Shown piece after piece: positions 1 to 64,000 of a stretch of 64,000 bases of DNA (the stretch's first letter is position 1; the number at the start of each line of letters is the position of its first letter). This DNA comes from an uncultured Azospirillum sp. (GTDB lineage Bacteria > Pseudomonadota > Alphaproteobacteria > Azospirillales > Azospirillaceae): the NCBI RefSeq assembly GCF_946480385.1, contig NZ_CAMLJP010000017.1, positions 4,424-68,423 on the forward strand, written 5' to 3'. The notes beneath the pieces were generated by a model. The model was given only the letters and a program-made list of their open reading frames with translations. It did not search any database and was not told the DNA's origin. Both the position numbers and the translations under genes were made by a program.

Positions 1-515
1 GGGGTGCCGAACAGCGGGTCGGGGTTGATGAGCGCGTTGTGGATGCCGACCACCGATGCGAAGCCGGTCCACAGGATCAGCGGCGTCCAGATCAGCGCGA
101 TGCTGCGGTCGTCCCGCGCCACCAGCGCGATGCAGAGGGAGGTGATGACGAAGAAGGACACCGTCCAGGCCGCGGCGAGGATCGAGCTGCCCAGCGTGAA
201 ATAGACGAGGCTGAAGGTGGCGTAGATCACCCAGGTCACCGCCTGCAGCCCGATCAGCAGTCCACGGCTGCGGATCCGCCGCGCCGGGTCGAGCAGGCGG
301 ATGTCGCCCCAGATCTGGAAGACGTTCAGCGTGAACCACATCACCGGGAACACCCAACCCGGCGGCTGCAAGGGCGACGGCTGGTGCCCGGCGAAGGGCT
401 GGCCGCCGCGTTCGACGAAGCTCCAGGCGTTGACGATGACCCAGAACAGCAGGGGTTGCCACCAGCGCACCCGGAAGGGGGCAGGCGGTGGCGCGGTGTC
501 TATGGCGTCGCTCAT
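1..515 (-). CDS. TspO/MBR-like membrane protein (C-terminus cut by window edge)
   Basis: The minus-strand frame opens with ATG at 515-513 and runs off the left edge without a stop, giving 171 visible residues. The translation is very hydrophobic and tryptophan-rich. It has the segment PPGWVFPVMW about 50 residues in, which resembles the PxGWxFGPVW signature of TspO/MBR tryptophan-rich sensory proteins. About five membrane segments are visible, as in that family (usually about 160 residues). TspO proteins bind porphyrins or cholesterol in the membrane; that role is family knowledge and not shown here. The gene lies 46 bp downstream of holA on the same strand and may be co-transcribed. The match rests on one motif, so another small polytopic membrane protein remains possible. 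Confidence 0.6.
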   Translation of the reverse strand, partial: MSDAIDTAPPPAPFRVRWWQPLLFWVIVNAWSFVERGGQPFAGHQPSPLQPPGWVFPVMWFTLNVFQIWGDIRLLDPARRIRSRGLLIGLQAVTWVIYATFSLVYFTLGSSILAAAWTVSFFVITSLCIALVARDDRSIALIWTPLILWTGFASVVGIHNALINPDPLFGT

Positions 516-561
516 GCCCCGCCAGATAGCGCGGCGGCCCCAATGGTCAAGTCAGCGCCCG

Positions 562-1587
562 CTACCGCCGGGCGCCCAGCGACGCCAGCTGGAACAGCAC
601 GCGGGCGCACAGCGTCTCGTCCGGCATGTTGGTGCGCTTGCAGTCGGCCTCGGCATCGACCAGCCGTTCCAGCGCCTGCCGGACATGGTTGGGCGACCAG
701 TGGCGCGCCTGTTTGACCAGCCGGGTCTTCAGCTTGAAGAAGACCGGCGGGCGCAGCGACTCGACGGCGGCCTCCGGCGACTTGCCGGCGGCGACCTGGG
801 CGGTGAGCAGTTGCAGGCGCTGGAAATGGCGCTGGGCGCCGCGCAGGATCGGCACCGGCGAGGTGCCCTCGGCGAACAGCCGCGCCAGCGAACGGTCGAG
901 CGTGGCGAAATCGCCCTCCGCCGCCGCCCACACCGGCTCGTCCATCGACAGGGCGGCGCTGTCGCCGACGCAGGCCTGGGCATCCTCCAGCCGCACGCGC
1001 TTTTCACTGCCCATGTAAAGCGCCAGCTTCTCCGCCTCGCCGCGCGCCACCATGCGGTCGCCGACGAGGTTGGCGGCCAGGAAGCTCAGCACGTCGGGAT
1101 CGGCGGTCAGCCCATGGCCATGCAGGATGTCGGCGATGACGCGGCCGAGCGACGCCTCCTCCTCCACGTAGCAGGGAATTGCGGCGCCGGCGTCGGCCCC
1201 CTCGAACAGAAGCCGCAGCTTGGAGCGGGCCGACAGGTCGCCCGACTCGACCACCACCAAACTGTCGCCAGGCGGCAAATTCTCGAAGAAGGCGGTGAAG
1301 GCGGCGGTGCTGTTGTCCTCCGCGTCGCGGACGCGGATCAGGCGCCGGCCGCCGGTGAAGGAGATCGCCGCGGCCTCGTCCGCCAGCCGCGCCGGATCGT
1401 CGGCGATGGCGCGCCCCAGGAACTCGGCGACGCGGAATGGATCGGACAGGTCCTGCACCACCGTCTTGCCCAGCGTCTGGGCGCGGTCACGGACGAGGCC
1501 CGAGTCGGGGCCATAAAGCAGCACCGCCCGAACCTTGCGGTCCGGGCTGCGCAGAAAACCGTCGATCGCTTTGGGCTGGAGCTTCAC
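562..1587 (-). CDS. holA: DNA polymerase III subunit delta
   Basis: The 341-residue protein has the normal length for HolA. It begins MKLQPKAIDGFLRSP and continues with LLYGPDSGLVRDRA, the degenerate P-loop region typical of the delta subunit, which lacks a functional Walker lysine. Delta is the wrench of the clamp loader: it opens the beta sliding clamp so the gamma/tau complex can place it on DNA. The gene follows lptE by 18 bp and leuS before that. The order leuS-lptE-holA is a well-known proteobacterial arrangement and supports both neighbouring calls. The ATG start fits the family N-terminus. Confidence 0.93.
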   Translation of the reverse strand: MKLQPKAIDGFLRSPDRKVRAVLLYGPDSGLVRDRAQTLGKTVVQDLSDPFRVAEFLGRAIADDPARLADEAAAISFTGGRRLIRVRDAEDNSTAAFTAFFENLPPGDSLVVVESGDLSARSKLRLLFEGADAGAAIPCYVEEEASLGRVIADILHGHGLTADPDVLSFLAANLVGDRMVARGEAEKLALYMGSEKRVRLEDAQACVGDSAALSMDEPVWAAAEGDFATLDRSLARLFAEGTSPVPILRGAQRHFQRLQLLTAQVAAGKSPEAAVESLRPPVFFKLKTRLVKQARHWSPNHVRQALERLVDAEADCKRTNMPDETLCARVLFQLASLGARR

Positions 1588-1605
1588 CCGTGCATCCCCG
1601 GCCGG

Positions 1606-2148
1606 TCAGGACCCGCGGCCGAGATACATGGCGACGCGGGTGGTGATGTCATTGGAAATGTCCTCGAGCGCCCGGTCATAGGCGTTCTGCACCGTCACGA
1701 TGGCGGCGTAATGCTGCTCCAGCGTGTTGTAGCTGATCATCGAGCGCGAGCTGGACTGGAACACCACCTGACCGGTCTGGGTGTCGGTCAGCCGGTAGGG
1801 GGCGTTGACCAGCAGCTGGGCGCGCACCGCGGTCGCGTCCTTCTGCAGGGCCAGCTTCTGCTCCGACGCCGACAGCGCCACATCCAGGCGGTAGCGCGGA
1901 TTGCTCGGCCGCTCCGACGGATAGAAGTTGTCGATCAGCAGGTTGCGGAGCTTCTGCCCTTCCCGGTTGGGGATCGACGCGATGTCGACCTCCATCAGCC
2001 GGTCGGCCGCGCCGGCGCCAATCCCCTGGCCACCGTAGAGCGGCTGGAAACCGCAGCCCGACAGTGACAGGGCGGACAGGCCGAGCGCGAGGGCGAACAG
2101 CCCCCGCGCCACGGTCTGGCGGAACAGTCTGGTATCAGACGACGACAT
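1606..2148 (-). CDS. lptE: LPS-assembly lipoprotein LptE
   Basis: The protein has 180 residues, with a lipoprotein signal peptide ending in a lipobox (LSLSGC) followed by GFQPLYGG, the hallmark start of mature LptE. LptE forms the outer-membrane plug-barrel complex with LptD that inserts lipopolysaccharide into the outer leaflet. Its ATG lies 14 bp inside the 3' end of leuS, so translation is probably coupled. It is followed by holA after 18 bp. Length and gene order match the family. Confidence 0.92.
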
Positions 2149-4705
2149 TGATCACCCGGTTCGGGACGACGATGACCTTGCGCGCCGGCTTGCCGTCCAT
2201 GGCGCGCTGGACGTTGGCATCGGCAAGCGCCGCCTGCTCCGCCGCGTCCTTATCCATATCGCGCGGCAGCTCCAGCGTGGCGCGCAGCTTGCCGTTGACC
2301 TGGACCGCGACCTTGACGCTGTCCTCCACCACCAGGGCGGGGTCGGCCTCCGGCCAGGGCTGGTCGGCCAGCAGGGTGCTGTGCCCCAGCTGCGCCCACA
2401 GCTCCTCGCCCAGATGCGGCATCATCGGGCCGACGAGACGGACCAGCGACTCGAAGCCCTCGCGCAGGACCCAGGCCTCGCCCTCGCCGGTGCCGTCCAG
2501 CTCGCCCAGCGCGTTGGACAGCTCGCGGACGCGGGCGACCGCCTTGTTGAAGCGGAACTTGTCGAGATCCTCCGACACGCCGGCGATGGTCTTGTGGACC
2601 AGACGGCGGGCGGCCTCGGCCTTCGGGCCGAACGACTGAGGCGCGGGCGTGCCGGCGGCCGGCAGTTCCACCGGCGCCTCCGTCACCATCCGCCACAGGC
2701 GGTTGATGTAGCGCCAGGCGCCGTCGATGCCGGCCTCGGTCCATTCCAGGTCGCGTTCCGGCGGGCTGTCCGACAGCATGAACAGGCGGGCGGCGTCGGC
2801 GCCGTAGGTGCCGATGATGTGCGCCGGGTCCACCACGTTCTTCTTGGACTTCGACATCTTCTCGACACGGCCGACATTGACCGGCGCGCCGCTGTCGGCC
2901 CGGACCCACTCGCCCTTGTCGTTCTTGGTCAGGTCGGTCGGGGCCAGCCAGGCGCCGGTGCCGGCATCCTTGTAGGTCTCGTGATTGACCATGCCCTGGG
3001 TGAAGAGGCCGGTGAACGGCTCCTCCAGATCCAGATAGCCGCAGGTCTTCAGCGCGCGCGTCCAGAAGCGGCTGTAGAGCAGATGCAGGACCGCATGCTC
3101 GATGCCGCCGATATACTGATCGACACCCAGCCAATAATCGACCGACTCGCGGGTGAAGGCCGCATCCTCGGTCTTCGGCGAGCAGAAGCGGGCGAAATAC
3201 CAGGACGACTCGATGAAGGTGTCGAAGGTGTCGGTCTCGCGCAGCGCCGGCTTGCCGCAGGTCGGGCAGCTGGTGTGCTTCCAGGTCGGGTGGTGGGCCA
3301 GCGGGTTGCCGGGCTTGTCGAAGGTCACGTCCTCCGGCAGCACGACCGGCAGCTGGTCGTCCGGAACCGGGACGATGCCGCAAGATTCGCAGTGGATGAC
3401 CGGGATCGGGCAGCCCCAATAGCGCTGGCGCGACACGCCCCAGTCGCGCAGGCGGTACTGGGTGGTGCGCTCGCCCTGGCCCGCCGCCTCCAGCCGCTTG
3501 CCGGCCTCGTCCTTGGCCGACTCGGTGTCGAGTCCGTCGAGGAAGGCGGAGTTCCGCAGCACGCCGGGGCCGGTATAGGCCTCGCTCCCGACGTCGAAGG
3601 TCGCCGGGTCGGCGTCGGCCGGGATCACCACCGGGCGAACCGGCAGGCCGTACTTGCGGGCGAAATCCAGGTCGCGCTGGTCATGCGCCGGGCAGGCGAA
3701 GATCGCGCCGGTGCCGTATTCCATCAGCACGAAGTTGGCGACATAGACCGGCAGTTCCCACGACGGATCGAAGGGGTGCACGACCTTCAGGCCGGTGTCG
3801 AAGCCGCGCTTCTCCGCCGTCTCGATCGCTTCCTCGCTGGTGCCCAGCCGGTTGCACTCGGCGATGAACTCCGCCAGTTCCGGGCTGGAGGCGGCCAGTT
3901 CGGCGGCCAGCGGGTGATTCGGGGAGATCGCAGCAAAGGAGGCGCCGAACAGCGTGTCCGGACGGGTGGTGAAGACCTCCAGCTCCTCCTTGCGCCCCTT
4001 GATCTTGAAGCGGAAACGGACGCCGGTGGACTTGCCGATCCAGTTCTCCTGCATGATGCGCACGCGCTCGGGCCAGCGGTCCAGCGTCTCCAGGCCCTTC
4101 AGCAGGTCTTCGGCATAGGCGGTGATCTTCAGGAACCACTGCGACAGCTTGCGCTTCTCGACCAGCGCGCCGGTGCGCCAGCCGCGGCCGTCGATCACCT
4201 GCTCGTTGGCGAGAACGGTGTTGTCCACCGGGTCCCAGTTCACCCAGGATTCCTTGCGGTAGGCCAGGCCCGCCTTCAGGAAATCCAGGAACATCTTCTG
4301 CTCGTGGCGATAATAGTCCACGTCGCAGGTGGCGATCTCGCGGTCCCAGTCGATGGACAGGCCCATCGTCTTCAGCTGCCCGCGCATGGTCGCGATGTTC
4401 TCGCGCGTCCAGGCGGCCGGGTGGACCTTCTTCTCCAGCGCGGCGTTCTCGGCCGGCAGGCCGAAGGCGTCCCAGCCCATCGGGTGCAGGACGTTGAAGC
4501 CCTTGGCGCGCTTGAAGCGCGCGATCACGTCGCCGATGGTGTAGTTGCGGACGTGGCCCATGTGGATGCGCCCCGACGGATAGGGGAACATCTCCAACAC
4601 ATAGTATTTGGGCCGGGAGGCGTCCTCGCGCGCGGTGAAACAGCCCTTGCCGTCCCACACGCCCTGCCACTTCGCCTCGGTTTCCTTGACATTGTAACGC
4701 GACAT
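2135..4705 (-). CDS. leuS: Leucyl-tRNA synthetase
   Basis: This 856-residue class I aminoacyl-tRNA synthetase charges tRNA-Leu with leucine. The HIGH-type motif is HMGH at residues 48-51 and the KMSKS loop is at 616-620, both intact. The CP1 editing domain shows the threonine-rich peptide TTRPDTLFG near 246-254 and the CPAHDQRD segment near 348. Two CxxC pairs (C439/C442 and C480/C483) suggest a zinc-binding ZN1 module. The C-terminal part ([12 protein letters not shown]) is the usual LeuRS anticodon-binding/ubiquitin-like tail. Length and domain order are normal. It lies 85 bp downstream of a DUF3576 lipoprotein gene and overlaps lptE. Confidence 0.97.
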
Positions 4706-4790
4706 GAGCGCGACGCCGTTTTTCCGTTGTACCAGATGCTCGAAGGCCCGGGGGCAGCCCGAGAGTCGCCCGGGAGGGTCGGCCGCCGCG

Positions 4791-5330
4791 TCAGCGGGCG
4801 GCGGCGTTCTGCGAGACGCGAAGCTGACGGGCGCGGGTCAGCACCGCATCCTCCAGCTGGCCGGCGGTCTCCGGCCCGACCGCAACCTCGCGCCAGTCGT
4901 TGCCGGTCCGCTGCTGGCGGAACACCGACACCCGCACGCCGTCGGCGCGCAACTGGCGGTCCATGATGTAGAGGTTGACCTTGAAGCGCTCGTTCGGCGA
5001 ATCGGGCGGGGTGTACCAGTCGGTCAGGATCACGCCGCCGAACGGATCGGCCGAGGCGATCGGCATGAAGGACAGCGTATCGAGCGAGGCGCGCCACAGG
5101 AAGCTGTTGACGCCGATGCCGCCGGCGCTGTCCTGGTCGCCGCCGCGCTTGTTCTTGCCGAACAGGTTCAGGCCGCCGTCGGTGCCGAGCAGGCTGCCGA
5201 ACTTGTAGTCCTTGTTCTTCATCTGCTCTTCGACGGTTTCGGTCTTGCCGCCCCAGCTTGCGCAGCCGGCGATCGAGACGGAAGCCGCGAGCAGTACAGG
5301 GACAAGGCGAAGGGCGGTCGAACGGCGCAT
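4791..5330 (-). CDS. DUF3576 domain lipoprotein
   Basis: The 179-residue protein has a short signal peptide ending SIAGC, a lipobox, so it is probably a lipoprotein. The mature part contains [21 protein letters not shown] followed by [13 protein letters not shown], the conserved core I associate with DUF3576, a family of alphaproteobacterial exported proteins usually encoded just before leuS. Its function is not known; the link to leuS-lptE suggests an outer-membrane role. The gene is divergent from the first porin across a 334-bp intergenic region and heads the leuS-lptE-holA block. Confidence 0.85.
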
Positions 5331-5664
5331 GGTCGGGAACCCGGTTCAGAAATGGGGTTGCCGCGCGCGAGTCACGCGCGGAATGCCGGTGAACAGACCA
5401 TAAGTGGACGGCCCCACGCAACAGCGGAAGCGTCTTTGCCCCGCCTCGCGACAACAGGACGACAACAGGCGGGGTCTGCCGGCTTCGACTGTGGCGGGGC
5501 GGACAGGGGGGTCTTCTTAGTGTGCTCCGTGCGACACACTGTCCCCCCAATGCAGCAATCGGGGAGATTTGCCGCTTGCTGGCAAGGGCGGGGGTGCGTA
5601 CGAAAGTCTCAGCCAGGACGTCAACCAGGCTGAAACATCTGCTGCCAGGATGGAGGCAACAATC
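5331..5664. other. Divergent intergenic region, DUF3576 gene / porin 1
   Basis: These 334 bp separate two divergent envelope genes and must hold both promoters. A GC-rich imperfect inverted repeat (CCGCGCG...CGCGCGG) lies near 5362-5382, close to the minus-strand gene. A purine-rich GGAGG at 5652-5656 is the ribosome site of porin 1. I see no convincing small gene or RNA here. Confidence 0.5.
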
Positions 5665-6825
5665 ATGAACCGTTATCTGCTGGCCGGCGCCGCTGCCGCC
5701 GCTCTCGCCCTCGGCGCTGGCGCCGCCAATGCCCAGGCCAAGTTCGAAGTCAAGGTCGGTGGCGACGCCTACTTTGAGGCCGGCTACGTCGATCAGGACC
5801 TGGACTCCGGCCTGCGCTCGACCGAATTCCGCAACCGCATGCGCATCAACATCATCCCGTCCGCCAAGGCCGACAACGGCCTGGAGTACGGTGCCCGCAT
5901 GCGTCTGCGCGCCAACTCCGGCGCCTCGAACGCCCGTACCACCGACGCCGACCGCGCTTACATCTTCGCGCAGGGCACCTTCGGTCAGGTCCGCATGGGT
6001 GTGACCAACTCCTTCAACGACGAGACCTTCGTCTCGGCCCCGACCGACTACCTGCCGCTCGGCCTGGTCGATCAGGTCCAGAACTGGTTCGGCCCGAACA
6101 CCAACATCGGTGGCAACGGCCCGGCCTCGACCGTGACCGGCAACAGCATCATTTGGCCGTCGCTGGCTCCGGAAGGCAACGCCACCAAGATCGTCTACTT
6201 CTCGCCGCGTTTCGCCGGTCTGCAGCTGGGCGCCAGCTACACCCCGCGTAACGACAGCTCGAACACCGACGTCAACCGCACCAAGACCACCGGCACCTTT
6301 GCCGGCGGCGGCAACGGCACCTACCAGGACATGGTGGAAGTCGGTGCGAACTACAACAACACCTTCGGCGGCGTGACCGTCAAGGGCAGCGCCGGTTACT
6401 TCTGGGGTCAGGCCGTCGACAACGTCGCCGGTTCGAACTACAAGGACCTGAACGCTTGGCAGGTCGGCGCCAGCGTCGGCTACGCCGGTTTCAGCGTCGG
6501 CGGCAGCTACACCGACTTCGGCAAGTCGGGCCTGAACGACCGCACCGGCCTGTTCACCGAGTCGACCCGCAACTGGGTTGTCGGCGCTCAGTACACCACC
6601 GGCCCGATCGTCGTCGGCGCCAACTACAAGAACGGCAAGGACGCCGGCTCGGTGGCCCTGGCTGGCGACCGCGAGCTGCAGGTCTATGAAATCGGCGTCG
6701 GCTACACCGTCGCTCCGGGCCTGACCCTGCAGGCCCAGTACGACTACTTCGACCTGGACGGCGAGACCTCGGCGCTCAGCGACAAGGGCAACGTCGTGCT
6801 CGTCCGTTCGGTCCTGGCGTTCTAA
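5665..6825 (+). CDS. Outer-membrane porin 1 (alphaproteobacterial type)
   Basis: The ATG at 5665 is chosen because GGAGG lies 8 bp upstream and the protein then starts with a clean signal peptide (MNRYLLAGAAAAALALGAGA, cleavage near ANA-QA). The 386-residue product has alternating beta-strand composition and ends in aromatic LAF, as outer-membrane barrel proteins do. It shares with the next two genes the block KADNGLEYGARMRLRA and RTTDADRAYIF, typical of general porins in Rhodospirillales. These trimeric barrels allow passive uptake of small solutes. It is the most divergent of the three tandem porins, with a longer loop near residues 100-170. A terminator follows at 6861. Confidence 0.92.
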   Translation: MNRYLLAGAAAAALALGAGAANAQAKFEVKVGGDAYFEAGYVDQDLDSGLRSTEFRNRMRINIIPSAKADNGLEYGARMRLRANSGASNARTTDADRAYIFAQGTFGQVRMGVTNSFNDETFVSAPTDYLPLGLVDQVQNWFGPNTNIGGNGPASTVTGNSIIWPSLAPEGNATKIVYFSPRFAGLQLGASYTPRNDSSNTDVNRTKTTGTFAGGGNGTYQDMVEVGANYNNTFGGVTVKGSAGYFWGQAVDNVAGSNYKDLNAWQVGASVGYAGFSVGGSYTDFGKSGLNDRTGLFTESTRNWVVGAQYTTGPIVVGANYKNGKDAGSVALAGDRELQVYEIGVGYTVAPGLTLQAQYDYFDLDGETSALSDKGNVVLVRSVLAF

Positions 6826-6860
6826 TCGATCCTTCGATCGAACGTCCGGAAACGGAAAGA

Positions 6861-6893
6861 GAGGGCGGTGGCTTCGGCCACCGCTCTTTTTTT
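6861..6893 (+). terminator. Intrinsic terminator of porin 1
   Basis: GCGGTGGC and GCCACCGC form a stem closed by a TTCG tetraloop, extended by GAG/CTC across a one-base bulge, and followed by seven or more T residues. It lies 36 bp after the porin 1 stop. Confidence 0.9.
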
Positions 6894-7012
6894 ATGCCCG
6901 ATCTTGTGCCTGCAGCGCGGGCAGGACGCCCAAAAGCTGGGCCGCAATTGCGCCAGAAAAGCAGCAAAGCCAGTTTTTTATTTCTTTTCAAAGAGTTAGC
7001 GGTGTGGTTTTC

Positions 7013-7029
7013 CCGCAACTGTGTTGCGG
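7013..7029. promoter_or_regulatory. Perfect inverted repeat upstream of porin 2
   Basis: CCGCAAC-TGT-GTTGCGG is a perfect 7-bp inverted repeat about 150 bp upstream of the porin 2 start, just downstream of an AT-rich tract. It could be an operator or a leader hairpin. No known regulator is assigned. Confidence 0.35.
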
Positions 7030-7178
7030 ATGCGTGAAAGCACGTCAGTTTCCCCCTTGTCGGCCAAAGCAACTCGCGATTAAGTCATTCGCATAAGGAC
7101 CCCGACCGGAAGGTCGCGACCGAAAAGACAACCGCCGCTCCCGGTCAAACGGGGCGTATGCACAAGGATGGACAATCC

Positions 7179-8273
7179 ATGAAGCGCTCTCTCGTCATCG
7201 GCTGTGCAGCCGTCGCCCTCGCCGCCGGCTGCGGCACCGCCTCGGCCCAGTCCAAGTTCGACGTCATCATGGGCGGCGACGCCTTCTTCCAGGGCGCCTA
7301 TGTCGACCAGGACAACGACGGCAACCTGCGCAAGACCGAGTTCGCCAACCGCTTCCGTCTGACCGTTACCCCAACGGCCAAGGCCGACAATGGTCTAGAA
7401 TACGGCGCCCGCCTGCGTCTGCGCGCCTCCAACGGCACCAGCAACGCCCGCACCACCGATGCCGACCGCGCCTACATCTTCGTGAACGGCACCTTCGGTT
7501 CGGTTCAGGCCGGTGTCGTCAACGGCCCGTCGGACGACTCGGGCGTCATCGGCCCGAACGTCGACGGCATCTCTGGCAGCCCGGACGGCTGGTACGGCTC
7601 CTACTACGGCGTCACCTCGCTGCCGTATGTGACCGGCTCGCTGCGCAACCTCGAGTCGGGCGACGCCAGCACCAAGATCGTCTACTCGACCCCGAGCTTC
7701 GCCGGCTTCAAGCTGTCCGCCGCGTACACCCCGACCTACGGCAGCAGCAACACCGATGTGAACCGCCGCAAGAACGTCACCTACAACGACATGGGTGAAA
7801 TCCAGGCCTACTATAAGGGCGCCTTCAGCGGCGTTGGCCTGGAAGCCAGCGTCGCCTATCAGTTCGCCCAGGCCCCGACCGGCTTCGAAGACCTGTCGTC
7901 GGTCCACACCGGCGCCACCATCTCCTACGGCGCCTTCGCTATCGGCGGCAGCTATGCCTTCAGCGGCGACAGCGGCTATCGCAAGGGCCACACCGGCGTT
8001 GACGACAACCAGGTCTGGCTGGTCGGTGCCCAGTACAGCCTGGGTCCGGTGATCCTGGCCGCCACCTACACCGACGCCAAGGGCGCCAATGTCGGTACCG
8101 GTGCCGCCACCGCCGCCGATTATGCCCGCGCCCACATCTATCAGGCCGGCGTGACCTACACCGTCGCCCCCGGCCTGACCACGGGCCTGGAGTACAGCTT
8201 CGTCGACAACAAGTCGGGCGGCATCAACAACGATGCCAACATCGTTCTGTGGGATACCCGCTTCGCTTTCTAA
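7179..8273 (+). CDS. Outer-membrane porin 2
   Basis: The 364-residue product starts at ATG 7179, with AAGGA about 10 bp upstream; an in-frame ATG at 7158 would add seven residues. The signal peptide is MKRSLVIGCAAVALAAGC... with likely cleavage after ASA. The mature part has the porin block KADNGLEYGARLRLRA, RTTDADRAYIF and a C-terminal aromatic RFAF, consistent with a trimeric beta-barrel porin. It is most similar to porin 3, including a signal-peptide coding stretch identical at the DNA level. The sequence AAGC inside the signal looks faintly like a lipobox, but leucine at -3 is missing and a signal peptidase I site follows. A terminator lies at 8301. Confidence 0.92.
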   Translation: MKRSLVIGCAAVALAAGCGTASAQSKFDVIMGGDAFFQGAYVDQDNDGNLRKTEFANRFRLTVTPTAKADNGLEYGARLRLRASNGTSNARTTDADRAYIFVNGTFGSVQAGVVNGPSDDSGVIGPNVDGISGSPDGWYGSYYGVTSLPYVTGSLRNLESGDASTKIVYSTPSFAGFKLSAAYTPTYGSSNTDVNRRKNVTYNDMGEIQAYYKGAFSGVGLEASVAYQFAQAPTGFEDLSSVHTGATISYGAFAIGGSYAFSGDSGYRKGHTGVDDNQVWLVGAQYSLGPVILAATYTDAKGANVGTGAATAADYARAHIYQAGVTYTVAPGLTTGLEYSFVDNKSGGINNDANIVLWDTRFAF

Positions 8274-8647
8274 GAAGCAGGCTCCTGGCAGCAGACGCGA
8301 AGGCGGCGGAGAAATCCGCCGCCTCTTTTTTTGCCCCCTGGGTGTCATGTCCCCTTTTGCACACCGGTGCTCAGGACTACCAAGGAGCGCTCTCTGAAAG
8401 AATTACCCCTTCCGAGTGACAAAACGGTGATCGTCTTGCAAGCAGTCGCCAGAAAATCGCTAAATACTTAGTATATGAATTTACATGATCCGGGAGTACG
8501 TGTTTTTCCCGTCACTGTCCTCCGGATGCGGAGACTTCCGCCATCTCGGCCACTTGTCCGCCGGTGGGGGACGGGATTAAGTCTTGGAGCACAAGACACC
8601 GCTCGCGCCTCCCTCCGGTGGGGCGCATGCATGCAGGATGACACTCC
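8274..8647. other. Intergenic region between porin 2 and porin 3
   Basis: These 374 bp contain the porin 2 terminator (8301-8332) and, near 8450-8490, an AT-rich patch (AAATACTTAGTATATGAATT) that is the likely promoter region of porin 3. I see no coding sequence or known RNA. Confidence 0.5.
8301..8332 (+). terminator. Intrinsic terminator of porin 2
   Basis: AGGCGGCGGA-GAAA-TCCGCCGCCT is a perfect 10-bp stem with a GAAA tetraloop followed by C and seven T. The same hairpin follows porin 3. Confidence 0.92.
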
Positions 8648-9736
8648 ATGAAGCGCTCTCTCGTCATCGGCTGTGCAGCCGTCGCCCTCGCCGCCGGCTG
8701 CGGCACCGCCTCGGCCCAGGCCAAGTTCGATATCCTGTTGGGTGGCGACGCCTATTTCCAGGGCGCCTACATCGACCAGGACAATGACACCGGGCTGCGC
8801 CAGACCGAGTTCGCCAACCGCTTCCGCCTCAACATCACCCCGACGGCCAAGGCCGACAACGGCCTGGAATATGGTGCCCGCCTGCGCCTGCGCGCCTCCG
8901 GCGGCACCGCCAACAACCGCAGCACCGACAGCGACCGCGCCTTCATCTTCGTGAACGGCGGCTTCGGCACGGTGCAGGCCGGCGTGATCAACGGCCTGTC
9001 GGACGAATACGGCATCATCGGCCCGAACGTCGAAGGCATCGAAGGCTCGCCCGACGCCCAGTACCTGAACTACTACGTGAACGCCAACGGCGCCCCCTAT
9101 GTGCTGGGCAGCCTGCGCACGCTGGAGTCGGGCGACGCCAGCACCAAGATCGTCTACCTGACGCCGAGCTTCGCCGGGTTCCAGGTCGGCGCCGCCTACA
9201 CCCCGGTGTACGGCAGCAGCAACACCGACGTGAACCGCCGCAAGAACAGCACCGCCTATCACGACATGGCCGAGGTCCAGGCCACCTACAAGGGCGAGTT
9301 CGGCGGTTTCGGCGTGGAGGCGAGCGCCGCCTACCAGTTCGCCAAGGCGGCCAGCGGGCTCGAGGACCTGTCCTCGGTCCATGTCGGCGCCAATGTGTCC
9401 TACGCCAACTTCAAGGTCGGCGGCAGCTACGCCTTCAGCGGCGACAGCGGTTATGCCACCGGCACCCGCGGCGTGGACGATCAGCAGGTGTGGATCGTCG
9501 GCGCCAACTACACGCTGGGTCCGGTGATCCTGGCCGCCACCTACACCGACGCCAAGGGCATCGACAGCAACTTCGCCGGGCTGAACTCCCGCGCCCATGT
9601 CTGGCAGGCCGGCGTGACCTACACCGTGGCGCCGGGTCTGACCACGGGCCTGGAATACAGCTATCTCGACAACAAGGTTGGCGGCGTGAACAACGACGCC
9701 AACATCGTCCTGTGGGACACCCGCTTCGCGTTCTGA
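8648..9736 (+). CDS. Outer-membrane porin 3
   Basis: The 362-residue protein begins with the same 24-residue signal peptide as porin 2, encoded by identical DNA. The mature chain again carries KADNGLEYGARLRLRA and a C-terminal RFAF, so it is a beta-barrel porin of the same family. It differs from porin 2 mainly in loop regions (residues about 105-140) that face outward in porins. It is the third gene of a tandem array, each unit ending in its own terminator, which suggests separate regulation. ATG at 8648 is set by the signal peptide. Confidence 0.92.
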   Translation: MKRSLVIGCAAVALAAGCGTASAQAKFDILLGGDAYFQGAYIDQDNDTGLRQTEFANRFRLNITPTAKADNGLEYGARLRLRASGGTANNRSTDSDRAFIFVNGGFGTVQAGVINGLSDEYGIIGPNVEGIEGSPDAQYLNYYVNANGAPYVLGSLRTLESGDASTKIVYLTPSFAGFQVGAAYTPVYGSSNTDVNRRKNSTAYHDMAEVQATYKGEFGGFGVEASAAYQFAKAASGLEDLSSVHVGANVSYANFKVGGSYAFSGDSGYATGTRGVDDQQVWIVGANYTLGPVILAATYTDAKGIDSNFAGLNSRAHVWQAGVTYTVAPGLTTGLEYSYLDNKVGGVNNDANIVLWDTRFAF

Positions 9737-9766
9737 GCGCGCGATCCCGAACGGCACAAACGCGAA

Positions 9767-9794
9767 AGGCGGCGGAGAAATCCGCCGCCTTTTC
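9767..9794 (+). terminator. Intrinsic terminator of porin 3
   Basis: AGGCGGCGGA-GAAA-TCCGCCGCCT, identical in stem and loop to the porin 2 terminator, followed by a shorter T run (TTT after the stem). It separates porin 3 from the convergent gene ending at 9812. Confidence 0.85.
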
Positions 9795-9811
9795 CGTCAT
9801 TCCGAACCGCC

Positions 9812-10414
9812 CTATTTCTTCTGAGCGGATTTGGGCTGGTCGGCCTTGGCGTCCTTGGCCGCGGTATCGCACATCATGAACAGCACCGACGACTCCAGCG
9901 GCGTCCAGACCAGCAGGTAGCGCTCCTTGTTGCGGTCGGCGAGGAAGGCGAGGGTTTCCGGATCGGTCACGGACTTGGGGTGGACTTCCCCCAGCAGAAA
10001 GCCGAGACGGCCGTAATTCGCCATCGTTCCCTGGAAGATATAGTCCAGCCGCTCCTGGTCGTCCTTGGCGATTTCCCAGCCGAACTGTTCCTGCCGTACG
10101 CAACGGCGGCCATATTCGTCCAGGATCCGGTCCATGAAGCTGCGATAGGTGCCGTCGTCCGTCAGCGGAAAGGCGGGCTCGCTAAAGCGCACCTTGGTCA
10201 TCGGCGAGCCGAGCATCAGCTTGGCCTTGCCATGCTTGGCGCCGGGCTTCGCCTGGGCTTCGGCTTTGGGCGTTGCGGTTTTTGGAGCCGGCTTGGCATG
10301 GTCTTCGGCGTGGGCGGGAGTGGCGACGGACCAGACGGCGACCGCGGCAGCAAGGAGGCCGGCAGGGGCCGCCGACCTCAGGACGGAGAGCAGGGAACGG
10401 AACGGACTCCGCAT
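9812..10414 (-). CDS. Hypothetical exported protein
   Basis: The 200-residue protein has a signal peptide (hydrophobic core about residues 13-30, cleavage near AHA-ED), then a lysine/alanine/proline-rich linker (about 38-65), then a compact domain with two cysteines (in RRCVRQEQFGWE and FMMCDTAAK) that could form a disulfide. The tail is again lysine-rich. I do not recognise a family. It is convergent with porin 3 and divergent from the YggS-type gene, so it is probably a single-gene unit acting in the periplasm. Confidence 0.75.
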   Translation of the reverse strand: MRSPFRSLLSVLRSAAPAGLLAAAVAVWSVATPAHAEDHAKPAPKTATPKAEAQAKPGAKHGKAKLMLGSPMTKVRFSEPAFPLTDDGTYRSFMDRILDEYGRRCVRQEQFGWEIAKDDQERLDYIFQGTMANYGRLGFLLGEVHPKSVTDPETLAFLADRNKERYLLVWTPLESSVLFMMCDTAAKDAKADQPKSAQKK

Positions 10415-10572
10415 GCGGAGATCTCCTCGATGTGCAAAAACGATGACGATCCCCGCGCCGGCGGACCGGACGCAAAGGGCATGGTCGCTTGGGGCGCTTG
10501 CGTTTCCACGGACCGTCCGCTAACACGCCGCGGAAGCGCTGTACACCCGCAGCGACCGGATTGGGGGCGGCC

Positions 10573-11316
10573 ATGACGACGACGCAGGGCACTGGCAGAG
10601 ATACGCAAACCGGCGCCGAAGCAGGCGGTTCCGCCGGCGCGGACAGCGTGGCGGGACGGCTCGACTCGGTGCGCCGCGCCATTGCGGAAACCGCATCGGC
10701 CTGCGGGCGCGGCGACGGCTCGGTGACGCTGGTCGCCGTGTCGAAGACCCATCCGGCCGCAGCGGTGGAGGAGGCGCTTGCCGTCGGCCAGCGCGTGTTC
10801 GGCGAGAACCGGGTGCAGGAGGCCAAGGCCAAGTTCCCGGCGCTGAAGGAGCGTTTCCCGGAGTTGGAACTGCACCTGATCGGCCCGCTGCAGACCAACA
10901 AGGTCAAGGACGCCGTCGCCCTGTTCGACGTGATCCAGACGCTGGACCGCCCGAAACTGGCCGAGGCGCTGGCGGAGGAGATGGCGAAATCCGGCCGCCG
11001 CCCGCGCTGCCTGATCGAGGTCAACACCGGCGAGGAACCGCAGAAGGCCGGCATCGCCCCGGCGGAGGTGGAGGCCTTCCTGGCCGACTGCCGCGACCGG
11101 CTGGGGCTGCCCGTCACCGGGCTGATGTGCATCCCGCCAGTGGACGAGGAGCCGGCGATGCATTTCGCCCTGCTGGCGGAGATGGCCCGCCGACTGGGTC
11201 TGTCGGAAATCAGCATGGGCATGAGCGGCGATTACGAGACCGCGGTCCGCTTCGGCGCCACCTATGTGCGGGTCGGCACGGCGATTTTCGGCGCGCGCCC
11301 CTACCCTGCCCAGTAA
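10573..11316 (+). CDS. YggS/PLPBP-family pyridoxal phosphate homeostasis protein
   Basis: This 247-residue protein has the YggS fold signatures: VAVSKTHP with the PLP-binding lysine at residue 58, FGENRVQEA, LHLIGPLQTNK, and near the end MGMSGDYETAVRFGATYVRVGTAIFG. YggS proteins bind PLP without known enzymatic activity and buffer vitamin B6 and amino-acid pools. ATG 10573 is chosen over an upstream in-frame start because GGGGGCGG precedes it. The first 28 residues are a low-complexity extension before the conserved fold. Confidence 0.92.
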   Translation: MTTTQGTGRDTQTGAEAGGSAGADSVAGRLDSVRRAIAETASACGRGDGSVTLVAVSKTHPAAAVEEALAVGQRVFGENRVQEAKAKFPALKERFPELELHLIGPLQTNKVKDAVALFDVIQTLDRPKLAEALAEEMAKSGRRPRCLIEVNTGEEPQKAGIAPAEVEAFLADCRDRLGLPVTGLMCIPPVDEEPAMHFALLAEMARRLGLSEISMGMSGDYETAVRFGATYVRVGTAIFGARPYPAQ

Positions 11317-11343
11317 AAGCGGGCCCAGCAAACAGCGGCTTCA

Positions 11344-11901
11344 TCAAACGGCCGGGCCGGCGACGCTCAACGCGCTTCCCGGCCCGCAATCCTTCAGCAG
11401 GCGCAGCATGTCGTCGGGCGCCAGCGCGACGCAGCCGGCGGTCGGCGCGCGGTCCGGGCGGACGAGGTGCAGGAACACGGCACTGCCCATCCCCGGCACC
11501 ACAGGGTCGTCATTGTGCCCCATCACCACCACGACGTCGTAGACGTGATCGTCCCGCCACATCTCCTCGTGGCTGGCGGGATAGGGCCGGACGACCGGAC
11601 GGTTGTAGGCGGGATCCTCCGGCGCGTCGCACCAGCCGTCCTGCTCGGCGATAGGCTGGAGCGGCAGCGCGGTCTCCGGCGGAGGCAGGCGGTCGGCACG
11701 CCATAGCACGCGGCGCAGCGGGAAGCGGCCGACGGGGGTGGCGCCGTCGCCCTCCCGCTTGTCGGTACGGACGCCGCCGCGGCCCAGCACGCAGTGCACC
11801 TCGCCGCCCGGCCAACGCAGCCGGCCGGTGGTGACCGGTCCGCCTTCATTGCCGCCATCGTGGCAGCCGGCATCCGGCGTCACGGTGATCTCGACGGTCA
11901 T
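11344..11901 (-). CDS. L,D-transpeptidase (YkuD) family protein
   Basis: The 185-residue protein has the YkuD core: RTDKREGDGATPVGRFPLR, VVMGHNDDP and the catalytic region FLHLVRPDRAPTAGCVAL, with the candidate catalytic cysteine at 157 and a histidine at 145. The usual HGxxN is reduced to AGCVA, a variant common in short L,D-transpeptidase catalytic domain proteins. Such enzymes make 3-3 peptidoglycan cross-links or attach lipoproteins. No signal peptide is visible, which is odd for a periplasmic enzyme. Its ATG overlaps the stop of the upstream gene (ATGA), so the two are translationally coupled. Confidence 0.85.
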   Translation of the reverse strand: MTVEITVTPDAGCHDGGNEGGPVTTGRLRWPGGEVHCVLGRGGVRTDKREGDGATPVGRFPLRRVLWRADRLPPPETALPLQPIAEQDGWCDAPEDPAYNRPVVRPYPASHEEMWRDDHVYDVVVVMGHNDDPVVPGMGSAVFLHLVRPDRAPTAGCVALAPDDMLRLLKDCGPGSALSVAGPAV

Positions 11902-12827
11902 CCCGACACCCGCGTGGTGCCGCTCGCGGCACCCTGGGCCGCCTTGCGCGACTGCTCATACTTGGCGAGGTTGCGCATCATCGTCTCCGACAGCATGTCC
12001 GGCGCGACCGGAGCCGGGCCGGCGGCGGGGGCCGCTTCGGCCGGCTGGCTGGCTGGCTGGCCGCCATTGGCCGCCGTCGCACCGGCGGTGCGCGCGTTGG
12101 CGGTCACCGCCCCGGGAACCGGCGCCGCATAGCGGGGCACGCTGTGCTTCGCCAGCGAGGAGCTGGCCAGCGGCGTGTCGCGCGCCGGCATCTTGCTGGG
12201 GTGTGGAGCCGCCCCGGCCGCGAGCTGCGCAGTCAAAACCGGCGAGGCATCAGCGGATTTGGCGGCGGAGGTGGCGGCCGCAAGCCGGACCGGCTGCCCG
12301 GCAGCGGGCTGCGGCTGCGCCGACCCAAGATCGGCGGGCTTGGCGGCGGCCAGCGCGGCGGCAAGTCCGCCGGCGGGCACCTGCTGCGGTTGCTGCGGCT
12401 CCGCGGGGGAGCCGGACGCCGCCGGCCCCCCCGAGGCGTCCGCGACGGCCGTGGAGGCGGCGGGATGGTCACCGTCCCCAAAGCCGAGCGAGGTCATGAC
12501 CGTTTGACCGACATCCTGCCCCGTCGCCTGTTCGACCACCGCGTTGGCGATGGAGGCCATGCCACCGATCACGCCGCCATACAGCATGTCGCCCATGATC
12601 CGCATGGACGGCTGGATGGTGTCGCCGGTGATCTCGCGATAGATGGTGCTGACGATCGGGATGTGCTGCAGCGGGTTGATGATGTCCAGGAAGTCCCAGA
12701 AGGACATGTCGCCCCGGATTTCCACCGGCCCGCCGTTGTGGCCGTCGCTGATGACCGGCGACGCCTTTTCGCGCGGCACCGGACGCTGGACGGCGCTGCT
12801 GTCGATTGTGGTGGCGTCGATGGCCAT
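11898..12827 (-). CDS. Hypothetical Ala/Pro-rich protein
   Basis: The 309-residue protein has an ordered N-terminal part of about 110 residues (DMSFWDFLDIINPLQHIP, then YREITGDTIQPSMRIMGDMLYGG) followed by about 200 residues of Ala/Pro/Ser-rich low-complexity sequence. The glycine-rich stretch GGVIGGMASIANAVVEQATG could be a membrane hairpin. I do not recognise a characterised family. It overlaps the L,D-transpeptidase gene by 4 bp, suggesting a shared role at the envelope, but that is inference. Confidence 0.75.
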   Translation of the reverse strand: MAIDATTIDSSAVQRPVPREKASPVISDGHNGGPVEIRGDMSFWDFLDIINPLQHIPIVSTIYREITGDTIQPSMRIMGDMLYGGVIGGMASIANAVVEQATGQDVGQTVMTSLGFGDGDHPAASTAVADASGGPAASGSPAEPQQPQQVPAGGLAAALAAAKPADLGSAQPQPAAGQPVRLAAATSAAKSADASPVLTAQLAAGAAPHPSKMPARDTPLASSSLAKHSVPRYAAPVPGAVTANARTAGATAANGGQPASQPAEAAPAAGPAPVAPDMLSETMMRNLAKYEQSRKAAQGAASGTTRVSG

Positions 12828-13050
12828 GGGCGGTCTCCCGGCTCGGTGGTCACGACAGGTACAGCAAGCGGCGTGCCAAACCGGGGCGCCCGATCCGAAC
12901 CGGATTCGACCGATTCGGGAGGATCCGGACGGTCAGCACCCGGAATCCGATTCCCAGCGAAGTCTGGCCGGCCAAAAACCGGCAAGAACTGCCGGGCCGG
13001 CATGGCGATTCCTGCCCCGCCGGCCCCAGCCCTTCGCCCCGGCCGTTCGC

Positions 13051-14301
13051 TCAGAACATATGGCCGCTGCGATCCGCCTTGGTGCGGAGATAAGCCTCGT
13101 TGTGGCCGTTGGCCGGGAAGATGTGGGCCACCCGCTCCACCACCGCGATGCCGCAGCGGGCGAGCTGGCGCAGCTTTTCCGGGTTGTTGGTCATCAGCCG
13201 CACGGACTCGAAGCCAAGCTGCCGCAGCATCTCCGCCGCCGGCAGATAGACGCGCTCGTCCGCTTCGAAGCCGAGGATCTCGTTGGCGTCCACCGTGTCG
13301 AAACCGCGATCCTGGATGCGGTAGGCGCGCAGCTTGTTGACCAGCCCGATGCCGCGCCCCTCCTGCGCCAGATACAGCAGCACGCCGCTGCCCTGGCGGG
13401 CGATCTCGGCGATGGCGCCGCGCAGCTGGTCGCCGCAGTCACAGCGCAGCGACCCCAGCAGATCGCCGGTGAAGCATTCCGAATGCAGGCGGGCCAGCAC
13501 CGGCTGCTGCGGATCGGGGTCGCCGATGACGATGGCCAGATGCTCCGGTCCGCCGTCGGCCGGGCGGAAGGCGTAGATGCGCGTGTTTTCCGACCCGACC
13601 AGCGGCACCCGCGCGTCGGCGACGCGGCGCAGGGTCCGCACCACATGGACCCGGTAATCGGCGACGTCCGACGCCCGCACCAGCAGCAGGTCATGCTCCG
13701 CCGCCCACTCCGCCGCACTCTTCGGGGCCGGGGACGGCAGGTCGGCGGTGATGGCGGCGGGCAGCAGGCGGGCCAGCCGGGCGAGGTCCACCGCCGCGGC
13801 CTCGCGGCTGCCGGGACAGGCCTCGACGGCGGCCAAGCCGGCCGGGAGCGCGTCCTGGGCCTGCGGATGCTGTTCGGGATCGGCCAGCGCATGGGCCTGG
13901 TCGGCGGTCAGCCCGCCGGGCCGGTCGAGCGTCATGGCGCCGAACGCCTCCGCCGCGGCGCCGGGCGCCTGATCGTCGGTGATGTCGCTCACCGGCTGCG
14001 CCACGGCAGCCGCGGCCAGCCCCAACACCACGGCGCGGCGGCGGGTGACCACCAGCCGCGGGGTGCCGCCGGTCAGCGCCTTCAGCCGCTCCACGGCGTC
14101 GAGCGCCACCGACTCCACCGACACCGCGGCGCCGACCGTGCCGTCGGCGGTCTCGATCGCCACCACCTCGCCCCGGCGCAGGGCGGCCAGCGCCCGGTCG
14201 ACGGCGCGCACGGCGGCCTCGTCGATGGGCGCCGCCGCGGCGGCTGCCGCGGGCGTGGACAGGGTGACCGTGGTGGTGGCGGAGGAGCGTTCGGCTTGCA
14301 T
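13051..14301 (-). CDS. ribA: GTP cyclohydrolase II (RibA) with degenerate N-terminal domain
   Basis: With ATG 14301 the protein has 416 residues. The C-terminal half is a complete GTP cyclohydrolase II, which opens GTP to start riboflavin synthesis: zinc ligands C276, C287 and C289 (in HSECFTG and RCDCGDQL), EGRGIGL at about 314-320, and NPEKLRQL near the end. The first 200 residues look like a decayed RibB-type (DHBP synthase) region (DRALAALRRGEVVAI) without its acidic metal-binding signature, so only the GCH II step is supported. Frames extend upstream to GTG 14421 and ATG 14355, none with a convincing ribosome site; 14301 begins the more typical sequence. Confidence 0.85.
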   Translation of the reverse strand: MQAERSSATTTVTLSTPAAAAAAAPIDEAAVRAVDRALAALRRGEVVAIETADGTVGAAVSVESVALDAVERLKALTGGTPRLVVTRRRAVVLGLAAAAVAQPVSDITDDQAPGAAAEAFGAMTLDRPGGLTADQAHALADPEQHPQAQDALPAGLAAVEACPGSREAAAVDLARLARLLPAAITADLPSPAPKSAAEWAAEHDLLLVRASDVADYRVHVVRTLRRVADARVPLVGSENTRIYAFRPADGGPEHLAIVIGDPDPQQPVLARLHSECFTGDLLGSLRCDCGDQLRGAIAEIARQGSGVLLYLAQEGRGIGLVNKLRAYRIQDRGFDTVDANEILGFEADERVYLPAAEMLRQLGFESVRLMTNNPEKLRQLARCGIAVVERVAHIFPANGHNEAYLRTKADRSGHMF

Positions 14302-14582
14302 CGTCAGCGGCTTTGCGTAGCGGGTGCGCCGGATACGGCGCGTAAAACGGGACATGGTGCGTTCGGCGGGCGAAGCAAAGCGCAGGTGGCGCGCCCCTGT
14401 CCAGCAATTCCCGCGCGCCACACCGTTGCCGGAGACACAACGATCCGGCTAGCCTGCCCGGCGCAGAGACCATCCCGGGCCGCCGGCCGGGCGGAGTCGG
14501 CACCTCCAACGGGCCGCTCCGCCGCCGGGACCATGGGCGCTAGGATGGCGGCTGCAGCCCTTCAACCGGGAGCCTTTCCCCC

Positions 14583-15113
14583 GTGACCACCCTTTCGACG
14601 CCCGCCGATCCGACCGCGTCCGCGCATCTGGTGATGCCGGCCGATCTTGCCGCCGACGCCCATGCCGACGCCTATGCCCGCCGCATGGCCGAGGCCCTGC
14701 GCGCCGCCGGGGCCGGCATCATGCTCCACGCTCTGCCCGGCCCGCACCCGCAGGTCGACCCGTCGGCGATCCTGGCGGCCGACGTCGCGCTGTCGCGGCT
14801 GCCCGACGGCGCGCCGGTCCTGCTGGACGGCAACGCCCTGCCCAACCTCGCCGCCAGCCTGCCGGCCGATAGCCGGCGCCTGCGCTTCACCGCGCTGATC
14901 GAACGCCTGCACTGGACCGAGCCGGGTCTGGCCGCCGAGGAGGCCGCCGCGCGCCGCAACCTGGAACAGGGCGCGCTGGCGCTGATGCGCCATGTCGCGG
15001 TGCCGGACGAAACCGTCGCCGCCACCCTGCGGGACCTCGGCGTACGGCCCGAGCGGATCGTCCTCGCCGCCGCCGACGCGGGTGGGGCGGCGGCGCTGCT
15101 GGCTGTCCTGTAG
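14583..15113 (+). CDS. Short protein resembling the N-terminal half of a GT4 glycosyltransferase
   Basis: The frame starts at GTG 14583 with GGGAG about 10 bp upstream and encodes 176 residues. The segment DGAPVLLDGNALPNLAASLP, followed by LRFTALIERLHWTEPGLAAEEAA and then VPDETVAATLRDLGVRPERI, matches the order of elements in the acceptor-binding N-terminal domain of GT4 glycosyltransferases. The C-terminal nucleotide-sugar domain is absent and the frame ends shortly after. It may be a remnant or a stand-alone domain. Codon use is like its neighbours, so it appears to be under coding constraint. Family assignment is from memory of the motif order. Confidence 0.6.
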   Translation: MTTLSTPADPTASAHLVMPADLAADAHADAYARRMAEALRAAGAGIMLHALPGPHPQVDPSAILAADVALSRLPDGAPVLLDGNALPNLAASLPADSRRLRFTALIERLHWTEPGLAAEEAAARRNLEQGALALMRHVAVPDETVAATLRDLGVRPERIVLAAADAGGAAALLAVL

Positions 15114-15243
15114 AAGGCCCATCTGGAAGGCGCATCCGCTTCGCCACAAGCCATCACGACAATCCACCGGCGCCATGCTACTAAGGCGCCGCCCCCGGCT
15201 CTGCCGACGGTGGCCCCCGACTTCCGACTTCGTGCCGCGGACC

Positions 15244-15948
15244 ATGACCATCGCAAAGCGCATCCTCCTGGTCGACGACGACACCGCCCTGCGCCAGTCT
15301 CTGGCCGAACAGCTTCGCCTGCTGGAGGAGCTTGAGACGGAGGAGGCCGGCGACGGCGCCGGCGCGCTGAACGCGATCCGCAAGGCGGGCGAAGCCGGAA
15401 CCGGCTTCTCCGCCGTCCTGCTCGACGTCGGACTGCCGGACATGGACGGGCGCGACGTCTGCAAGCTGCTGCGGCGCGAGGGGGTGCGCTGCCCCATCAT
15501 CATGCTGACCGCGTCGGCCAGCGACGCCGACACCATCCTGGGGCTGGAATCCGGCGCCAGCGACTATGTGACCAAGCCCTTCCGCCTGGGGGTGCTGATC
15601 GCCCGGCTGCGCGCCCAGCTGCGCCAGTTCGAGCAGACGGAGGACGCGGTCTTCGCCATCGGCCCCTACAGCTTCCGCCCCGGCGCCAAGCTGCTGCTGG
15701 AGGAGGCCACCAACCGCAAGATCCGCCTGACCGAGAAGGAAACGGCGATCCTGAAATACCTGTACCGGGCCGGCGATCTGGTGGTCGGGCGCGAAACCCT
15801 GCTGGGCGAGGTCTGGGGCTACAACGCGGCGGTCACCACCCACACGCTGGAGACCCACGTCTACCGCCTGCGCCAGAAGATCGAGGCCGATCCGTCCAAC
15901 GCCCGCATCCTGGTGACGGAACCCGGCGGCTACCGGCTGGTGCCCTGA
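15244..15948 (+). CDS. OmpR/PhoB-type response regulator (orphan)
   Basis: From ATG 15244 the product has 234 residues: a receiver domain (DDD at 11-13, phosphoacceptor D61 in LLDVGLPDMDG, K in VTKPF) and a C-terminal winged helix (RKIRLTEKETAILKYLYRAG ... THTLETHVYRLRQKI). It would act as a phosphorylation-controlled transcription factor. No histidine kinase is adjacent, so its partner lies elsewhere. The open frame extends far upstream, but residues before MTIAKRILLV do not fit the family. It is convergent with the following minus-strand gene. Confidence 0.92.
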   Translation: MTIAKRILLVDDDTALRQSLAEQLRLLEELETEEAGDGAGALNAIRKAGEAGTGFSAVLLDVGLPDMDGRDVCKLLRREGVRCPIIMLTASASDADTILGLESGASDYVTKPFRLGVLIARLRAQLRQFEQTEDAVFAIGPYSFRPGAKLLLEEATNRKIRLTEKETAILKYLYRAGDLVVGRETLLGEVWGYNAAVTTHTLETHVYRLRQKIEADPSNARILVTEPGGYRLVP

Positions 15949-15969
15949 GCCGCCAGATCAGCCTTCCAA

Positions 15970-16746
15970 TCAGCGCCGGCCGACCGAGGCCAGTTCGCGG
16001 CGGCTGCCCCGTTCGGCGATGGTGACCTCGCCGGCGAAGCCGAGCCAGCGGTGACGCCCGCCCGTCTGGGGATTGGTTGGATGCCTGCCCAGCCGGGCCG
16101 CGCCGAGGCCGCAGGCCGAAGGTCCGACCCATAGGCCGCGCCCGCGCGGCACCACCGGCAGCAGCCGCAGCTTGCGGCCGACGATGGCCATCCGGCGGCG
16201 CCAGTGGCCGACGTCGTGCGGCGACACGCCGACCCGCCGGGCGATCTCGCGGTCGGACAGCAGCGCGCTGCCGGGGTCCTGCAGCAGGTCCAGCACCGCG
16301 CGGCGCTTGTCGCTGTCGGCATGGCGGGAGTGCTTGCGCTCCAGCGCCTTGCCCATGTCCCACAGCTTTTCCGCCGTCTCGCGCGCCAGGGTGCGCCAGC
16401 GGTCGGCCTCCTCGCGCTGGCGGTCGGCGTCGCCCGCCGCCTTGTCCAGCTGCCGCCGCAGGGTGGCGAGTTCCAGTTCCAGGTCCTTCACCTGCCGGCG
16501 CAGGCCGCGGACGAGTTCGTCCGGCGGCGGCGGCGGGGCCGGAGCAGCGGCGGGTTCGGCAGGCTGGGCGGCGGGCGGCGGCTCGGCGGCGGGCGGCACC
16601 GGCGTGCGGGCGCGCTCCGCCAGATCGCGGAAGGACAGGCCGGCGCGGGACAGCATGATGCGGGCGGCGCGCAGGGCGGACAGCGCCTCGCCCTGATGCT
16701 CCGACTCGGCCATGGCGAGGACTTTGGCGAGCTTGTCAGGATCCAT
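15970..16746 (-). CDS. DUF2786-like, coiled-coil and HTH protein of unknown function
   Basis: The 258-residue protein has three parts. Residues 1-45 (MDPDKLAKVLAMAESEHQGE...) resemble the N-terminal helical motif of DUF2786 proteins. Residues about 75-145 form a charged heptad-like coiled coil after a proline-rich linker. Residues about 145-185 (LLSDREIARRVGVSPHDVGHWRRR) look like a helix-turn-helix. The C-terminal part is basic. The architecture suggests a DNA-binding oligomer, but no function is known to me. It is divergent from the metallo-hydrolase gene. Confidence 0.75.
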   Translation of the reverse strand: MDPDKLAKVLAMAESEHQGEALSALRAARIMLSRAGLSFRDLAERARTPVPPAAEPPPAAQPAEPAAAPAPPPPPDELVRGLRRQVKDLELELATLRRQLDKAAGDADRQREEADRWRTLARETAEKLWDMGKALERKHSRHADSDKRRAVLDLLQDPGSALLSDREIARRVGVSPHDVGHWRRRMAIVGRKLRLLPVVPRGRGLWVGPSACGLGAARLGRHPTNPQTGGRHRWLGFAGEVTIAERGSRRELASVGRR

Positions 16747-16943
16747 CCGCGTCGGGTTCCGCCGGAGCCGGTCCCCACCCGCGCGGGGACCCTTTGAGAG
16801 TCATGCCGCGCAATGCGCGACCGGCCCCAACCTACCACATCTTATGGGTTTGGACAGATGCCCTTCGTAGGGTGTCGACTCGCGCTGCGGCCTGTTCGGA
16901 TTTGCTAGACTTGGGCAAGCGGGGCCGCCACGATGGCGCCGTC

Positions 16944-17843
16944 ATGACCGTTCGCCCGACCATCAATCCCGCGCAACCGCCCGCTCCTGAAGAGCCCGGC
17001 GGCGGGTCTCCCTTCATCGTGCGCTTCTGGGGCGTGCGCGGCAGCATCGCGTCGCCCGGACCAGCCACCGTGCGCTATGGCGGCAACACCGCCTGCATCG
17101 AGGTGCGCTGCGGCGGCGCCCACATCGTCTTCGACTGCGGCACCGGCATCCGGCCGCTGGGCGAGTCGCTGGCGCGCGACGGCGGGCCGGTCGACATCGA
17201 CCTGCTGCTGACCCACAGCCATCTCGACCATATCAGCGGCCTGCCCTTCTTCGCGCCGGCCTTCGATCCGGCCAGCCGGCTGCGGCTGTGGTCCGGCCAT
17301 CTGCCGCCGGAGCGGCCCTTCCGCACCGTGCTGGCCGACATGATGACGGCGCCGCTGTTCCCGGTGCCGGTCGAGATCTTCCGGGCCGACTGCCAGTTCC
17401 GCGATTTCCAGGCCGGCCAGACGCTGGACCTGGCGGCGGGCGTCCCGGGGGGCGTCGTGGTGCGCACCTGCCGCCTGAACCATCCCGACGGCGCCACCGG
17501 CTACCGGGTGGAGCATGGCGGCCGCAGCCTGTGCGTCCTGACCGACACCGAGCATCCGGCCGAAGGACGCGACCCGGTGATCCTGGACCTGCTGCGCGGT
17601 GCCGACGTGATGGTGTATGACAGCACCTACACCGACGCCGAATACCCGGCGCGCGTCGGCTGGGGCCATTCGACCTGGCAGGAATGCCTGCGTCTGGCCG
17701 AGGCCGCCGGAGTCGGCCGCGCGGTGATCTTCCACCACGACCCGGCCCGCACCGACGACGCGCTGGACGCCATCGCGGCGGAGGCGGCGGCGATGCGCCC
17801 CGGGTCACTGGTGGCCTGGGAAGGGATGGAGCTGTCCCTGTAG
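16944..17843 (+). CDS. Metallo-beta-lactamase-fold hydrolase
   Basis: From ATG 16944 the protein has 299 residues. It opens with IVRFWGVRGSIASPGP and YGGNTACIEV, the signature of the MBL-fold subgroup related to PhnP and CpdA-type phosphodiesterases. The metal site HSHLDH is at 91-96, with LTDTEHP and FHHDPARTDD supplying further ligands. It likely hydrolyses a phosphodiester or acts in cyclic nucleotide metabolism, substrate unknown. The frame extends 50 codons upstream, but those residues lack the family pattern. Confidence 0.85.
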   Translation: MTVRPTINPAQPPAPEEPGGGSPFIVRFWGVRGSIASPGPATVRYGGNTACIEVRCGGAHIVFDCGTGIRPLGESLARDGGPVDIDLLLTHSHLDHISGLPFFAPAFDPASRLRLWSGHLPPERPFRTVLADMMTAPLFPVPVEIFRADCQFRDFQAGQTLDLAAGVPGGVVVRTCRLNHPDGATGYRVEHGGRSLCVLTDTEHPAEGRDPVILDLLRGADVMVYDSTYTDAEYPARVGWGHSTWQECLRLAEAAGVGRAVIFHHDPARTDDALDAIAAEAAAMRPGSLVAWEGMELSL

Positions 17844-17932
17844 GACCAGCGCCATCCGTACCGGTTGAATCCCGAATAATCGGTTCCACTGACCAAAAGC
17901 GCTTGTGCGTGTTCATTACGCCACAGGTTGCT

Positions 17933-17957
17933 TTGTCACACTGGCCTCCTGTGACAA
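17933..17957. promoter_or_regulatory. Inverted repeat TTGTCACA-N9-TGTGACAA
   Basis: Perfect 8-bp arms separated by 9 bp lie about 85 bp upstream of the DUF882 lipoprotein gene. Symmetry and spacing suit a dimeric regulator. It might instead form a leader hairpin. It overlaps the likely promoter area (AT-richer than its surroundings). Confidence 0.4.
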
Positions 17958-18041
17958 TCTTGGTATTAGATCGGCGTGCAACCCCGCCACGATTGGGGCG
18001 GGCGGGGTCGTTGAGGCGTGCAAAGCTTGGGGGGAAAAGCG

Positions 18042-18881
18042 ATGCGCATGACCGGTCGTGCCTTGGGTATTCTCGCCGTGCTGACCGTCGCGACGCAGCT
18101 TGGCGGCTGCGCCACCGCGCCGCCGCTGGAAAGCGCCAGGCTGGACGGCGAACCGCGCAGCGTGGTCCTGCAGCATCCCGCCAGCGGCGAGACGGCGTCC
18201 GTCACCTACTGGCGCCCCGGTGACGGGTATGACCCGGCCGCAATGCGCGAGATCGACGTCCTGTTCCGCGACCGCCGCAGCGACGAGGTGATCCCGGTCG
18301 ATCCGGCCCTGGTCGATATGCTGGTGGAGCTGCGCCAGCGCGTCGGCGCGCCGGCGGAGTCGCCGATCCGCATCACGTCGGGCTACCGGTCGAGCGCAAC
18401 CAATGCCAGCCTCGCCCGGACGAACCCGAACGTCGCCGAGAACTCCTATCACATGCGCGGTCAGGCGGCGGACTTCTCCATCGCCGGCATCCCGCCCGCG
18501 CGGCTGGCGGAGGAAGCGGCGGCGATGCAACGCGGCGGCTACGCCATGTACGCCCACACCGGCCATGTCCATGTCGACACCGGCCCCTTCCGCACCTGGA
18601 CGCCGAAGACCGGCGAACCGCGCGCGCCGCAGATCCTGGAGGCGCAGGCCCGTGCCCGCGCCAGGGCTCAGGCGCTCGCCATGAAGCATGGCGGCGGCAA
18701 GGGCCGCGTGCAGGTGGCCGAGGCGGCGGCCAAGGCGGTCAAGCCGGGCAAGTCGCCGGCGAAGCCCGCCAAGGCTCCGGCGAAGTCCGCCGTCCGGGCG
18801 GCGGCCCCCGATCTGTCGCGCGTCCGCGTGGCGCTGGCCCAGGTGAAGGAAATGCCGGTGCAGAAGCCGGCGAAACGCTAG
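18042..18881 (+). CDS. DUF882 (YcbK-like, peptidase M15 fold) lipoprotein
   Basis: The ATG at 18042 follows GGGGGGAAAAGC and gives 279 residues with a lipobox (QLGGC, Cys about 24). The core RITSGYRSSATNASLA followed by SYHMRGQAADFSI and AMYAHTGHVHVDTG carries the His/Asp zinc ligands of DUF882/YcbK peptidases, which are related to D,D- and L,D-carboxypeptidases acting on peptidoglycan. The C-terminal 80 residues are a Lys/Ala-rich tail that may bind the wall or polyanions. A histidine phosphatase gene follows after 40 bp. Confidence 0.87.
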   Translation: MRMTGRALGILAVLTVATQLGGCATAPPLESARLDGEPRSVVLQHPASGETASVTYWRPGDGYDPAAMREIDVLFRDRRSDEVIPVDPALVDMLVELRQRVGAPAESPIRITSGYRSSATNASLARTNPNVAENSYHMRGQAADFSIAGIPPARLAEEAAAMQRGGYAMYAHTGHVHVDTGPFRTWTPKTGEPRAPQILEAQARARARAQALAMKHGGGKGRVQVAEAAAKAVKPGKSPAKPAKAPAKSAVRAAAPDLSRVRVALAQVKEMPVQKPAKR

Positions 18882-18921
18882 GGTCCGGGCGCAGTCCCGT
18901 CCCCCGCGCACCGGTACCGTC

Positions 18922-19503
18922 ATGACCACCCTGCTGATCCTCCGCCACGGCCCGACCGCCTGGAACGCCGAAGGGCGCATCCAGGGCAGCATCGACGAGC
19001 CGCTGTCCGACGCCGGCCGCGCACGGGTTGCCCGCTATCGCCTGCCGCCCGAGTCGGCCGGTCTGCGCTGGGTCGCCAGCCCGAAGCGCCGAGCCTGGGA
19101 GACCGCGACCCTGCTCGGCCTCGATCCCACGCCGGAGCCGCGGATCGTCGAAATGGATTGGGGCGAGTGGGAAGGCAACCGCACCGAGGACCTGCGCGCC
19201 GACGGCCGCATGCCGGCCCGCCACGACCGGCTGGGGCTGGACTTCGAGGCGCCCGGCGGTGAAAGCCCGCGCGAGGTGCAGGCCCGTCTGCGCTCCTGGC
19301 TCGCCGATCTGGCGGTGGAGGGGCGTCCGACCGGCGCCGTCGCCCACAACGGCATCCTGCGCGCACTCTATTCGCTCGCCACCGGCTGGGACATGCGCGA
19401 CGACCCGGCGGAGGAACTGCGCAACGGCTGCGCCCACCTGTTCCGCATCACGCAAGACGGCGCGCCGGAACTGGTGCGGCTGAACATCAGCCTGCTGGAG
19501 TAA
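18922..19503 (+). CDS. Histidine phosphatase (phosphoglycerate mutase-like) family protein
   Basis: The 193-residue protein starts MTTLLILRHG with the catalytic RHG at residues 8-10 (His9 phosphoacceptor). It continues with the usual LSDAGRARV and ASPKRRAWETA, and has a second histidine in VAHNGILRAL, completing the branch-2 His phosphatase active site. Members dephosphorylate small phosphoesters such as alpha-ribazole phosphate or sugar phosphates; the substrate is not evident here. It is convergent with xthA across 40 bp containing a short G/C hairpin. Confidence 0.87.
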   Translation: MTTLLILRHGPTAWNAEGRIQGSIDEPLSDAGRARVARYRLPPESAGLRWVASPKRRAWETATLLGLDPTPEPRIVEMDWGEWEGNRTEDLRADGRMPARHDRLGLDFEAPGGESPREVQARLRSWLADLAVEGRPTGAVAHNGILRALYSLATGWDMRDDPAEELRNGCAHLFRITQDGAPELVRLNISLLE

Positions 19504-19543
19504 GGGGGCACGACGGCCCCCTCCCCCATCAAACGTTCAAATT

Positions 19544-20338
19544 TCAAACATCCAGATCGACGATCACCGGCACATGGTCCGACGGCTTGGGCTCCCAGCC
19601 GCGGGCGTCGCGCAGCACCTTGATGCCGGTCAGCGCCCCTTCCAGCGGCGGGGTCACCCAGATGTGGTCCAAGCGCCGGCCGCGGTTGGAGGCGGCCCAG
19701 TCCTTCGCCCGGTAGCTCCACCAGGTGTAGAGCTTCTCCTCCGGCGGAACGAAGCGGCGCAGGGCGTCGACCCAGCCGGCGGACGCCTGCATCGCCCCGA
19801 GCTTTTCCACCTCGATCGGCGTGTGTGAGACCACCGACAGCAATTCCTTGTGGCTCCAGACGTCCTGTTCCAGCGGCGCGATGTTCAGGTCGCCGACCAG
19901 CACCATCGGCCGGTCGGACCGCCGCTCCGTGCCCAGCCAGTGGGTCATCTCGTCGAGGAACTGGAGCTTGTGGGCGAACTTGTCGTTCACCGCCGGGTCG
20001 GGGATGTCGCCGCCGGCGGGGATGTAGACGCAATGCAGCTCGATCCCGCCCGGCAGATGGGCCAGCGCGTGGCGGCAGTCCTGCTTGCCGCACCAGTGCT
20101 GGACGTCCTGCGACTCGAAGGGCAGGCGCGACAGGATGGCGACGCCGTTGTAGCTCTTCATCCCGTGGATGTGGGCGTGGACATAGCCGCGCTCCGCCAG
20201 CGGGCCGAGCGGGAAGTCGGCGTCCACCACCTTGGTTTCCTGCAGGCAGATCACGTCCGGCTGCTCCTCCTCCATCAGGCGGAGGAGGAGGTCCAGACGC
20301 ATGCGGACCGAATTGATGTTCCAGGTCGCGATGCGCAT
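19544..20338 (-). CDS. xthA: Exodeoxyribonuclease III
   Basis: The 264-residue protein matches the ExoIII/AP-endonuclease family. It begins MRIATWNINSVRMRLDLL with the conserved Asn, CLQETKV carries the metal-binding Glu34, GDLNIAP the Asp/Asn pair, and PSDHVPV the terminal catalytic Asp254-His255. The enzyme repairs abasic sites and removes 3' blocking groups. Length is standard. The next minus-strand gene upstream (FAH family) ends 11 bp before this start, so the two probably form an operon. Confidence 0.95.
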   Translation of the reverse strand: MRIATWNINSVRMRLDLLLRLMEEEQPDVICLQETKVVDADFPLGPLAERGYVHAHIHGMKSYNGVAILSRLPFESQDVQHWCGKQDCRHALAHLPGGIELHCVYIPAGGDIPDPAVNDKFAHKLQFLDEMTHWLGTERRSDRPMVLVGDLNIAPLEQDVWSHKELLSVVSHTPIEVEKLGAMQASAGWVDALRRFVPPEEKLYTWWSYRAKDWAASNRGRRLDHIWVTPPLEGALTGIKVLRDARGWEPKPSDHVPVIVDLDV

Positions 20339-20348
20339 TGCCGGCGGC

Positions 20349-21032
20349 TCAGGCGATGGTCAGGGTCAGGGTGCCGACGCCTTCGACCGCGCCGGTCAGC
20401 ACGTCGCCGGCCACCACCGCGCCGACGCCCTCCGGCGTGCCGGTGTAGATCAGGTCGCCCGGCTGCAGCTCGACCAACCCGGACAGGTAGGAGATCGTCT
20501 CCGCCACCGACCAGATCAGGTCGGACAGGTCGCCCTTCTGCCGCGGCGCGCCGTTCACCTCCAGGGTGACCGCGCCCTTGGCCGGATGGCCGATGTCAGC
20601 GGCGGTGCGGATCTCGGAACAGGGCGCCGACTGGTCGAAGCCCTTGCCCATGTCCCAGGGCTTGCCCTCCTTCTTGGCGGCGTTCTGCAGGTCGCGCCGG
20701 GTCATGTCGAGCCCGACGGCATAGCCGAACACATGGTCCAGAGCGCGGTCGACCGGAATGTCGCGCCCGCCGGTGCCAATCGCCACCACCAGCTCGATCT
20801 CGTGATGCAGGTTGGCGGTCTTCGGCGGATAGGGGATGGTGGCGCCGTCGGCGACGATGGCGTCGGCCGGCTTCATGAAGAAGAAGGGCGGCTCGCGGTC
20901 GGGATCGGCGCCCATCTCGCGCGCATGGGCGGCATAATTGCGGCCGACGCAATAGATGCGGCGCACCGGAAACGGATCGCCGCCCGCGACGGGGACGGCC
21001 GGCTGGGACCACAGGGGAATGGCGAAGGCCAT
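20349..21032 (-). CDS. Fumarylacetoacetate hydrolase (FAH) family protein
   Basis: With ATG 21032 the product has 227 residues, the usual length of single-domain FAH proteins. It has [30 protein letters not shown], and metal ligands in [12 protein letters not shown], plus the C-terminal [10 protein letters not shown]. These enzymes cleave C-C bonds or decarboxylate keto acids (for example acylpyruvases or oxaloacetate decarboxylase FAHD1). The longer frame to 21155 is rejected because the extra residues are not family-like. It precedes xthA by 11 bp. Confidence 0.9.
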
Positions 21033-21153
21033 AGCATCGGCTCTCTGGTTGGAACGCTTACCCACAGCTAACCCGAAAGCCGCCAACGGACCAAGCGTCC
21101 AACCATCCGCCCTGCCCTGCAAATCGTTCCCGCGTTCCAGACAGGGGTCGGCC

Positions 21154-21191
21154 AAAAACGAAGACGCCCGGTCTGGGGGGGACCGGGCGTC
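21154..21191 (-). terminator. Minus-strand intrinsic terminator without an upstream gene
   Basis: Read on the minus strand, GACGCCCGGTC and GACCGGGCGTC form a perfect 11-bp stem, followed by TTCGTTTTT. It lies 120-160 bp upstream of the FAH gene start, so a transcript starting further upstream on the minus strand would end here. It may be an attenuator or the 3' end of a small RNA. Confidence 0.75.
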
Positions 21192-21320
21192 GGAAGCTCC
21201 GATTCGGGAACCCGCGCGCGGCAGGGGAAACCGCTGGGCGGGCGATCGGCGTCAAATCGGCGTCGATCACTTCTTGACTCTTCAAGATGGAATTTGTACG
21301 CCCCCTCACCAATACGTTTC

Positions 21321-21339
21321 ACGCATATCTGATATGCGT
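21321..21339. promoter_or_regulatory. Candidate MarR operator, 19-bp perfect palindrome
   Basis: ACGCATATC-T-GATATGCGT has perfect 9-bp arms around one central base, 82 bp upstream of the MarR start. MarR dimers typically bind such 16-20 bp inverted repeats in their own promoters, so autoregulation is the simplest reading. Confidence 0.6.
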
Positions 21340-21421
21340 CAGCCTTCCGCTGTGCGGTTCTTGCTGACAAACGAAAGCCTTGCCCGCATTTTATCCGTTC
21401 ATCCGATAATTCATCCAAAAT

Positions 21422-21928
21422 ATGGCATCCACGGTGACTGACAACGAGCGTTCCACCCCCGCCGACCGGCGGTCGCGTCTGCGGCCCGGCAAGAACGGCA
21501 AGCTCGCCCTTGGCCCCCTTCCGGAGCTGGTGGGTTACAACCTGCGCAAGGCTCAGGTTGCGGTGTTCCAGAGCTTTCAGAATGCGGTCGCTCCGCATGA
21601 CATCACGCCCGGCCAGTTCGGCGTGCTGATCATGATCCGGGAGAACGAGGGCCTGTCGCAGTCCGACCTGGGCACGGCGGTCGGCATCGACCGGTCGACC
21701 ATGGTCGCTGTGATCGACCGTCTCGAGTCGCGCGGCCTCGTCGTGCGCGCGCCCTCGCCCAACGACCGCCGCTCCTACGCGCTGCGCCTGTCGCCGGAAG
21801 GCCAGACGCTGATGGACGACCTGATCCCGCGCGTCCAGGCGCACGACCAGGGCATGGTCAAGGACCTGTCCCCGGAAGAGCAGGCGCAGTTCATCGACTT
21901 CCTGCGCCGCGTGTCGCGGTCGAAGTAA
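21422..21928 (+). CDS. MarR-family transcriptional regulator
   Basis: The 168-residue protein has a basic N-terminal extension of about 35 residues, then a MarR winged helix: PGQFGVLIMIRENEGLSQSDLGTAVGIDRSTMVAVIDRLE... with recognition helix near IDRSTMVAVID and wing RAPSPNDRRSYALRLS. It probably represses a divergent or own promoter in response to a small phenolic ligand; the ligand is unknown. A terminator follows at 21971. A 19-bp palindrome upstream is a candidate operator. Confidence 0.92.
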   Translation: MASTVTDNERSTPADRRSRLRPGKNGKLALGPLPELVGYNLRKAQVAVFQSFQNAVAPHDITPGQFGVLIMIRENEGLSQSDLGTAVGIDRSTMVAVIDRLESRGLVVRAPSPNDRRSYALRLSPEGQTLMDDLIPRVQAHDQGMVKDLSPEEQAQFIDFLRRVSRSK

Positions 21929-21949
21929 GGGGCGCCGCCCCTTCCGTTC

Positions 21950-22018
21950 CAGGCACCGGAAACGACTGACAGCCCGCCCCGCACCGGCAATCGCCGAATG
22001 CGGGGCGGGCTTTTCTAT
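21950..22018 (+). repeat. 69-bp direct repeat, copy 1 (contains MarR terminator)
   Basis: This 69-bp segment recurs at 24431-24499 with 4 mismatches (65/69 identical). Copy 1 has an undamaged terminator hairpin, so it is probably the original. Together the two copies bracket the repeat/PPC gene. Confidence 0.9.
21971..22018 (+). terminator. Intrinsic terminator of the MarR gene
   Basis: AGCCCGCCCCGCA and TGCGGGGCGGGCT form a perfect 13-bp stem around a 15-nt loop (itself partly paired), followed by TTTCTATTT. Confidence 0.85.
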
Positions 22019-22280
22019 TTGGGCGGGGCGGGAGAGGGATTCCTTGCCATCGTCGCCGAAGGTCTTGGTCGGGCAAAGCTTTTGCCGCCGTAGCCTTCCA
22101 ACCGAGGCTCGCTTGAAGCAACAGGCGATGCTCGCATCATTTTTACAATCCCGCGGCAAGAAAGCGTCTTGCCAAGCGATCACATCTATCGCACACCATA
22201 AATACGTGTGAGAACTAACGCGCTGACCATTTTTTATATTTTCAACAAATCCAACGCTACCATCAAGAACGGTGCGCACC

Positions 22281-24356
22281 ATGACGTCAACCCCCAGCAA
22301 CCAAGTGGGTTTCGACGCGCTGAGCTACCTCGCCGCGAACCCCGACCTGATCCGGGCCTTCGGCATCGACACCACCGCAGCGGCGCAGCATTTCTCCACC
22401 TACGGATCCGCCGAAGGCCGCTCGACCACGTTCGACGCCTTGAGCTACGAAGCCGCCAATCCCGACCTCTCGGCAGCATTCGGCACCGACACCGCTGCCG
22501 CCACGCGGCACTACATCGAATTCGGCTTCAAGGAAGGGCGGTCGACCGCGTTCGACGCCTTGAGCTACACGGCCGCCAACCCCGACCTTCTGGCGGCCTT
22601 CGGCACCGACACCGTCGCCGCCACGCGGCACTACATCGAATTCGGGCAGCGCGAGGGCCGCAACACCTATTTCAACGCCGCCGGCTATCTGTCCGCGAAT
22701 GCCGACCTGCGGGCGGCCTTCGGCACCGACATGGCCGCCGCACAACGCCACTATATCCAGAACGGCTTCCACGAGGGACGGACGATCCCGGTGGACGACT
22801 ATGCCGAGAACACCACGACGATTGGCCGCGTCAGCAGCGGGACCGCCGCCACCGGCATGATCGAGCGGGCCTACGACGTCGATTGGTTCAGGACAACGCT
22901 GAATGCGGGCACGACCTACACGCTTTCGGTGAGCTTTCCCGGCAAGGGCACCCACGACTTCGCGCTCATCGACGGACGCGGCACCATCCTGGCGAGCGAC
23001 GGCGACCGGGACGGCGACGGCGTCCACACGGTCACCTACACGCCTGGCACGAGCGGCTCCGTCTACGCGGCGGTGAGCGGCTTCACCACCGGACGCTATT
23101 CGATCTCCATGACCGGCGGCGACGTCACGAACACGACGACGACGACCACCACAACAACGACCACGACGACGACCGTCACCACCACCACCCCGGTCACGCT
23201 GTCGGATGATTTCTCCAACAACGTCTGGACCACGGGGCGGCTTACGGTCGGCGGCACCGCCAGCGGCGTGGTGGAGAAGGATTTCGACAAGGATTGGTTC
23301 GCCGTGACGCTGGAGCGGGGATCGGTGTACCGGTTCGGCACCAGCGTCAGCACCGGCAACTCGCGTCCGACGCTCAGGCTCTATGACGCCGAGGGCTATC
23401 GGATGACCACACGGTCCTACATGCCGGGCGGGGAAAGCATGACATCCACGCCGGAAATCACGGTGGCGACGACCGGCACCTATTACCTGGAACATGATTT
23501 CGTGCTCGGACCCGGCGCCAGGGATGCGGTTCCCTACACGGTCTGGGCGCAGAGGGTGGCGATCGATTCCGCGTTTTCCGACGAGTTCGGCAATTCGCCG
23601 GGCACGGCCGGGCGGATGTCGGTCGGCGAGACGATCACGGGCGCCATCAACCAGACTTGGGACGAGGATTACATCGCCGTGTCCCTGCAGCAGGGCCACA
23701 GCTACACATTCGACGTGACCACGCCGGGTCAGGCTTTCAACTTGGCGATCAATGACGCACTCGGCAATGACGGCTGGCTGGGACCGGCGGACGACAACAC
23801 CGGCATCTACTATTACACCTCCAGCGGCGGCCATCGATTCTACAGCTATACCGCCAACAAGACCGAAACCTACCGCATCAAGCTGTCGGGCAACGATGTC
23901 GGCCCCTACTCCCTCAAGGCCACCGACAACGGCATGGTCGACGACATCGCCAACGACGCGAGCACGACCGCGCGTCTGGCGGTCGGCGGCAGCGCCACGG
24001 GGCACATCGATTACCGCCCGACCGGCGGTTCCTCGAACGGGGACAGCGACTGGTTTGCGGTGTCGCTCCAGGCCGGCCAGACCTATGAATTCGACCTCAG
24101 GAGGGACGGCGACGGCGCCGGCCTGATCCTGCGCGATCAGCAGGGCAGAGCCGTGTCCGGCGGAACCAGCGTCGATTTCTGGAACTATACCTGGGGCAAC
24201 GACAAACTGCTCTTCACCGCGACACAGTCCGGCACCCACTACCTCACGGTCAATGCGCTGATGGCCGGAACCGGGACGGATCTGGCCGGCTACACGGTCA
24301 GCGCCCGGCTGAGCGGCGGATCGGCCATGGCATCGCTGGCCGGGTTCCCCGGCTGA
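22281..24356 (+). CDS. 40-residue-repeat and PPC-domain protein, putative secreted/surface
   Basis: The 691-residue protein (ATG 22281; GTG at 22272 is the alternative) has four exact-length 40-residue repeats at residues 11-50, 51-90, 91-130 and 131-170. Their pattern is FDALSYxAANPDLxAAFGTD...AATRHYIEFG..EGR. Four PPC-like beta domains follow (about 183-282, 308-415, 425-545, 550-685), each with a D-W-F or D-Y-I motif such as DSDWFAVSLQAGQTYEFDL. A Thr-rich linker (285-303) lies after the first. PPC domains are usually found in secreted proteins. There is no N-terminal signal peptide, so export would need a non-Sec route such as type I secretion. No catalytic domain is visible. It is flanked by 69-bp direct repeats. 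Confidence 0.85.
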   Translation: MTSTPSNQVGFDALSYLAANPDLIRAFGIDTTAAAQHFSTYGSAEGRSTTFDALSYEAANPDLSAAFGTDTAAATRHYIEFGFKEGRSTAFDALSYTAANPDLLAAFGTDTVAATRHYIEFGQREGRNTYFNAAGYLSANADLRAAFGTDMAAAQRHYIQNGFHEGRTIPVDDYAENTTTIGRVSSGTAATGMIERAYDVDWFRTTLNAGTTYTLSVSFPGKGTHDFALIDGRGTILASDGDRDGDGVHTVTYTPGTSGSVYAAVSGFTTGRYSISMTGGDVTNTTTTTTTTTTTTTTVTTTTPVTLSDDFSNNVWTTGRLTVGGTASGVVEKDFDKDWFAVTLERGSVYRFGTSVSTGNSRPTLRLYDAEGYRMTTRSYMPGGESMTSTPEITVATTGTYYLEHDFVLGPGARDAVPYTVWAQRVAIDSAFSDEFGNSPGTAGRMSVGETITGAINQTWDEDYIAVSLQQGHSYTFDVTTPGQAFNLAINDALGNDGWLGPADDNTGIYYYTSSGGHRFYSYTANKTETYRIKLSGNDVGPYSLKATDNGMVDDIANDASTTARLAVGGSATGHIDYRPTGGSSNGDSDWFAVSLQAGQTYEFDLRRDGDGAGLILRDQQGRAVSGGTSVDFWNYTWGNDKLLFTATQSGTHYLTVNALMAGTGTDLAGYTVSARLSGGSAMASLAGFPG
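22311..22790 (+). repeat. Four tandem 120-bp repeats
   Basis: Units at 22311-22430, 22431-22550, 22551-22670 and 22671-22790 each encode 40 residues without any indel between copies. The middle two are most alike. Such in-frame tandem units can vary in number by recombination. Confidence 0.9.
23133..23189 (+). repeat. Poly-threonine codon tract
   Basis: Fourteen consecutive ACN codons, one GTC and four ACC codons encode a Thr-rich linker (residues 285-303) between PPC-like domains 1 and 2. Mixed ACG/ACC/ACA use suggests the tract is not a very recent slippage product. Confidence 0.85.
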
Positions 24357-24430
24357 CCGCCACGCCGCGGTGCCCGCCCGTCCAGGCGCGCCGCGGCCCG
24401 GTCGGTGCCAGGGACCCGTCCCTGGAAGAG

Positions 24431-24499
24431 CAGGCACCGGAAAAGACTGACAGCCCGCACCGCACCGGCAATCGCCGGATGGGGGGCGGGCTTTTCTAT
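24431..24499 (+). repeat. 69-bp direct repeat, copy 2 (decayed terminator)
   Basis: This segment matches 21950-22018 at 65 of 69 positions. Two of the four changes break pairs in the terminator stem. It lies 74 bp after the repeat/PPC stop codon. Confidence 0.9.
24452..24499 (+). terminator. Possible terminator of the repeat/PPC gene
   Basis: The stem AGCCCGC...GCGGGCT is kept but two internal pairs are lost relative to copy 1, followed by TTTCTAT. It may still end transcription of the PPC gene. Confidence 0.55.
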
Positions 24500-24579
24500 G
24501 GCGTGGCGAGTTGACCCGGAACGCCCTTTTGCCAAAACGAAGAGAGTGACTGACCCAACCGGGGGCCTGATTTCAGGCT

Positions 24580-25029
24580 TCAGTCGACTTCGTTGGCAGT
24601 CAGGAACATCGCCTTTGAAAGGGCGGCAAAGAACTGCTGGTAAGGCTCCGCATCCGATACCGCGACCAGATTGTATTGCGCGCTCGCGCGCACCGACATT
24701 TGGGTTTTGCCGCGCGGGCGAACGGTAACCGTCATGCGCATGGCATAGCCGGACAGCTTGGTTCCGCTGATGATCCCCAACTGCTCATCGGCCTTATCGA
24801 TGACGAAGCCCAGATCCTGAAGACTGCTGATTACCGTACGGATCGTCAGGTTGCGGTCACTTGTGTCGAATGCACGCGTCTGGATCGCACGCAGTTCGAC
24901 CTGGCTCTTGTCAACAGCCATCACCTGTTGCTTCGAGTCCGTTTGACACCCGCCGAGCGGAAGAAATGCCAGGGTGAGTGCCATGGCCAAGCCGCGGACC
25001 GACAGAGTGCGGCAATTGGGCATGCTCAT
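24580..25029 (-). CDS. Lipoprotein, B-type paralogue 2 of the duplicated module
   Basis: The 149-residue protein has a signal peptide and lipobox (PLGGC, Cys about 28). The mature part begins with ELRAIQTRAFDTSDRN, then SLQDLGFVIDKADEQLG, and ends FFAALSKAMFLTANEVD. All these are shared with the 165-residue protein encoded at 26086-26583, and more weakly with the two 184-residue lipoproteins. No known family name comes to mind. Its ATG overlaps the stop of the preceding A-type gene (ATGA at 25026-25029), so the pair is translationally coupled. Localisation to the inner face of the outer membrane is inferred from the lipobox with Gln at +2. Confidence 0.85.
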   Translation of the reverse strand: MSMPNCRTLSVRGLAMALTLAFLPLGGCQTDSKQQVMAVDKSQVELRAIQTRAFDTSDRNLTIRTVISSLQDLGFVIDKADEQLGIISGTKLSGYAMRMTVTVRPRGKTQMSVRASAQYNLVAVSDAEPYQQFFAALSKAMFLTANEVD

Positions 25030-25580
25030 ATCTGGTGCGCCTCAAGGAAAACGGATTGTGAAAGCTTTTCGAAGAATTGCTGATGGATTTCGGGCTTGTC
25101 GATCGTCTCGACTCGCGAGACTTGGTTCTTCGTGTTCCAGATTACGCGCTGGAATGTCGCGCGGACGACGATGCCGCTCCGATCGGCCGTAGGGCGCGTC
25201 ACAATGGAGATCCTGATTTTCTGATTGGCGTCCCACACCGGATCAGCACGTCCTCCCATGGCCGCGACCAGGAGAGCAAAAAAGACTTGTCCGGCAACCT
25301 GCCCCGATTCGACCGCATCGCGATCCTTGGAAGCGACGATCAGCCCGGCCTTGAGGTTGGTCTCCTCGGTGGTAAACCCCAGGTCCTGCAACACGCCGGC
25401 AGATGCCGCGAGGATCGCTTGTTCATCGGCCGTGTCGAAACGCCGGGTTTGCATCTGACGCTGCCCAAGGCTCTCAGCCGCCAGGGTGAGCGCAGCGGCC
25501 TGCTGCTGCGCTCCCGGAGTCTGCTGGCAGCCTGCCAACGCCGTTAGGATCAGGGCGGATACGACAACCCGGCATTTCAT
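25026..25580 (-). CDS. Lipoprotein, A-type paralogue 2 of the duplicated module
   Basis: The 184-residue protein has a lipobox (LTALAGC, Cys 18). Shared elements with the A-type protein at 26580-27134 are RQMQTRRFDTADEQ, VLQDLGFTTEE, GLIVASKDRDA, a short hydrophobic stretch (about 98-112), and the end QFFEKLSQSVFLEAHQI. The two A proteins are the same length. It overlaps the downstream B-type gene by 4 bp. No function is known to me; the membrane-proximal hydrophobic stretch could insert in the outer membrane or bind a partner. Confidence 0.85.
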   Translation of the reverse strand: MKCRVVVSALILTALAGCQQTPGAQQQAAALTLAAESLGQRQMQTRRFDTADEQAILAASAGVLQDLGFTTEETNLKAGLIVASKDRDAVESGQVAGQVFFALLVAAMGGRADPVWDANQKIRISIVTRPTADRSGIVVRATFQRVIWNTKNQVSRVETIDKPEIHQQFFEKLSQSVFLEAHQI

Positions 25581-25593
25581 GCTGCAGCTCCCG

Positions 25594-26061
25594 TCAGAAG
25601 CTGCTGGAGCGGTACGAGAAATCGCGGACCCGGCTGTTCTCGTCGAACTTGACGATCACCGTCAACGTCCGCTGTGAGGTGCTGCGCGCGCCCGCGGCGC
25701 CGCTGACGCCAGCGCCGCCCAAGGCGCCGCCGATGCCGGCACCGATCGGGCCACCGCCCAGAATCAATGCGTTCACTCCGCCGCTGCTGGAAGAGTACGC
25801 GGTTTCCGTCGAGATCTTGTCATAGACCCAGTTCTCGCGCCGACGGTCATCCGTCGTCACCATGTTGGGCGAACCAAGCACCTCCACGACTTCGGCACTC
25901 GTCATGCCGATGCGGATCTCGCGCTGCACCTTGCCGACGGTCAGGCGATCGCCATCCTGCGCCTGACGGACGGCCGCAGCATGCTCTCCCGCCGTCTGGC
26001 AACCGGCGAGCAGCACCGAGGCAAGCCCCATCGCGGCCAATGAGAAATTCTTGAAGAGCAT
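25594..26061 (-). CDS. SmpA/OmlA (BamE-like) domain lipoprotein
   Basis: The 155-residue protein has a lipobox (SVLLAGC, Cys 21) and a BamE-like segment: VQREIRIGMTSAEVVEVLGSPN and then RRRENWVYDK, matching the G-M-(S/T)-x-x-(E/D)-V-x-x-x-L-G-x-P motif of SmpA/OmlA. A glycine-rich stretch (about 100-125) is inserted before the final strand (RTLTVIVKFDENSRVRDFSY). BamE helps the BAM complex insert outer-membrane proteins. It sits between the two copies of the A-B lipoprotein pair, 13 bp from one and 24 bp from the other, so all five are probably one operon. Confidence 0.85.
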   Translation of the reverse strand: MLFKNFSLAAMGLASVLLAGCQTAGEHAAAVRQAQDGDRLTVGKVQREIRIGMTSAEVVEVLGSPNMVTTDDRRRENWVYDKISTETAYSSSSGGVNALILGGGPIGAGIGGALGGAGVSGAAGARSTSQRTLTVIVKFDENSRVRDFSYRSSSF

Positions 26062-26085
26062 GGAAAGACCTCGATCTGAATAGGA

Positions 26086-26583
26086 TTACGGCTTGGCAGT
26101 CGTTTTCGATGCAGCGTCCGGCACCCGCGGAACATCCTCTTCACTTCCCAGTTCCATGGCAGTCAGGAACATTGCCTTGGACAGGGGTTCAAAGAACAAG
26201 TCCTTGTAAAAGGCCGGATCGTCCACCTGACTTTCCATTCCAGGATTCATGACCAAGGCATTGGAGCGCACGATCATGCGCGAAGGACCACGCGGATAAA
26301 CCGTGGCGGTCATGCGGAGCTTGGCCAGCTTGGTTGCCGACACCGTTCCGGCAGCCGGCTCGACCTTGTCGATCCCATAGCCAAGATCCTGGAAGGTGGC
26401 GATCACCGTTCGCAGGGTCTTGTTCTGATCGGAGGTTTCGAAGGCGCGCGCCTGCATGGCCCTCAACTCGACAGGGCTTTTCTTGCTGAGCACGACCTGC
26501 GACTGATTGTTGGTCTGGCAAGCTGCGACGGTAAGCGCCATAGCGCCGAAGATCGCAAAGCGGATGCTCTTGCTCAGTGTCAT
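26086..26583 (-). CDS. Lipoprotein, B-type paralogue 1 of the duplicated module
   Basis: The 165-residue protein has a lipobox (TVAAC, Cys 22). It shares PVELRAMQARAFETSDQNKT, TFQDLGYGIDK and FFEPLSKAMFLTAMEL with the B-type protein at 24580-25029, and has an extra 15-residue C-terminal tail. It overlaps the upstream A-type gene by 4 bp (ATGA at 26580-26583), the same arrangement as in the second pair. Function unknown. Confidence 0.85.
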   Translation of the reverse strand: MTLSKSIRFAIFGAMALTVAACQTNNQSQVVLSKKSPVELRAMQARAFETSDQNKTLRTVIATFQDLGYGIDKVEPAAGTVSATKLAKLRMTATVYPRGPSRMIVRSNALVMNPGMESQVDDPAFYKDLFFEPLSKAMFLTAMELGSEEDVPRVPDAASKTTAKP

Positions 26584-27134
26584 ATCTTGTGAGCCTCAAG
26601 GAACGCGCTGGCGGAGAGCTTTTCAAAGAACTCCTGGTAGAGTTGCGGTTCCATCAGCAACTCCGCCTTCCAGGCGTGCCCATGATTATTGACGAGGATT
26701 CGGTCGAAAGTGGTGCGCACTTCGGTCTGGCGGCCGCCCGACACCGGGTTGGCAATAAACGTGACCCGAATGGTCTGTTCCTGGTCCCAGGTGGGATTGT
26801 TTGCCACGCCGAGGAGAGCCATTGCGATCGTCAGGCCGATCTGTGCCGCGACCTGCCCACCCTCTTCCGCATTCCTTTGCTTGGATGCGACCACCACGCC
26901 GACATCGCTCGACGCCTCGGAAATGGTGAAGCCAAGATCCTGAAGGGTCTGGGTTCCCGCCTCGAGCAGAAGCTTCTCGTTCTCGCTGTCGAAACGGCGC
27001 GTCTGGAGCGCGCGCATTTCAAGCGCCTTCTCCGGCGGCTTGCCGACGGTTTTCGCCACGTCATTCATTGTCTGGCATGCTGACAGCACACCAGCAGCAA
27101 GGATGGCCGCAGCCAATCCAATGTGTACACGCAC
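26580..27134 (-). CDS. Lipoprotein, A-type paralogue 1 of the duplicated module
   Basis: I place the start at GTG 27134: GAGG lies 5 bp upstream, the protein then begins MRVHIGLAAAILAAGVLSAC with a lipobox at Cys 20, and the length becomes 184, equal to the paralogue at 25026-25580. An ATG at 27170 and a longer frame to 27197 have no ribosome site. Shared elements are EMRALQTRRFDSENEK, TLQDLGFTISE, VVVASKQRNA and the end EFFEKLSASAFLEAHKI. It is the first gene of the five-gene lipoprotein cluster. Confidence 0.83.
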   Translation of the reverse strand: MRVHIGLAAAILAAGVLSACQTMNDVAKTVGKPPEKALEMRALQTRRFDSENEKLLLEAGTQTLQDLGFTISEASSDVGVVVASKQRNAEEGGQVAAQIGLTIAMALLGVANNPTWDQEQTIRVTFIANPVSGGRQTEVRTTFDRILVNNHGHAWKAELLMEPQLYQEFFEKLSASAFLEAHKI

Positions 27135-27400
27135 GCGAACCTCGACAGCACATCTAAACCATAGATCCATAAAACCGAAAGTAGGGTTTTGTTGCAAGAG
27201 GAAACATATACGGATTAATTCGTTCGATTCCGAGCCGTGTTGGTTGTTCCGGCGACAGTTGGATTATTGGGCAAGACCGCGACTGCGTCGTTGACGCATC
27301 CACCCACGACATCCGGGCGCAATTCTACCGCCAGTCACGGATTTGGCGTGCCGCTCCCGGCGTCTCCGGCCGAAGAAACGGGAATAAGGCAAACTGTGGA

Positions 27401-27451
27401 GAAAAGAAAAAGGCCAGAGCGGATTTTCTGAGAAAATCAACGCTCTGGCCT
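27401..27451 (-). terminator. Intrinsic terminator of tRNA-Ser
   Basis: On the minus strand AGGCCAGAGCG and CGCTCTGGCCT pair over 11 bp, with an inner near-palindrome (GATTTTC/GAAAATC), followed by TTTTTCTTTTC. It begins 8 bp after the tRNA 3' end. Confidence 0.9.
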
Positions 27452-27458
27452 GAATTCG

Positions 27459-27549
27459 TGGCGGAGGGAGAGGGATTCGAACCCTCGATACGCTTTTGAC
27501 GTATACACACTTTCCAGGCGTGCGCCTTCAACCGCTCGGCCACCCCTCC
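27459..27549 (-). tRNA. tRNA-Ser (anticodon GGA)
   Basis: The minus strand reads GGAGGGGTGGCCGAGCGGTT at the 5' end, forms the acceptor stem GGAGGG/CCCTCC, and carries the anticodon loop CTGGAAA (GGA) between CACGC and GTGTG. A long variable arm (GTATACGTCAAAAGCGTATC) marks a class II tRNA. The T arm GAGGGTTCGAATCCCTC and an encoded CCA end complete it. GGA reads UCC and UCU serine codons. Confidence 0.96.
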
Positions 27550-27629
27550 GTAGAGGCCCGCGTTATAGCCAGAGGTTCGGGGTGATGCAAGCCTCCGTTT
27601 CACGCGGGCAACGTTTTTTTGATAGCGCG

Positions 27630-28427
27630 CTAAACCGCGCCAATCTCGTCCACCAGCGCGCCGACGGTGCGGCACAGCAGGTCCAGGTCCTGGGGACGGG
27701 ACAGGCGGTGGTCGCCATCCTTCACCAGCGTGACGCGGACATCGTCGCCGGTCAGCGCCTCGGCGATGCGCAGGCTGAGCTGCCAGGGCACGTCGGGGTC
27801 GCGCTGGCCGTGCAGCAGGCGGACGGGGCCGCCGAAGGCGATGGGGCCGCGCAGCAGCAGGTGGTTGCGGCCGTCCTCGATCAGGGCGCGGGTGATCGGC
27901 TGGGGTTCGGGGCCGTACTCGGACGGGCGGTTCCAGACGCCCTCCTCCATGATCTGCCGGCGGACGTCGGCGTCGAAGATGTCCCACATCAGATCTTCGG
28001 TGAAGTCGGGGGCCGGGGCGATGCCGACCAGCCCGGCCACCCGCTCCGGCCGGCGCGTCGCCGCCAGCAGCATCATCCAGCCGCCCATCGAGGATCCCAC
28101 CAGGATCTGCGGTCCCGTCGTAACCTGATCCAGCACCGCCAGCGCGTCGTCGGCCCACAGGCCGATGGTGCCGTCGGCGAACCGGCCGCTGGAGGCGCCG
28201 TGGCCCTGATAGTCGAAGCGGGTGAAGGACAGGCCGCGTTCCACCGCCCAGGCTTCCAGAGTCGTCGCCTTGCCGCCGGTCATGTCGGACATGAAGCCGC
28301 CCAAGAACATGACGCCCGGCTTGCCCTGCCCGGACGGGCCGGCAGGGGTGTGGTGATAGGCTATGGTCGCGGCACCGCGCGTTAGGCTATGGTGCGCGCC
28401 GCCCGGATGGGCTGCGGTTTCGGTCAT
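27630..28427 (-). CDS. Alpha/beta hydrolase (ABHD10-like)
   Basis: With ATG 28427 (AAGGTG upstream) the product has 265 residues. It has GVMFLGGFMSDMTGGKA as oxyanion-hole region, the nucleophile elbow VGSSMGGWM, an acid in HGQRDPDVPW and the catalytic histidine in VKDGDHRLS. The order and the FDYQGHGASSG segment resemble ABHD10-type serine esterases, which remove acyl or glucuronosyl groups; the real substrate is unknown. It is divergent from the glycosyltransferase gene. Confidence 0.88.
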   Translation of the reverse strand: MTETAAHPGGAHHSLTRGAATIAYHHTPAGPSGQGKPGVMFLGGFMSDMTGGKATTLEAWAVERGLSFTRFDYQGHGASSGRFADGTIGLWADDALAVLDQVTTGPQILVGSSMGGWMMLLAATRRPERVAGLVGIAPAPDFTEDLMWDIFDADVRRQIMEEGVWNRPSEYGPEPQPITRALIEDGRNHLLLRGPIAFGGPVRLLHGQRDPDVPWQLSLRIAEALTGDDVRVTLVKDGDHRLSRPQDLDLLCRTVGALVDEIGAV

Positions 28428-28543
28428 ACGGTCACCTTCGACGAACGGACACCGGCACTCGGTCGGGCACCGGGCTCGACGGCGATCCGGCATGCCGGGG
28501 CCTGCGGCCGGTTCCGGGCCGCCCCTTGCGAGCAGCCGGCATC

Positions 28544-29782
28544 ATGGATTTCGACCCCCACCTTACCACCGACCATTCCCCGCGCAACGCGGACGCCCAC
28601 GAAGCTCCCAATGCCCCCGATTGGCCGGGTGGCCGGGCGCCGACGGTGCTGCAGGTGGTGCCGACGCTGGTCACCGGCGGGGCGGAGCGCGGCTGCATCG
28701 ACATGGCGCTGGCCCTGCAGGCCGCCGGCGGAAGGCCGCTGGTGGCGTCGGAGGGCGGACCGATGGTGCGCGAGCTGGACCGCGCCCGCATCCTCCACCT
28801 GACGCTGCCGCTGGCCTCCAAGAACCCGCTGGTCATCCGCCGCAATGCCCGTCGGCTGGCCGCCATCATCCGCGAGCACAAGGTGGACATCGTCCACGCC
28901 CGCTCCCGCGCGCCGGCCTGGAGCGCGTGGCTGGCCTGCCGGGAGACCGGCGCCCGCTACATGACCACCTTCCACGCGCCTTACAATTTCGGCACCGGTC
29001 CGGTCGGCGGCCGGCTGAAGCGCTGGTACAATTCGGTGATGGCGCGGGGTGAGCGGGTGATCGCCATCTCCGGCTTCATCCGCGACCATGTGCTGGGCAA
29101 CTACCCGGTCGATCCGGCGCGGGTCCGCGTCATCCACCGCGGCATCGACCGCAGCGTCTTCGCCCCCGACCGGGTCAGCCCGACACGGCTGGTGACGCTC
29201 GCCAAGCAATGGAACCTGCCCGACGACCGTCCGGTGATCCTGCTGCCCGGCCGGCTGACCCGCTGGAAGGGCCAGACCGTGCTGATCGACGCGCTGGCCA
29301 AGCTGGGGCGCAAGGACGTGCTGGCCCTGCTGGTCGGCTCCGACCAGGGCCGCACCGGCTACCGGGAAGAGCTGGAGAACCGAATCGCTAATGCCGGCCT
29401 GCGCGGCGTCGTGCGGATGACCGACCATTGCAGCGACATGGCCGCGGCCTACCTGTTGTCGACGGTGGTCGTCTCCGCCTCGCGCGAGCCGGAAGCCTTC
29501 GGGCGGGTGATCGTGGAGGCGCAGGCGATGGGCAAGCCGGTGATCGTCTCGGCCATCGGCGCCTATCAGGAGACCGTCGTCCCCGGCGAAACCGCCTGGG
29601 TGGTGCCGCCGGACGATCCCGACGCCCTTGCCCGCGCGCTGGACGAGGCGCTGTCGCTGACCCCGGAGCAGCGCGAAGCCATCGGTGCCCGGGCCATCGC
29701 CTTCGTCGCCGACCGCTACACCAAGGACCGCATGTGCGCCGACACGCTGGCGGTCTATGCGGAGTTTCTACAACAACGCTGA
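28544..29782 (+). CDS. GT4-family glycosyltransferase
   Basis: ATG 28544 gives 412 residues (a TTG start at 28526 is possible). After a 30-residue acidic lead comes the GT-B fold: VLQVVPTLVTGGAERGCIDMA, VDIVHARSRAPAWSAWLA, VIAISGFIRDHVL, VIHRGIDRSVF, then VILLPGRLTRWKGQTVLIDA, and the nucleotide-sugar end PEAFGRVIVEAQAMGKPVI with the E-x7-E motif. It transfers a sugar from an NDP or similar donor, probably in LPS or another surface glycan. The HAD gene follows 71 bp later on the same strand. Confidence 0.93.
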   Translation: MDFDPHLTTDHSPRNADAHEAPNAPDWPGGRAPTVLQVVPTLVTGGAERGCIDMALALQAAGGRPLVASEGGPMVRELDRARILHLTLPLASKNPLVIRRNARRLAAIIREHKVDIVHARSRAPAWSAWLACRETGARYMTTFHAPYNFGTGPVGGRLKRWYNSVMARGERVIAISGFIRDHVLGNYPVDPARVRVIHRGIDRSVFAPDRVSPTRLVTLAKQWNLPDDRPVILLPGRLTRWKGQTVLIDALAKLGRKDVLALLVGSDQGRTGYREELENRIANAGLRGVVRMTDHCSDMAAAYLLSTVVVSASREPEAFGRVIVEAQAMGKPVIVSAIGAYQETVVPGETAWVVPPDDPDALARALDEALSLTPEQREAIGARAIAFVADRYTKDRMCADTLAVYAEFLQQR

Positions 29783-29853
29783 GATCGGCCTGTCGATGCA
29801 ATCCGATCGATGCAATCCGATCCTTGACCCACCCATCAAACCGACCGGACACC

Positions 29854-30732
29854 ATGGCCGACATCCGACAGATTTCCGGCATCGCCGACGTCATCGACCA
29901 GTATGACGGGTTCATCCTGGACCTGTGGGGCGTACTGCATGACGGCGAACGGCCCTATCCCGGCGTGCCCGATTGCCTGGACCGCATGCGCGCCGCCGGC
30001 AAGACAATTTGCCTGCTGTCCAACGCGCCGCGCCGCACCACCGGCGTGATCGAGAAGCTGGACGGCATGGGGCTGGGGCGCGAGCGCTACAACCATGTCA
30101 TGACCTCGGGCGAGGCGACCTACGAGGCGCTGCGCGACCGCGACGACCCCTGGCACGCGGCCCTCGGCCGCCGGCTCTACCACATCGGGCCGGATCGGGA
30201 CACCGACGTCTATGACGGGCTCGGCTACCAGATCGCGGCGACTCCAGAGGAGGCCGATTTCGTCGTCAACACCGGCATCGTCACCTTCGGCGAGACGGTG
30301 GCGGATTATCAGCCGCAGCTGGACGCCTGCCTCGCCGCCGGCCTGCCGATGATCTGCGCCAACCCCGATCTGGTGGTGATGGTCGGGCCGATGCTGGTGA
30401 TCTGCGCCGGCACGCTGGCCGCCCATTACGAGCAGATGGGCGGCGACGTGCGCCAACACGGCAAGCCCCATGCCCCCGTCTACGAACGCTGTTTCAAGCT
30501 GCTGGGGATCGACGACAGCAGCCGCATTATGGCGGTGGGCGACAGCCTGCGCACCGATGTCGCCGGCGCCAACGCCACCGGAATCGACGTGGCGCTGGTC
30601 ACGTCCGGCATCCATCAGGAGGAACTGGGGGGCGCCGCCTGGGGGGCTGCGGTCGATCCGGTCAATTTGCGCGCTCTGGCCGATGCGTCGGGGCACATGC
30701 CCACCTACGCGATGCCCAGCCTGCGCTGGTAA
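29854..30732 (+). CDS. TIGR01459-family HAD hydrolase
   Basis: From ATG 29854 the protein has 292 residues. HAD motif I is DGFILDLWGVLHDG, motif II LLSNAPRRT, and motif III/IV GKPHAPVYERC followed by MAVGDSLRTDVAGANATG. The family (class IIA, TIGR01459) occurs mostly in alphaproteobacteria; a phosphatase role on a small phosphoester is expected but the substrate is unknown. Motif I has LW in place of the second aspartate region but the first nucleophile Asp is kept. Confidence 0.88.
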   Translation: MADIRQISGIADVIDQYDGFILDLWGVLHDGERPYPGVPDCLDRMRAAGKTICLLSNAPRRTTGVIEKLDGMGLGRERYNHVMTSGEATYEALRDRDDPWHAALGRRLYHIGPDRDTDVYDGLGYQIAATPEEADFVVNTGIVTFGETVADYQPQLDACLAAGLPMICANPDLVVMVGPMLVICAGTLAAHYEQMGGDVRQHGKPHAPVYERCFKLLGIDDSSRIMAVGDSLRTDVAGANATGIDVALVTSGIHQEELGGAAWGAAVDPVNLRALADASGHMPTYAMPSLRW

Positions 30733-30738
30733 ATCCTG

Positions 30739-30779
30739 GAGACGGGAGCGCGGAGGCGTCCTGCCTGCGTTCCCGTCTC
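30739..30779. terminator. Hairpin between convergent HAD and RHH genes
   Basis: GAGACGGGAGCGC and GCGTTCCCGTCTC form a 13-bp stem with one G-T pair. No T run follows on the plus strand, and it overlaps the stop codon of the minus-strand gene. It may act as a bidirectional hairpin. Confidence 0.5.
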
Positions 30780-31101
30780 AATCCAGCGGGACGGCGTCGT
30801 CCATCGCCCTGTTGAGCAGGGGCGACTGACCGTCTTCGGCAAAGCCACGATTGCCGATCGCGGTGCGATAGTAGCTGACGATGAAGACGCGGATGGAGGC
30901 GGTCAGATTGGCCTCGCCCCGCCGCTCGTCGATCTGGGTGCAGATTTCGTTCAGAGTCAGCCTTTCACGCTCGCAGATTTCCTTCAGCGAGTCCCAGATG
31001 TACGGCTCCATCCTCAGGCTGGTCCGGCGCCCGCTCACCTTGACGTTACGGCAGAGCAGCCCCGGTCCTTCCTTACCCCTGCTCGCGCCCGTGCCCCCCA
31101 T
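30778..31101 (-). CDS. Ribbon-helix-helix domain protein (RHH_4 type)
   Basis: The 107-residue protein (ATG 31101) has about 27 unstructured residues, then RRTSLRMEPYIWDSLKEICE, LTLNEICTQIDERRGEANLT and ASIRVFIVSYY, the pattern of RHH_4 DNA-binding domains found in many alphaproteobacteria. The strand RRTSLRM would contact DNA as a dimer. No toxin gene is adjacent, so it is not an obvious antitoxin. The open frame extends 35 codons further upstream without family match. Confidence 0.83.
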   Translation of the reverse strand: MGGTGASRGKEGPGLLCRNVKVSGRRTSLRMEPYIWDSLKEICERERLTLNEICTQIDERRGEANLTASIRVFIVSYYRTAIGNRGFAEDGQSPLLNRAMDDAVPLD

Positions 31102-31358
31102 TGGAAACCCCGTTCCCCATCCGTTGCGCGCCCCGATCTCTCGTTGCGGGCCAATACATCCATTTGTGTGACCATATTGCAAGTGGCGTGTGCCGTCCAA
31201 GCTCAATTCGACCCATGGCTGCGGATTGACGCGACAATCGAGCGCAGGCGGGTATTGCCTCCAACCGCAGATCGGCAGATTGCGGGGAAAAGCCGCTTCC
31301 TTTGGCCTGTACCTTCGCTATACCAGTGCCGAACGGCGGAAGAAGGGAAGGATCGGCG

Positions 31359-32543
31359 ATGAAGCGACCGGGGAACGGACGATTCGCGGCCCGCATCGCA
31401 GCCGGGTTCGCCATGGGGCTCCTGACCCCTTGGATCGCCCCGGCAACACTGGTCGGAAGCGCCTGGGCCGCCGATGCCACAGAGCCCACCAAGGCCGTTT
31501 CCGCCGAGACCATCCCGGACTCCCTTCTCCGCAGCCGGATCGAAGCGTTGCTGCCGACTCCCTGGCGCATCGAATCGCTGACAGTGGAGCCGCTGGCCGC
31601 CCCACCGTCCCCAGAAGCCCGGATGGCGGCCCGGGTGACCGCGACCGTGGTGCTTGGCGGCCCAACCTATCTGGTGGACAGACGCGAAGGGCCGGTGACC
31701 TTCCTGCGTCCGGCGGCAGAAGCCGGGCTGACCAAGAGTTGGGTCGCGACGGCGCTGGCCACCCGCGGGCCCGGCGGCTGGACCATCGCGCTGACGCCGC
31801 AGAGCCCCGGCCTGCTCGATGGGATCGGCAAGCCGGCCGCCGAGTTGCCCGGCCGCACCGTCGTTCTCGGCACGCCGGAAGCCAAGAGCCTGCGCGAGCA
31901 GTTGGATCACGACGCCGCGCAACGGCTGGCCGAGGATACCGAACGCCGCCGGCGGGAGGAGGAACGGCTGGCCCAGCAAACCGCTGCGGCCAAGGCCGAA
32001 GCCGCCCGCGCGGAAACCGAACGGCGGGCCGTCGAGGCGCGCATTGCCCAGGTCGCCGACCTGCGCGGCAAGCTGTCCGGTCCGGACCGCGCGGCGCGGC
32101 TGGCCGCCTTCGAAGCGGCGTTGGGCGGAAACGATCCGGCATTGCGCCAGACGGCGATGGACGCGGCGCTGCAGAGCCGCGATCCGGTGGTCGCCAATCT
32201 GGCGCTGAAGGACTGGATCGCCCGCCACCGCGCCGTTCCCGTCCAGCTCTACGCCACCAAGGAGGATCCCAGTTCCGAGGTGGTGGTGCAGAATCTGGGG
32301 CCGATGACGCTGGAGATCGACGGCTTCAGCCCGGTCAACGGTGCGCTGGCCGGCAAGCTGGGCGCACCCGGATACAGCATCGCCCGGCCGTCCAGCATCG
32401 TCGGCACCCTGGCGCAGACCGAACTGGCGGTGAACTCCTTCGGCTGCGCGTTGACGCTGCGGCTGGCCGAGCACCGGACGCTGGACGGGCTTCTGCGCTG
32501 TCAGACGCTGCCGACGCTGATCGCCCGCATCACGCTCGATTGA
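31359..32543 (+). CDS. Hypothetical exported coiled-coil protein
   Basis: ATG 31359, preceded by GAAGGGAAGGA, gives 394 residues. A signal peptide ends near SAWAADA (about 38). A globular part of about 150 residues is followed by a charged alpha-helical coiled coil (about 180-230, SLREQLDHDAAQRLAEDTER and on) and a C-terminal beta-rich domain (about 300-394) with two cysteines. I do not recognise a family. It is followed after 10 bp by the SH3 protein, so the two are probably an envelope operon. Confidence 0.78.
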   Translation: MKRPGNGRFAARIAAGFAMGLLTPWIAPATLVGSAWAADATEPTKAVSAETIPDSLLRSRIEALLPTPWRIESLTVEPLAAPPSPEARMAARVTATVVLGGPTYLVDRREGPVTFLRPAAEAGLTKSWVATALATRGPGGWTIALTPQSPGLLDGIGKPAAELPGRTVVLGTPEAKSLREQLDHDAAQRLAEDTERRRREEERLAQQTAAAKAEAARAETERRAVEARIAQVADLRGKLSGPDRAARLAAFEAALGGNDPALRQTAMDAALQSRDPVVANLALKDWIARHRAVPVQLYATKEDPSSEVVVQNLGPMTLEIDGFSPVNGALAGKLGAPGYSIARPSSIVGTLAQTELAVNSFGCALTLRLAEHRTLDGLLRCQTLPTLIARITLD

Positions 32544-32553
32544 GGGGGACGCG

Positions 32554-33531
32554 ATGGGCCGAGTGCGGCGGAACTCCACCCTGCGGCTTGCGGCGTCCGC
32601 CCTGCTGTTGAGCGCCTGCTCTGTCGGCGCGCTGGCCGAAACGCCGGCCGAACGCTTGACCCCTGCCGCCGCCCCCATCGTCGTCCTCCCCCGCCTGACA
32701 CCGACACAGGCTCTTTCCCCACCGCTGACCCCGGGCGTGGTCTGGGAGCATCCGCCGGAAGCGCCGGCTCCGCTGTCGCCGCCCGGTCCGCGATCCGCCC
32801 CGGTCGTGCCCACCGCCGACCGGACGCCGATACCGCCCCCAGCGGTGAAACCGCCCGACGCCAAACCCGCCGAGACGCCCCCGGCCGTCGCGGTTCCGCC
32901 CCTGCCCCCGATCAAGCCGCCGGGCGACGTGGCGCTCCCGCCGGTCGCCGAAAAGCCGATCACCGTGGAGCCGCCCGCCAAGCCATCCGCCAAGCCGCCC
33001 GCGGTCGCTCCGGCACGGCGCAGCGTGACGGCGACCGCCGGCATCTACCTGCGGGCGACACCGGACGCCGATGGCCGGGTCCTGGATACGGTGGAGAAGG
33101 GCGAGCAGGTGACGGCCTTCGGCCCGCCCGCTGACGGCTGGCAGCGGGTCGGCCGGGCCGGAAAGCCGCAGGGCTACGTCGCCAGCGATTATCTGGCGGA
33201 AGCCGCGCCGAACCGCGCCGCCGCCGCCACTGCGGCGCCCAAGCCCGGCCGCTATGCCAAGGCCGATCCGGAAGACCGCGGCTGCGCCCTGCCCGACGAC
33301 CTGCCGGAGCGGGCGCAGCGCCCCCGCCTGCCCGGCGGGACCGTCGCCCGGCTGCGCGCCGCCGGCAACCTGCGTGTCGCCCCGGTCTGCGACGCCAAGG
33401 TTCTGGACGTGCTGGACGCCGGCGAGCGGGTCACCGTGCTGGAGGCCGTTGGCGGCTGGTACAAGGTCGGGCGGAAGGGCAAGGCGCTGGGCTATGTCGG
33501 CGCCGCCCTGCTGGCGCCCCTCAAGCGCTGA
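32554..33531 (+). CDS. Proline-rich exported protein with two bacterial SH3 domains
   Basis: ATG 32554 follows GAGGGGGAC. The 325-residue protein has a signal sequence (hydrophobic core about 11-28, containing LLSAC, a possible lipobox), then about 110 residues of Pro/Ala/Lys-rich linker. Two SH3b domains follow: VTATAGIYLRATPDADGRVL...GYVASDYL (about 153-213) and RLRAAGNLRVAPVCDAKVL...GYVGAALL (about 265-322). Such domains often bind peptidoglycan or stem peptides. Partner of the preceding exported protein is an inference from 10-bp spacing. Confidence 0.83.
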   Translation: MGRVRRNSTLRLAASALLLSACSVGALAETPAERLTPAAAPIVVLPRLTPTQALSPPLTPGVVWEHPPEAPAPLSPPGPRSAPVVPTADRTPIPPPAVKPPDAKPAETPPAVAVPPLPPIKPPGDVALPPVAEKPITVEPPAKPSAKPPAVAPARRSVTATAGIYLRATPDADGRVLDTVEKGEQVTAFGPPADGWQRVGRAGKPQGYVASDYLAEAAPNRAAAATAAPKPGRYAKADPEDRGCALPDDLPERAQRPRLPGGTVARLRAAGNLRVAPVCDAKVLDVLDAGERVTVLEAVGGWYKVGRKGKALGYVGAALLAPLKR

Positions 33532-33771
33532 ACGGGCGACGCCGGGGAACCGGTACGAGGCTACCCGGAAGGACGCGCCCCGGCCCCCCGTGAAGGGGCT
33601 TGTTCGGCCGTGAAAAAGGATTCTACAACAAGGGGGAGGCCGAACTATCGCAGACGAACGGAGCTCCCGACAAGCCCACCCCGTCCGATGGTTCGACCAC
33701 CCCCGCCGGCCATGCGGCGCCGGTCCGGCCGGGCGGGGATGCGAAGCACGACCGGGACAAGGATCCACACG

Positions 33772-34041
33772 ATGTCGACTCAACACAAACAAGCCATGGA
33801 CGCGGTCCTGCAGGCCGCCGCGCACGACATCGTCGCCACCCTTCAGGAGCGGGACGTCGCCGACCGCCATAGCGAGGAAGGGGACCTCGTCGTCCTCGAC
33901 GTCGCCATCCTGCACGCCTACCGCATCTTCATGCGCATCTGCGAGGAGAACGGCCTGGACGTCGACGCCGGCTATTTCGCCGACCTCGCCGCCGACCTGG
34001 CCGAGGAAGTGTCGCAGGACCAGGACGACTACGAAGATTGA
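33772..34041 (+). CDS. Small acidic hypothetical protein
   Basis: ATG 33772 with AAGGA upstream gives 89 residues, mostly alpha-helical and acidic, ending in DQDDYED. The frame opens further upstream (33610), but those residues are Arg/Pro-rich and not coding-like. The core VLDVAILHAYRIFMRICEENGLDVDAGYF looks folded. I recognise no family. A 240-bp stretch separates it from the SH3 gene, and a hairpin follows. Confidence 0.7.
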   Translation: MSTQHKQAMDAVLQAAAHDIVATLQERDVADRHSEEGDLVVLDVAILHAYRIFMRICEENGLDVDAGYFADLAADLAEEVSQDQDDYED

Positions 34042-34081
34042 CCTTGGGGACTGACCCTGGGACCTGAGATCGAGACGAGAA

Positions 34082-34123
34082 TGCCCCCGCCCTTCCCCGC
34101 GCGACAGGGAAAGGGCGGGGGCA
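34082..34123 (+). terminator. Hairpin after the small acidic protein gene
   Basis: TGCCCCCGCCCTT and AAGGGCGGGGGCA form a perfect 13-bp stem with a 16-nt loop, followed by ATTCCTTTCT. It separates the small gene from the flavoprotein gene. Confidence 0.75.
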
Positions 34124-34149
34124 ATTCCTTTCTGTGAAAGCCCACATCC

Positions 34150-35394
34150 GTGCCCCATCCCACCCCTGACGTGGCGATCATCGGCGCCGGCCCCGCCGGG
34201 TTGATGGCGGCGGAGATCGCCGCGACCGCCGGCCTGCGGGTCGCCGTGTTCGACCACACGCCGACCCCTGCGCGCAAGCTGCTGCTGGCCGGGCGCGGCG
34301 GGCTGAACCTGACCCATTCGGAACCGCTCGACCGCTTCCTGCCCCGCTATGGCGCCGCCGAGCCGCTGTTCCGCCGCCTGCTGGCCGGCTTCTCGCCGGA
34401 CGATTTGCGCGGCTGGGCGGCCGGGCTGGGCATCGAGACCTTCGTCGGCAGCAGCGGCCGCGTCTTCCCGGTGCAGATGAAGGCCTCCACCCTGGTGCGG
34501 GCATGGCTGCGGCGGCTGGACGGGCTGGGCGTGACGCTGCACAGCCGCCATCGCTGGACCGGCTGGGACGAGACCGGCGCCCTTACTTTTCATGGGGCCT
34601 TCCGCCATGGTGAGGAGACCGTCACCGTCGCCCCGCGCGCGACCCTGCTGGCGCTGGGCGGGGCGAGCTGGCCGCGCACCGGGTCGGACGGCGGCTGGGT
34701 CCCTCTGCTGGAAGGGCTGGGCGTCGAGGTCGCGCCGCTGGTGCCCTCCAACATGGGCTTCGAGGTGCCCTGGTCCGATCACCTGCGCGACCGCTTCGCC
34801 GGCCAGCCGGTGAAGAGCGTCGGCCTCTCGGCTGCAGGGCGACGGTTGAAGGGCGAGTTCGTCATCACCGAGACCGGGATCGAGGGCGGCGCCGTCTATG
34901 CGCTGAGCGCCCCGCTCCGCGACGCCATCGCCGCCGAGGGCTGGGCGACCCTGACGCTGGACCTGCTGCCGGACATGGCTGAGGCCGAGCTGGTCAAGCG
35001 CCTGCGCCGCCGCGGTGCCGAGTCGCTGTCGACCTTCCTGAAGAAGTCGCTGTCGCTGACCGGCCCGCGCGCCGCCCTGCTGCGCGAGTTCGCCCCCGCC
35101 GCCGACCTGACCGATCCGGTTGCGCTGGCCCGGCAGATCAAGGGGCTGTCGGTGGTGCTGACCGGCGTCCGCCCCATCGACCGCGCGATCTCTTCGGCCG
35201 GCGGCGTCCGCCTGTCGGAACTGGACGAGCGGCTGATGTTGACCCGCCGCCCCGGCCTGTTCCTGGCCGGCGAGATGCTGGACTGGGAGGCGCCGACCGG
35301 CGGCTATCTGTTGCAGGGCTGTTTCGCCATGGGGCTGGCGGCCGGCAAGGGGATGGTGGAGTGGCTGGCGTCAGGCAAATCCGACAACAACTGA
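34150..35394 (+). CDS. TIGR03862-family flavoprotein (HI0933/BaiN-like)
   Basis: The start is GTG 34150; the dinucleotide-binding motif DVAIIGAGPAGLMAAE begins at residue 7, leaving no room for a later start. The 414-residue protein continues with AGRGGLNLTHSEP, GSSGRVFPVQMKA, LLALGGASWPRTGSDG and ends GEMLDWEAPTGGYLLQGCFAMG, all typical of the HI0933-like FAD-dependent oxidoreductase family (TIGR03862). The physiological substrate is unknown. A bidirectional terminator separates it from ahcY. Confidence 0.9.
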   Translation: MPHPTPDVAIIGAGPAGLMAAEIAATAGLRVAVFDHTPTPARKLLLAGRGGLNLTHSEPLDRFLPRYGAAEPLFRRLLAGFSPDDLRGWAAGLGIETFVGSSGRVFPVQMKASTLVRAWLRRLDGLGVTLHSRHRWTGWDETGALTFHGAFRHGEETVTVAPRATLLALGGASWPRTGSDGGWVPLLEGLGVEVAPLVPSNMGFEVPWSDHLRDRFAGQPVKSVGLSAAGRRLKGEFVITETGIEGGAVYALSAPLRDAIAAEGWATLTLDLLPDMAEAELVKRLRRRGAESLSTFLKKSLSLTGPRAALLREFAPAADLTDPVALARQIKGLSVVLTGVRPIDRAISSAGGVRLSELDERLMLTRRPGLFLAGEMLDWEAPTGGYLLQGCFAMGLAAGKGMVEWLASGKSDNN

Positions 35395-35422
35395 ATTCCT
35401 CTTTGAAGAACAGCCAAAGAAA

Positions 35423-35459
35423 AAGGGCCGTCCCATCGGAACGGCCCTTCTTTTTCGAC
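35423..35459. terminator. Bidirectional terminator between flavoprotein gene and ahcY
   Basis: AAGGGCCGT and ACGGCCCTT form a 9-bp stem, with CTTTTTC on the plus strand and TTTTTCTTTG on the minus strand after the mirror stem, so it can end both convergent transcripts. Confidence 0.9.
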
Positions 35460-35470
35460 CCTACGACCGC

Positions 35471-36784
35471 TTAGTAGCGGTAGTGGTCCGGCTTGTAGGG
35501 GCCGGCGGCATTGACGCCGATATATTCGGCCTGCTTGTCGCTGAGGACGGTCAGCTTGGCGCCGATCTTGTCCAGATGCAGGCGGGCGACCTTCTCGTCC
35601 AGGTGCTTGGGCAGGACGTAGACCTTGTTCTCGTAGTTGGCGGCGTTGGTCCACAGCTCGATCTGGGCCAGCACCTGGTTGGTGAAGCTGGCGCTCATCA
35701 CGAAGCTGGGGTGGCCGGTGGCGCAGCCCAGGTTCACCAGACGGCCCTGGGCCAGGACGATCAGGCGCTTGCCGTCGGGGAACACCACCTCGTCGACCTG
35801 CGGCTTGACCTCTTCCCACTTGTAGTTGCGGAGAGCCTCGATCTGGATCTCGCTGTCGAAGTGGCCGATGTTGCAGACGATGGCGCGGTCCTTCATGGCG
35901 CGCATATGGTCGAGCGTGATGACGTCGACGTTGCCGGTCGCGGTGACGAAGATGTCGCCCTGCGGAGCGGCATCGTCCATCGTCACGACCTGATAGCCTT
36001 CCATGGCGGCCTGGAGCGCGTTGATCGGGTCGATCTCCGTCACCAGGACGCGGGCGCCCTGCGAGCGCAAGCTTGCGGCCGAGCCCTTGCCCACGTCGCC
36101 ATAGCCGGCGACCACGGCCACCTTGCCGGCGACCATGACGTCGGTGGCGCGCTTGATGCCGTCGACCAGCGATTCACGGCAGCCATAGAGGTTGTCGAAC
36201 TTCGACTTGGTGACGCTGTCGTTCACGTTGATGGCCGGAACCTTCAGCGTGCCCTTCTTCATCATCTCATACAGACGATGGACGCCGGTGGTGGTCTCTT
36301 CCGACAGGCCGCGGACGTCCTTCAGCATCTCCGGATACTTGTCGTGCATGATCTGGGTGACGTCGCCGCCATCGTCCAGGATCATGTTGGGGGTCCAGCC
36401 GGCATTGGGACCAGAGGCCGGACCGCGCAGGGTCTGCTCGATGCACCACCAGAACTCCTCCTCCGTCTCGCCCTTCCAGGCGAAGACCGGAATGCCGGCG
36501 GCGGCGATGGCGGCGGCGGCCTGATCCTGGGTTGAGAAGATGTTGCAGGAGGACCAGCGCACGGTGGCGCCGAGCGCGGTCAGCGTCTCGATCAGCACGG
36601 CGGTCTGGATGGTCATGTGCAGGCAGCCGACGATGCGGGCACCGGCCAGCGGCTTGGAGTCACCGAACTCCGACCGCAGGGCCATCAGGCCCGGCATCTC
36701 GGTCTCGGCGATGGTGATCTCCTTGCGGCCCCAGCTCGCGAGGCTGATGTCCTTGACCTTGTAGTCCGTGAATTCGGCGGCCAT
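35471..36784 (-). CDS. ahcY: Adenosylhomocysteinase
   Basis: With ATG 36784 (AGGAG 9 bp upstream) the protein has 437 residues. It hydrolyses S-adenosylhomocysteine to adenosine and homocysteine, removing the product inhibitor of methyltransferases. The NAD-binding motif [13 protein letters not shown] lies at about 225-236; [17 protein letters not shown] at the N-terminus, [13 protein letters not shown] (substrate Lys/Asp) and the C-terminal KPDHYRY with the conserved Lys-Tyr are all present. A long frame upstream to 36892 is not family-like. An 18-bp palindrome 110 bp upstream is a likely operator. Confidence 0.97.
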
Positions 36785-36893
36785 GAGGGATGACTCCTGG
36801 TGGGCAGTGATGATTGGGGCCGGCCGGTTCGAATCCCCGGCCTTGCCGCTGTAATTTGCCAAGGGTGTATCAGTGGCATCGGAACCATGCAAG

Positions 36894-36911
36894 CATAAAG
36901 ATATCTTTATG
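36894..36911. promoter_or_regulatory. Candidate SahR-type operator upstream of ahcY
   Basis: CATAAAGATATCTTTATG is a perfect 18-bp palindrome located 110 bp upstream of the ahcY start and 84 bp upstream of the divergent radical SAM gene. It is AT-rich in a GC-rich genome. It resembles operators reported for ArsR-family SahR regulators of the SAM cycle, as far as I recall; the motif match is from memory. Confidence 0.55.
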
Positions 36912-36994
36912 TTTGTTGGGTAGGGTGATGAGAGATGCCGCCTCCGGCCTTTTGTTCACTTTACGTTCCTATCGGCCACGGCTAAGCTGCGGGC

Positions 36995-38086
36995 ATGGAC
37001 GAGATACGGCGATCCCCGATCAAGGGCCGCGGGGCGGTCAGCAACGCCACCGGGCGGTTCGAGCGCGAGACCCGCGTCCTGACCGACGATGGCTGGACCG
37101 GTTATGCCGAGGGCGGGAACGAGGCGCTGTCCGATCCCGTCCGCACCATCGTCTCGCCGGCCTCGGCCAAGTCGATCATCACCAGCAACCAGTCGCCGGA
37201 CATCCCCTTCGACCGGTCGGTGAACCCGTACCAGGGGTGCGAGCACGCCTGCATCTACTGCTTCGCCCGGCCGACCCATGCATATCTGGGGCTGTCGCCG
37301 GGGCTGGATTTCGAGACCAAGCTGTTCGCCAAGCGCAACGCGGCGGAGCTGCTGGCCAAGGAGCTGAGGGCGAAATCCTATGTCTGTCAGCCGCTGGCGC
37401 TGGGGGCCAACACCGATCCCTACCAGCCGGTCGAGCGGACGGAGGGCATCACCCGCCGGGTGCTGGAGGTCTGCCGCGATTTCAGGCAACCGATCAGCAT
37501 CATCACCAAATCGGCGCTGGTGCTGCGCGATCTCGATATCCTGGCGCCGATGGCGGCGGAAGGGCTGGCATCGGTTGCGGTCTCCGTCACCACGCTGGAC
37601 CGCGACCTCGCCCGCGTGATGGAGCCGCGGGCCAGCACGCCGCCACGCCGGCTGGACGCCATCCGCAGCTTGACGCAAGCCGGCGTGCCGGTGGCGGTGC
37701 TCGCCAGCCCGATGATCCCCGCCCTGAACGACCATGAGTTGGAGGCGATCCTGGAGGCGGCGGCAGAGGCAGGGGCGAGCGCCGCCAACTATATCCTGCT
37801 GCGCCTGCCGCTGGAGATCGCCGGACTGTTCGAGGAATGGCTGCGCGTCCACGCCCCCAACCGCGCCGACCGCGTGCTGAGCCTGATGCGGCAGAGCCGC
37901 GACGGTGCGCTCTACCGCTCCGGATTCGGGACGCGGATGAAGGGCACCGGCCCTTACGCCGAGTTGCTGCGCCATCGCTTCAAGCTGGCCTGCCGCAAGC
38001 ACGGGCTGGGCGACCGGAGCTGGCAGCTCGATTGCAGCCGCTTCCGGGTGCCGCCGGCCGCCGGGGACCAGCTGTCGCTGCTGTGA
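36995..38086 (+). CDS. PA0069-family radical SAM protein
   Basis: The 363-residue protein has the radical SAM cysteine motif YQGCEHACIYCFARPTHAYLG (CxxxCxxC, about residue 80-87), preceded by KSIITSNQSPDIPFDRSVNP, which is characteristic of the PA0069/SPL-like family. Later elements TDPYQPVER, ITKSALVLRDLD and PMIPALND fit the same family. It would bind a [4Fe-4S] cluster and cleave SAM; the substrate is unknown. It is divergent from ahcY, whose product recycles SAM by-products, but no functional link is shown. Confidence 0.9.
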   Translation: MDEIRRSPIKGRGAVSNATGRFERETRVLTDDGWTGYAEGGNEALSDPVRTIVSPASAKSIITSNQSPDIPFDRSVNPYQGCEHACIYCFARPTHAYLGLSPGLDFETKLFAKRNAAELLAKELRAKSYVCQPLALGANTDPYQPVERTEGITRRVLEVCRDFRQPISIITKSALVLRDLDILAPMAAEGLASVAVSVTTLDRDLARVMEPRASTPPRRLDAIRSLTQAGVPVAVLASPMIPALNDHELEAILEAAAEAGASAANYILLRLPLEIAGLFEEWLRVHAPNRADRVLSLMRQSRDGALYRSGFGTRMKGTGPYAELLRHRFKLACRKHGLGDRSWQLDCSRFRVPPAAGDQLSLL

Positions 38087-38160
38087 GGGGCGCTGCTGTG
38101 ACGGGCGGGGGTTGGAACAGCGTGGAACAGCGGGCCGGGTGACGTTTCATCCCGTGCGCC

Positions 38161-38826
38161 CTACCGGCGCCAGGAGAAAGCGCCGGCACCGCGGCGGCTC
38201 ACCGGGCCGGGGTTGAGGTTGGGATAATGTTCGTACTGGTTGGCGGTCCAGGGGAAGACGCCCTTCGGGCCTTCCGCTTCCGGCCGGGTCAGGATGGCGG
38301 CGACCATGGCCGGATCGGGCGGCGTGCGCTCGCGCAACGCGCCGGGGATGTCCTCATCGAGTTCGGGGACGGTGACGGTGGGCGGATCTTCGGGACGGGG
38401 CTGCTGTTGGGCGGCCTGCTGTTTCGCGGTGTCGAGGCCGGCGAAGAGGCCGAGGCGTTCGGCCAGCCAGCGGACGGTGGAGGGGTCGCCGGCCGACACC
38501 AGCCGCTCGATCTGCTCGGCCACCATGGCGCGCAGCGAGGACAGGCGCAGTTCGGCCTCGCGGTTCAGCGCCTCGCGCTCCCACCACACGCGCAGGCGGA
38601 AATCCTTGGAGCCGTAATAGGCGCGCCACAGCGTGGTGCGGCTGCAGCCCATGGCGCGCGAGACCTGAAGGAAGCTGTTGCCGCGCGCCAGCATGCCGGC
38701 GGCCATGATCCACTGTTCCTCGTGGAACTGCGATCCGGGGACCAGCGAACCGTCGGCGGGCACCGGCGGCTCTTCCGCCCAGAAGGGGAAGCGGTCGTCT
38801 TTCAGCGTACGGGGATCGACGGGCAT
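38161..38826 (-). CDS. HTH domain protein of unknown function
   Basis: With ATG 38826 the protein has 221 residues. Residues about 38-75 (EEQWIMAAGMLARGNSFLQVSRAMGCSRTTLWRAY) form a helix-turn-helix like those of terminase small subunits and Hin-type recombinases. A charged helix follows (EREALNREAELRLSSLRAMV), then a Pro-rich acidic tail. There are no phage genes nearby, so a prophage origin is not supported. It may be a stand-alone DNA-binding protein. Function unknown. Confidence 0.7.
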   Translation of the reverse strand: MPVDPRTLKDDRFPFWAEEPPVPADGSLVPGSQFHEEQWIMAAGMLARGNSFLQVSRAMGCSRTTLWRAYYGSKDFRLRVWWEREALNREAELRLSSLRAMVAEQIERLVSAGDPSTVRWLAERLGLFAGLDTAKQQAAQQQPRPEDPPTVTVPELDEDIPGALRERTPPDPAMVAAILTRPEAEGPKGVFPWTANQYEHYPNLNPGPVSRRGAGAFSWRR

Positions 38827-38994
38827 GGGGCAGCTCCGCAGAAGGGTTGAGTCTGCGGAGAGCTTATAGGAATTTTTTCCGGTTTCGAGGAATTTTCGCA
38901 AATGCCGTCGCCAACCGGGGAGGTGGCGGAGTCCGGGGCAACATTTCCGATCCTGCCCGCCATCTCCGCGGCCTCCCGCCCGGACAGAATGACG

Positions 38995-39228
38995 TCAGGA
39001 TCGGCGGATCGTCTTGCCCCAGGGCGGCAGCGGGTCGGCGGTCTTCTGCCCGGAGGACGACAGCGCCGACAGCGGAAGGCGGCCGGTCGCCAGCATCGCC
39101 ATCACCAGCGCCGGATGAGCGGGAGCAGCGGCGGCAGAGTGGTGGTCGGTCTGCCCGGTCTCGGCCGGTTCGTCGTTCAGCGCCTCGTTGATGCGGGCGA
39201 AGGCTTCGATGTCTTTGATGTGCAGCAT
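38995..39228 (-). CDS. Small hypothetical protein
   Basis: ATG 39228 with GAGGGG 9 bp upstream gives 77 residues. The N-terminus MLHIKDIEAFARINEALNDE is helical; the middle is Ala/His-rich and the C-terminus (QKTADPLPPWGKTIRRS) is basic. I recognise no family. Codon use matches neighbours. It lies between the MFS gene and the HTH gene on the same strand. Confidence 0.55.
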   Translation of the reverse strand: MLHIKDIEAFARINEALNDEPAETGQTDHHSAAAAPAHPALVMAMLATGRLPLSALSSSGQKTADPLPPWGKTIRRS

Positions 39229-39333
39229 GGTCCGTGCCCCTCGGCTTCGACATTTGTGCGTCGCAGCAAAAACGAAGGTAACAGCTCTGCCCTCGAATGA
39301 TCTCACGTGCGGCGCTTTGACGCGGCCCTTTTT

Positions 39334-40632
39334 CTAACGGGCTGGTTCGCGAACGGCCAGCATAAGCCCGAAGCCGATGACGAAGAAAGCCAGAACCGTC
39401 GCCATGCCGGCGCGCTGGCTGTCGAAGGCCTGGGTCGCCAGCCCGAACAGCAGCGGCCCGAAGAAGCCGACGAAGCGGCCGGTCAGGCCGTAGAGCCCGA
39501 ACATCTCGCCCGCCATGCCCGGCGGCGCCAGCCGCGCCATCATCGACCGCCCGGCCGCCTGTGCCGGACCGAAGAACAGCCCGAGCCCCAACGCGAAGAT
39601 CCAGAACCACAGCCGCTCGGTCGCCAGCAGCAGCGGCAGGCCGCACAGCGCCATGCCGGCCAGCGCGATCAGGATCACCGGCTTGGCGCCCGCCCGGTCG
39701 TCCATCCAGGCGAAGCCGATGGCTCCCGCCCCGGCCACCACGTTGAGCGCGATGGCGAAGACGAGGATTTCCTCGAAGCTCATGCCGAAGGTGCCGGCGG
39801 CGAAGATGCCGCCGAAGGCGGTGATGGTGTTGATGCCGTCGCGGTAGAAGGCGCTGGCGACCAGGAACCGCGCCACCTCGCGGTAACGCCGGACCTGACG
39901 CAGCGTGGCGACCAGCGTCGCCACCCCTTCGCGCGCCGCCCGGACCAAGCCGTGGCCGGTGGACGGCTCGTCGGGCACCCACAGGAAATAGGGCAGCGCG
40001 AACAGCCCGTACCAGGCGGCGGCCAGCAGGACGGTGGCGCGGACGTTGGCCTGCGGCCCCCAATCGGCCCACTCCATGCCGAACAGGCCGAACAGCGGGG
40101 CCGGCGCCTTGACGAAGCCGACCAGCGCCAGGACGAGGCAGGCCAGCCCGCCGAAATAGCCGATGCCCCAGCCCCAGCCCGACACCCGGCCGAGCAGCCG
40201 CGCCGGCACCAGTCCGGGCAGGGTGGCGTTGTAGAAGACGTTGGCCAGCTCGAACGCCACGGTGGCGACCACCACGCAGGCCAGCGCGAAGGCGGCGTCG
40301 GCCGGATCGGGACGCACCCACCAGAGGGCGGCGGTGAACAGGACGGTGACCAGGGTGAACAGCGCCATCCACGGCTTGCGCCGCCCGGCGCGGTCGGCGA
40401 TGGCGCCGAGCACCGGGCTGAGCGCCGCGATGGCGACGCCGGCCACGGTCATGGCGGCACTCCAGCGCGCCGTTCCCTCCACCGGATCGCCGACAACGCC
40501 GCGGGCGAAATAGACCGCGAAGACGAAGGTGGTGATGATGGTGTTGTAGGCCGAATTCGCCCAGTCGTAGAGACACCAGGAGGCGATGGCGCGGCGGGAG
40601 GGGGCGTCGGGGGACGGAGTGGCTTCGGTCAC
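39334..40632 (-). CDS. MFS transporter, UMF1/Atg22-like
   Basis: The 432-residue protein has about twelve membrane segments. It starts RRAIASWCLYDWANSAYNTIITTFVF, the signature of the UMF1 (Atg22-like) major facilitator family, followed by LGAIADRAGRRKPWM as the cytoplasmic loop motif. Substrates of bacterial members are mostly unknown; yeast Atg22 exports amino acids. It begins 6 bp after the TPR-PRMT gene, so the two are an operon. Confidence 0.88.
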   Translation of the reverse strand: MTEATPSPDAPSRRAIASWCLYDWANSAYNTIITTFVFAVYFARGVVGDPVEGTARWSAAMTVAGVAIAALSPVLGAIADRAGRRKPWMALFTLVTVLFTAALWWVRPDPADAAFALACVVVATVAFELANVFYNATLPGLVPARLLGRVSGWGWGIGYFGGLACLVLALVGFVKAPAPLFGLFGMEWADWGPQANVRATVLLAAAWYGLFALPYFLWVPDEPSTGHGLVRAAREGVATLVATLRQVRRYREVARFLVASAFYRDGINTITAFGGIFAAGTFGMSFEEILVFAIALNVVAGAGAIGFAWMDDRAGAKPVILIALAGMALCGLPLLLATERLWFWIFALGLGLFFGPAQAAGRSMMARLAPPGMAGEMFGLYGLTGRFVGFFGPLLFGLATQAFDSQRAGMATVLAFFVIGFGLMLAVREPAR

Positions 40633-40638
40633 CCTCCC

Positions 40639-42297
40639 TTACCCCTGCCCGCCCCCTGCCAACCCGTCCACCCCGAAGGAGATCTGGTTGTTGTCGTAGC
40701 GGGCGACGATGCGCAGGCGGTCGCCGGCCGACAGCGCGATCGGCTTTTCCAGGAAGGTCATCGCCTGCTTCCAGTGGTTGGTGCGGGCGCGGCTTTCCGA
40801 CTTGTAGACCACCTCGTCGTCCATGAAGAGGTCGAACCAGAAGGCGACGCCGTGGCAGGTGCCGGCGGTGACGATGGTCACGTCGATCACCCGCTCGCCC
40901 TCCTCCGGCATGTTGCGGGTGAAGTCGAAATCCAGCGCGGTGAAGGGCTTGGACAGCGGGGTGTGGGCGTCGGCGCCGAGGTCGATCTGCTGGTAGCCGG
41001 GGGAGCGGAAGACGTCGAAGCTGCCCATGTCGAAGCCGTCGATGGTCTCCACCGGGTTGATGCGGGCCAGCTCCGGCGTCTCCACCAGCATGGCGTAGAC
41101 GGTGGAGGCGCGCGGGATGATGGCGCCGCCCGGCTTCACCAGATGGGTGCGGGCATGCTGCAGCACCGACAGCATGCGCGGGGCCAGCATGCCGATGTTG
41201 ATGAGTTCGGAGACGAAGACGTCGGCCTTCTCCGGCAGGTCGCCGCCCTCGCCCACCGTCAGCTGGGTGGACAGGCGCGGCACCACGTCGATGCGGCCGG
41301 CATAGCCGTTGCGCGCCACGGTTTCCTTGGCGACGCGGGCGAGGATCGGGTTGACCTCGCAGGTCACCACCTTCTTCGCGCCGGCGCGGGCCGCCATCAT
41401 GGCGACGATGCCGGAGCCGGTGCCGATCTCCAGCACCAGCGAATCGGGCTTCACCGCCCGTTCCAGCGACTGCTTGTAGGCCTCGTTCCGCTCGAAATCG
41501 TTGATCATCGGCAGATGCCAGCCGGGCACCGCGTTGGAATAGATCAGCCGGCGGGTGAACTTCACCATCGGATGGTCGGGCGCCTGCTCGCGCGCCGCCT
41601 CGATCACCTCGATGGCTTCGGCGGCGCGGTCGAGGCTCTGCAGCACATGGGCGAGGCCGACCTGGGCCGGGACGAAGCGCGGGGCGGCGGCGAGCACGAT
41701 GCGGAACTCCGCCTCCGCCTCGGCCAGCCGGCCCCGGGTGGAGAGAAGCTCCGCCAGACTGTAATGCACGTCGAGATAGTCGGGCGCCTGCTCCAGCGCG
41801 GTGCGGAAATGCTGCTCCGCCTCCTCCAGCTCGCCCAGCTCGCGCAGGGTGGCGGCGAGGAAATGGTGCATCTCCGGCGCTTCCGGCCGCAGGTCCAGCG
41901 CGGCGCGGAAGCAATCGGCCGCCTCCTCCAGCCGGCTCTGCGCCTTCAGCGCGTTGCCGAGGTTGCCGTGCAGTTCGGGCAGGCGCGGGTTGATGGCGAG
42001 GCCGGCGCGGAACGCCTCCTCCGCCTCCGCCGGGCGGGCCTGCTGGAAGAGCAAACTGCCGCGGCTGTTGTGGAAGGACGGGTCGTTGCCGTTCTCCGCG
42101 ATGGCCTGGGCGAACAGGGAGAGCGCGTTTTCCGGATGGTCGGTGTGGGCGGCGACCAGCCCCAGCAGATGCAGCGCCTGCGCATTGTGCGGGTCCGTCG
42201 CCAGGATCGCCCGGCAGACCTGTTCCGCCCCATCCAGATCGTTGCTGCGGAAACGCTTGGCCGCGTCGAGCAGGGTCGGGGCGGGGGTGTCGGTCAT
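40639..42297 (-). CDS. TPR protein with PRMT-fold methyltransferase domain
   Basis: ATG 42297 gives 552 residues. Residues 1-245 are about six to seven TPR units (LLGLVAAHTDHPENALSLF and repeats). Residues about 255-400 form a SAM-binding Rossmann domain with LVLEIGTGSGIVAMMAARAG (motif I near 288-300) and EVNPILARVAKE. The C-terminal beta-barrel has NHWKQAMTFLE at about 507, the counterpart of the PRMT THW loop. The double-E loop reads SELINIGMLAP (361-373): the first Glu (364) is kept and the second is lost. The layout resembles eukaryotic PRMT9/PRMT7. Arginine methylation is therefore uncertain. It is co-transcribed with an MFS permease gene 6 bp downstream. Confidence 0.88.
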   Translation of the reverse strand: MTDTPAPTLLDAAKRFRSNDLDGAEQVCRAILATDPHNAQALHLLGLVAAHTDHPENALSLFAQAIAENGNDPSFHNSRGSLLFQQARPAEAEEAFRAGLAINPRLPELHGNLGNALKAQSRLEEAADCFRAALDLRPEAPEMHHFLAATLRELGELEEAEQHFRTALEQAPDYLDVHYSLAELLSTRGRLAEAEAEFRIVLAAAPRFVPAQVGLAHVLQSLDRAAEAIEVIEAAREQAPDHPMVKFTRRLIYSNAVPGWHLPMINDFERNEAYKQSLERAVKPDSLVLEIGTGSGIVAMMAARAGAKKVVTCEVNPILARVAKETVARNGYAGRIDVVPRLSTQLTVGEGGDLPEKADVFVSELINIGMLAPRMLSVLQHARTHLVKPGGAIIPRASTVYAMLVETPELARINPVETIDGFDMGSFDVFRSPGYQQIDLGADAHTPLSKPFTALDFDFTRNMPEEGERVIDVTIVTAGTCHGVAFWFDLFMDDEVVYKSESRARTNHWKQAMTFLEKPIALSAGDRLRIVARYDNNQISFGVDGLAGGGQG

Positions 42298-42466
42298 CGC
42301 GGCGGCTCCAGGATGGGCGGGAACACGAAAAGATCGCCGCACCATACCGGGAATTGCCGCCCCGCTACAGCCTTTCGATCCGCAACCGCCCACCGGGCCA
42401 GGCTATTGCGTGCGCGCGATTATCAATGCGCAAATACCCGCATAAGAAGAATTATGAGGCGGGAAT

Positions 42467-44029
42467 ATGCCGGGCGCGGGAATGATCGGGCGCGTGAAGG
42501 GTGGCGTAACGGGTGCGCTGGCGGCGACGCTGCTGCTGGCGGGCTGCGCCACGGCGGAGATGGGCGGCGGCTCCGCCGGGAGCGATGTCGCAGGATCGGC
42601 GGCGGCGCGGCGGTTCGAGGCGGTGCGGACCAGCCCGCCGGAGCTGCGCTCCTTCCTCTACCGCATGCCGAAGGGGGCGGACCTGCACAGCCACCTGACC
42701 GGCGCGGTCTATGCCGAGAGCTACCTGCGGATGGCGGCGGATGCCGGGCTGTGCTTCGACGTGAAGGGCAACATGCTGGTGGCGCCGACGGCGAAGGCAC
42801 CCTGCAAGCCCAAGGCCGGGCGGCCGGGCGCCGCGGCGGTGATCGCCGACAGCGTGCTGTATCCGGCGGCGCTGGACGCGCTGTCGACGCGCGACGCGCT
42901 GCCGGTTTCCGGCTACAGCCTGCACGACCAGTTCTTCGCCACCTTCTCGCGGTTCCGCCCCGCCACCGCTTCCACCGGCGACCTGCTGGCCGAGGTGGTG
43001 GACCGCGCCGGCCGGCAGGGCGAGCGCCATGTCGAACTGATGGTGTCCTTCGGCACCGGCCCGGCCGCCGACATCGGCAAGGCGTTCCCCTGGACCCCGC
43101 AGGCGGCGGCGGACCTGACGGGCACCGCCGACCGGCTGATCGCCGCCGGGCTGCCGGCGCTGGTCGGCCCGGCGCGACAGGAGATCGACGCGGCCGAGGC
43201 ACGGATGCGCTCCGTGCTCGGTTGCGGCACGCCGGCGGCGCGTCCGGGCTGCGCGGTGTCGGTGCGCTACCTCCAGCAGGTGGCGCGCACGCAAGGACCG
43301 GGGCCGGTCTTCGCCACCACCCTGTTCAACGCCCTGCTGGAAGCGCAGGAGCCGCGTGTCGTCGGCATGAACTTCGTGGCGCCGGAGGACAATCCGGTGG
43401 CGCTGGACGATTACGACCTGCACATGCGCATGGTGGCGGAGGCGGTGCGGCGCCAGCCCGGCACCAACATCGCGTTGCATGCCGGAGAGCTGACGCTGGG
43501 CCTCGTGCCGCCGGAGCGGCTGCGCGACCACATCCGCAAGGCGGTGGAGATCGCCGGCGCCAAGCGCATCGGCCATGGCGTCGACGTGATGTATGAGGAG
43601 GATCCCCAGGGCCTGCTGCGCACGATGGCCGCGCGCAAGGTGGCGGTGGAGATCAACCTGACCAGCAATGACAAGATCCTGGGCGTCAGCGGCAGGAACC
43701 ACCCGCTGCCGGTCTATCGCGCCGCCGGGGTGCCGGTGATGCTGTCCACCGACGATGAAGGCGTGAGCAGGATCGACCTGACCAACGAGCTGCAGCGCGC
43801 GGTGGAGGAGTTCGGGCTGGGCTATGGCGATCTGGTCGGGCTGGCGCGCGCCAGCCTGGAGCACAGCTTCCTGCCCGGCGACAGCCTGTGGTCGGCTCCC
43901 GGCTGCACCCCTCCGGTTCGCGAGGACGCCTGCCGCGCGGTGACGGAGCGCAGCGAGAAGGCGCGGGTGCAATGGGGGCTGGAACAGGCGCTGGTCCGCT
44001 TCGACCGCGAGATGGCGGGGGCGCCGTAA
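42467..44029 (+). CDS. Adenosine-deaminase-family lipoprotein
   Basis: The 520-residue protein has a lipobox (LLLAGC, Cys27) and then a full adenosine/AMP deaminase domain: KGADLHSHLTG with zinc ligands H74 and H76, LHAGELT, RIGHGVDVMYE and VMLSTDDEGVSR with the catalytic His/Asp. It resembles the ADGF/CECR1 branch, which acts outside the cell. Anchored at the outer or inner membrane it would deaminate extracytoplasmic adenosine to inosine for purine salvage. GAGGCGGGAA upstream of ATG 42467 supports the start. Confidence 0.88.
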   Translation: MPGAGMIGRVKGGVTGALAATLLLAGCATAEMGGGSAGSDVAGSAAARRFEAVRTSPPELRSFLYRMPKGADLHSHLTGAVYAESYLRMAADAGLCFDVKGNMLVAPTAKAPCKPKAGRPGAAAVIADSVLYPAALDALSTRDALPVSGYSLHDQFFATFSRFRPATASTGDLLAEVVDRAGRQGERHVELMVSFGTGPAADIGKAFPWTPQAAADLTGTADRLIAAGLPALVGPARQEIDAAEARMRSVLGCGTPAARPGCAVSVRYLQQVARTQGPGPVFATTLFNALLEAQEPRVVGMNFVAPEDNPVALDDYDLHMRMVAEAVRRQPGTNIALHAGELTLGLVPPERLRDHIRKAVEIAGAKRIGHGVDVMYEEDPQGLLRTMAARKVAVEINLTSNDKILGVSGRNHPLPVYRAAGVPVMLSTDDEGVSRIDLTNELQRAVEEFGLGYGDLVGLARASLEHSFLPGDSLWSAPGCTPPVREDACRAVTERSEKARVQWGLEQALVRFDREMAGAP

Positions 44030-44036
44030 CGCGGTC

Positions 44037-44738
44037 CTACTCCTCCCCGGTGTTCTCCCAGCCCCAGCGGGTCCAGGCGCCGTCGAGGAAGGCGGTCGGG
44101 CGGGGGGCGGTGGGGAGGCCGGGGCAGGACAGCAGCGACGGCGCGATGCGGCCGGCGCCGCGGGTCCACCACAGGCTGGCATCCGCGGGCAAGGGGCCGG
44201 ACAGGCGGTCGAGAAGGGCGCGGGTGGCGGCGCCGACGCGCTCCGGCTCCGGACGGCCGAGGATGGCGAGGCGGGCCGGAAAGCCCTCCACATCGGCACC
44301 GGCGCGGCAGGCGTCCTCCGCCAGCGCTTCGGCACGGGCCAGCCACGCGGCGCAGGCGGCGGGAGCGTCGGCGATGTCGAAGCCGGCGGGCAGGCCGGCG
44401 GCGATGGTGAAGGGATAGGGGCGGCCGACACGGTCGGCGCTGGACATCCACACGCCGATCAGCGGGGTGGCGCCGCACAGGCCGGCCGACAGAGCGAAGC
44501 GCCAGACCGGGGCCTGGGCGAACAGCGACTCCCACTCGGCGCCGAGTTGGCTGGCGGCCTCGCCCAGCGCCGCCGACAGCCAGCGGTCCCACGGGCTGAG
44601 CACGGCCGGCGGCAGGCCGTGGCCGACGAAATCGCCGCGCGCCGGGACCTTGCCGTGGAAGCCCATCACCGGATCGGCGCCCAGTCCAGCGCCCGGCCCG
44701 GCGGCAAGGCCGCGCGGCGTGCCGAAGGATCCCATCAT
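44037..44738 (-). CDS. tagF: Type VI secretion-associated protein TagF
   Basis: The 233-residue protein begins MMGSFGTPRG and has the TagF domain: GFHGKVPARGDFVGHGLP, WDRWLSAAL, FALSAGLCGATPLIGVWMSSADRVGRPYPFTI. TagF is a post-translational negative regulator that keeps the T6SS off by binding Fha. Its ATG overlaps the tssM stop (ATGA at 44735-44738), so it is translationally coupled to tssM. It is convergent with the adenosine deaminase gene, 7 bp apart. Confidence 0.88.
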   Translation of the reverse strand: MMGSFGTPRGLAAGPGAGLGADPVMGFHGKVPARGDFVGHGLPPAVLSPWDRWLSAALGEAASQLGAEWESLFAQAPVWRFALSAGLCGATPLIGVWMSSADRVGRPYPFTIAAGLPAGFDIADAPAACAAWLARAEALAEDACRAGADVEGFPARLAILGRPEPERVGAATRALLDRLSGPLPADASLWWTRGAGRIAPSLLSCPGLPTAPRPTAFLDGAWTRWGWENTGEE

Positions 44739-46828
44739 GGCAGGACGGCCCGGTCGGGCTGAGATGGCTGGGGCGCTGATTCGGCCAGCACCTCGCGCAC
44801 GCGGGCGACCAGCGGCTCGTCGGGCGGGACCGGGGCGAAGCCGACGGCGAACAGGGCGGCCAGATGGTCGCCGAGGGCGCGGCGCGCCGCCTCGTTGGCC
44901 GGACCGGGCAGCGTGCGCTGCCAGTCGAGCGCCAGCCATTCCGCCAGCGCGCCGGCCTCCATCGGCGCGGCCCCGCCGACCATGCGGTAGAGGCGCAGAG
45001 TCTGGCGCAGCTGGTCGGGCAAGGCCCAGTCGGCGCGCAGCCGCTCCTCCAGCCTGAGGGCGATGCGGGCGAGGAACTGGCTGCGCAGGGCGCGGCTGTA
45101 GGCCTCGCGCGCCGGGACGGCGATGCGGGCGCCCTGGTAGAGGCCGCCGGCCAGCGCCGGGTCTGCCCAGCCCTGTGCCTCGTCGAAGGCGTGCGGCAGG
45201 GCGCGCAGGGCGTCGAGCGCCGGCAGGATCGCCGCCGGGTCGGCGTCGTCCACTCTGGCCAGCGCGCGCGGCGGCGTGTCGAGCGGGCGCAGCGCCGCCT
45301 CCACCGCCGCGGCGCCGGCGTCGGCGCGCTCCAGCAGGGCGGCGTTGCCCTTGGCACTGACCAGCCACCAGCCGCCGAGCGCCGCGCCCAGCAGCAGGGC
45401 GGCGGCGGCGGACAGGGCGTTGCGGCGGCGGCTGGCACGCTCCACCACACGGTCGACCTGGGCGAGGTTGGCCTCCGGAAAGACGATATCGGACAGCAAC
45501 CGGTCGAGGAAATAGGTGGAGGCCGGGCCGTCGGCCTCCGGCTCCAGCAGGCCGAGCGGGCCGCCGGTCTGGGTGGCGCTGGTCAGGTAGAGGCCGCGCA
45601 GGCGCGGCGTCTCCTCGCCATGTTCGGAGCCGAAGACGGTGTCGACGATGTCGGCCAGCGCCGGTTCCAGCTCCGCCACCCGCAGCGGCAGGGTGAAGGC
45701 GTCGCTACGGCGGCGGATGTCGGGTTCCTGGTGCAGCCGGTCGAGCAGCCGCTCGTCCAACCGCCGCACCAGACCGGCATAGAGGTCGCGGAAGACGGAC
45801 AGTGGGCCGCTTTCCGGTTCTTCGGCCGGCAGGGTCAGGCCCCAGATCTGGCTGCGCGCCTCGCGGTCCAGCGGGTCGAAGAAGGTGGCGAAGCCGTCCA
45901 GCAGGTCGGCCTTGGTCAGCAGCAGATAGACCGGCAGGCGGACGCCCAGCTGCACCCGCAGCTCGTTCAGGCGCTGGCGGATCAGGATGGCGTGGTTGCG
46001 GCGCTCGGCATCGGTCCAGCCGGTCAGTTCGGGGATGCTGACGGTGAGAAGGACGCCGTTGGCGGGCTGGCGCGGGCGATGCTCCTTCAAGAGGTCGAGC
46101 AGGCCGGACCACACCCGGCCGTCCACCGCGCGCCGGCTGTCCTGGGTGGTGTAGCGGCCGGCGGTGTCGATCAGGACGGCGCGGTCGGTGAACCACCAGT
46201 CGCAGTTGCGGGTGCCGGCCAGCCCGGCCAGCGGCCCGGTGACGGTGCCGTTGAGCAGCGGGGTGGCGAGGCCGGTGTTGGCCAGCGCCGTCGTCTTGCC
46301 CGAACCGGGGGCGCCGATCACCAGATACCAGGGCAGCTGGTAGAGATAGCGCCCGCCGCGGCGCTTGCGCAGCTGGGCCAGCACGGCGTCGAGGCGCTTG
46401 CGCACCACGCCGATCTCCTCCAGCGAGGCCTTCAGTTCCGGGTCGCGGCCGGCGGCCAGCGCCTCCAGCAGGCGGGCGTTGGCGGCGCGCTCGCGGCCGT
46501 CGATGCGGCGGTTGACGGCGATCCAGACGGTAAGAGCCAGGACCAGCGGCAGCAGACGGACGCTCCAGTCGGCCTGGATGGTCGGCAGCAGATGGGGGGC
46601 GGCGGCGGTGGCCAGACGCGGCAGCAGCAGCCAGCCGGCCAGCCCCAGCGCCAGCGCGCCCAGCAGCGAGGTCGCCCAGCGGGCGCGGGCGGAGCGGTGC
46701 AGCGAGGGCGTGGCGGCGGGCTTGCGGCGCCTGCCCGTCTTTTTCGCCACGGTCTTTTTCGCCGCCTTCTCCGACACGGCCATCTGCGCCGGAGCGGCGC
46801 CGGCCTTGGTGGGACGGGGATCGGCCAT
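44735..46828 (-). CDS. tssM: Type VI secretion membrane protein TssM (IcmF), unusually short
   Basis: The 697-residue protein has a basic N-terminus, two membrane segments (about 53-70 and 91-106), a Walker A motif GAPGSGKTTAL at 172-181, Walker B-like VLIDTAGRYTTQDS (218-231) and a third membrane segment at 471-490. Typical TssM has 1100-1300 residues with a large periplasmic C-terminal domain that binds TssJ. Here only about 207 residues follow the third segment. The stop overlaps tagF, so the short form looks like the real end rather than a sequencing break. It lies 10 bp downstream of tssL. Confidence 0.87.
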   Translation of the reverse strand: MADPRPTKAGAAPAQMAVSEKAAKKTVAKKTGRRRKPAATPSLHRSARARWATSLLGALALGLAGWLLLPRLATAAAPHLLPTIQADWSVRLLPLVLALTVWIAVNRRIDGRERAANARLLEALAAGRDPELKASLEEIGVVRKRLDAVLAQLRKRRGGRYLYQLPWYLVIGAPGSGKTTALANTGLATPLLNGTVTGPLAGLAGTRNCDWWFTDRAVLIDTAGRYTTQDSRRAVDGRVWSGLLDLLKEHRPRQPANGVLLTVSIPELTGWTDAERRNHAILIRQRLNELRVQLGVRLPVYLLLTKADLLDGFATFFDPLDREARSQIWGLTLPAEEPESGPLSVFRDLYAGLVRRLDERLLDRLHQEPDIRRRSDAFTLPLRVAELEPALADIVDTVFGSEHGEETPRLRGLYLTSATQTGGPLGLLEPEADGPASTYFLDRLLSDIVFPEANLAQVDRVVERASRRRNALSAAAALLLGAALGGWWLVSAKGNAALLERADAGAAAVEAALRPLDTPPRALARVDDADPAAILPALDALRALPHAFDEAQGWADPALAGGLYQGARIAVPAREAYSRALRSQFLARIALRLEERLRADWALPDQLRQTLRLYRMVGGAAPMEAGALAEWLALDWQRTLPGPANEAARRALGDHLAALFAVGFAPVPPDEPLVARVREVLAESAPQPSQPDRAVLP

Positions 46829-46838
46829 GGCGGGCGCC

Positions 46839-48095
46839 CTATTGCGGATAGAGGCGGATGTCGATCCGCCGGTTGGCGTCGCGCCCGGCGGGCGTGTCGT
46901 TCAGCGCGACCGGCTCCTGATCGCCATGGCCCTCGGCCGACAGGCGGGCGGGGGCGATGGTGTGCTCCAGCAGCTTGCGCACCGCTTCGGCGCGGGCGTC
47001 GGTCAGGGATTGTGCGGTGGCGAGGCGGCCGGTGGGCGGGGTCTGGTCGTCGGTGTGGGCGACCACCAGCACGCCGCCGGACTCGGTCGCCAGGGTCTGG
47101 CCCACCCGCTCGACGATGGCGCGGTGGCGGGCCTTCACGGCGTCGCTGCCGGTGGCGAACATCGCCGCCGCCGGGATGCGGATGACCAGGGCGCCGTCCT
47201 CCCCCGCCAGCACCTCGACGGAGCCGGTGCGGATCTCCGGGGCGAGCCGGCCGGTGATGCGGGCGATCAGGGCCGGGCCGGCGGTGGGCGGCGGCGGCGG
47301 GACCAGCCGGGCGATCTCGATCGGCCGGTCGGGCAGCAGCGCCGCGATGCGGGCGGCCACCGGCTCCGCTTGGCGGTCGAGGGTGCCGGCGAGATGGACG
47401 TAGAGGCCGGACAGCCCCAGCGCCACCGCCGCCCAGACGAGCCAGCCGGGCAAGCCGCCGCCCAGCCTGTCGCCGAGCCGGCTGCCGATAGGCCGGAACG
47501 GCTCCGCCACCCCGGTCCAGGCGGGAGACAGCTCCGCCGGCACGTCGCCGCGGGCGCGGCGCAGGATGCGGTACAGCTCGTCACGCAGGCGGGCGAGGTC
47601 GTGGGCGCCGCCGGGCTTGTCGCGGAAGCGGCCTTCGAAGCCCAGCGACAGGCAGGCGTAGAACAGCTCCAAAGCGTGGCGGTGACGGCGCGGGTCGCCC
47701 AGCATGCCGTCGAGCAGGTCGAAGAAGCGCACCCCGGCTCCCGGCTCGGCCACCGCCGCCCCGCCATGGCCGGCAGCGCGGGCGACGTCGTCCAGCGTGG
47801 CGGCCAGCGCGATGCGGGCGGCGCGGATGTCGTCGGGATCAAGGCCGGCGCCGGCGGCGGCGCGGTCGAACCGCTCCAGCGCCGAGGCGGCGGCGGCGCG
47901 CGGCGGGTCGGTCAGGGCGCGGTCGCGCAGGGAGGTGGCGAGCGCCAGCACCGGCGCGGCGACGCTGAGCAGCGGGTTGAGGGCGTCGCGGGGACCGGCA
48001 GGCGGATTGGCGGGCGGAGTTGGGATGTCGGCAGCAGGCGGGGGCGCCGCCTCCGCCAGCACGTCCGCTCCGTCCAGTCCATCGTCCGCCTGCAT
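46839..48095 (-). CDS. tssL: Type VI secretion protein TssL with OmpA-like C-terminus
   Basis: The 418-residue protein has a DotU domain (NPLLSVAAPVLALATSLRD, then ALELFYACLSLGFEGRFRD and LARLRDELYRILR), one membrane segment at about 226-246 (WLVWAAVALGLSGLYVHLAG) and a C-terminal OmpA-like peptidoglycan-binding domain (LVVAHTDDQTPP, LTDARAEAVRKLLE, ANRRIDIRLYPQ). TssL anchors the T6SS baseplate in the inner membrane with TssM and, in this evolved form, binds the cell wall. It heads the tssL-tssM-tagF operon. Confidence 0.92.
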   Translation of the reverse strand: MQADDGLDGADVLAEAAPPPAADIPTPPANPPAGPRDALNPLLSVAAPVLALATSLRDRALTDPPRAAAASALERFDRAAAGAGLDPDDIRAARIALAATLDDVARAAGHGGAAVAEPGAGVRFFDLLDGMLGDPRRHRHALELFYACLSLGFEGRFRDKPGGAHDLARLRDELYRILRRARGDVPAELSPAWTGVAEPFRPIGSRLGDRLGGGLPGWLVWAAVALGLSGLYVHLAGTLDRQAEPVAARIAALLPDRPIEIARLVPPPPPTAGPALIARITGRLAPEIRTGSVEVLAGEDGALVIRIPAAAMFATGSDAVKARHRAIVERVGQTLATESGGVLVVAHTDDQTPPTGRLATAQSLTDARAEAVRKLLEHTIAPARLSAEGHGDQEPVALNDTPAGRDANRRIDIRLYPQ

Positions 48096-48183
48096 CTGTC
48101 GTCCGCCGTGGGGAAAGTCGGGGGGAGGTATAGCAGGGTCGGGGCGGTGGGGGGAACCTGAGGGTGGGGTGGTGGATGTGGGT

Positions 48184-48361
48184 GCCCCCTCCCTAACCCT
48201 CCCCCGCTCTCAGCGAACCTACGGTCCGCCTGTCGCGTCAGCACAAAGCGAAGCTTTGTGCGAGAGCTTCGCGGGAGAGGGAACTCCGCCGCTCCTTTGC
48301 ATCACTCCTACAAACGTCCTGCCCCCTCTCCCGCGAAGCGGGGGAGGGTCGGGGTGGGGGC
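48184..48361. repeat. Palindromic intergenic element 1
   Basis: An imperfect inverted repeat of about 25 bp forms the ends (GCCCCCTCCCTAACCCTCCC on the left, its near-complement GGGTCGGGGTGGGGGC on the right). A perfect hairpin GCACAAAGC-GAA-GCTTTGTGC lies inside at 48241-48261. The right end is 21 bp from the stop of the PBP gene. It is related in style to elements 2 and 3 but has different ends. Confidence 0.75.
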
Positions 48362-48381
48362 AATCGGAGCCGACACTCCCT

Positions 48382-50832
48382 CTACCGCACCCCGCTGTTG
48401 CTGTAGTCGTACTGCACCTTGGGCGCGGCGCCGGAGCCGCCGGCGATCTTTTCGATCAGCGAACCGATGGCGCCGCCGGGCCGCGCGTCGGCCGAGGCCA
48501 TCGGGACGCCGTTCGGCATTGCGCTTCCCGGCGGCGGCGTCCAGGCGGGGGCGCCGTCCAGGCCGGGGAGCGGACGGGCGGGCTTGCCGGCATGGGCGTC
48601 GAGCATGAACTCGCGCCACAGCTTGGCCGGCAGGGTGCCGCCGGTGACCTTCTTCATGGCGTCGTTGTTGTCGTTGCCGAGCCAGACGCCGGCGACCAGA
48701 TCGGCGGTGAAGCCGACGAACCAGGCGTCGTGATAGTCCTGGGTGGTGCCGGACTTGGCCGCCGCCGGACGGTTCAGCCGGGCGCTGCGGCCGGTGCCGT
48801 AGTCGAGCACGCCGCTCATCATCCGGGCGAGCTGGACCGCATGGGCGGGATCGACCACCGGCGCGCCGCCGCCACCCTGGCGCCGGTAGAGGACGGCGCC
48901 GTCGCGGCTCTTGATCTCGGTGATGGCATAGGCCCAGACAGGGACGCCGCGGTTGGCGATGCCGGCATAGGCACGCACCAGCTCCAGCGGCGTCACCTCG
49001 CTGGTGCCGAGCGCCAGCGACAGGTCGCGGGTCAGCGGCGAGGAGATGCCGAGATCGGACGCGATCCGCCGCACCCGGTCGGTGCCGACCCGGTCGATCA
49101 GCCGCGCCGTCGCGGTGTTGGACGAATGGGCCAGCGCCGAGGCCAGCGTGATGCTGCCGCGGTACTTGCCGTCGTAATTGCCGGGACTCCAGTTGCCGAG
49201 CTGGACCGGGGCGTCGTCGATCAGGCTGTCGGGGGTCCAGCCGGTTTCCAGGGCGGCCAGATAGACGAAGGGCTTGAAGGCCGAGCCCGGCTGGCGCAGC
49301 GCCTGGGTGGCGCGGTTGAACTCGCTGCTGTCGTAATCGCGGCCGCCGACCAGCGCGCGCACGGCGCCGTCGGGGCTCATGGCGACCAGCGCGCCCTGGC
49401 GGACGTTGGCGGCGGCACCGGGACCGGCGAGCAGAGCCTCCATCCGCTGTTCGGCGGCGCGCTGCATCCGCAGGTCCAGCGTGGTGCGGACGATGACGTC
49501 GCCATGGTCGGGGCCGGCGAAGCCCGGCACCAGATCGGTCACCCAGTCGGCGAAATAGCGGCCGTCGCCGCCGGGCCGGCGCTTGGGCGAGGGCTTGGCG
49601 GTGCGGGCGGCGTCGTACTGCGCCTGGGTGAGGTAGCCGGCATCCAGCATCGCCGCCATCACCACCCGCGCCCGCTCCGCCGACTCATCCGGGTTGGTGC
49701 TGGGGGCGTAGCGCGACGGCGCCTTCAGCAGGCCGGCCAGCACCGCCGATTCGCGGATGTCAACCTCGGTCGCCGGCTTCCCGAAATAGGTGCGGGCGGC
49801 GGCGTCCACCCCGAAGGTGCCGGCGCCGAGATAGACGCGGTTCAGATAGGCGGTGAGGATCTGGTCCTTGGTGAAGCGGCTCTCCAGCCACAACGCCAGC
49901 ATCGCCTCCTGGATCTTGCGCTTCAGCGACTTCTCGGGCGTCAGGAACAGGTTCTTGGCGAGCTGCTGGGTGATGGTGGAGCCGCCCTGCACCGCCCGGC
50001 CGGAGCGCCAGTTGACATAGACGGCGCGGGCCAGACCCAGCGGATCGATGCCGAAATGGCTGTAGAAGCGGCGGTCCTCGATCGCCAGCACGGCGTCGAC
50101 CAGATGCGGCGGCAGATCCTTCACGCTCAGCGTCGTGCCGTGCAGGTCGCCGAAGCGGGCGAACTCGCTGCCGTCGGCGGCCAGAACGGTGATCGAGGCG
50201 CGGCGTTCGAACTGCGCCACCTTGGAGATGTCCGGCAGGTCGAGCGCGAACCAGGCCAGCACCGCGCCCAAGCCGATGCCGCACCAGATGGCGGCGACGA
50301 GGCCCCATTGCAGCAGTTGCCTCATCCAGCCGCCGCCCTTGCCGCCGTTTTTCTTGGGCGGCTGCGGCGGTTGGCCGGGCCGGCCGGCGGGCGGATAAGG
50401 AGGCTGCGGCGGCTGCGAACCGTTGGCCCGCCGCGGGGACGGCCTGGACGCTTTGAGTTTGGGCAAGGAGATCCTTTGCAGGGTGAAGGACGGCAAGCCG
50501 CGGCGGCGCGGCCGGCGCGGCTGCTTGTAGGGCGTCGGCGGCGGAGCGGCGGAGGGCGGCGGCTGCCTGCGGCGCGGCTTGTTCCGGCCAAGCGTCGCCA
50601 GCCGGTCGCGGGCAATTGCGAACGCCTTGGCGGCCAGCACGCGGGCGACCTCCCCCGCCGTCAGCCGGTCGAGCGGCGACGGGTCTTCGCGGGTGCGGAT
50701 CGGGCGGAGGCCGGCGTAGAGCTGGCCTGGGTCCCTTTGGTCGTCGGGTCGGTCGGCGGTCACGGCGCGCTCGCTGAAGCCCCATCGGGTCGATGCGGTG
50801 AGTGCGGGAAACGTTCCCGCTTCGGTCCTCAT
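48382..50832 (-). CDS. Class A penicillin-binding protein (PBP1A-like)
   Basis: The 816-residue protein builds and cross-links peptidoglycan. After about 170 cytoplasmic Pro/Arg-rich residues comes a membrane segment (about 173-195), then a glycosyltransferase (catalytic Glu near 252 in IEDRRFYSHFG; GGSTITQQLAKN at 283-294). The transpeptidase has S517xxK520 in GSAFKPF, S570-S-N572 and K693-S-G695. All catalytic motifs are present; KTG is replaced by KSG, which is common. The proline-rich N-terminus is much longer than in E. coli PBP1A. The C-terminal 60 residues are Pro/Gly-rich. Palindromic elements lie on both sides. Confidence 0.92.
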   Translation of the reverse strand: MRTEAGTFPALTASTRWGFSERAVTADRPDDQRDPGQLYAGLRPIRTREDPSPLDRLTAGEVARVLAAKAFAIARDRLATLGRNKPRRRQPPPSAAPPPTPYKQPRRPRRRGLPSFTLQRISLPKLKASRPSPRRANGSQPPQPPYPPAGRPGQPPQPPKKNGGKGGGWMRQLLQWGLVAAIWCGIGLGAVLAWFALDLPDISKVAQFERRASITVLAADGSEFARFGDLHGTTLSVKDLPPHLVDAVLAIEDRRFYSHFGIDPLGLARAVYVNWRSGRAVQGGSTITQQLAKNLFLTPEKSLKRKIQEAMLALWLESRFTKDQILTAYLNRVYLGAGTFGVDAAARTYFGKPATEVDIRESAVLAGLLKAPSRYAPSTNPDESAERARVVMAAMLDAGYLTQAQYDAARTAKPSPKRRPGGDGRYFADWVTDLVPGFAGPDHGDVIVRTTLDLRMQRAAEQRMEALLAGPGAAANVRQGALVAMSPDGAVRALVGGRDYDSSEFNRATQALRQPGSAFKPFVYLAALETGWTPDSLIDDAPVQLGNWSPGNYDGKYRGSITLASALAHSSNTATARLIDRVGTDRVRRIASDLGISSPLTRDLSLALGTSEVTPLELVRAYAGIANRGVPVWAYAITEIKSRDGAVLYRRQGGGGAPVVDPAHAVQLARMMSGVLDYGTGRSARLNRPAAAKSGTTQDYHDAWFVGFTADLVAGVWLGNDNNDAMKKVTGGTLPAKLWREFMLDAHAGKPARPLPGLDGAPAWTPPPGSAMPNGVPMASADARPGGAIGSLIEKIAGGSGAAPKVQYDYSNSGVR

Positions 50833-50950
50833 ACGCCTACATCCGCGCCGCCGGAAGACCGGTGGCGGGCAGACGATTATTTGTCTCCCGACCGTGGCGA
50901 AAGGATGACGCTATCCGAAATTGGGGGTGAGGCACAGGTGACGGAAATTC

Positions 50951-51085
50951 CCCTCTCCCGCCCCGGGAGAGGGTGGCCCGAAGGGCCGGGTGAGGGGTGA
51001 TCCAAGGATCAGAATCCATGTTCCGATCGACCCTCACCCTCCCCGCCTTCGGCGGGTCCCCTCCCTCTCCCGGGGCGGGAGAGGG
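50951..51085. repeat. Palindromic intergenic element 2
   Basis: A 135-bp element with perfect 23-bp terminal inverted repeats (50951-50973, CCCTCTCCCGCCCCGGGAGA..., and 51063-51085). The TIRs are identical to those of element 3. The inner sequence includes GGGTGAGGGGTGATCCAAGG, also shared with element 3. Its right end is 5 bp from the stop of the histidine kinase gene. Confidence 0.85.
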
Positions 51086-51090
51086 CCTTT

Positions 51091-52548
51091 CTACAACGGC
51101 AGCGTCACCGTCGCGCGCAGGCCGCCCTCGCTGCGGTTCGCCAGGGTCACGTCGCCGCCGTGGCCGCGGATGATGCTGCGGGCGGTGGACAGGCCCAGGC
51201 CGACGCCGCCGGTGTCGCGGGAGCGGGAGCGCTCCAGCCGGTAGAAGGGGGCGAAGACCTTCTCGAACTCCGCCTCCGGGATGCCGGGGCCGTCGTCGTC
51301 GATGTGGATCAGGGCATTGGGGGCGTTGGCGGCGTTGGTGCCGTCGTCGCCGGTCTCCAGCCGGACGGTGAAGCCGCCGCCATACTTGATGGCGTTGTCC
51401 ATCAGGTTGGCCAGCGCCCGGCGCAGAGCCACCGGGCGGCCTTCCGCCACCACATGGGCCGGGCCGTCGTAGAGGGCGCGGTGGCCGGCATCGACACGGT
51501 CGTCGCACAGGCTCTGCAGCAGGTCGGCGAGGTCGAAGCGGCCACGCGGCTCGCGCTGGGCGTCGTCGCGGGCGAAGGCGAGCGTGGCGGAGATCATCGC
51601 CTCCATCTCGTCCAGGTCGGCCAGCATCCGCCGCTGCATCTCCGGATCGTCGACCAGTTCGGCGCGCAGGCGCAGGCGGGTGATCGGCGTGCGCAGGTCG
51701 TGGCTGATCGCCGCCAGCATCTGGGTGCGGTCCGCGACGAAGCGGGCGAGCCGCGCCTGCATCCGGTTGAAGGCGCGGGTGGCGGCGCGCAGCTCGCGCG
51801 GGCCCTCCTCCGGCAGGGGGTCGGCCTGCCCGTCGACGCTGAGCCGTTCGGCGGCGGCGGCGAAGCCGGCGAGCGGCGCCGTCACCCGGCGGGCGGCCAG
51901 CAGCGACACCAGCAGGATCACCGCGACGATCGCGCCCATCCACAACAGGAAGCGGACGATGCCGAAGGGGCCGGCCAGCGGATCGCCGCCGGTGAAGCTG
52001 AGCCACGACCCGTCGCCGAGCCGCACCGACAGCCGGACATGCGGCCCCCAGCGCCGGGCCTCGTCGCCGCCCATGAAGGGCGGGTGCGGATGGTCGTCGC
52101 GGGGCGGGCGCTGCACCTCGACCAGGATGTTGCGGTCGGCGGTGTCGAGGGAGTCGCTCAGCCGGCGCTTCAGCCCGTCGAACCGGCCGCTGGATATGGC
52201 GTCGGGCGCCAGCGGCGGCGGGCGGTCGGGACGCCATTCAACGCGCAGGACCGGGTCGTCGATGGCGCGCACCACCCGCTCGCGGCCCGGCGGCGGCGTG
52301 CTCTCCACCAGTTGGACGATGGCGGTGATGCGCTGGATCAGCACGTTGGGGCCGTGGATCGGCGGCCCCTCGCTGCGGTCGGTCAGATAGACCAGCGCGC
52401 TGATCGCCTGGGTCAGCAGCAGCGCCAGCACCACCGTCAGGGCGATGCGCGCGGCGAGGCTGTCGGGGAAGCCGAGGCGCAGGCGGCGGAGGCGGCGGCG
52501 GCGGGCCAGCCTGGATTTCGCCGTCATCTCCTCCGGCCGGGTGGTCAC
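51091..52548 (-). CDS. Sensor histidine kinase (EnvZ/CpxA-like)
   Basis: The 485-residue protein has a basic N-terminus, two membrane segments (about 33-55 and 200-220), a periplasmic sensor of about 140 residues, a HAMP-like linker, the phosphoacceptor His283 in AAISHDLRTPIT, an N-box NLMDNAIKYG, and G-boxes DDGPGI and GGVGLGLS. It should phosphorylate the regulator at 52545-53297, with which it overlaps by 4 bp. The divergent Spy/CpxP-like gene suggests it senses envelope stress. Confidence 0.92.
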   Translation of the reverse strand: MTTRPEEMTAKSRLARRRRLRRLRLGFPDSLAARIALTVVLALLLTQAISALVYLTDRSEGPPIHGPNVLIQRITAIVQLVESTPPPGRERVVRAIDDPVLRVEWRPDRPPPLAPDAISSGRFDGLKRRLSDSLDTADRNILVEVQRPPRDDHPHPPFMGGDEARRWGPHVRLSVRLGDGSWLSFTGGDPLAGPFGIVRFLLWMGAIVAVILLVSLLAARRVTAPLAGFAAAAERLSVDGQADPLPEEGPRELRAATRAFNRMQARLARFVADRTQMLAAISHDLRTPITRLRLRAELVDDPEMQRRMLADLDEMEAMISATLAFARDDAQREPRGRFDLADLLQSLCDDRVDAGHRALYDGPAHVVAEGRPVALRRALANLMDNAIKYGGGFTVRLETGDDGTNAANAPNALIHIDDDGPGIPEAEFEKVFAPFYRLERSRSRDTGGVGLGLSTARSIIRGHGGDVTLANRSEGGLRATVTLPL

Positions 52549-53297
52549 GATGCAAGTCCGCCGCTGCCGACGGTCGGGGTGAAGAGATAGCCGCCGCCGC
52601 GCACCGTCTTGATCAGCGTCGGTTCGGCCGGGTCGGGTTCGATCTTGCGGCGCAGCCGGCTGACCTGCACGTCAATGGAGCGGTCGAAGGGAACCGCCGA
52701 CCGCCCGCGCGCCAGATCGAGAAGCTGGTCGCGGGTCAGCACCCGCTGCGGATGCTCGACGAAGGCGACCAGCAGGTCGTACTCGCCGGCCGACAGCTGG
52801 ACCAGCACGCCGTCGGGCGAGCGCAGTTCCCGCTTTGTGAGGTCGAGCGACCAGCCTTCGAAGCGCAGCACCGTGCCGGCCGCCGCCGGGGCGCCCGCCA
52901 CCGGCGGGGCGGAGACGCGGCGCAGCACCGCCTTGATGCGGGCCAGCAGTTCGCGCGGGCTGAAGGGCTTCGCCAGATAGTCGTCGGCGCCCATCTCCAG
53001 CCCGACGATGCGGTCGGTCTCCTCCCCCATGGCGGTCAGCATGATGACGGGGGTCTGCGCCGTCTGCGGCGTGGCGCGCAGCCGGCGGCAGAGCGACAGC
53101 CCATCCTCCCCCGGCAGCATCAGGTCGAGGACGATCAGGTCGACGCGGGCGCCGTCGAGCGTGCGCATCATCTCCGCCCCGTCCCTGACCCCGGTGACCC
53201 GGTAGCCGTGCTTGGTCAGGAACTGGGCGACGAGGGAGCGGATTTCGCGGTCGTCGTCGACGACGAGGAGGTGGGGCGTGCGGTCCATGGAGGCCAT
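52545..53297 (-). CDS. OmpR-family response regulator
   Basis: The 250-residue protein has a receiver (DDD at 14-16, phosphoacceptor D58 in VLDLMLPGEDG, K in LAKPF) and a C-terminal OmpR-type winged helix (RFEGWSLDLTKRELRSPDGV ... VPFDRSIDVQVSRLRRKIE). It overlaps the kinase gene by 4 bp (ATGA), so they form one operon. ATGs at 53297 and 53288 are both possible. The divergent promoter region carries spaced GTTAC half-sites that suit OmpR-family tandem binding. Confidence 0.93.
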   Translation of the reverse strand: MASMDRTPHLLVVDDDREIRSLVAQFLTKHGYRVTGVRDGAEMMRTLDGARVDLIVLDLMLPGEDGLSLCRRLRATPQTAQTPVIMLTAMGEETDRIVGLEMGADDYLAKPFSPRELLARIKAVLRRVSAPPVAGAPAAAGTVLRFEGWSLDLTKRELRSPDGVLVQLSAGEYDLLVAFVEHPQRVLTRDQLLDLARGRSAVPFDRSIDVQVSRLRRKIEPDPAEPTLIKTVRGGGYLFTPTVGSGGLAS

Positions 53298-53334
53298 GAT
53301 CGGGCGAGGCGCGGCGGGCGTGAAGGGGAAATGT

Positions 53335-53377
53335 GTAACGCCCGGTTACCGGAGGGCCGGCGGTTACACTCTGTTAC
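53335..53377. promoter_or_regulatory. GTTAC half-site cluster, candidate response-regulator binding site
   Basis: GTTAC occurs at 53345, 53363 and 53373, and GTAAC at 53335. The last two are a direct repeat with a 10-bp period (GTTAC-N5-GTTAC; GTAAC-N5-GTAAC on the minus strand), the layout of CpxR-type boxes. GTAAC-N5-GTTAC at 53335-53349 is an inverted pair. The cluster lies between the regulator and the Spy/CpxP-like gene. Confidence 0.6.
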
Positions 53378-53529
53378 CAAATGACCGGTTTGCGGACATT
53401 CGACCGCAACGTTCGGCGCCCATTGTCTGGTCATCGGGACAGCGGCGGCGATGCAGCCGGCAGCGTCCCAACGGAATAAGCCCCTCCATCCGGGGTTTAG
53501 AGAGCACCAAACACTGAGGAGTCGACACC

Positions 53530-54165
53530 ATGAAACGCGCCCTTCTGACGTCCGCCCTGCTGGTTGCCGGCCTCGGCGTGGCCGTTCCGGTCTTCGCCCA
53601 GGGTGGCCCGCAGCCGGGTGGTCCCGGCGCTGGAATGGGTCCCGGCGCCGGCGGCCCCGACCGCCACTTCGCCCGCATGTGCGAGGACCAGGAAGCCCGT
53701 CTGGCCGGCAAGCTGGCCTATGCGGAGAAGAAGCTGAACATCACCGATCAGCAGCGCGCCGCCTGGACCAAGTTCGCCGACGCCGCCCGCTCCAGCCTGA
53801 AGCCGACGCAGGATCTGTGCGTCAAGTTCAAGGACACCCCGCCGCCGGCAGCCCTGCCGCAGCGCCTTGAGCGGGTCGAGCAAATGATGCAGGCCCACCT
53901 GCAGCAGATCCAGACCGTCCGCCCGGCGCTGACCGACCTCTATGGCCAGCTGACGCCCGAACAGCAGAAGCAGGCCGACCGCATGCTGACCCCGGGTCCG
54001 GGCGGCATGGGCGGCCGGATGGGCGGCCACCATGGCGGCCATATGGGCGGCTGGGACCATGACGGCCCGCGCCATCACGGCATGGGTCCGGGCGGCATGG
54101 GGCCGGGCGGTATGATGGGTCCGGGAAAGGGCCCGGCGCCGGCACCGCAGGAGCCGACCAAGTAA
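53530..54165 (+). CDS. Spy/CpxP (LTXXQ motif) family periplasmic protein
   Basis: The 211-residue protein has a signal peptide (cleavage near FAQ) and two LTxxQ-like motifs: LNITDQQRAAW and YGQLTPEQQKQ, the hallmark of the Spy/CpxP family of periplasmic chaperones and stress sensors. The C-terminal 50 residues are Gly/His/Met-rich and may bind metal ions such as copper or nickel. It is divergent from the two-component operon, as spy and cpxP often are under CpxR control. A terminator follows. Confidence 0.88.
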   Translation: MKRALLTSALLVAGLGVAVPVFAQGGPQPGGPGAGMGPGAGGPDRHFARMCEDQEARLAGKLAYAEKKLNITDQQRAAWTKFADAARSSLKPTQDLCVKFKDTPPPAALPQRLERVEQMMQAHLQQIQTVRPALTDLYGQLTPEQQKQADRMLTPGPGGMGGRMGGHHGGHMGGWDHDGPRHHGMGPGGMGPGGMMGPGKGPAPAPQEPTK

Positions 54166-54235
54166 GGACGTAACAAGGACAGACGGACTCCCGGCGGCGA
54201 CCCCAAGCCCCCCAACGCAGCCGCCGTGAGACCGA

Positions 54236-54275
54236 GGGCCGCCGAATCCCCCATTCGGCGGCCCTTGTCGTTTTT
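54236..54275 (+). terminator. Intrinsic terminator of the Spy/CpxP-like gene
   Basis: GGGCCGCCGAAT and ATTCGGCGGCCC form a perfect 12-bp stem with a 5-nt C loop, followed by TTGTCGTTTTT. Confidence 0.9.
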
Positions 54276-54367
54276 GGGGAGAGGGAATTCCACTGCGGTA
54301 TGGTGGAAGGCGATAAAGACAAGCCGCCGCTTGCATTGCGGGCCTCCGCACCCCAAAGCTTAACCCT

Positions 54368-56905
54368 ATGACGTCCTCTCACGCTTCGGCGGGCGGCGGT
54401 CTCGGGCGGGGGGGCCGTGTGGTCGCCGTGCTGGGGCCGACCAACACCGGCAAGACCTATCTGGCGATCGAGCGCATGCTCGGTCACCGGTCCGGAATGA
54501 TCGGCTTTCCCCTGCGCCTGCTGGCGCGGGAGAATTACGACCGCATCGTCTCGATCAAGGGAAAGAACGCCGTCGCGCTGGTGACGGGGGAGGAGAAGAT
54601 CCTGCCCCCCAACCCGTCCTATTGGGTCTGCACCGTCGAATCGATGCCGCTGGACCGCGCGGTCGATTTCCTGGCGGTCGACGAGATCCAGCTCTGCGCC
54701 GATCCGGAGCGCGGCCACATCTTCACCGACCGGCTGCTGAACGCCCGCGGCATGGTCGAGACGATGGTGCTGGGCTCCGATTCGATGCAGCCGATGATCC
54801 GCCGGCTGGTGCCGAAGGCGGAGTTCATCAGCCGGCCGCGCTTCTCCCAGCTGACCTATGCCGGCTACAAGAAGCTGACGCGCCTGCCGCCGCGCTCGGC
54901 GGTCGTCGCCTTTTCCGCCACCGACGTCTATGCCATCGCCGAGATGATCCGGCGCCAGCGCGGCGGCACCGCGGTGGTGCTGGGGGCGCTCAGCCCGCGC
55001 ACGCGCAACGCGCAGGTCGGCCTCTATCAGGCGGGCGAGGTGGACTATCTGGTGGCGACCGACGCCATCGGCATGGGGCTGAACATGGATGTCGACCATG
55101 TCGCCTTCGCCCGCATCGTCAAGTTCGACGGCTTCGCCCCGCGCCGCCTGCGCCCCGCCGAGGTGGCGCAGATCGCCGGTCGCGCCGGGCGGCACATGCG
55201 CGACGGCACCTTCGGCACCACCGACGAGGTGGGGGAACTGGACGCCGATCTGGTCACCCGCGTGGAGAACCACGAGTTCGAGACGGTCAAGGCGCTGTCC
55301 TGGCGCAACAGCGACCTGCGCTTCGACACGCCGGGCTTCCTGCTGAAATCGCTGGAGGAACGGGCGCCGATCCAGGAGCTGTCCCGCGTGCGCGAGGCCG
55401 ACGACCATCTGGCGCTGCAGGCGCTGGTGCGCGATCCGGAGATCATGGACCTCGCGCGCGGCCGGGACGCCGTGAAACTGCTGTGGGAGGTCTGTCAGGT
55501 CCCCGACTTCCGCAAGGTGCTGTCGGATGCCCACACCAAGCTGCTGGCCCAGGTCTTCCGCAGCCTGCGCGGGCCGCTGCGCCGGCTGGACGACGACTGG
55601 GTGGCGAAGCAGATCGCCCGGCTCGACCGGACGGAGGGGGACATCGACGCGCTGGTCGCCCGCATCGCCCATATCCGCACCTGGACCTACATCTCCAACC
55701 GGCCGACCTGGCTGAAGGACCCGCTACACTGGCAGGAACGCACCCGCGCCATCGAGGACCGGCTGTCCGACGCCCTGCACGAGCGGCTGACCCAGCGCTT
55801 CATCGACCGCCGCTCCGCCACGCTGTCGCGGACGCTGAAGGACGGGCGGTCGCTGCTGGGCGGCGTGCGGGCCGACGGCGAGGTGGTGGTGGAGGGGCAT
55901 GTCGTCGGCCGGCTGGAGGGCTTCCGCTTCGTGCCCGACGCGCCCGACCGCTCCGATGAGGCGAAATCGCTGCTGACCGCCGCGCGACGCGCGTTGCGCG
56001 ATGAGCTTGCCAAGCGGCTGCGCGCCTTCGAGGCGGAACCGGACGACGTCTTCGCCTTGGGGCCGGACGGGGTGCTGAGCGCCGACAATCTGCCGGTGGC
56101 GCGGCTGGCGGCGGGGCCGTCGGTGCAGGCGCCGCTGGTGGTGCCGTTCGACGAGGGCATGCTGGATCAGGCCCAGCGCGAGCGGGTGCGGGCGCGGCTG
56201 GACCGCTGGCTGAAGGACCACATCGCCGCCCGGCTGAAGCCGCTGTTCGCGCTGTCCGCCGCCGAAGGGCTGTCGGGCGCCGGGCGCGGGCTGGTCTTCC
56301 AGCTGGTCGAGGGGCTGGGGGTGCTGCCGCGGGCGCCGGTGGCCGACATGGTGGAGCGGCTGGAGCGCGAGGACCGCAAGGCGCTGACCAAGCTGGGTGT
56401 CCGGCTGGGGGTGTCGCACCTCTATCTGACGGCGCTGGCCAAGCCGGCGGCGGTGAGCTTGCGCGGTCTGCTGTGGGCGGTGGCGCAGGGGCATCCCTTG
56501 CCGGTGCCGATCCCGCCGCCCGGCCGCGTTTCGGTCGAAGCACCGCCGGTGAAGGAGGGTGGCGCACCGCCGGCCTTCTGGGAGGCCATCGGCTATCCGC
56601 TGGCCGGCGGACGGGCGCTGCGCGTCGATATGCTGGACCGGCTGGAGACGGAGCTGCTGACGGCGTCCAAGGCCAACGCGCCGATCCGCGAGGTGGCGCT
56701 CGGCCAGCGCGTCGGCCTGTCGGCGGAGGAACTGGGGACGGTGCTGACCGGGCTCGGCTATGTGCGGATCGTCGCCGAGGACGGGGCGGTGGCCTGGAAG
56801 CGGAAGCGGCCACCCAGGCAGCAGCAGGGAAACAGGCAGCGGCGCGAGCGGCCGACGAACGAGGACCATCCGTTCGCCAAGCTGCGGCAGCTGTCGGGGA
56901 TGTGA
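54368..56905 (+). CDS. Suv3-like ATP-dependent RNA helicase
   Basis: The 845-residue protein has Walker A GPTNTGKT (23-30), the DEIQ box (105-108), SATD-type motif III and a second RecA domain with VATDAIGMGLNMD and QIAGRAGRH. This set matches the Suv3 family, the bacterial relatives of the mitochondrial degradosome helicase, common in alphaproteobacteria. The C-terminal half is a long helical, substrate-binding part with a basic tail. It would unwind RNA in decay or maturation. An S4 RNA-binding protein gene follows 52 bp later. Confidence 0.92.
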   Translation: MTSSHASAGGGLGRGGRVVAVLGPTNTGKTYLAIERMLGHRSGMIGFPLRLLARENYDRIVSIKGKNAVALVTGEEKILPPNPSYWVCTVESMPLDRAVDFLAVDEIQLCADPERGHIFTDRLLNARGMVETMVLGSDSMQPMIRRLVPKAEFISRPRFSQLTYAGYKKLTRLPPRSAVVAFSATDVYAIAEMIRRQRGGTAVVLGALSPRTRNAQVGLYQAGEVDYLVATDAIGMGLNMDVDHVAFARIVKFDGFAPRRLRPAEVAQIAGRAGRHMRDGTFGTTDEVGELDADLVTRVENHEFETVKALSWRNSDLRFDTPGFLLKSLEERAPIQELSRVREADDHLALQALVRDPEIMDLARGRDAVKLLWEVCQVPDFRKVLSDAHTKLLAQVFRSLRGPLRRLDDDWVAKQIARLDRTEGDIDALVARIAHIRTWTYISNRPTWLKDPLHWQERTRAIEDRLSDALHERLTQRFIDRRSATLSRTLKDGRSLLGGVRADGEVVVEGHVVGRLEGFRFVPDAPDRSDEAKSLLTAARRALRDELAKRLRAFEAEPDDVFALGPDGVLSADNLPVARLAAGPSVQAPLVVPFDEGMLDQAQRERVRARLDRWLKDHIAARLKPLFALSAAEGLSGAGRGLVFQLVEGLGVLPRAPVADMVERLEREDRKALTKLGVRLGVSHLYLTALAKPAAVSLRGLLWAVAQGHPLPVPIPPPGRVSVEAPPVKEGGAPPAFWEAIGYPLAGGRALRVDMLDRLETELLTASKANAPIREVALGQRVGLSAEELGTVLTGLGYVRIVAEDGAVAWKRKRPPRQQQGNRQRRERPTNEDHPFAKLRQLSGM

Positions 56906-56957
56906 GGGGGCATGACGACCTACGAATGATGAACGAGATCAACAGACGGAAACGCCC

Positions 56958-57380
56958 ATGAGCAACACCGCTGGCAACACCGACATCGAAGACTCCACTC
57001 CCGGCCGGCTGCGGATCGACAAGTGGCTTTGGTATGCGCGTTTCTTCAAGACGCGCAGCCTCGCCGCCAAGCTGTGCAATGACGGGGGCGTGCGGCTGTC
57101 GGGGGCGGTGGTGACCAAGGCGCATGCGGCGGTGAAGCCGGGAGACGTGCTGACCTTCGCCCAGGGGCGGCACATCCGCGTCATCAAGGTGGTGGCGCTG
57201 GGAAGCCGACGCGGGCCGGCGCCGGAAGCCCAGGCGCTGTACGAGGATCTTGCCCCGCCGGTGCCGGAGGAGCGGTTGCAGGACCCTTACCGCGCGCCGG
57301 GCGCCGGGCGGCCGACCAAGCGCGACCGCCGGGCGATCGATGCCCTGCAGGGAGGGGCCCTGCAAAGTGAGACCGATTAG
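56958..57380 (+). CDS. S4-domain RNA-binding protein (Hsp15-like)
   Basis: The 140-residue protein has an S4 domain at about 17-75: RLRIDKWLWYARFFKTRSLA, CNDGGVRLSGAVVTKAHAAVKPGD, LTF. The basic C-terminus (GRPTKRDRRAIDAL) resembles Hsp15-type proteins that bind 50S subunits with stalled peptidyl-tRNA. It follows the Suv3-like gene, a link seen in many alphaproteobacteria. A small inverted repeat (CCGCCTC...GAGGCGG, 57416-57436) lies after the stop. Confidence 0.88.
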   Translation: MSNTAGNTDIEDSTPGRLRIDKWLWYARFFKTRSLAAKLCNDGGVRLSGAVVTKAHAAVKPGDVLTFAQGRHIRVIKVVALGSRRGPAPEAQALYEDLAPPVPEERLQDPYRAPGAGRPTKRDRRAIDALQGGALQSETD

Positions 57381-57473
57381 GCGGCCGTGCTTATTGTTGC
57401 TCGAAAAAAGTGAGACCGCCTCTTAAACGGAGGCGGGACCACCCCCATCTGGCAAGGCTGGACAACAGACCAG

Positions 57474-58577
57474 ATGCGACAAGCGAGCACGATCATGAGC
57501 GAGAAGACCCGACCTTCGAGCCTTTCCGCCACCTCCACCGGAATGCGGGGCGCCCGCGCTGCCACGGCGGTGGCGGTTGCCCTGGTGATGGCGCTGGCCG
57601 CCGGCACCGCCGACGCCCGCGCCGGCAAGAGCAGCTCTTCGGGCAGCCGCGGCAGCCGCACCTATGACGCGCCGGCCGCCACCAGCACCGCGCCGAGCGC
57701 GGTGTCGCCGATGGAGCGCTCGACTGCTCCGGCGGCGTCGCCAGGCATGCAGCGCCCCGGTTCCACCGCTCCGGCGGCGGCTCCCTCGCGCAGCTTCTTC
57801 GGCGGCGGCTTCATGTCGGGTCTGATGGGCGGCCTGATCGGCGCCGGCATCGGCGCGATGCTGTTCGGCGGCGGCTTCTTCGAGGGGCTGGGCAGCTTCG
57901 CCGGCATCCTGGGCTTCATCCTGCAGATCCTGCTGGTCGTCTTCCTGGTCCGGCTCGCCATGCGCTTCTTCCGCAACCGCTCGCAGACCGCCAACACCGC
58001 GGCGTCCGGCGGCCCGCTGGGCGGGAACCGGCCGGCCTATGCCGGTGGTCCGCAGGGTGGCCAGATGAACCGCGACTCGGCGGATGTCGGTTATAACCCG
58101 GTGGGCGGCCCGGTTGGCGGGATGGGCGGCAGCAATGCCGGTCCGGCCCAGCGCCGTCAGGCAGCCGACGAGATCGGCATCCAGCCGAACGACTTCGAGG
58201 CGTTCGAGCGGCTGCTGGTCACCGTCCAGACCGCCTACGGGCGCGAGGATGCCGACGCGCTGCGCGCCGCGACGACGCCGGAAATGTTCGCCTACTTTGG
58301 CGACGATCTGGCGGAGAACCGCAACCGCGGCGTGGTCAACAAGGTCAGCGACGTCCGCCTGCTGCAGGGCGATCTGGCCGAGGGCTGGCGCGAGGGGACG
58401 CAGGAATACGCCACCGTCGCCATGCGCTTCTCGCTGATCGACGTCACGGTGGACCGCGCCAGCGGCCGGGTGATCGAGGGCAACGCCTCGCAGCCGACCG
58501 AAGCGACCGAGCTGTGGACCTTCGTCCGCCCGCGCGGCGGCCAGTGGCAGCTGTCGGCGATCCAGCAGACGCACTGA
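57474..58577 (+). CDS. Tim44-like domain membrane protein
   Basis: The 367-residue protein (ATG 57474; ATG 57495 also possible) has an N-terminal hydrophobic segment (about 30-46) that could be a signal, a Ser/Pro/Ala-rich linker, a Gly-rich hydrophobic region (about 103-160) with one or two membrane passes, and a C-terminal Tim44-like domain (about 235-367: PNDFEAFERLLVTVQTAYGR ... TELWTFVRPRGGQWQLSAIQ). Tim44-like proteins of alphaproteobacteria are relatives of the mitochondrial import motor, with unclear bacterial roles. A terminator follows. Confidence 0.88.
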   Translation: MRQASTIMSEKTRPSSLSATSTGMRGARAATAVAVALVMALAAGTADARAGKSSSSGSRGSRTYDAPAATSTAPSAVSPMERSTAPAASPGMQRPGSTAPAAAPSRSFFGGGFMSGLMGGLIGAGIGAMLFGGGFFEGLGSFAGILGFILQILLVVFLVRLAMRFFRNRSQTANTAASGGPLGGNRPAYAGGPQGGQMNRDSADVGYNPVGGPVGGMGGSNAGPAQRRQAADEIGIQPNDFEAFERLLVTVQTAYGREDADALRAATTPEMFAYFGDDLAENRNRGVVNKVSDVRLLQGDLAEGWREGTQEYATVAMRFSLIDVTVDRASGRVIEGNASQPTEATELWTFVRPRGGQWQLSAIQQTH

Positions 58578-58598
58578 CGACTCGGTCTTCCCAATGCG

Positions 58599-58635
58599 AA
58601 ACGCCCCGGCCGGTTGGCCGGGGCGTTTTCGTTTG
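58599..58635 (+). terminator. Intrinsic terminator of the Tim44-like gene
   Basis: AAACGCCCCGGCC-GGTT-GGCCGGGGCGTTT is a perfect 13-bp stem with a 4-nt loop, followed by TTCGTTTG. Confidence 0.9.
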
Positions 58636-58646
58636 TGGCGCTTTTA

Positions 58647-58880
58647 CCCTCTCCCGCCCCGGGAGAGGGAGGGGACCCGCGCCGGAGGCGTGGGGAGGGT
58701 GAGGGGTGATCCAAGGAACCATGCGGTTCGGGATTCTTGGGTGCCCCCTCACCCTTCCCAAGCTTCGCTTGGGCCCCGAGGTCGCTCGCAAGTCTCGCGA
58801 CCGCATTCCGCCTACGACTGCTTTGCAGTCGTCTGGCCAACGGCCGTCGGCTTCATGCCCTCTCCCGGGGCGGGAGAGGG
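58647..58880. repeat. Palindromic intergenic element 3
   Basis: A 234-bp element with perfect 23-bp TIRs (58647-58669 and 58858-58880), identical to those of element 2. Inner hairpins include CGACTGC-TTT-GCAGTCG and AAGC-TTC-GCTT. Its right end is 4 bp from the stop of the ABC ATPase gene. Confidence 0.85.
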
Positions 58881-58884
58881 AGTC

Positions 58885-59937
<1,053 letters not shown>

Positions 59938-59956
59938 GGGTCCTGCTGTGTGCGGA

Positions 59957-61141
59957 TCACGCCGCCAGGAAACGATCCTGGTACTCGTTGCGGATGGAGA
60001 CGTACCACGCCTCCTGGATCGGCCACCACCACAGCTTCTGCAGCGCGTCGCCGGGGTAGGCGTCGGCGAAGAACTGCTTGTTCAGCTCGGTCAGATGGGC
60101 CTCGGCACCGACCGCGGTGCTGGAGATGCCGGAATGGTTGGTGTAGAGCGCGCCGGCCTGGGGCGTGTAGAACCAGTTGATCCAGGCATAGGCGTTCTCC
60201 AGGTTCTCCGCCTTCTTCGGGATGGCGAAGCCTTCCATCCAGGCGAGCGCACCCTCCTTCGGGGCGACGAAGCGGATCGGCAGGCCTTCCTTGCGGAGCG
60301 CGACGGCGCTGCTGTCCCAGGTCTGGCCGATGACGCAGCCGTTGGTGCGGAAGGCGCCCTGGGCCTCGTTCTCGTTGGTCCAGAACTGGGCGACCGACTT
60401 CTTGTTCTCCGCCGCCACCTTCAGGATGGCGTCGAAGTTGGCGCGTGCCTTCGCCTCGTCCTTGAACTGGTCGCGGACGGGGTGCGGCAGCTTGCCCTGG
60501 CTTTCCAGCCACAGCGCGATGCCGATCAGCGCCGAATGGCCGCGCACGGTCACCTTGCCGACATTGGCCGGCGCCCACAAATCGCCGTAGCTGGCGGTGC
60601 CGTAGGTCAGCGGTGCCTTCTTCATGTCGTAGGCCAGCGCTTCCGTCCCCCAGTCGGCCGGGGCGAGATAGCGCTTGCCGCCGACGACGCCGCCCATGCC
60701 GGCGGAGCCCTCGACCGACGACTTCAGGCAGCCGTCCCACTTCACCTTCGATTCGTCGAGCGGCTGCACCAGCTCGTATTCGACATAGTTCGGCACGCGG
60801 TCGACGGTGGGGTGGATGATGTCGAAGCCGGCACCGCCGGTGGCCTTCAACTGGTTCAGCAGCTCGTCGTTGGTGCCGTATTCGGTCAGGGTCGCCTTGA
60901 CGCCGGTCTTCTTCTCGAAGTCGGCCAGCATGTCCGGGCTGATGTAGCCGGCCCAGGAGAAGATCTTCACCGAACCCGACGCCGCGCGGCCTTCGCGCAG
61001 GATGAAGGGACCGACCGAGGCGACACCGGCCGCGGCCGCGGCACTCTGCAGCAGCAGGCGGCGGGTGAAGCTCTTGGCGGCGCGCTGGGTCTCGGCGCTG
61101 GAACGCTGGGACTCGGTCTGGGTGTGATCGAGTTTGGACAT
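59957..61141 (-). CDS. PotD/PotF-like ABC substrate-binding protein (Tat signal)
   Basis: ATG 61141 with GGGAG upstream gives 394 residues. The N-terminus has the twin-arginine motif FTRRLLLQ before a hydrophobic stretch, so export is probably by Tat. The mature part VKIFSWAGYISPDMLADFEK, TEYGTNDELLNQL and APADWGTEALAYD matches PotD-family polyamine-binding proteins. The longer frame to 61273 is not supported. It precedes the ATPase gene. Confidence 0.88.
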   Translation of the reverse strand: MSKLDHTQTESQRSSAETQRAAKSFTRRLLLQSAAAAAGVASVGPFILREGRAASGSVKIFSWAGYISPDMLADFEKKTGVKATLTEYGTNDELLNQLKATGGAGFDIIHPTVDRVPNYVEYELVQPLDESKVKWDGCLKSSVEGSAGMGGVVGGKRYLAPADWGTEALAYDMKKAPLTYGTASYGDLWAPANVGKVTVRGHSALIGIALWLESQGKLPHPVRDQFKDEAKARANFDAILKVAAENKKSVAQFWTNENEAQGAFRTNGCVIGQTWDSSAVALRKEGLPIRFVAPKEGALAWMEGFAIPKKAENLENAYAWINWFYTPQAGALYTNHSGISSTAVGAEAHLTELNKQFFADAYPGDALQKLWWWPIQEAWYVSIRNEYQDRFLAA

Positions 61142-61312
61142 GACGCCCGTTCTCCCTGGCTCTTGAATGGCGTTTGGACGGGTGCCGGCCACGCATAAGG
61201 CGCCCCGTTTAAGGCAGAAAGTGTGCCTTAGACAAAAGCGGTCCGTCCATGGGGGAAGACGCGGCTCCGCCAAACTTCATAGAGCCGTCACATGAGGGGG
61301 AAAGAGAAAGGG

Positions 61313-62242
61313 TTACATCACGTAGAAGCGGGCCTTCACCGTCACCCCTTCGGCGCCGCGCAGGACGGTGCGGTTGCGGCCGCTGCGCTTGGCGAAATAG
61401 AGCGCCTCGTCCGCCTGGGCCATCAGGTCGTTGACCGAGCCGGTGTCCCGGTCCAGGCACATGCCGATGCTGACGGTGAAGCCGAAGCTGGCCCCGCTGC
61501 CGGTCTCCACCATCAACTCGGCGGTGGAGCGGCGGATCGCCTCCACCCGCGCCAGCGCCGCATCCAGGTCGGCGGCGGGCAGGCACAAGCAGAACTCCTC
61601 CCCGCCCAGCCGGCCGAGGAAGCCGCCGTCGGGCAGTTGGGCGGCGCAATGGTCGGCGAAGCGTTTCAGCGCGAGGTCGCCGTTGCTGTGGCCGTGGGTG
61701 TCGTTGATCGTCTTGAAATGGTCGATGTCGAACATCGCCACCGCCAGCGGGGAGCCGGTTTCCTTCGCGGCGCGGTAGGCCTGGTCCAGCCGTTCCATGA
61801 AATAGCGGCGGTTCAGCACGCCGGTCAGGTAATCGGTGTGCAGCATCTCCACCATCACCCGATGCATGCGGGTGATGCGCTCTCCGGCGCGGACGCGGGC
61901 GCGCAGCATCGACAGGTCGATGGGCTTGGCCAGGAACTCGTCGGCGCCGGAGTCGAAGGCCTCGATCCGCCGGGCCGTCTCGGTGTTGCCGGTCATCAGG
62001 ATGGTGAAGGTGCGGTGCTGGTCGTCCTCCGCCCGGACATGCCAGCACAGCTCCAGCCCGGTCATCACCGGCATTTCCAGATCGGTGATGAGGATGTGGA
62101 TGTCGTGGCTGCGGTAGAGCGACAGCGCCTCCGCCCCATCCTCCGCGAGCAACACACGGTAACCGTTGCTTTCCAGATCTGTCCGGATCAGGTCGCGAAA
62201 GAAATTGGAATCGTCGACGACAAGAACATTCGTTTCCACCAC
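61313..62242 (-). CDS. Response regulator with GGDEF diguanylate cyclase domain
   Basis: The 309-residue protein has a receiver (DD at 10-11, phosphoacceptor D54 in LITDLEMPVMTG, K in FLAKPID) and a GGDEF domain with DYLTGVLNRRYF, FDIDHFKTIND and the active site GGEEF at 213-217. Phosphorylation would promote dimerisation and synthesis of cyclic di-GMP. The product-inhibition site (RxxD five residues before GGEEF) is missing: the residues there are PDGG. It lies 137 bp downstream of dnaA on the same strand. Confidence 0.93.
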   Translation of the reverse strand: MVETNVLVVDDSNFFRDLIRTDLESNGYRVLLAEDGAEALSLYRSHDIHILITDLEMPVMTGLELCWHVRAEDDQHRTFTILMTGNTETARRIEAFDSGADEFLAKPIDLSMLRARVRAGERITRMHRVMVEMLHTDYLTGVLNRRYFMERLDQAYRAAKETGSPLAVAMFDIDHFKTINDTHGHSNGDLALKRFADHCAAQLPDGGFLGRLGGEEFCLCLPAADLDAALARVEAIRRSTAELMVETGSGASFGFTVSIGMCLDRDTGSVNDLMAQADEALYFAKRSGRNRTVLRGAEGVTVKARFYVM

Positions 62243-62379
62243 AACACCCGCGCCGTCCGCAAAGATTCCGTGCGCGCGGACTTTAGCAAACTTCCCGTCG
62301 CGATGGGATAGCGGCGTGGCGACACGTCGCGGTTGATTGCGCGGTTGTTTGGGATGTTAATTGGCGGACCGAACGAACT

Positions 62380-63891
62380 TCAGCTTTCGAGCATGCGCCG
62401 CAGCAGTTCGACATCCTCGGCGAAGGACGGGTCGGTGGCGCGCAATTCGTCCACCTTCTTGACCGCATGCATGACCGTGGTGTGATCGCGGCCGCCGAAC
62501 TTGCGGCCGATCTCCGGCAGCGAGCGGGCGGTCAGCTGCTTGGCCAGATACATGGCGATCTGGCGCGGGCGGGCCACCGCGCGGGCGCGGCGGGCGGAAT
62601 GCATGTCGGCGACGCGGATGTTGTAATGCTCCGCCACCCGCTTCTGGATCTCGTCGATGGTGACGCGGCGGTCGTTGGCGCGCAGCAGATCGTGCAGCAC
62701 CTCCTGCGTCGTCTCCAGCGAGATGGAACGGCCGACCAGCTCGGCATGGGCGACGATGCGGTTCAGCGCCCCTTCCAGCTCGCGCACGTTGGACGTGATC
62801 TTGTGGGCCAGGAACTCCAGCACCTTCAGCGGGATGCTGGCCTGGAGCGCGTCGGCCTTGGCCTGGAGGATGCCCAGCCGCAGTTCGTAGGTGGTCGGGT
62901 GGATGTCGGCGACCAACCCCCAGCCGAGGCGGGAGCGCAGCCGCTCCTCCATGCCTTCCAGGTCGGACGGGCTTTTGTCGGCGGAGATGATGACCTGCCG
63001 GTTCTGGTCGACCAGCGCGTTGAAGGTGTGGAAGAACTCCTCCTGCGTGCTGTCCTTGCCGCTGATGAACTGCACGTCGTCGATCATCAGCACGTCGACC
63101 GAGCGGAACTGCTGCTTGAAGGCCATCGTGTCCTTGAATCGCAACGCCCGGATGAACTGGTACATGAACTTTTCGGCCGACAGGTAGAGCACCTTGCGGT
63201 TCGGGTCGTTCTTGCGGATCTGCCAGGCCAGCGCGTGCATCAGGTGGGTCTTGCCCAACCCCACCCCGCCATAGAGGAACAGCGGGTTGAAGGTCACGGT
63301 GGTGGCGTCGGCGACGCGGCGGGCGGCGGCGTGGGCCAGCTCGTTCGGCTTGCCGACGACGAAATTCTCGAAGGTGAAGCGCGGGTCGAGCGCGGCCGAC
63401 AGGTCGGAGCGATCCTCCAGAATCGCCGGGACGGCGTTCGGCGATTCGTCCGACGCCCCGCCATAGGAGGCGGAGGTGTAGACGGTCGACGGCGCCGGTT
63501 CGGCGGAGGACGGCGGCAGCGGACGGGGAGCCGGTCGGGAGTCGGCAGCACGCGATTCCAGAACACGGGGGGCCGGAGGCGCGCGGTCTTCGCCAATGTC
63601 GTCGTTGTCGGCGACCAGCGCCGCCGGCGGGTTGGTGGAGGCGACGATGACGTCGATCGACTGGACTTCCGGATTCTCGCCGGACCAGAGGGCGCGGATG
63701 CGGTCGGCATAGTGGGTCAGCACCCAATCGCGCATGAAGCGCGTGGGCACGACGATGCACACCTCGCCGCCGACCAGGCTGGCGACGGACAGCGGCTGAA
63801 GCCAGCTCCGGTAGGCGATCTCGCCCACCTCTTCCTTCAGGCGTCCGCGAATGCGCGCCCACTGCTGATCCAACGACACGCCGACCGACAT
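62380..63891 (-). CDS. dnaA: Chromosomal replication initiator DnaA
   Basis: The 503-residue protein has domain I (residues 1-75), a Pro/Ser-rich linker (90-165), the AAA+ domain with Walker A GGVGLGKT at 208-215 and Walker B VLMIDDVQF at 267-275, and domain IV with the DNA-binding signature GGRDHTTVMHA at 466-476. DnaA-ATP melts the replication origin. Length and motifs are normal. No perfect DnaA box (TTATCCACA) is visible in the 109 bp upstream that the window shows. Confidence 0.97.
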   Translation of the reverse strand: MSVGVSLDQQWARIRGRLKEEVGEIAYRSWLQPLSVASLVGGEVCIVVPTRFMRDWVLTHYADRIRALWSGENPEVQSIDVIVASTNPPAALVADNDDIGEDRAPPAPRVLESRAADSRPAPRPLPPSSAEPAPSTVYTSASYGGASDESPNAVPAILEDRSDLSAALDPRFTFENFVVGKPNELAHAAARRVADATTVTFNPLFLYGGVGLGKTHLMHALAWQIRKNDPNRKVLYLSAEKFMYQFIRALRFKDTMAFKQQFRSVDVLMIDDVQFISGKDSTQEEFFHTFNALVDQNRQVIISADKSPSDLEGMEERLRSRLGWGLVADIHPTTYELRLGILQAKADALQASIPLKVLEFLAHKITSNVRELEGALNRIVAHAELVGRSISLETTQEVLHDLLRANDRRVTIDEIQKRVAEHYNIRVADMHSARRARAVARPRQIAMYLAKQLTARSLPEIGRKFGGRDHTTVMHAVKKVDELRATDPSFAEDVELLRRMLES

Positions 63892-64000
63892 GCTCCCTTA
63901 CTCCCGCTCCTTCCGCCGGCCGGCCCCACCGCCGTGGCGGCGCGGGATCACCCCGCAACCGGCCCCAACCCGGCCCTCAAAACCGGCCCTCAAAACCGGC

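Follow-up and report, generated by a model that had tools for sequence, protein, structure and literature searches.

We identified a mobile cassette of lipoprotein genes in a 64,000-nucleotide stretch of DNA (hereafter the window) of an uncultured Azospirillum. Its components are related to, or at least resemble, two members of the outer-membrane protein assembly machine (BAM). What is conserved between genomes is the three-gene unit E-A-B, where E is a BamE-like protein and A and B have predicted BamC-like folds; A1-B1 is an extra pair.

The five-gene cluster and the recurrent unit

The initial annotation described five consecutive lipoprotein genes on the minus strand with ATGA overlaps within the A-B pairs. 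We found all five open reading frames, in the order A1-B1-E-A2-B2, and the overlap is ATGA in both pairs (Table 1). All five proteins have a lipobox-like site with a Gln right after the Cys (SACQ, AACQ, AGCQ, AGCQ, and GGCQ). An alternative TTG start of A1 is also open 63 nt upstream of the GTG, and B1 ends in a tail of about 20 residues that is missing from B2. The Gly-rich insert of E differs in length among aligned relatives. A promoter scan found no sigma-70-type promoters at the cassette.

Table 1. Features of the cassette and of its insertion site, in window coordinates.
Feature	Position	Strand	Description
Insert absent from the empty sites of G222 and G226	22024-27455		Five-gene cassette and 694-aa gene; 5.4 kb
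Attachment-site-like repeat of the tRNA-Ser 3' end (candidate)	22027-22042		Left edge of the insert; 15/16 nt
694-aa protein with PPC domain	22272-24356	+	Convergent with the cassette, same insert
B2, B-type lipoprotein	24580-25029	-	149 aa; helix-grip fold (BamC-like) in predicted model; ATGA overlap with A2
A2, A-type lipoprotein	25026-25580	-	184 aa; helix-grip fold (BamC-like) in predicted model
A2 extra hydrophobic helix	25260-25307	-	Residues 92-107, between helix-grip strands; B2 has no such helix
E, BamE-domain lipoprotein	25594-26061	-	155 aa; first gene of the conserved unit
E Gly-rich hydrophobic insert	25690-25782	-	About residues 94-124; from alignment
B1, B-type lipoprotein	26086-26583	-	165 aa; ATGA overlap with A1
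A1, A-type lipoprotein, diverged extra copy	26580-27134	-	184 aa; GTG start
tRNA-Ser(GGA), 3' end toward the insert	27459-27549	-	tRNA/hydrolase block matched in 45/45 genomes of the genus
Matching 16 nt within the tRNA-Ser 3' end	27463-27478		Counterpart of the repeat at 22027-22042

The cluster had been taken for a two-gene module duplicated around E, but comparison of genomes did not support this as the unit. A same-strand A/B gene lies 3' of E, at 38 nt or less or overlapping it, in all 42 assessable loci. Among the loci retrieved by E matches alone, E is followed by A/B in 16 of 16; one further E (L173) lies at a contig end. More distant genomes encode E plus one A/B-like gene instead of E-A-B; this shorter arrangement is chromosomal in Alphaproteobacteria, many of which have small genomes. 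The full A-B-E-A-B layout is not unique to this genome: it recurs in three others of the genus (G001, G212, and G223). Two loci with weak matches to the B profile and no A/B open reading frame were dropped (L049 in G096, L074 in G509). Among the 20 E matches, a fragment (G152) and a second weak match (G112) were left out of the neighbour check, and a second weak match to the E profile directly upstream of E in L115 (26 bits) is outside the 42. Neighbouring genes were chosen by a longest-ORF rule, which is error-prone in GC-rich DNA, and were given firm names only from HMM searches.

The proposal that A and B are ancient paralogues was borne out at the sequence level, with similarities far beyond chance. 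In single comparisons, A1 matched A2 at 42% over 149 aa (E 2e-44), B1 matched B2 at 51% over 142 aa (E 6e-39), and A1 matched B2 at 29% (E 2e-15); the comparison of the A and B profiles gave a probability of 99.6% (E 9e-24). A2 and B2 cluster with Magnetospirillum/Rhodospirillum-type proteins, and A1 and B1 do not. Hence, as the two pairs are not sisters, we rejected the possibility that A1-B1 is a recent tandem duplicate of A2-B2.

A and B belong to no named family in Pfam or NCBIfam, as the initial annotation had supposed, in spite of the 1,284 relatives of A2 and 4,347 of B2 retrieved in single-protein searches (the two sets may overlap, since A and B are homologous). Searches of NCBIfam, PHROGs, and PADLOC provided no family for either protein, and neither A1 by itself nor the A and B profiles (alignments A3 and A4) had a significant match among PDB sequences. 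Besides Alphaproteobacteria, members of the A/B family were found in two planctomycetal MAGs.

Relation of E to BamE and of A and B to BamC

E passes the Pfam cut-off for the BamE domain (PF04355, 25.5 vs 23.2 bits), and some E proteins of other genomes score under it. A separate PF04355 match lies away from the E locus in 17 of the 19 E-bearing genomes, with none at E ≤ 0.001 in the other two. In a tree of 34 E and 10 canonical BamE (from 15 loci; an earlier E tree had a single canonical BamE), the split between the two groups was supported in 100/100, with long branches flagged. Judged from its sequence, E is a BamE-family protein that forms its own clade and is not the orthologue of the genome's ordinary BamE. 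It also matches a PHROGs family of unknown function (phrog_3135, E 9.2e-9).

A and B are predicted to be single BamC-like helix-grip domains. In Foldseek searches with AlphaFold2 models, ranks 1 to 13 for B2 and 1 to 11 for A2 were all BamC or chain C of BAM complexes. In BamC itself, a long disordered N-terminus precedes two helix-grip domains in tandem, whereas the models have one such domain per protein. The helix-grip is a common fold. Structures of Flpp3, KA1, and plant Bet v 1-type proteins equal BamC in VIA-align scores against A/B. In the viral structure library, the one B2 match below E 0.001 was a mimivirus protein.

By profile comparison, the resemblance to BamC is weak. The A profile matched BamC at E 8.7e-4 (probability only 23.5%), the pooled A/B profile at E 0.0018 (only 14.9%), and the B profile weakly, at E 0.038 (1.4%), against E 0.15-0.78 for control profiles (11 shuffled and three reversed). 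The BamC side of these comparisons used 15 of 26 loci (16 were extracted and one odd ORF was dropped). Both the A profile and the pooled profile align colinearly with the N-terminal domain of BamC. None of A1, B1, A2, and B2 matched the BamC family (PF06804, Lipoprotein_18) in Pfam at E up to 10, and this family was absent from the best 25 of the 33 families listed for members of alignment A3. These comparisons are only suggestive of a common descent of A/B with BamC.

Insertion at a tRNA gene and contexts in other genomes

The cassette is mobile. It is present in eight of the 45 congeners, and the B profile has no match in 37. Ten tRNA loci were compared: the site is empty in L210 and L212, filled by the insert in L213 and L214, and occupied by other DNA in L211 and by an integrase island in L209; L205-L208 end or change too close to the tRNA for an empty or filled call. 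The GC content is 55-66% over the cassette (600-base windows) and 69-73% in the 2 kb to the right of the tRNA. The repeat at 22027-22042 is only a candidate attachment site, short enough to arise by chance. Firmer evidence of insertion comes from the empty sites and from the repetition of the same tRNA end in G204, around an integrase-bearing island, and in A. melinis. The gene of the 694-aa protein was not counted in the unit because it is missing beside the cassette of A. melinis (L068). In A. melinis, DpdB-like genes lie beside the tRNA block, and the cassette is on another contig.

Like lipoproteins of superinfection exclusion (morons), the cassette is encoded by phages and plasmids. It occurs on an 8-kb Acinetobacter plasmid, and copies were found near TraU and near relaxase/NikA genes, which relate to conjugation. 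Members adjoin phage head, packaging or tail genes in L078, L079, L167, L172, and L173. Nine IMG/VR contigs carry members, five with head, packaging or tail genes and one with an integrase; this phage share is not a rate, since IMG/VR is viral by selection. Phage-borne E genes fall at four places in the E tree. B2 and E of the window had no match among 50,697 phage records.

Some copies have neighbours associated with defence. The cassette lies upstream of cas9 in L003, where cas1 and a WYL regulator are neighbours as well; it is near type III restriction genes in L077 and near an OLD/AriA/GajA-like ATPase in L168. A WYL regulator precedes E in L042. Yet, a defence or mobile context is not general, because several chromosomal copies have housekeeping-like neighbours (by eye; L045, L106-L109, L112, L114, L116, and L117). 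A general defence-island rule was thus unsupported: defence genes were present in L003, L077, and L168, and were not seen by eye at these chromosomal loci. Searches of PADLOC-DB 2.0.0 with ten cassette proteins gave no convincing match; there were three partial, weak ones (best E 0.0017, 0.013, and 0.015).

Possible functions and comparison with known systems

In E. coli, BamE and BamC are found together with BamD. The explanation that we tentatively prefer is that the products of E-A-B form an outer-membrane complex, spread by transfer between cells, that would dock on the BAM lipoproteins or resemble them and affect how phages or plasmids enter. In this model, the lipoproteins would reach the outer membrane and E would associate with A and B in one complex, much like BamE and BamC with BamD. 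The complex would attach to the side of BAM where its lipoproteins sit, or imitate that side, and the hydrophobic inserts of E and A would dip into the membrane. Surface proteins might then be assembled differently or change in accessibility, and the carrier cell would admit a further phage or plasmid less readily, i.e., superinfection or surface exclusion. BAM can serve as an entry point, since phage phi24B adsorbs to BamA (excerpt of PMC3430580). In favour of exclusion we counted this, the constancy of the operon, its mobility, carriage by phages, defence neighbours, and the BamC-like fold. Against it we counted the housekeeping neighbours, the negative searches of PADLOC and phage records, the commonness of the fold, the weak homology to BamC, and the lack of a promoter in the scan. 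A broader claim seems to us unlikely: that a portable arm of BAM lipoproteins (one BamE-like and two BamC-like), carried by phages, plasmids, and islands, docks on the barrel-assembly machine of the host and reprograms its outer-membrane surface against competitors. This would be a new class of superinfection exclusion acting at the envelope, and might also be a source of BamC-fold lipoproteins where BamC is thought to be lacking.

The link to barrel assembly raised by the initial annotation gains support in that E is BamE-like and the models of A2 and B2 rank BamC first. It does not extend to a core role in BAM, which we rejected as the main reading: the congeners without a B match, the insertion at a tRNA, and the separate BamE of most E-bearing genomes make it unlikely and the cassette accessory. 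A slightly less likely reading than exclusion is that E and A/B add a BamE/BamC-type arm to BAM in lineages devoid of BamC and help to fold certain outer-membrane proteins, including those of mobile elements, with phage carriage being hitch-hiking and not exclusion. BamE-like and BamC-like folds within one operon would fit this, as would the chromosomal E plus one A/B-like gene of Alphaproteobacteria and the outer-membrane beta-barrel gene (PF13505) directly before E-A-B in the phage contig L172. However, the cassette is dispensable in the 37 congeners without a match, a separate BamE is usually present, and no recurring client gene was seen by eye among the neighbours.

A set of envelope-stress or barrier lipoproteins akin to OsmE/BsmA, tightening the outer membrane in response to osmotic, acid or oxidative stress and spread as a niche gene, is improbable in our view. 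A niche trait would be consistent with the mobility and patchiness of the cassette, and E and A1 weakly match OsmE (E 0.038) and BsmA (E 0.16), but both matches are far under the cut-offs, and the repeated adjacency to phage structural genes would be unexpected of stress genes. That adjacency could instead reflect a structural or lysis function of phages (spanin-like outer-membrane lipoproteins) captured by chromosomes. We regard this as very improbable, as many copies have no recognised phage genes nearby (by eye), others are plasmid-borne or near conjugation genes, the three conserved lipoproteins have no recurring inner-membrane partner that we could see, and the cassette of L078 is on the strand opposite to the portal and capsid genes.

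A BamC-fold family tied to a BamE paralogue in Alphaproteobacteria, with phages and plasmids as carriers, gives a direct route to the origins of BAM lipoproteins. It also allows one to ask whether mobile elements manipulate outer-membrane protein assembly. No such cassette is described in the titles and abstract openings of the papers that an open-access library returned on BamC-like, phage-encoded or prophage BAM-type lipoproteins.

E shares with BamE the domain and a lipobox-like site, but is an additional copy from a separate group, with a Gly-rich insert and with A/B genes next to it in every assessable locus. A and B are lipoprotein-like and have the BamC-type domain in their models, yet one and not two, with no Pfam match and with an added hydrophobic helix in A. 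They also occur in Alphaproteobacteria, where BamC is reported absent (excerpt of PMC3359395). The same excerpt describes BamF of Caulobacter, a BAM lipoprotein reported in all Alphaproteobacteria, with a BamC-related N-terminal motif and a predicted architecture unlike that of BamC. This published description sets BamF apart from A and B, which are patchy and predicted to be helix-grip proteins. Flpp3, a Francisella lipoprotein of solved structure (PDB 6pny), is absent from the PDB sequence matches of the A and B profiles. None of the five proteins matched the TraT family in Pfam at E up to 10. The likeness to TraT is in concept only: according to an excerpt of PMC11733297, TraT is a lipoprotein of the outer membrane that mobile elements carry, it has relatives on chromosomes, and plasmids have co-opted it independently more than once. 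It is described there as decameric with an alpha-helical barrel anchor, whereas A and B are predicted helix-grip domains.

The paralogous lipoproteins and their BamE-domain partner

The initial annotation was right about the five-gene lipoprotein cluster of the window, including its coordinates (Table) and the ATGA that joins the end of A1 to the start of B1, and likewise A2 to B2. The lipobox-like cysteine is followed by glutamine in all five proteins; in E. coli, a glutamine at this position does not retain lipoproteins in the inner membrane. Identity is 42% between A1 and A2 over 149 residues, 51% between B1 and B2 over 142 residues, and 29% between A1 and B2 (E-value 2e-15 for the single comparison). 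The proposed paralogy of the A and B types was borne out by a comparison of the two family profiles (99.6%, E-value 9e-24). Neither type fits a family of Pfam or NCBIfam, as had been suspected, and the Pfam matches listed for the 89 members of A3, a profile built here (87 of them B-type), are weak and scattered. The A/B family is real, and it has no name in the libraries searched.

The E protein of the window carries a BamE domain above the Pfam cut-off. A match to the BamE family (PF04355) was found away from the E locus in 17 of the 19 E-bearing genomes; the other two had no other PF04355 match at E-value <= 0.001. A tree built from 34 E sequences and 10 canonical BamE sequences divides them into two sets with 100/100 support, several BamE rows being long branches. 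E is an additional BamE-type copy.

Coordinates of features in the window and in other loci
Feature	Sequence	Position	Strand	Remark
A1-B1-E-A2-B2 gene cluster	window	24580-27134	-	five genes
694-aa PPC-domain protein gene	window	22272-24356	+	same insert as the cassette
Four repeats at 120-nt spacing	window	22311-22780		in the 694-aa gene
69-nt hairpin-like sequence, two copies (94%)	window	21950-22018, 24431-24499		flanking the 694-aa gene
tRNA-Ser(GGA)	window	27459-27549		3' end is a variable site (also loci L205-L214)
cas9, cas1 and cas2-sized gene	L003, planctomycetal MAG	9313-14749		just downstream of E-A-B
Five A/B members around E	L044	6569-9458	both	
Second weak BamE-like lipoprotein	L115, distant alphaproteobacterium	1142-1555	-	immediately upstream of E
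Outer-membrane beta-barrel gene	L172, phage contig	49-786	+	immediately upstream of E-A-B

E-A-B as the recurring unit

The B profile matched 9 of 190 genomes at the level of the class, 8 of 82 in the order and 11 of 398 in the phylum, and the E profile 19 of 385 genomes of the class; weak B-profile matches at two loci (L049, L074) were not upheld as A/B genes. The order E-A-B occurs in five Azospirillum genomes, other Alphaproteobacteria, other Pseudomonadota, one Acinetobacter plasmid and two Phycisphaerales (Planctomycetota) MAGs, and more distant genomes have a single A/B-like gene after E. Among the loci read, an A/B gene lies on the same strand, overlapping E or at most 38 nt after it, in 42 of 42 assessable E genes, a count that uses the earliest possible starts, draws many loci from A/B probes, includes two near-identical contigs (L084, L085) and leaves out the weak E-like gene of L115 and two unassessed E matches of the class-wide search. 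Loci fetched by E alone had an A/B neighbour in 16 of 16 cases (L106-L118, L167, L168, L172); a further E, in L173, stands at a contig end and is outside this count. A/B genes without E were found in L043 and L046 (contig ends prevent a call for L048, L076 and L077).

In the A/B tree, A (30 rows) and B (27 rows) form two groups, with one label change each and support of 94/91, so their split is older than the spread of the three-gene form. A1 is a long branch of its own and B1 stands apart from B2. The two-gene module initially thought to be duplicated around E gives way to a mobile cassette, E-A-B, and an additional A-B pair that has diverged. The full A-B-E-A-B layout is not confined to this genome and recurs in three others (G001, G212, G223). 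In another family, G159 and G609 each have an A/B-type pair before E, a single member behind it and a further two on the opposite strand. Five A/B members surround E, on both strands, in two genomes of one alphaproteobacterial genus (L044 and L072); two of the five have no obvious lipobox.

Occupants of the tRNA-Ser(GGA) site

All 45 genomes of the genus contain DNA similar to the block of tRNA-Ser(GGA) and an alpha/beta-hydrolase gene, which in some of them is split into separate pieces, and eight of the 45 have the cassette. An empty site is seen in G222 and G226, where the sequence found left of window position 22023 continues, after about 100 nt, into the tRNA (27455); therefore 5.4 kb were gained or lost in the window. 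This insert holds the cassette and the 694-aa gene. The window, G001 and G223 have the lipoprotein cassette at the tRNA 3' end, G211 has other DNA there, and G204 has an island that encodes a phage-type integrase (PF00589) and is bracketed by repeats of this tRNA end. The A. melinis cassette (L068) stands alone, with the same left flank on one side and a tRNA 3'-end remnant on the other. The 694-aa gene may be separately mobile, since hairpin-like copies flank it and it is missing beside the A. melinis cassette. GC content is 55-66% over the cassette (600-base windows) vs 69-73% across the 2 kb that lie to the right of the tRNA.

On another A. melinis contig (L208, G212:C120) DpdB-like genes adjoin the tRNA-Ser block together with radical-SAM and PTPS genes, a candidate deazapurine DNA-modification island.

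Mobile settings and possible function

Nine IMG/VR contigs carry members: L077, L078, L079 (the same as L083 and L171), L084/L169, L085/L170, L167, L168, L172 and L173. HMM searches found head, packaging or tail genes in five of them (L078, L079, L167, L172, L173). L168 has an integrase and, near the cassette, an OLD/AriA/GajA-like ATPase; L077 showed no phage hallmark among three genes tested and has type III restriction and AAA_13 genes; and in L084, to which L085 is near-identical, the large gene that precedes E had no HMM match. The beta-barrel protein encoded beside the cassette of L172 is a possible client of E-A-B. Phage-borne E genes are spread over four regions of the E tree, with modest support at certain forks, so phages acquired the cassette on separate occasions; the group closest to the E of the window is phage-borne (86/84). 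Other copies lie on an 8-kb Acinetobacter plasmid with a RelE-type toxin gene, near relaxase and NikA-like genes in L042, near TraU and an S26 signal peptidase in L073, and, in A. brasilense, on two replicons (643 and 704 kb) that are recorded as plasmids. A WYL regulator stands just upstream of E in L042 and before E-A-B in L003, where cas9 and cas1 follow. Together with L003, the genes noted above for L077 and L168 and the DpdB-like genes of A. melinis make up the defence neighbours. However, this mobile or defence setting is countered by the housekeeping neighbours seen by eye at L045, L106-L109 and several distant chromosomal loci, and by the lack of any match to B2 and E of the window in 50,697 deposited phage records.

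Given the separate uptake by phages, and since its lipoproteins have BamE and BamC-like folds, the cassette would most simply encode one outer-membrane complex that benefits the host of the mobile element. The suggested link to barrel assembly has gained structural support from the BamC-like predicted folds and the BamE domain of E. A plain accessory role in BAM is a rival close behind, if itself doubtful, to the reading that we tentatively favour, in which a BAM-like arm would exclude a second element. Exclusion is favoured by the same folds and by the phage uptake, together with two precedents. BAM can serve as a phage docking point, as passages of PMC3430580 describe. Lipoprotein-based exclusion of a second element is an established strategy, exemplified by TraT, for which PMC11733297 reports relatives on chromosomes and independent recruitment by plasmids.
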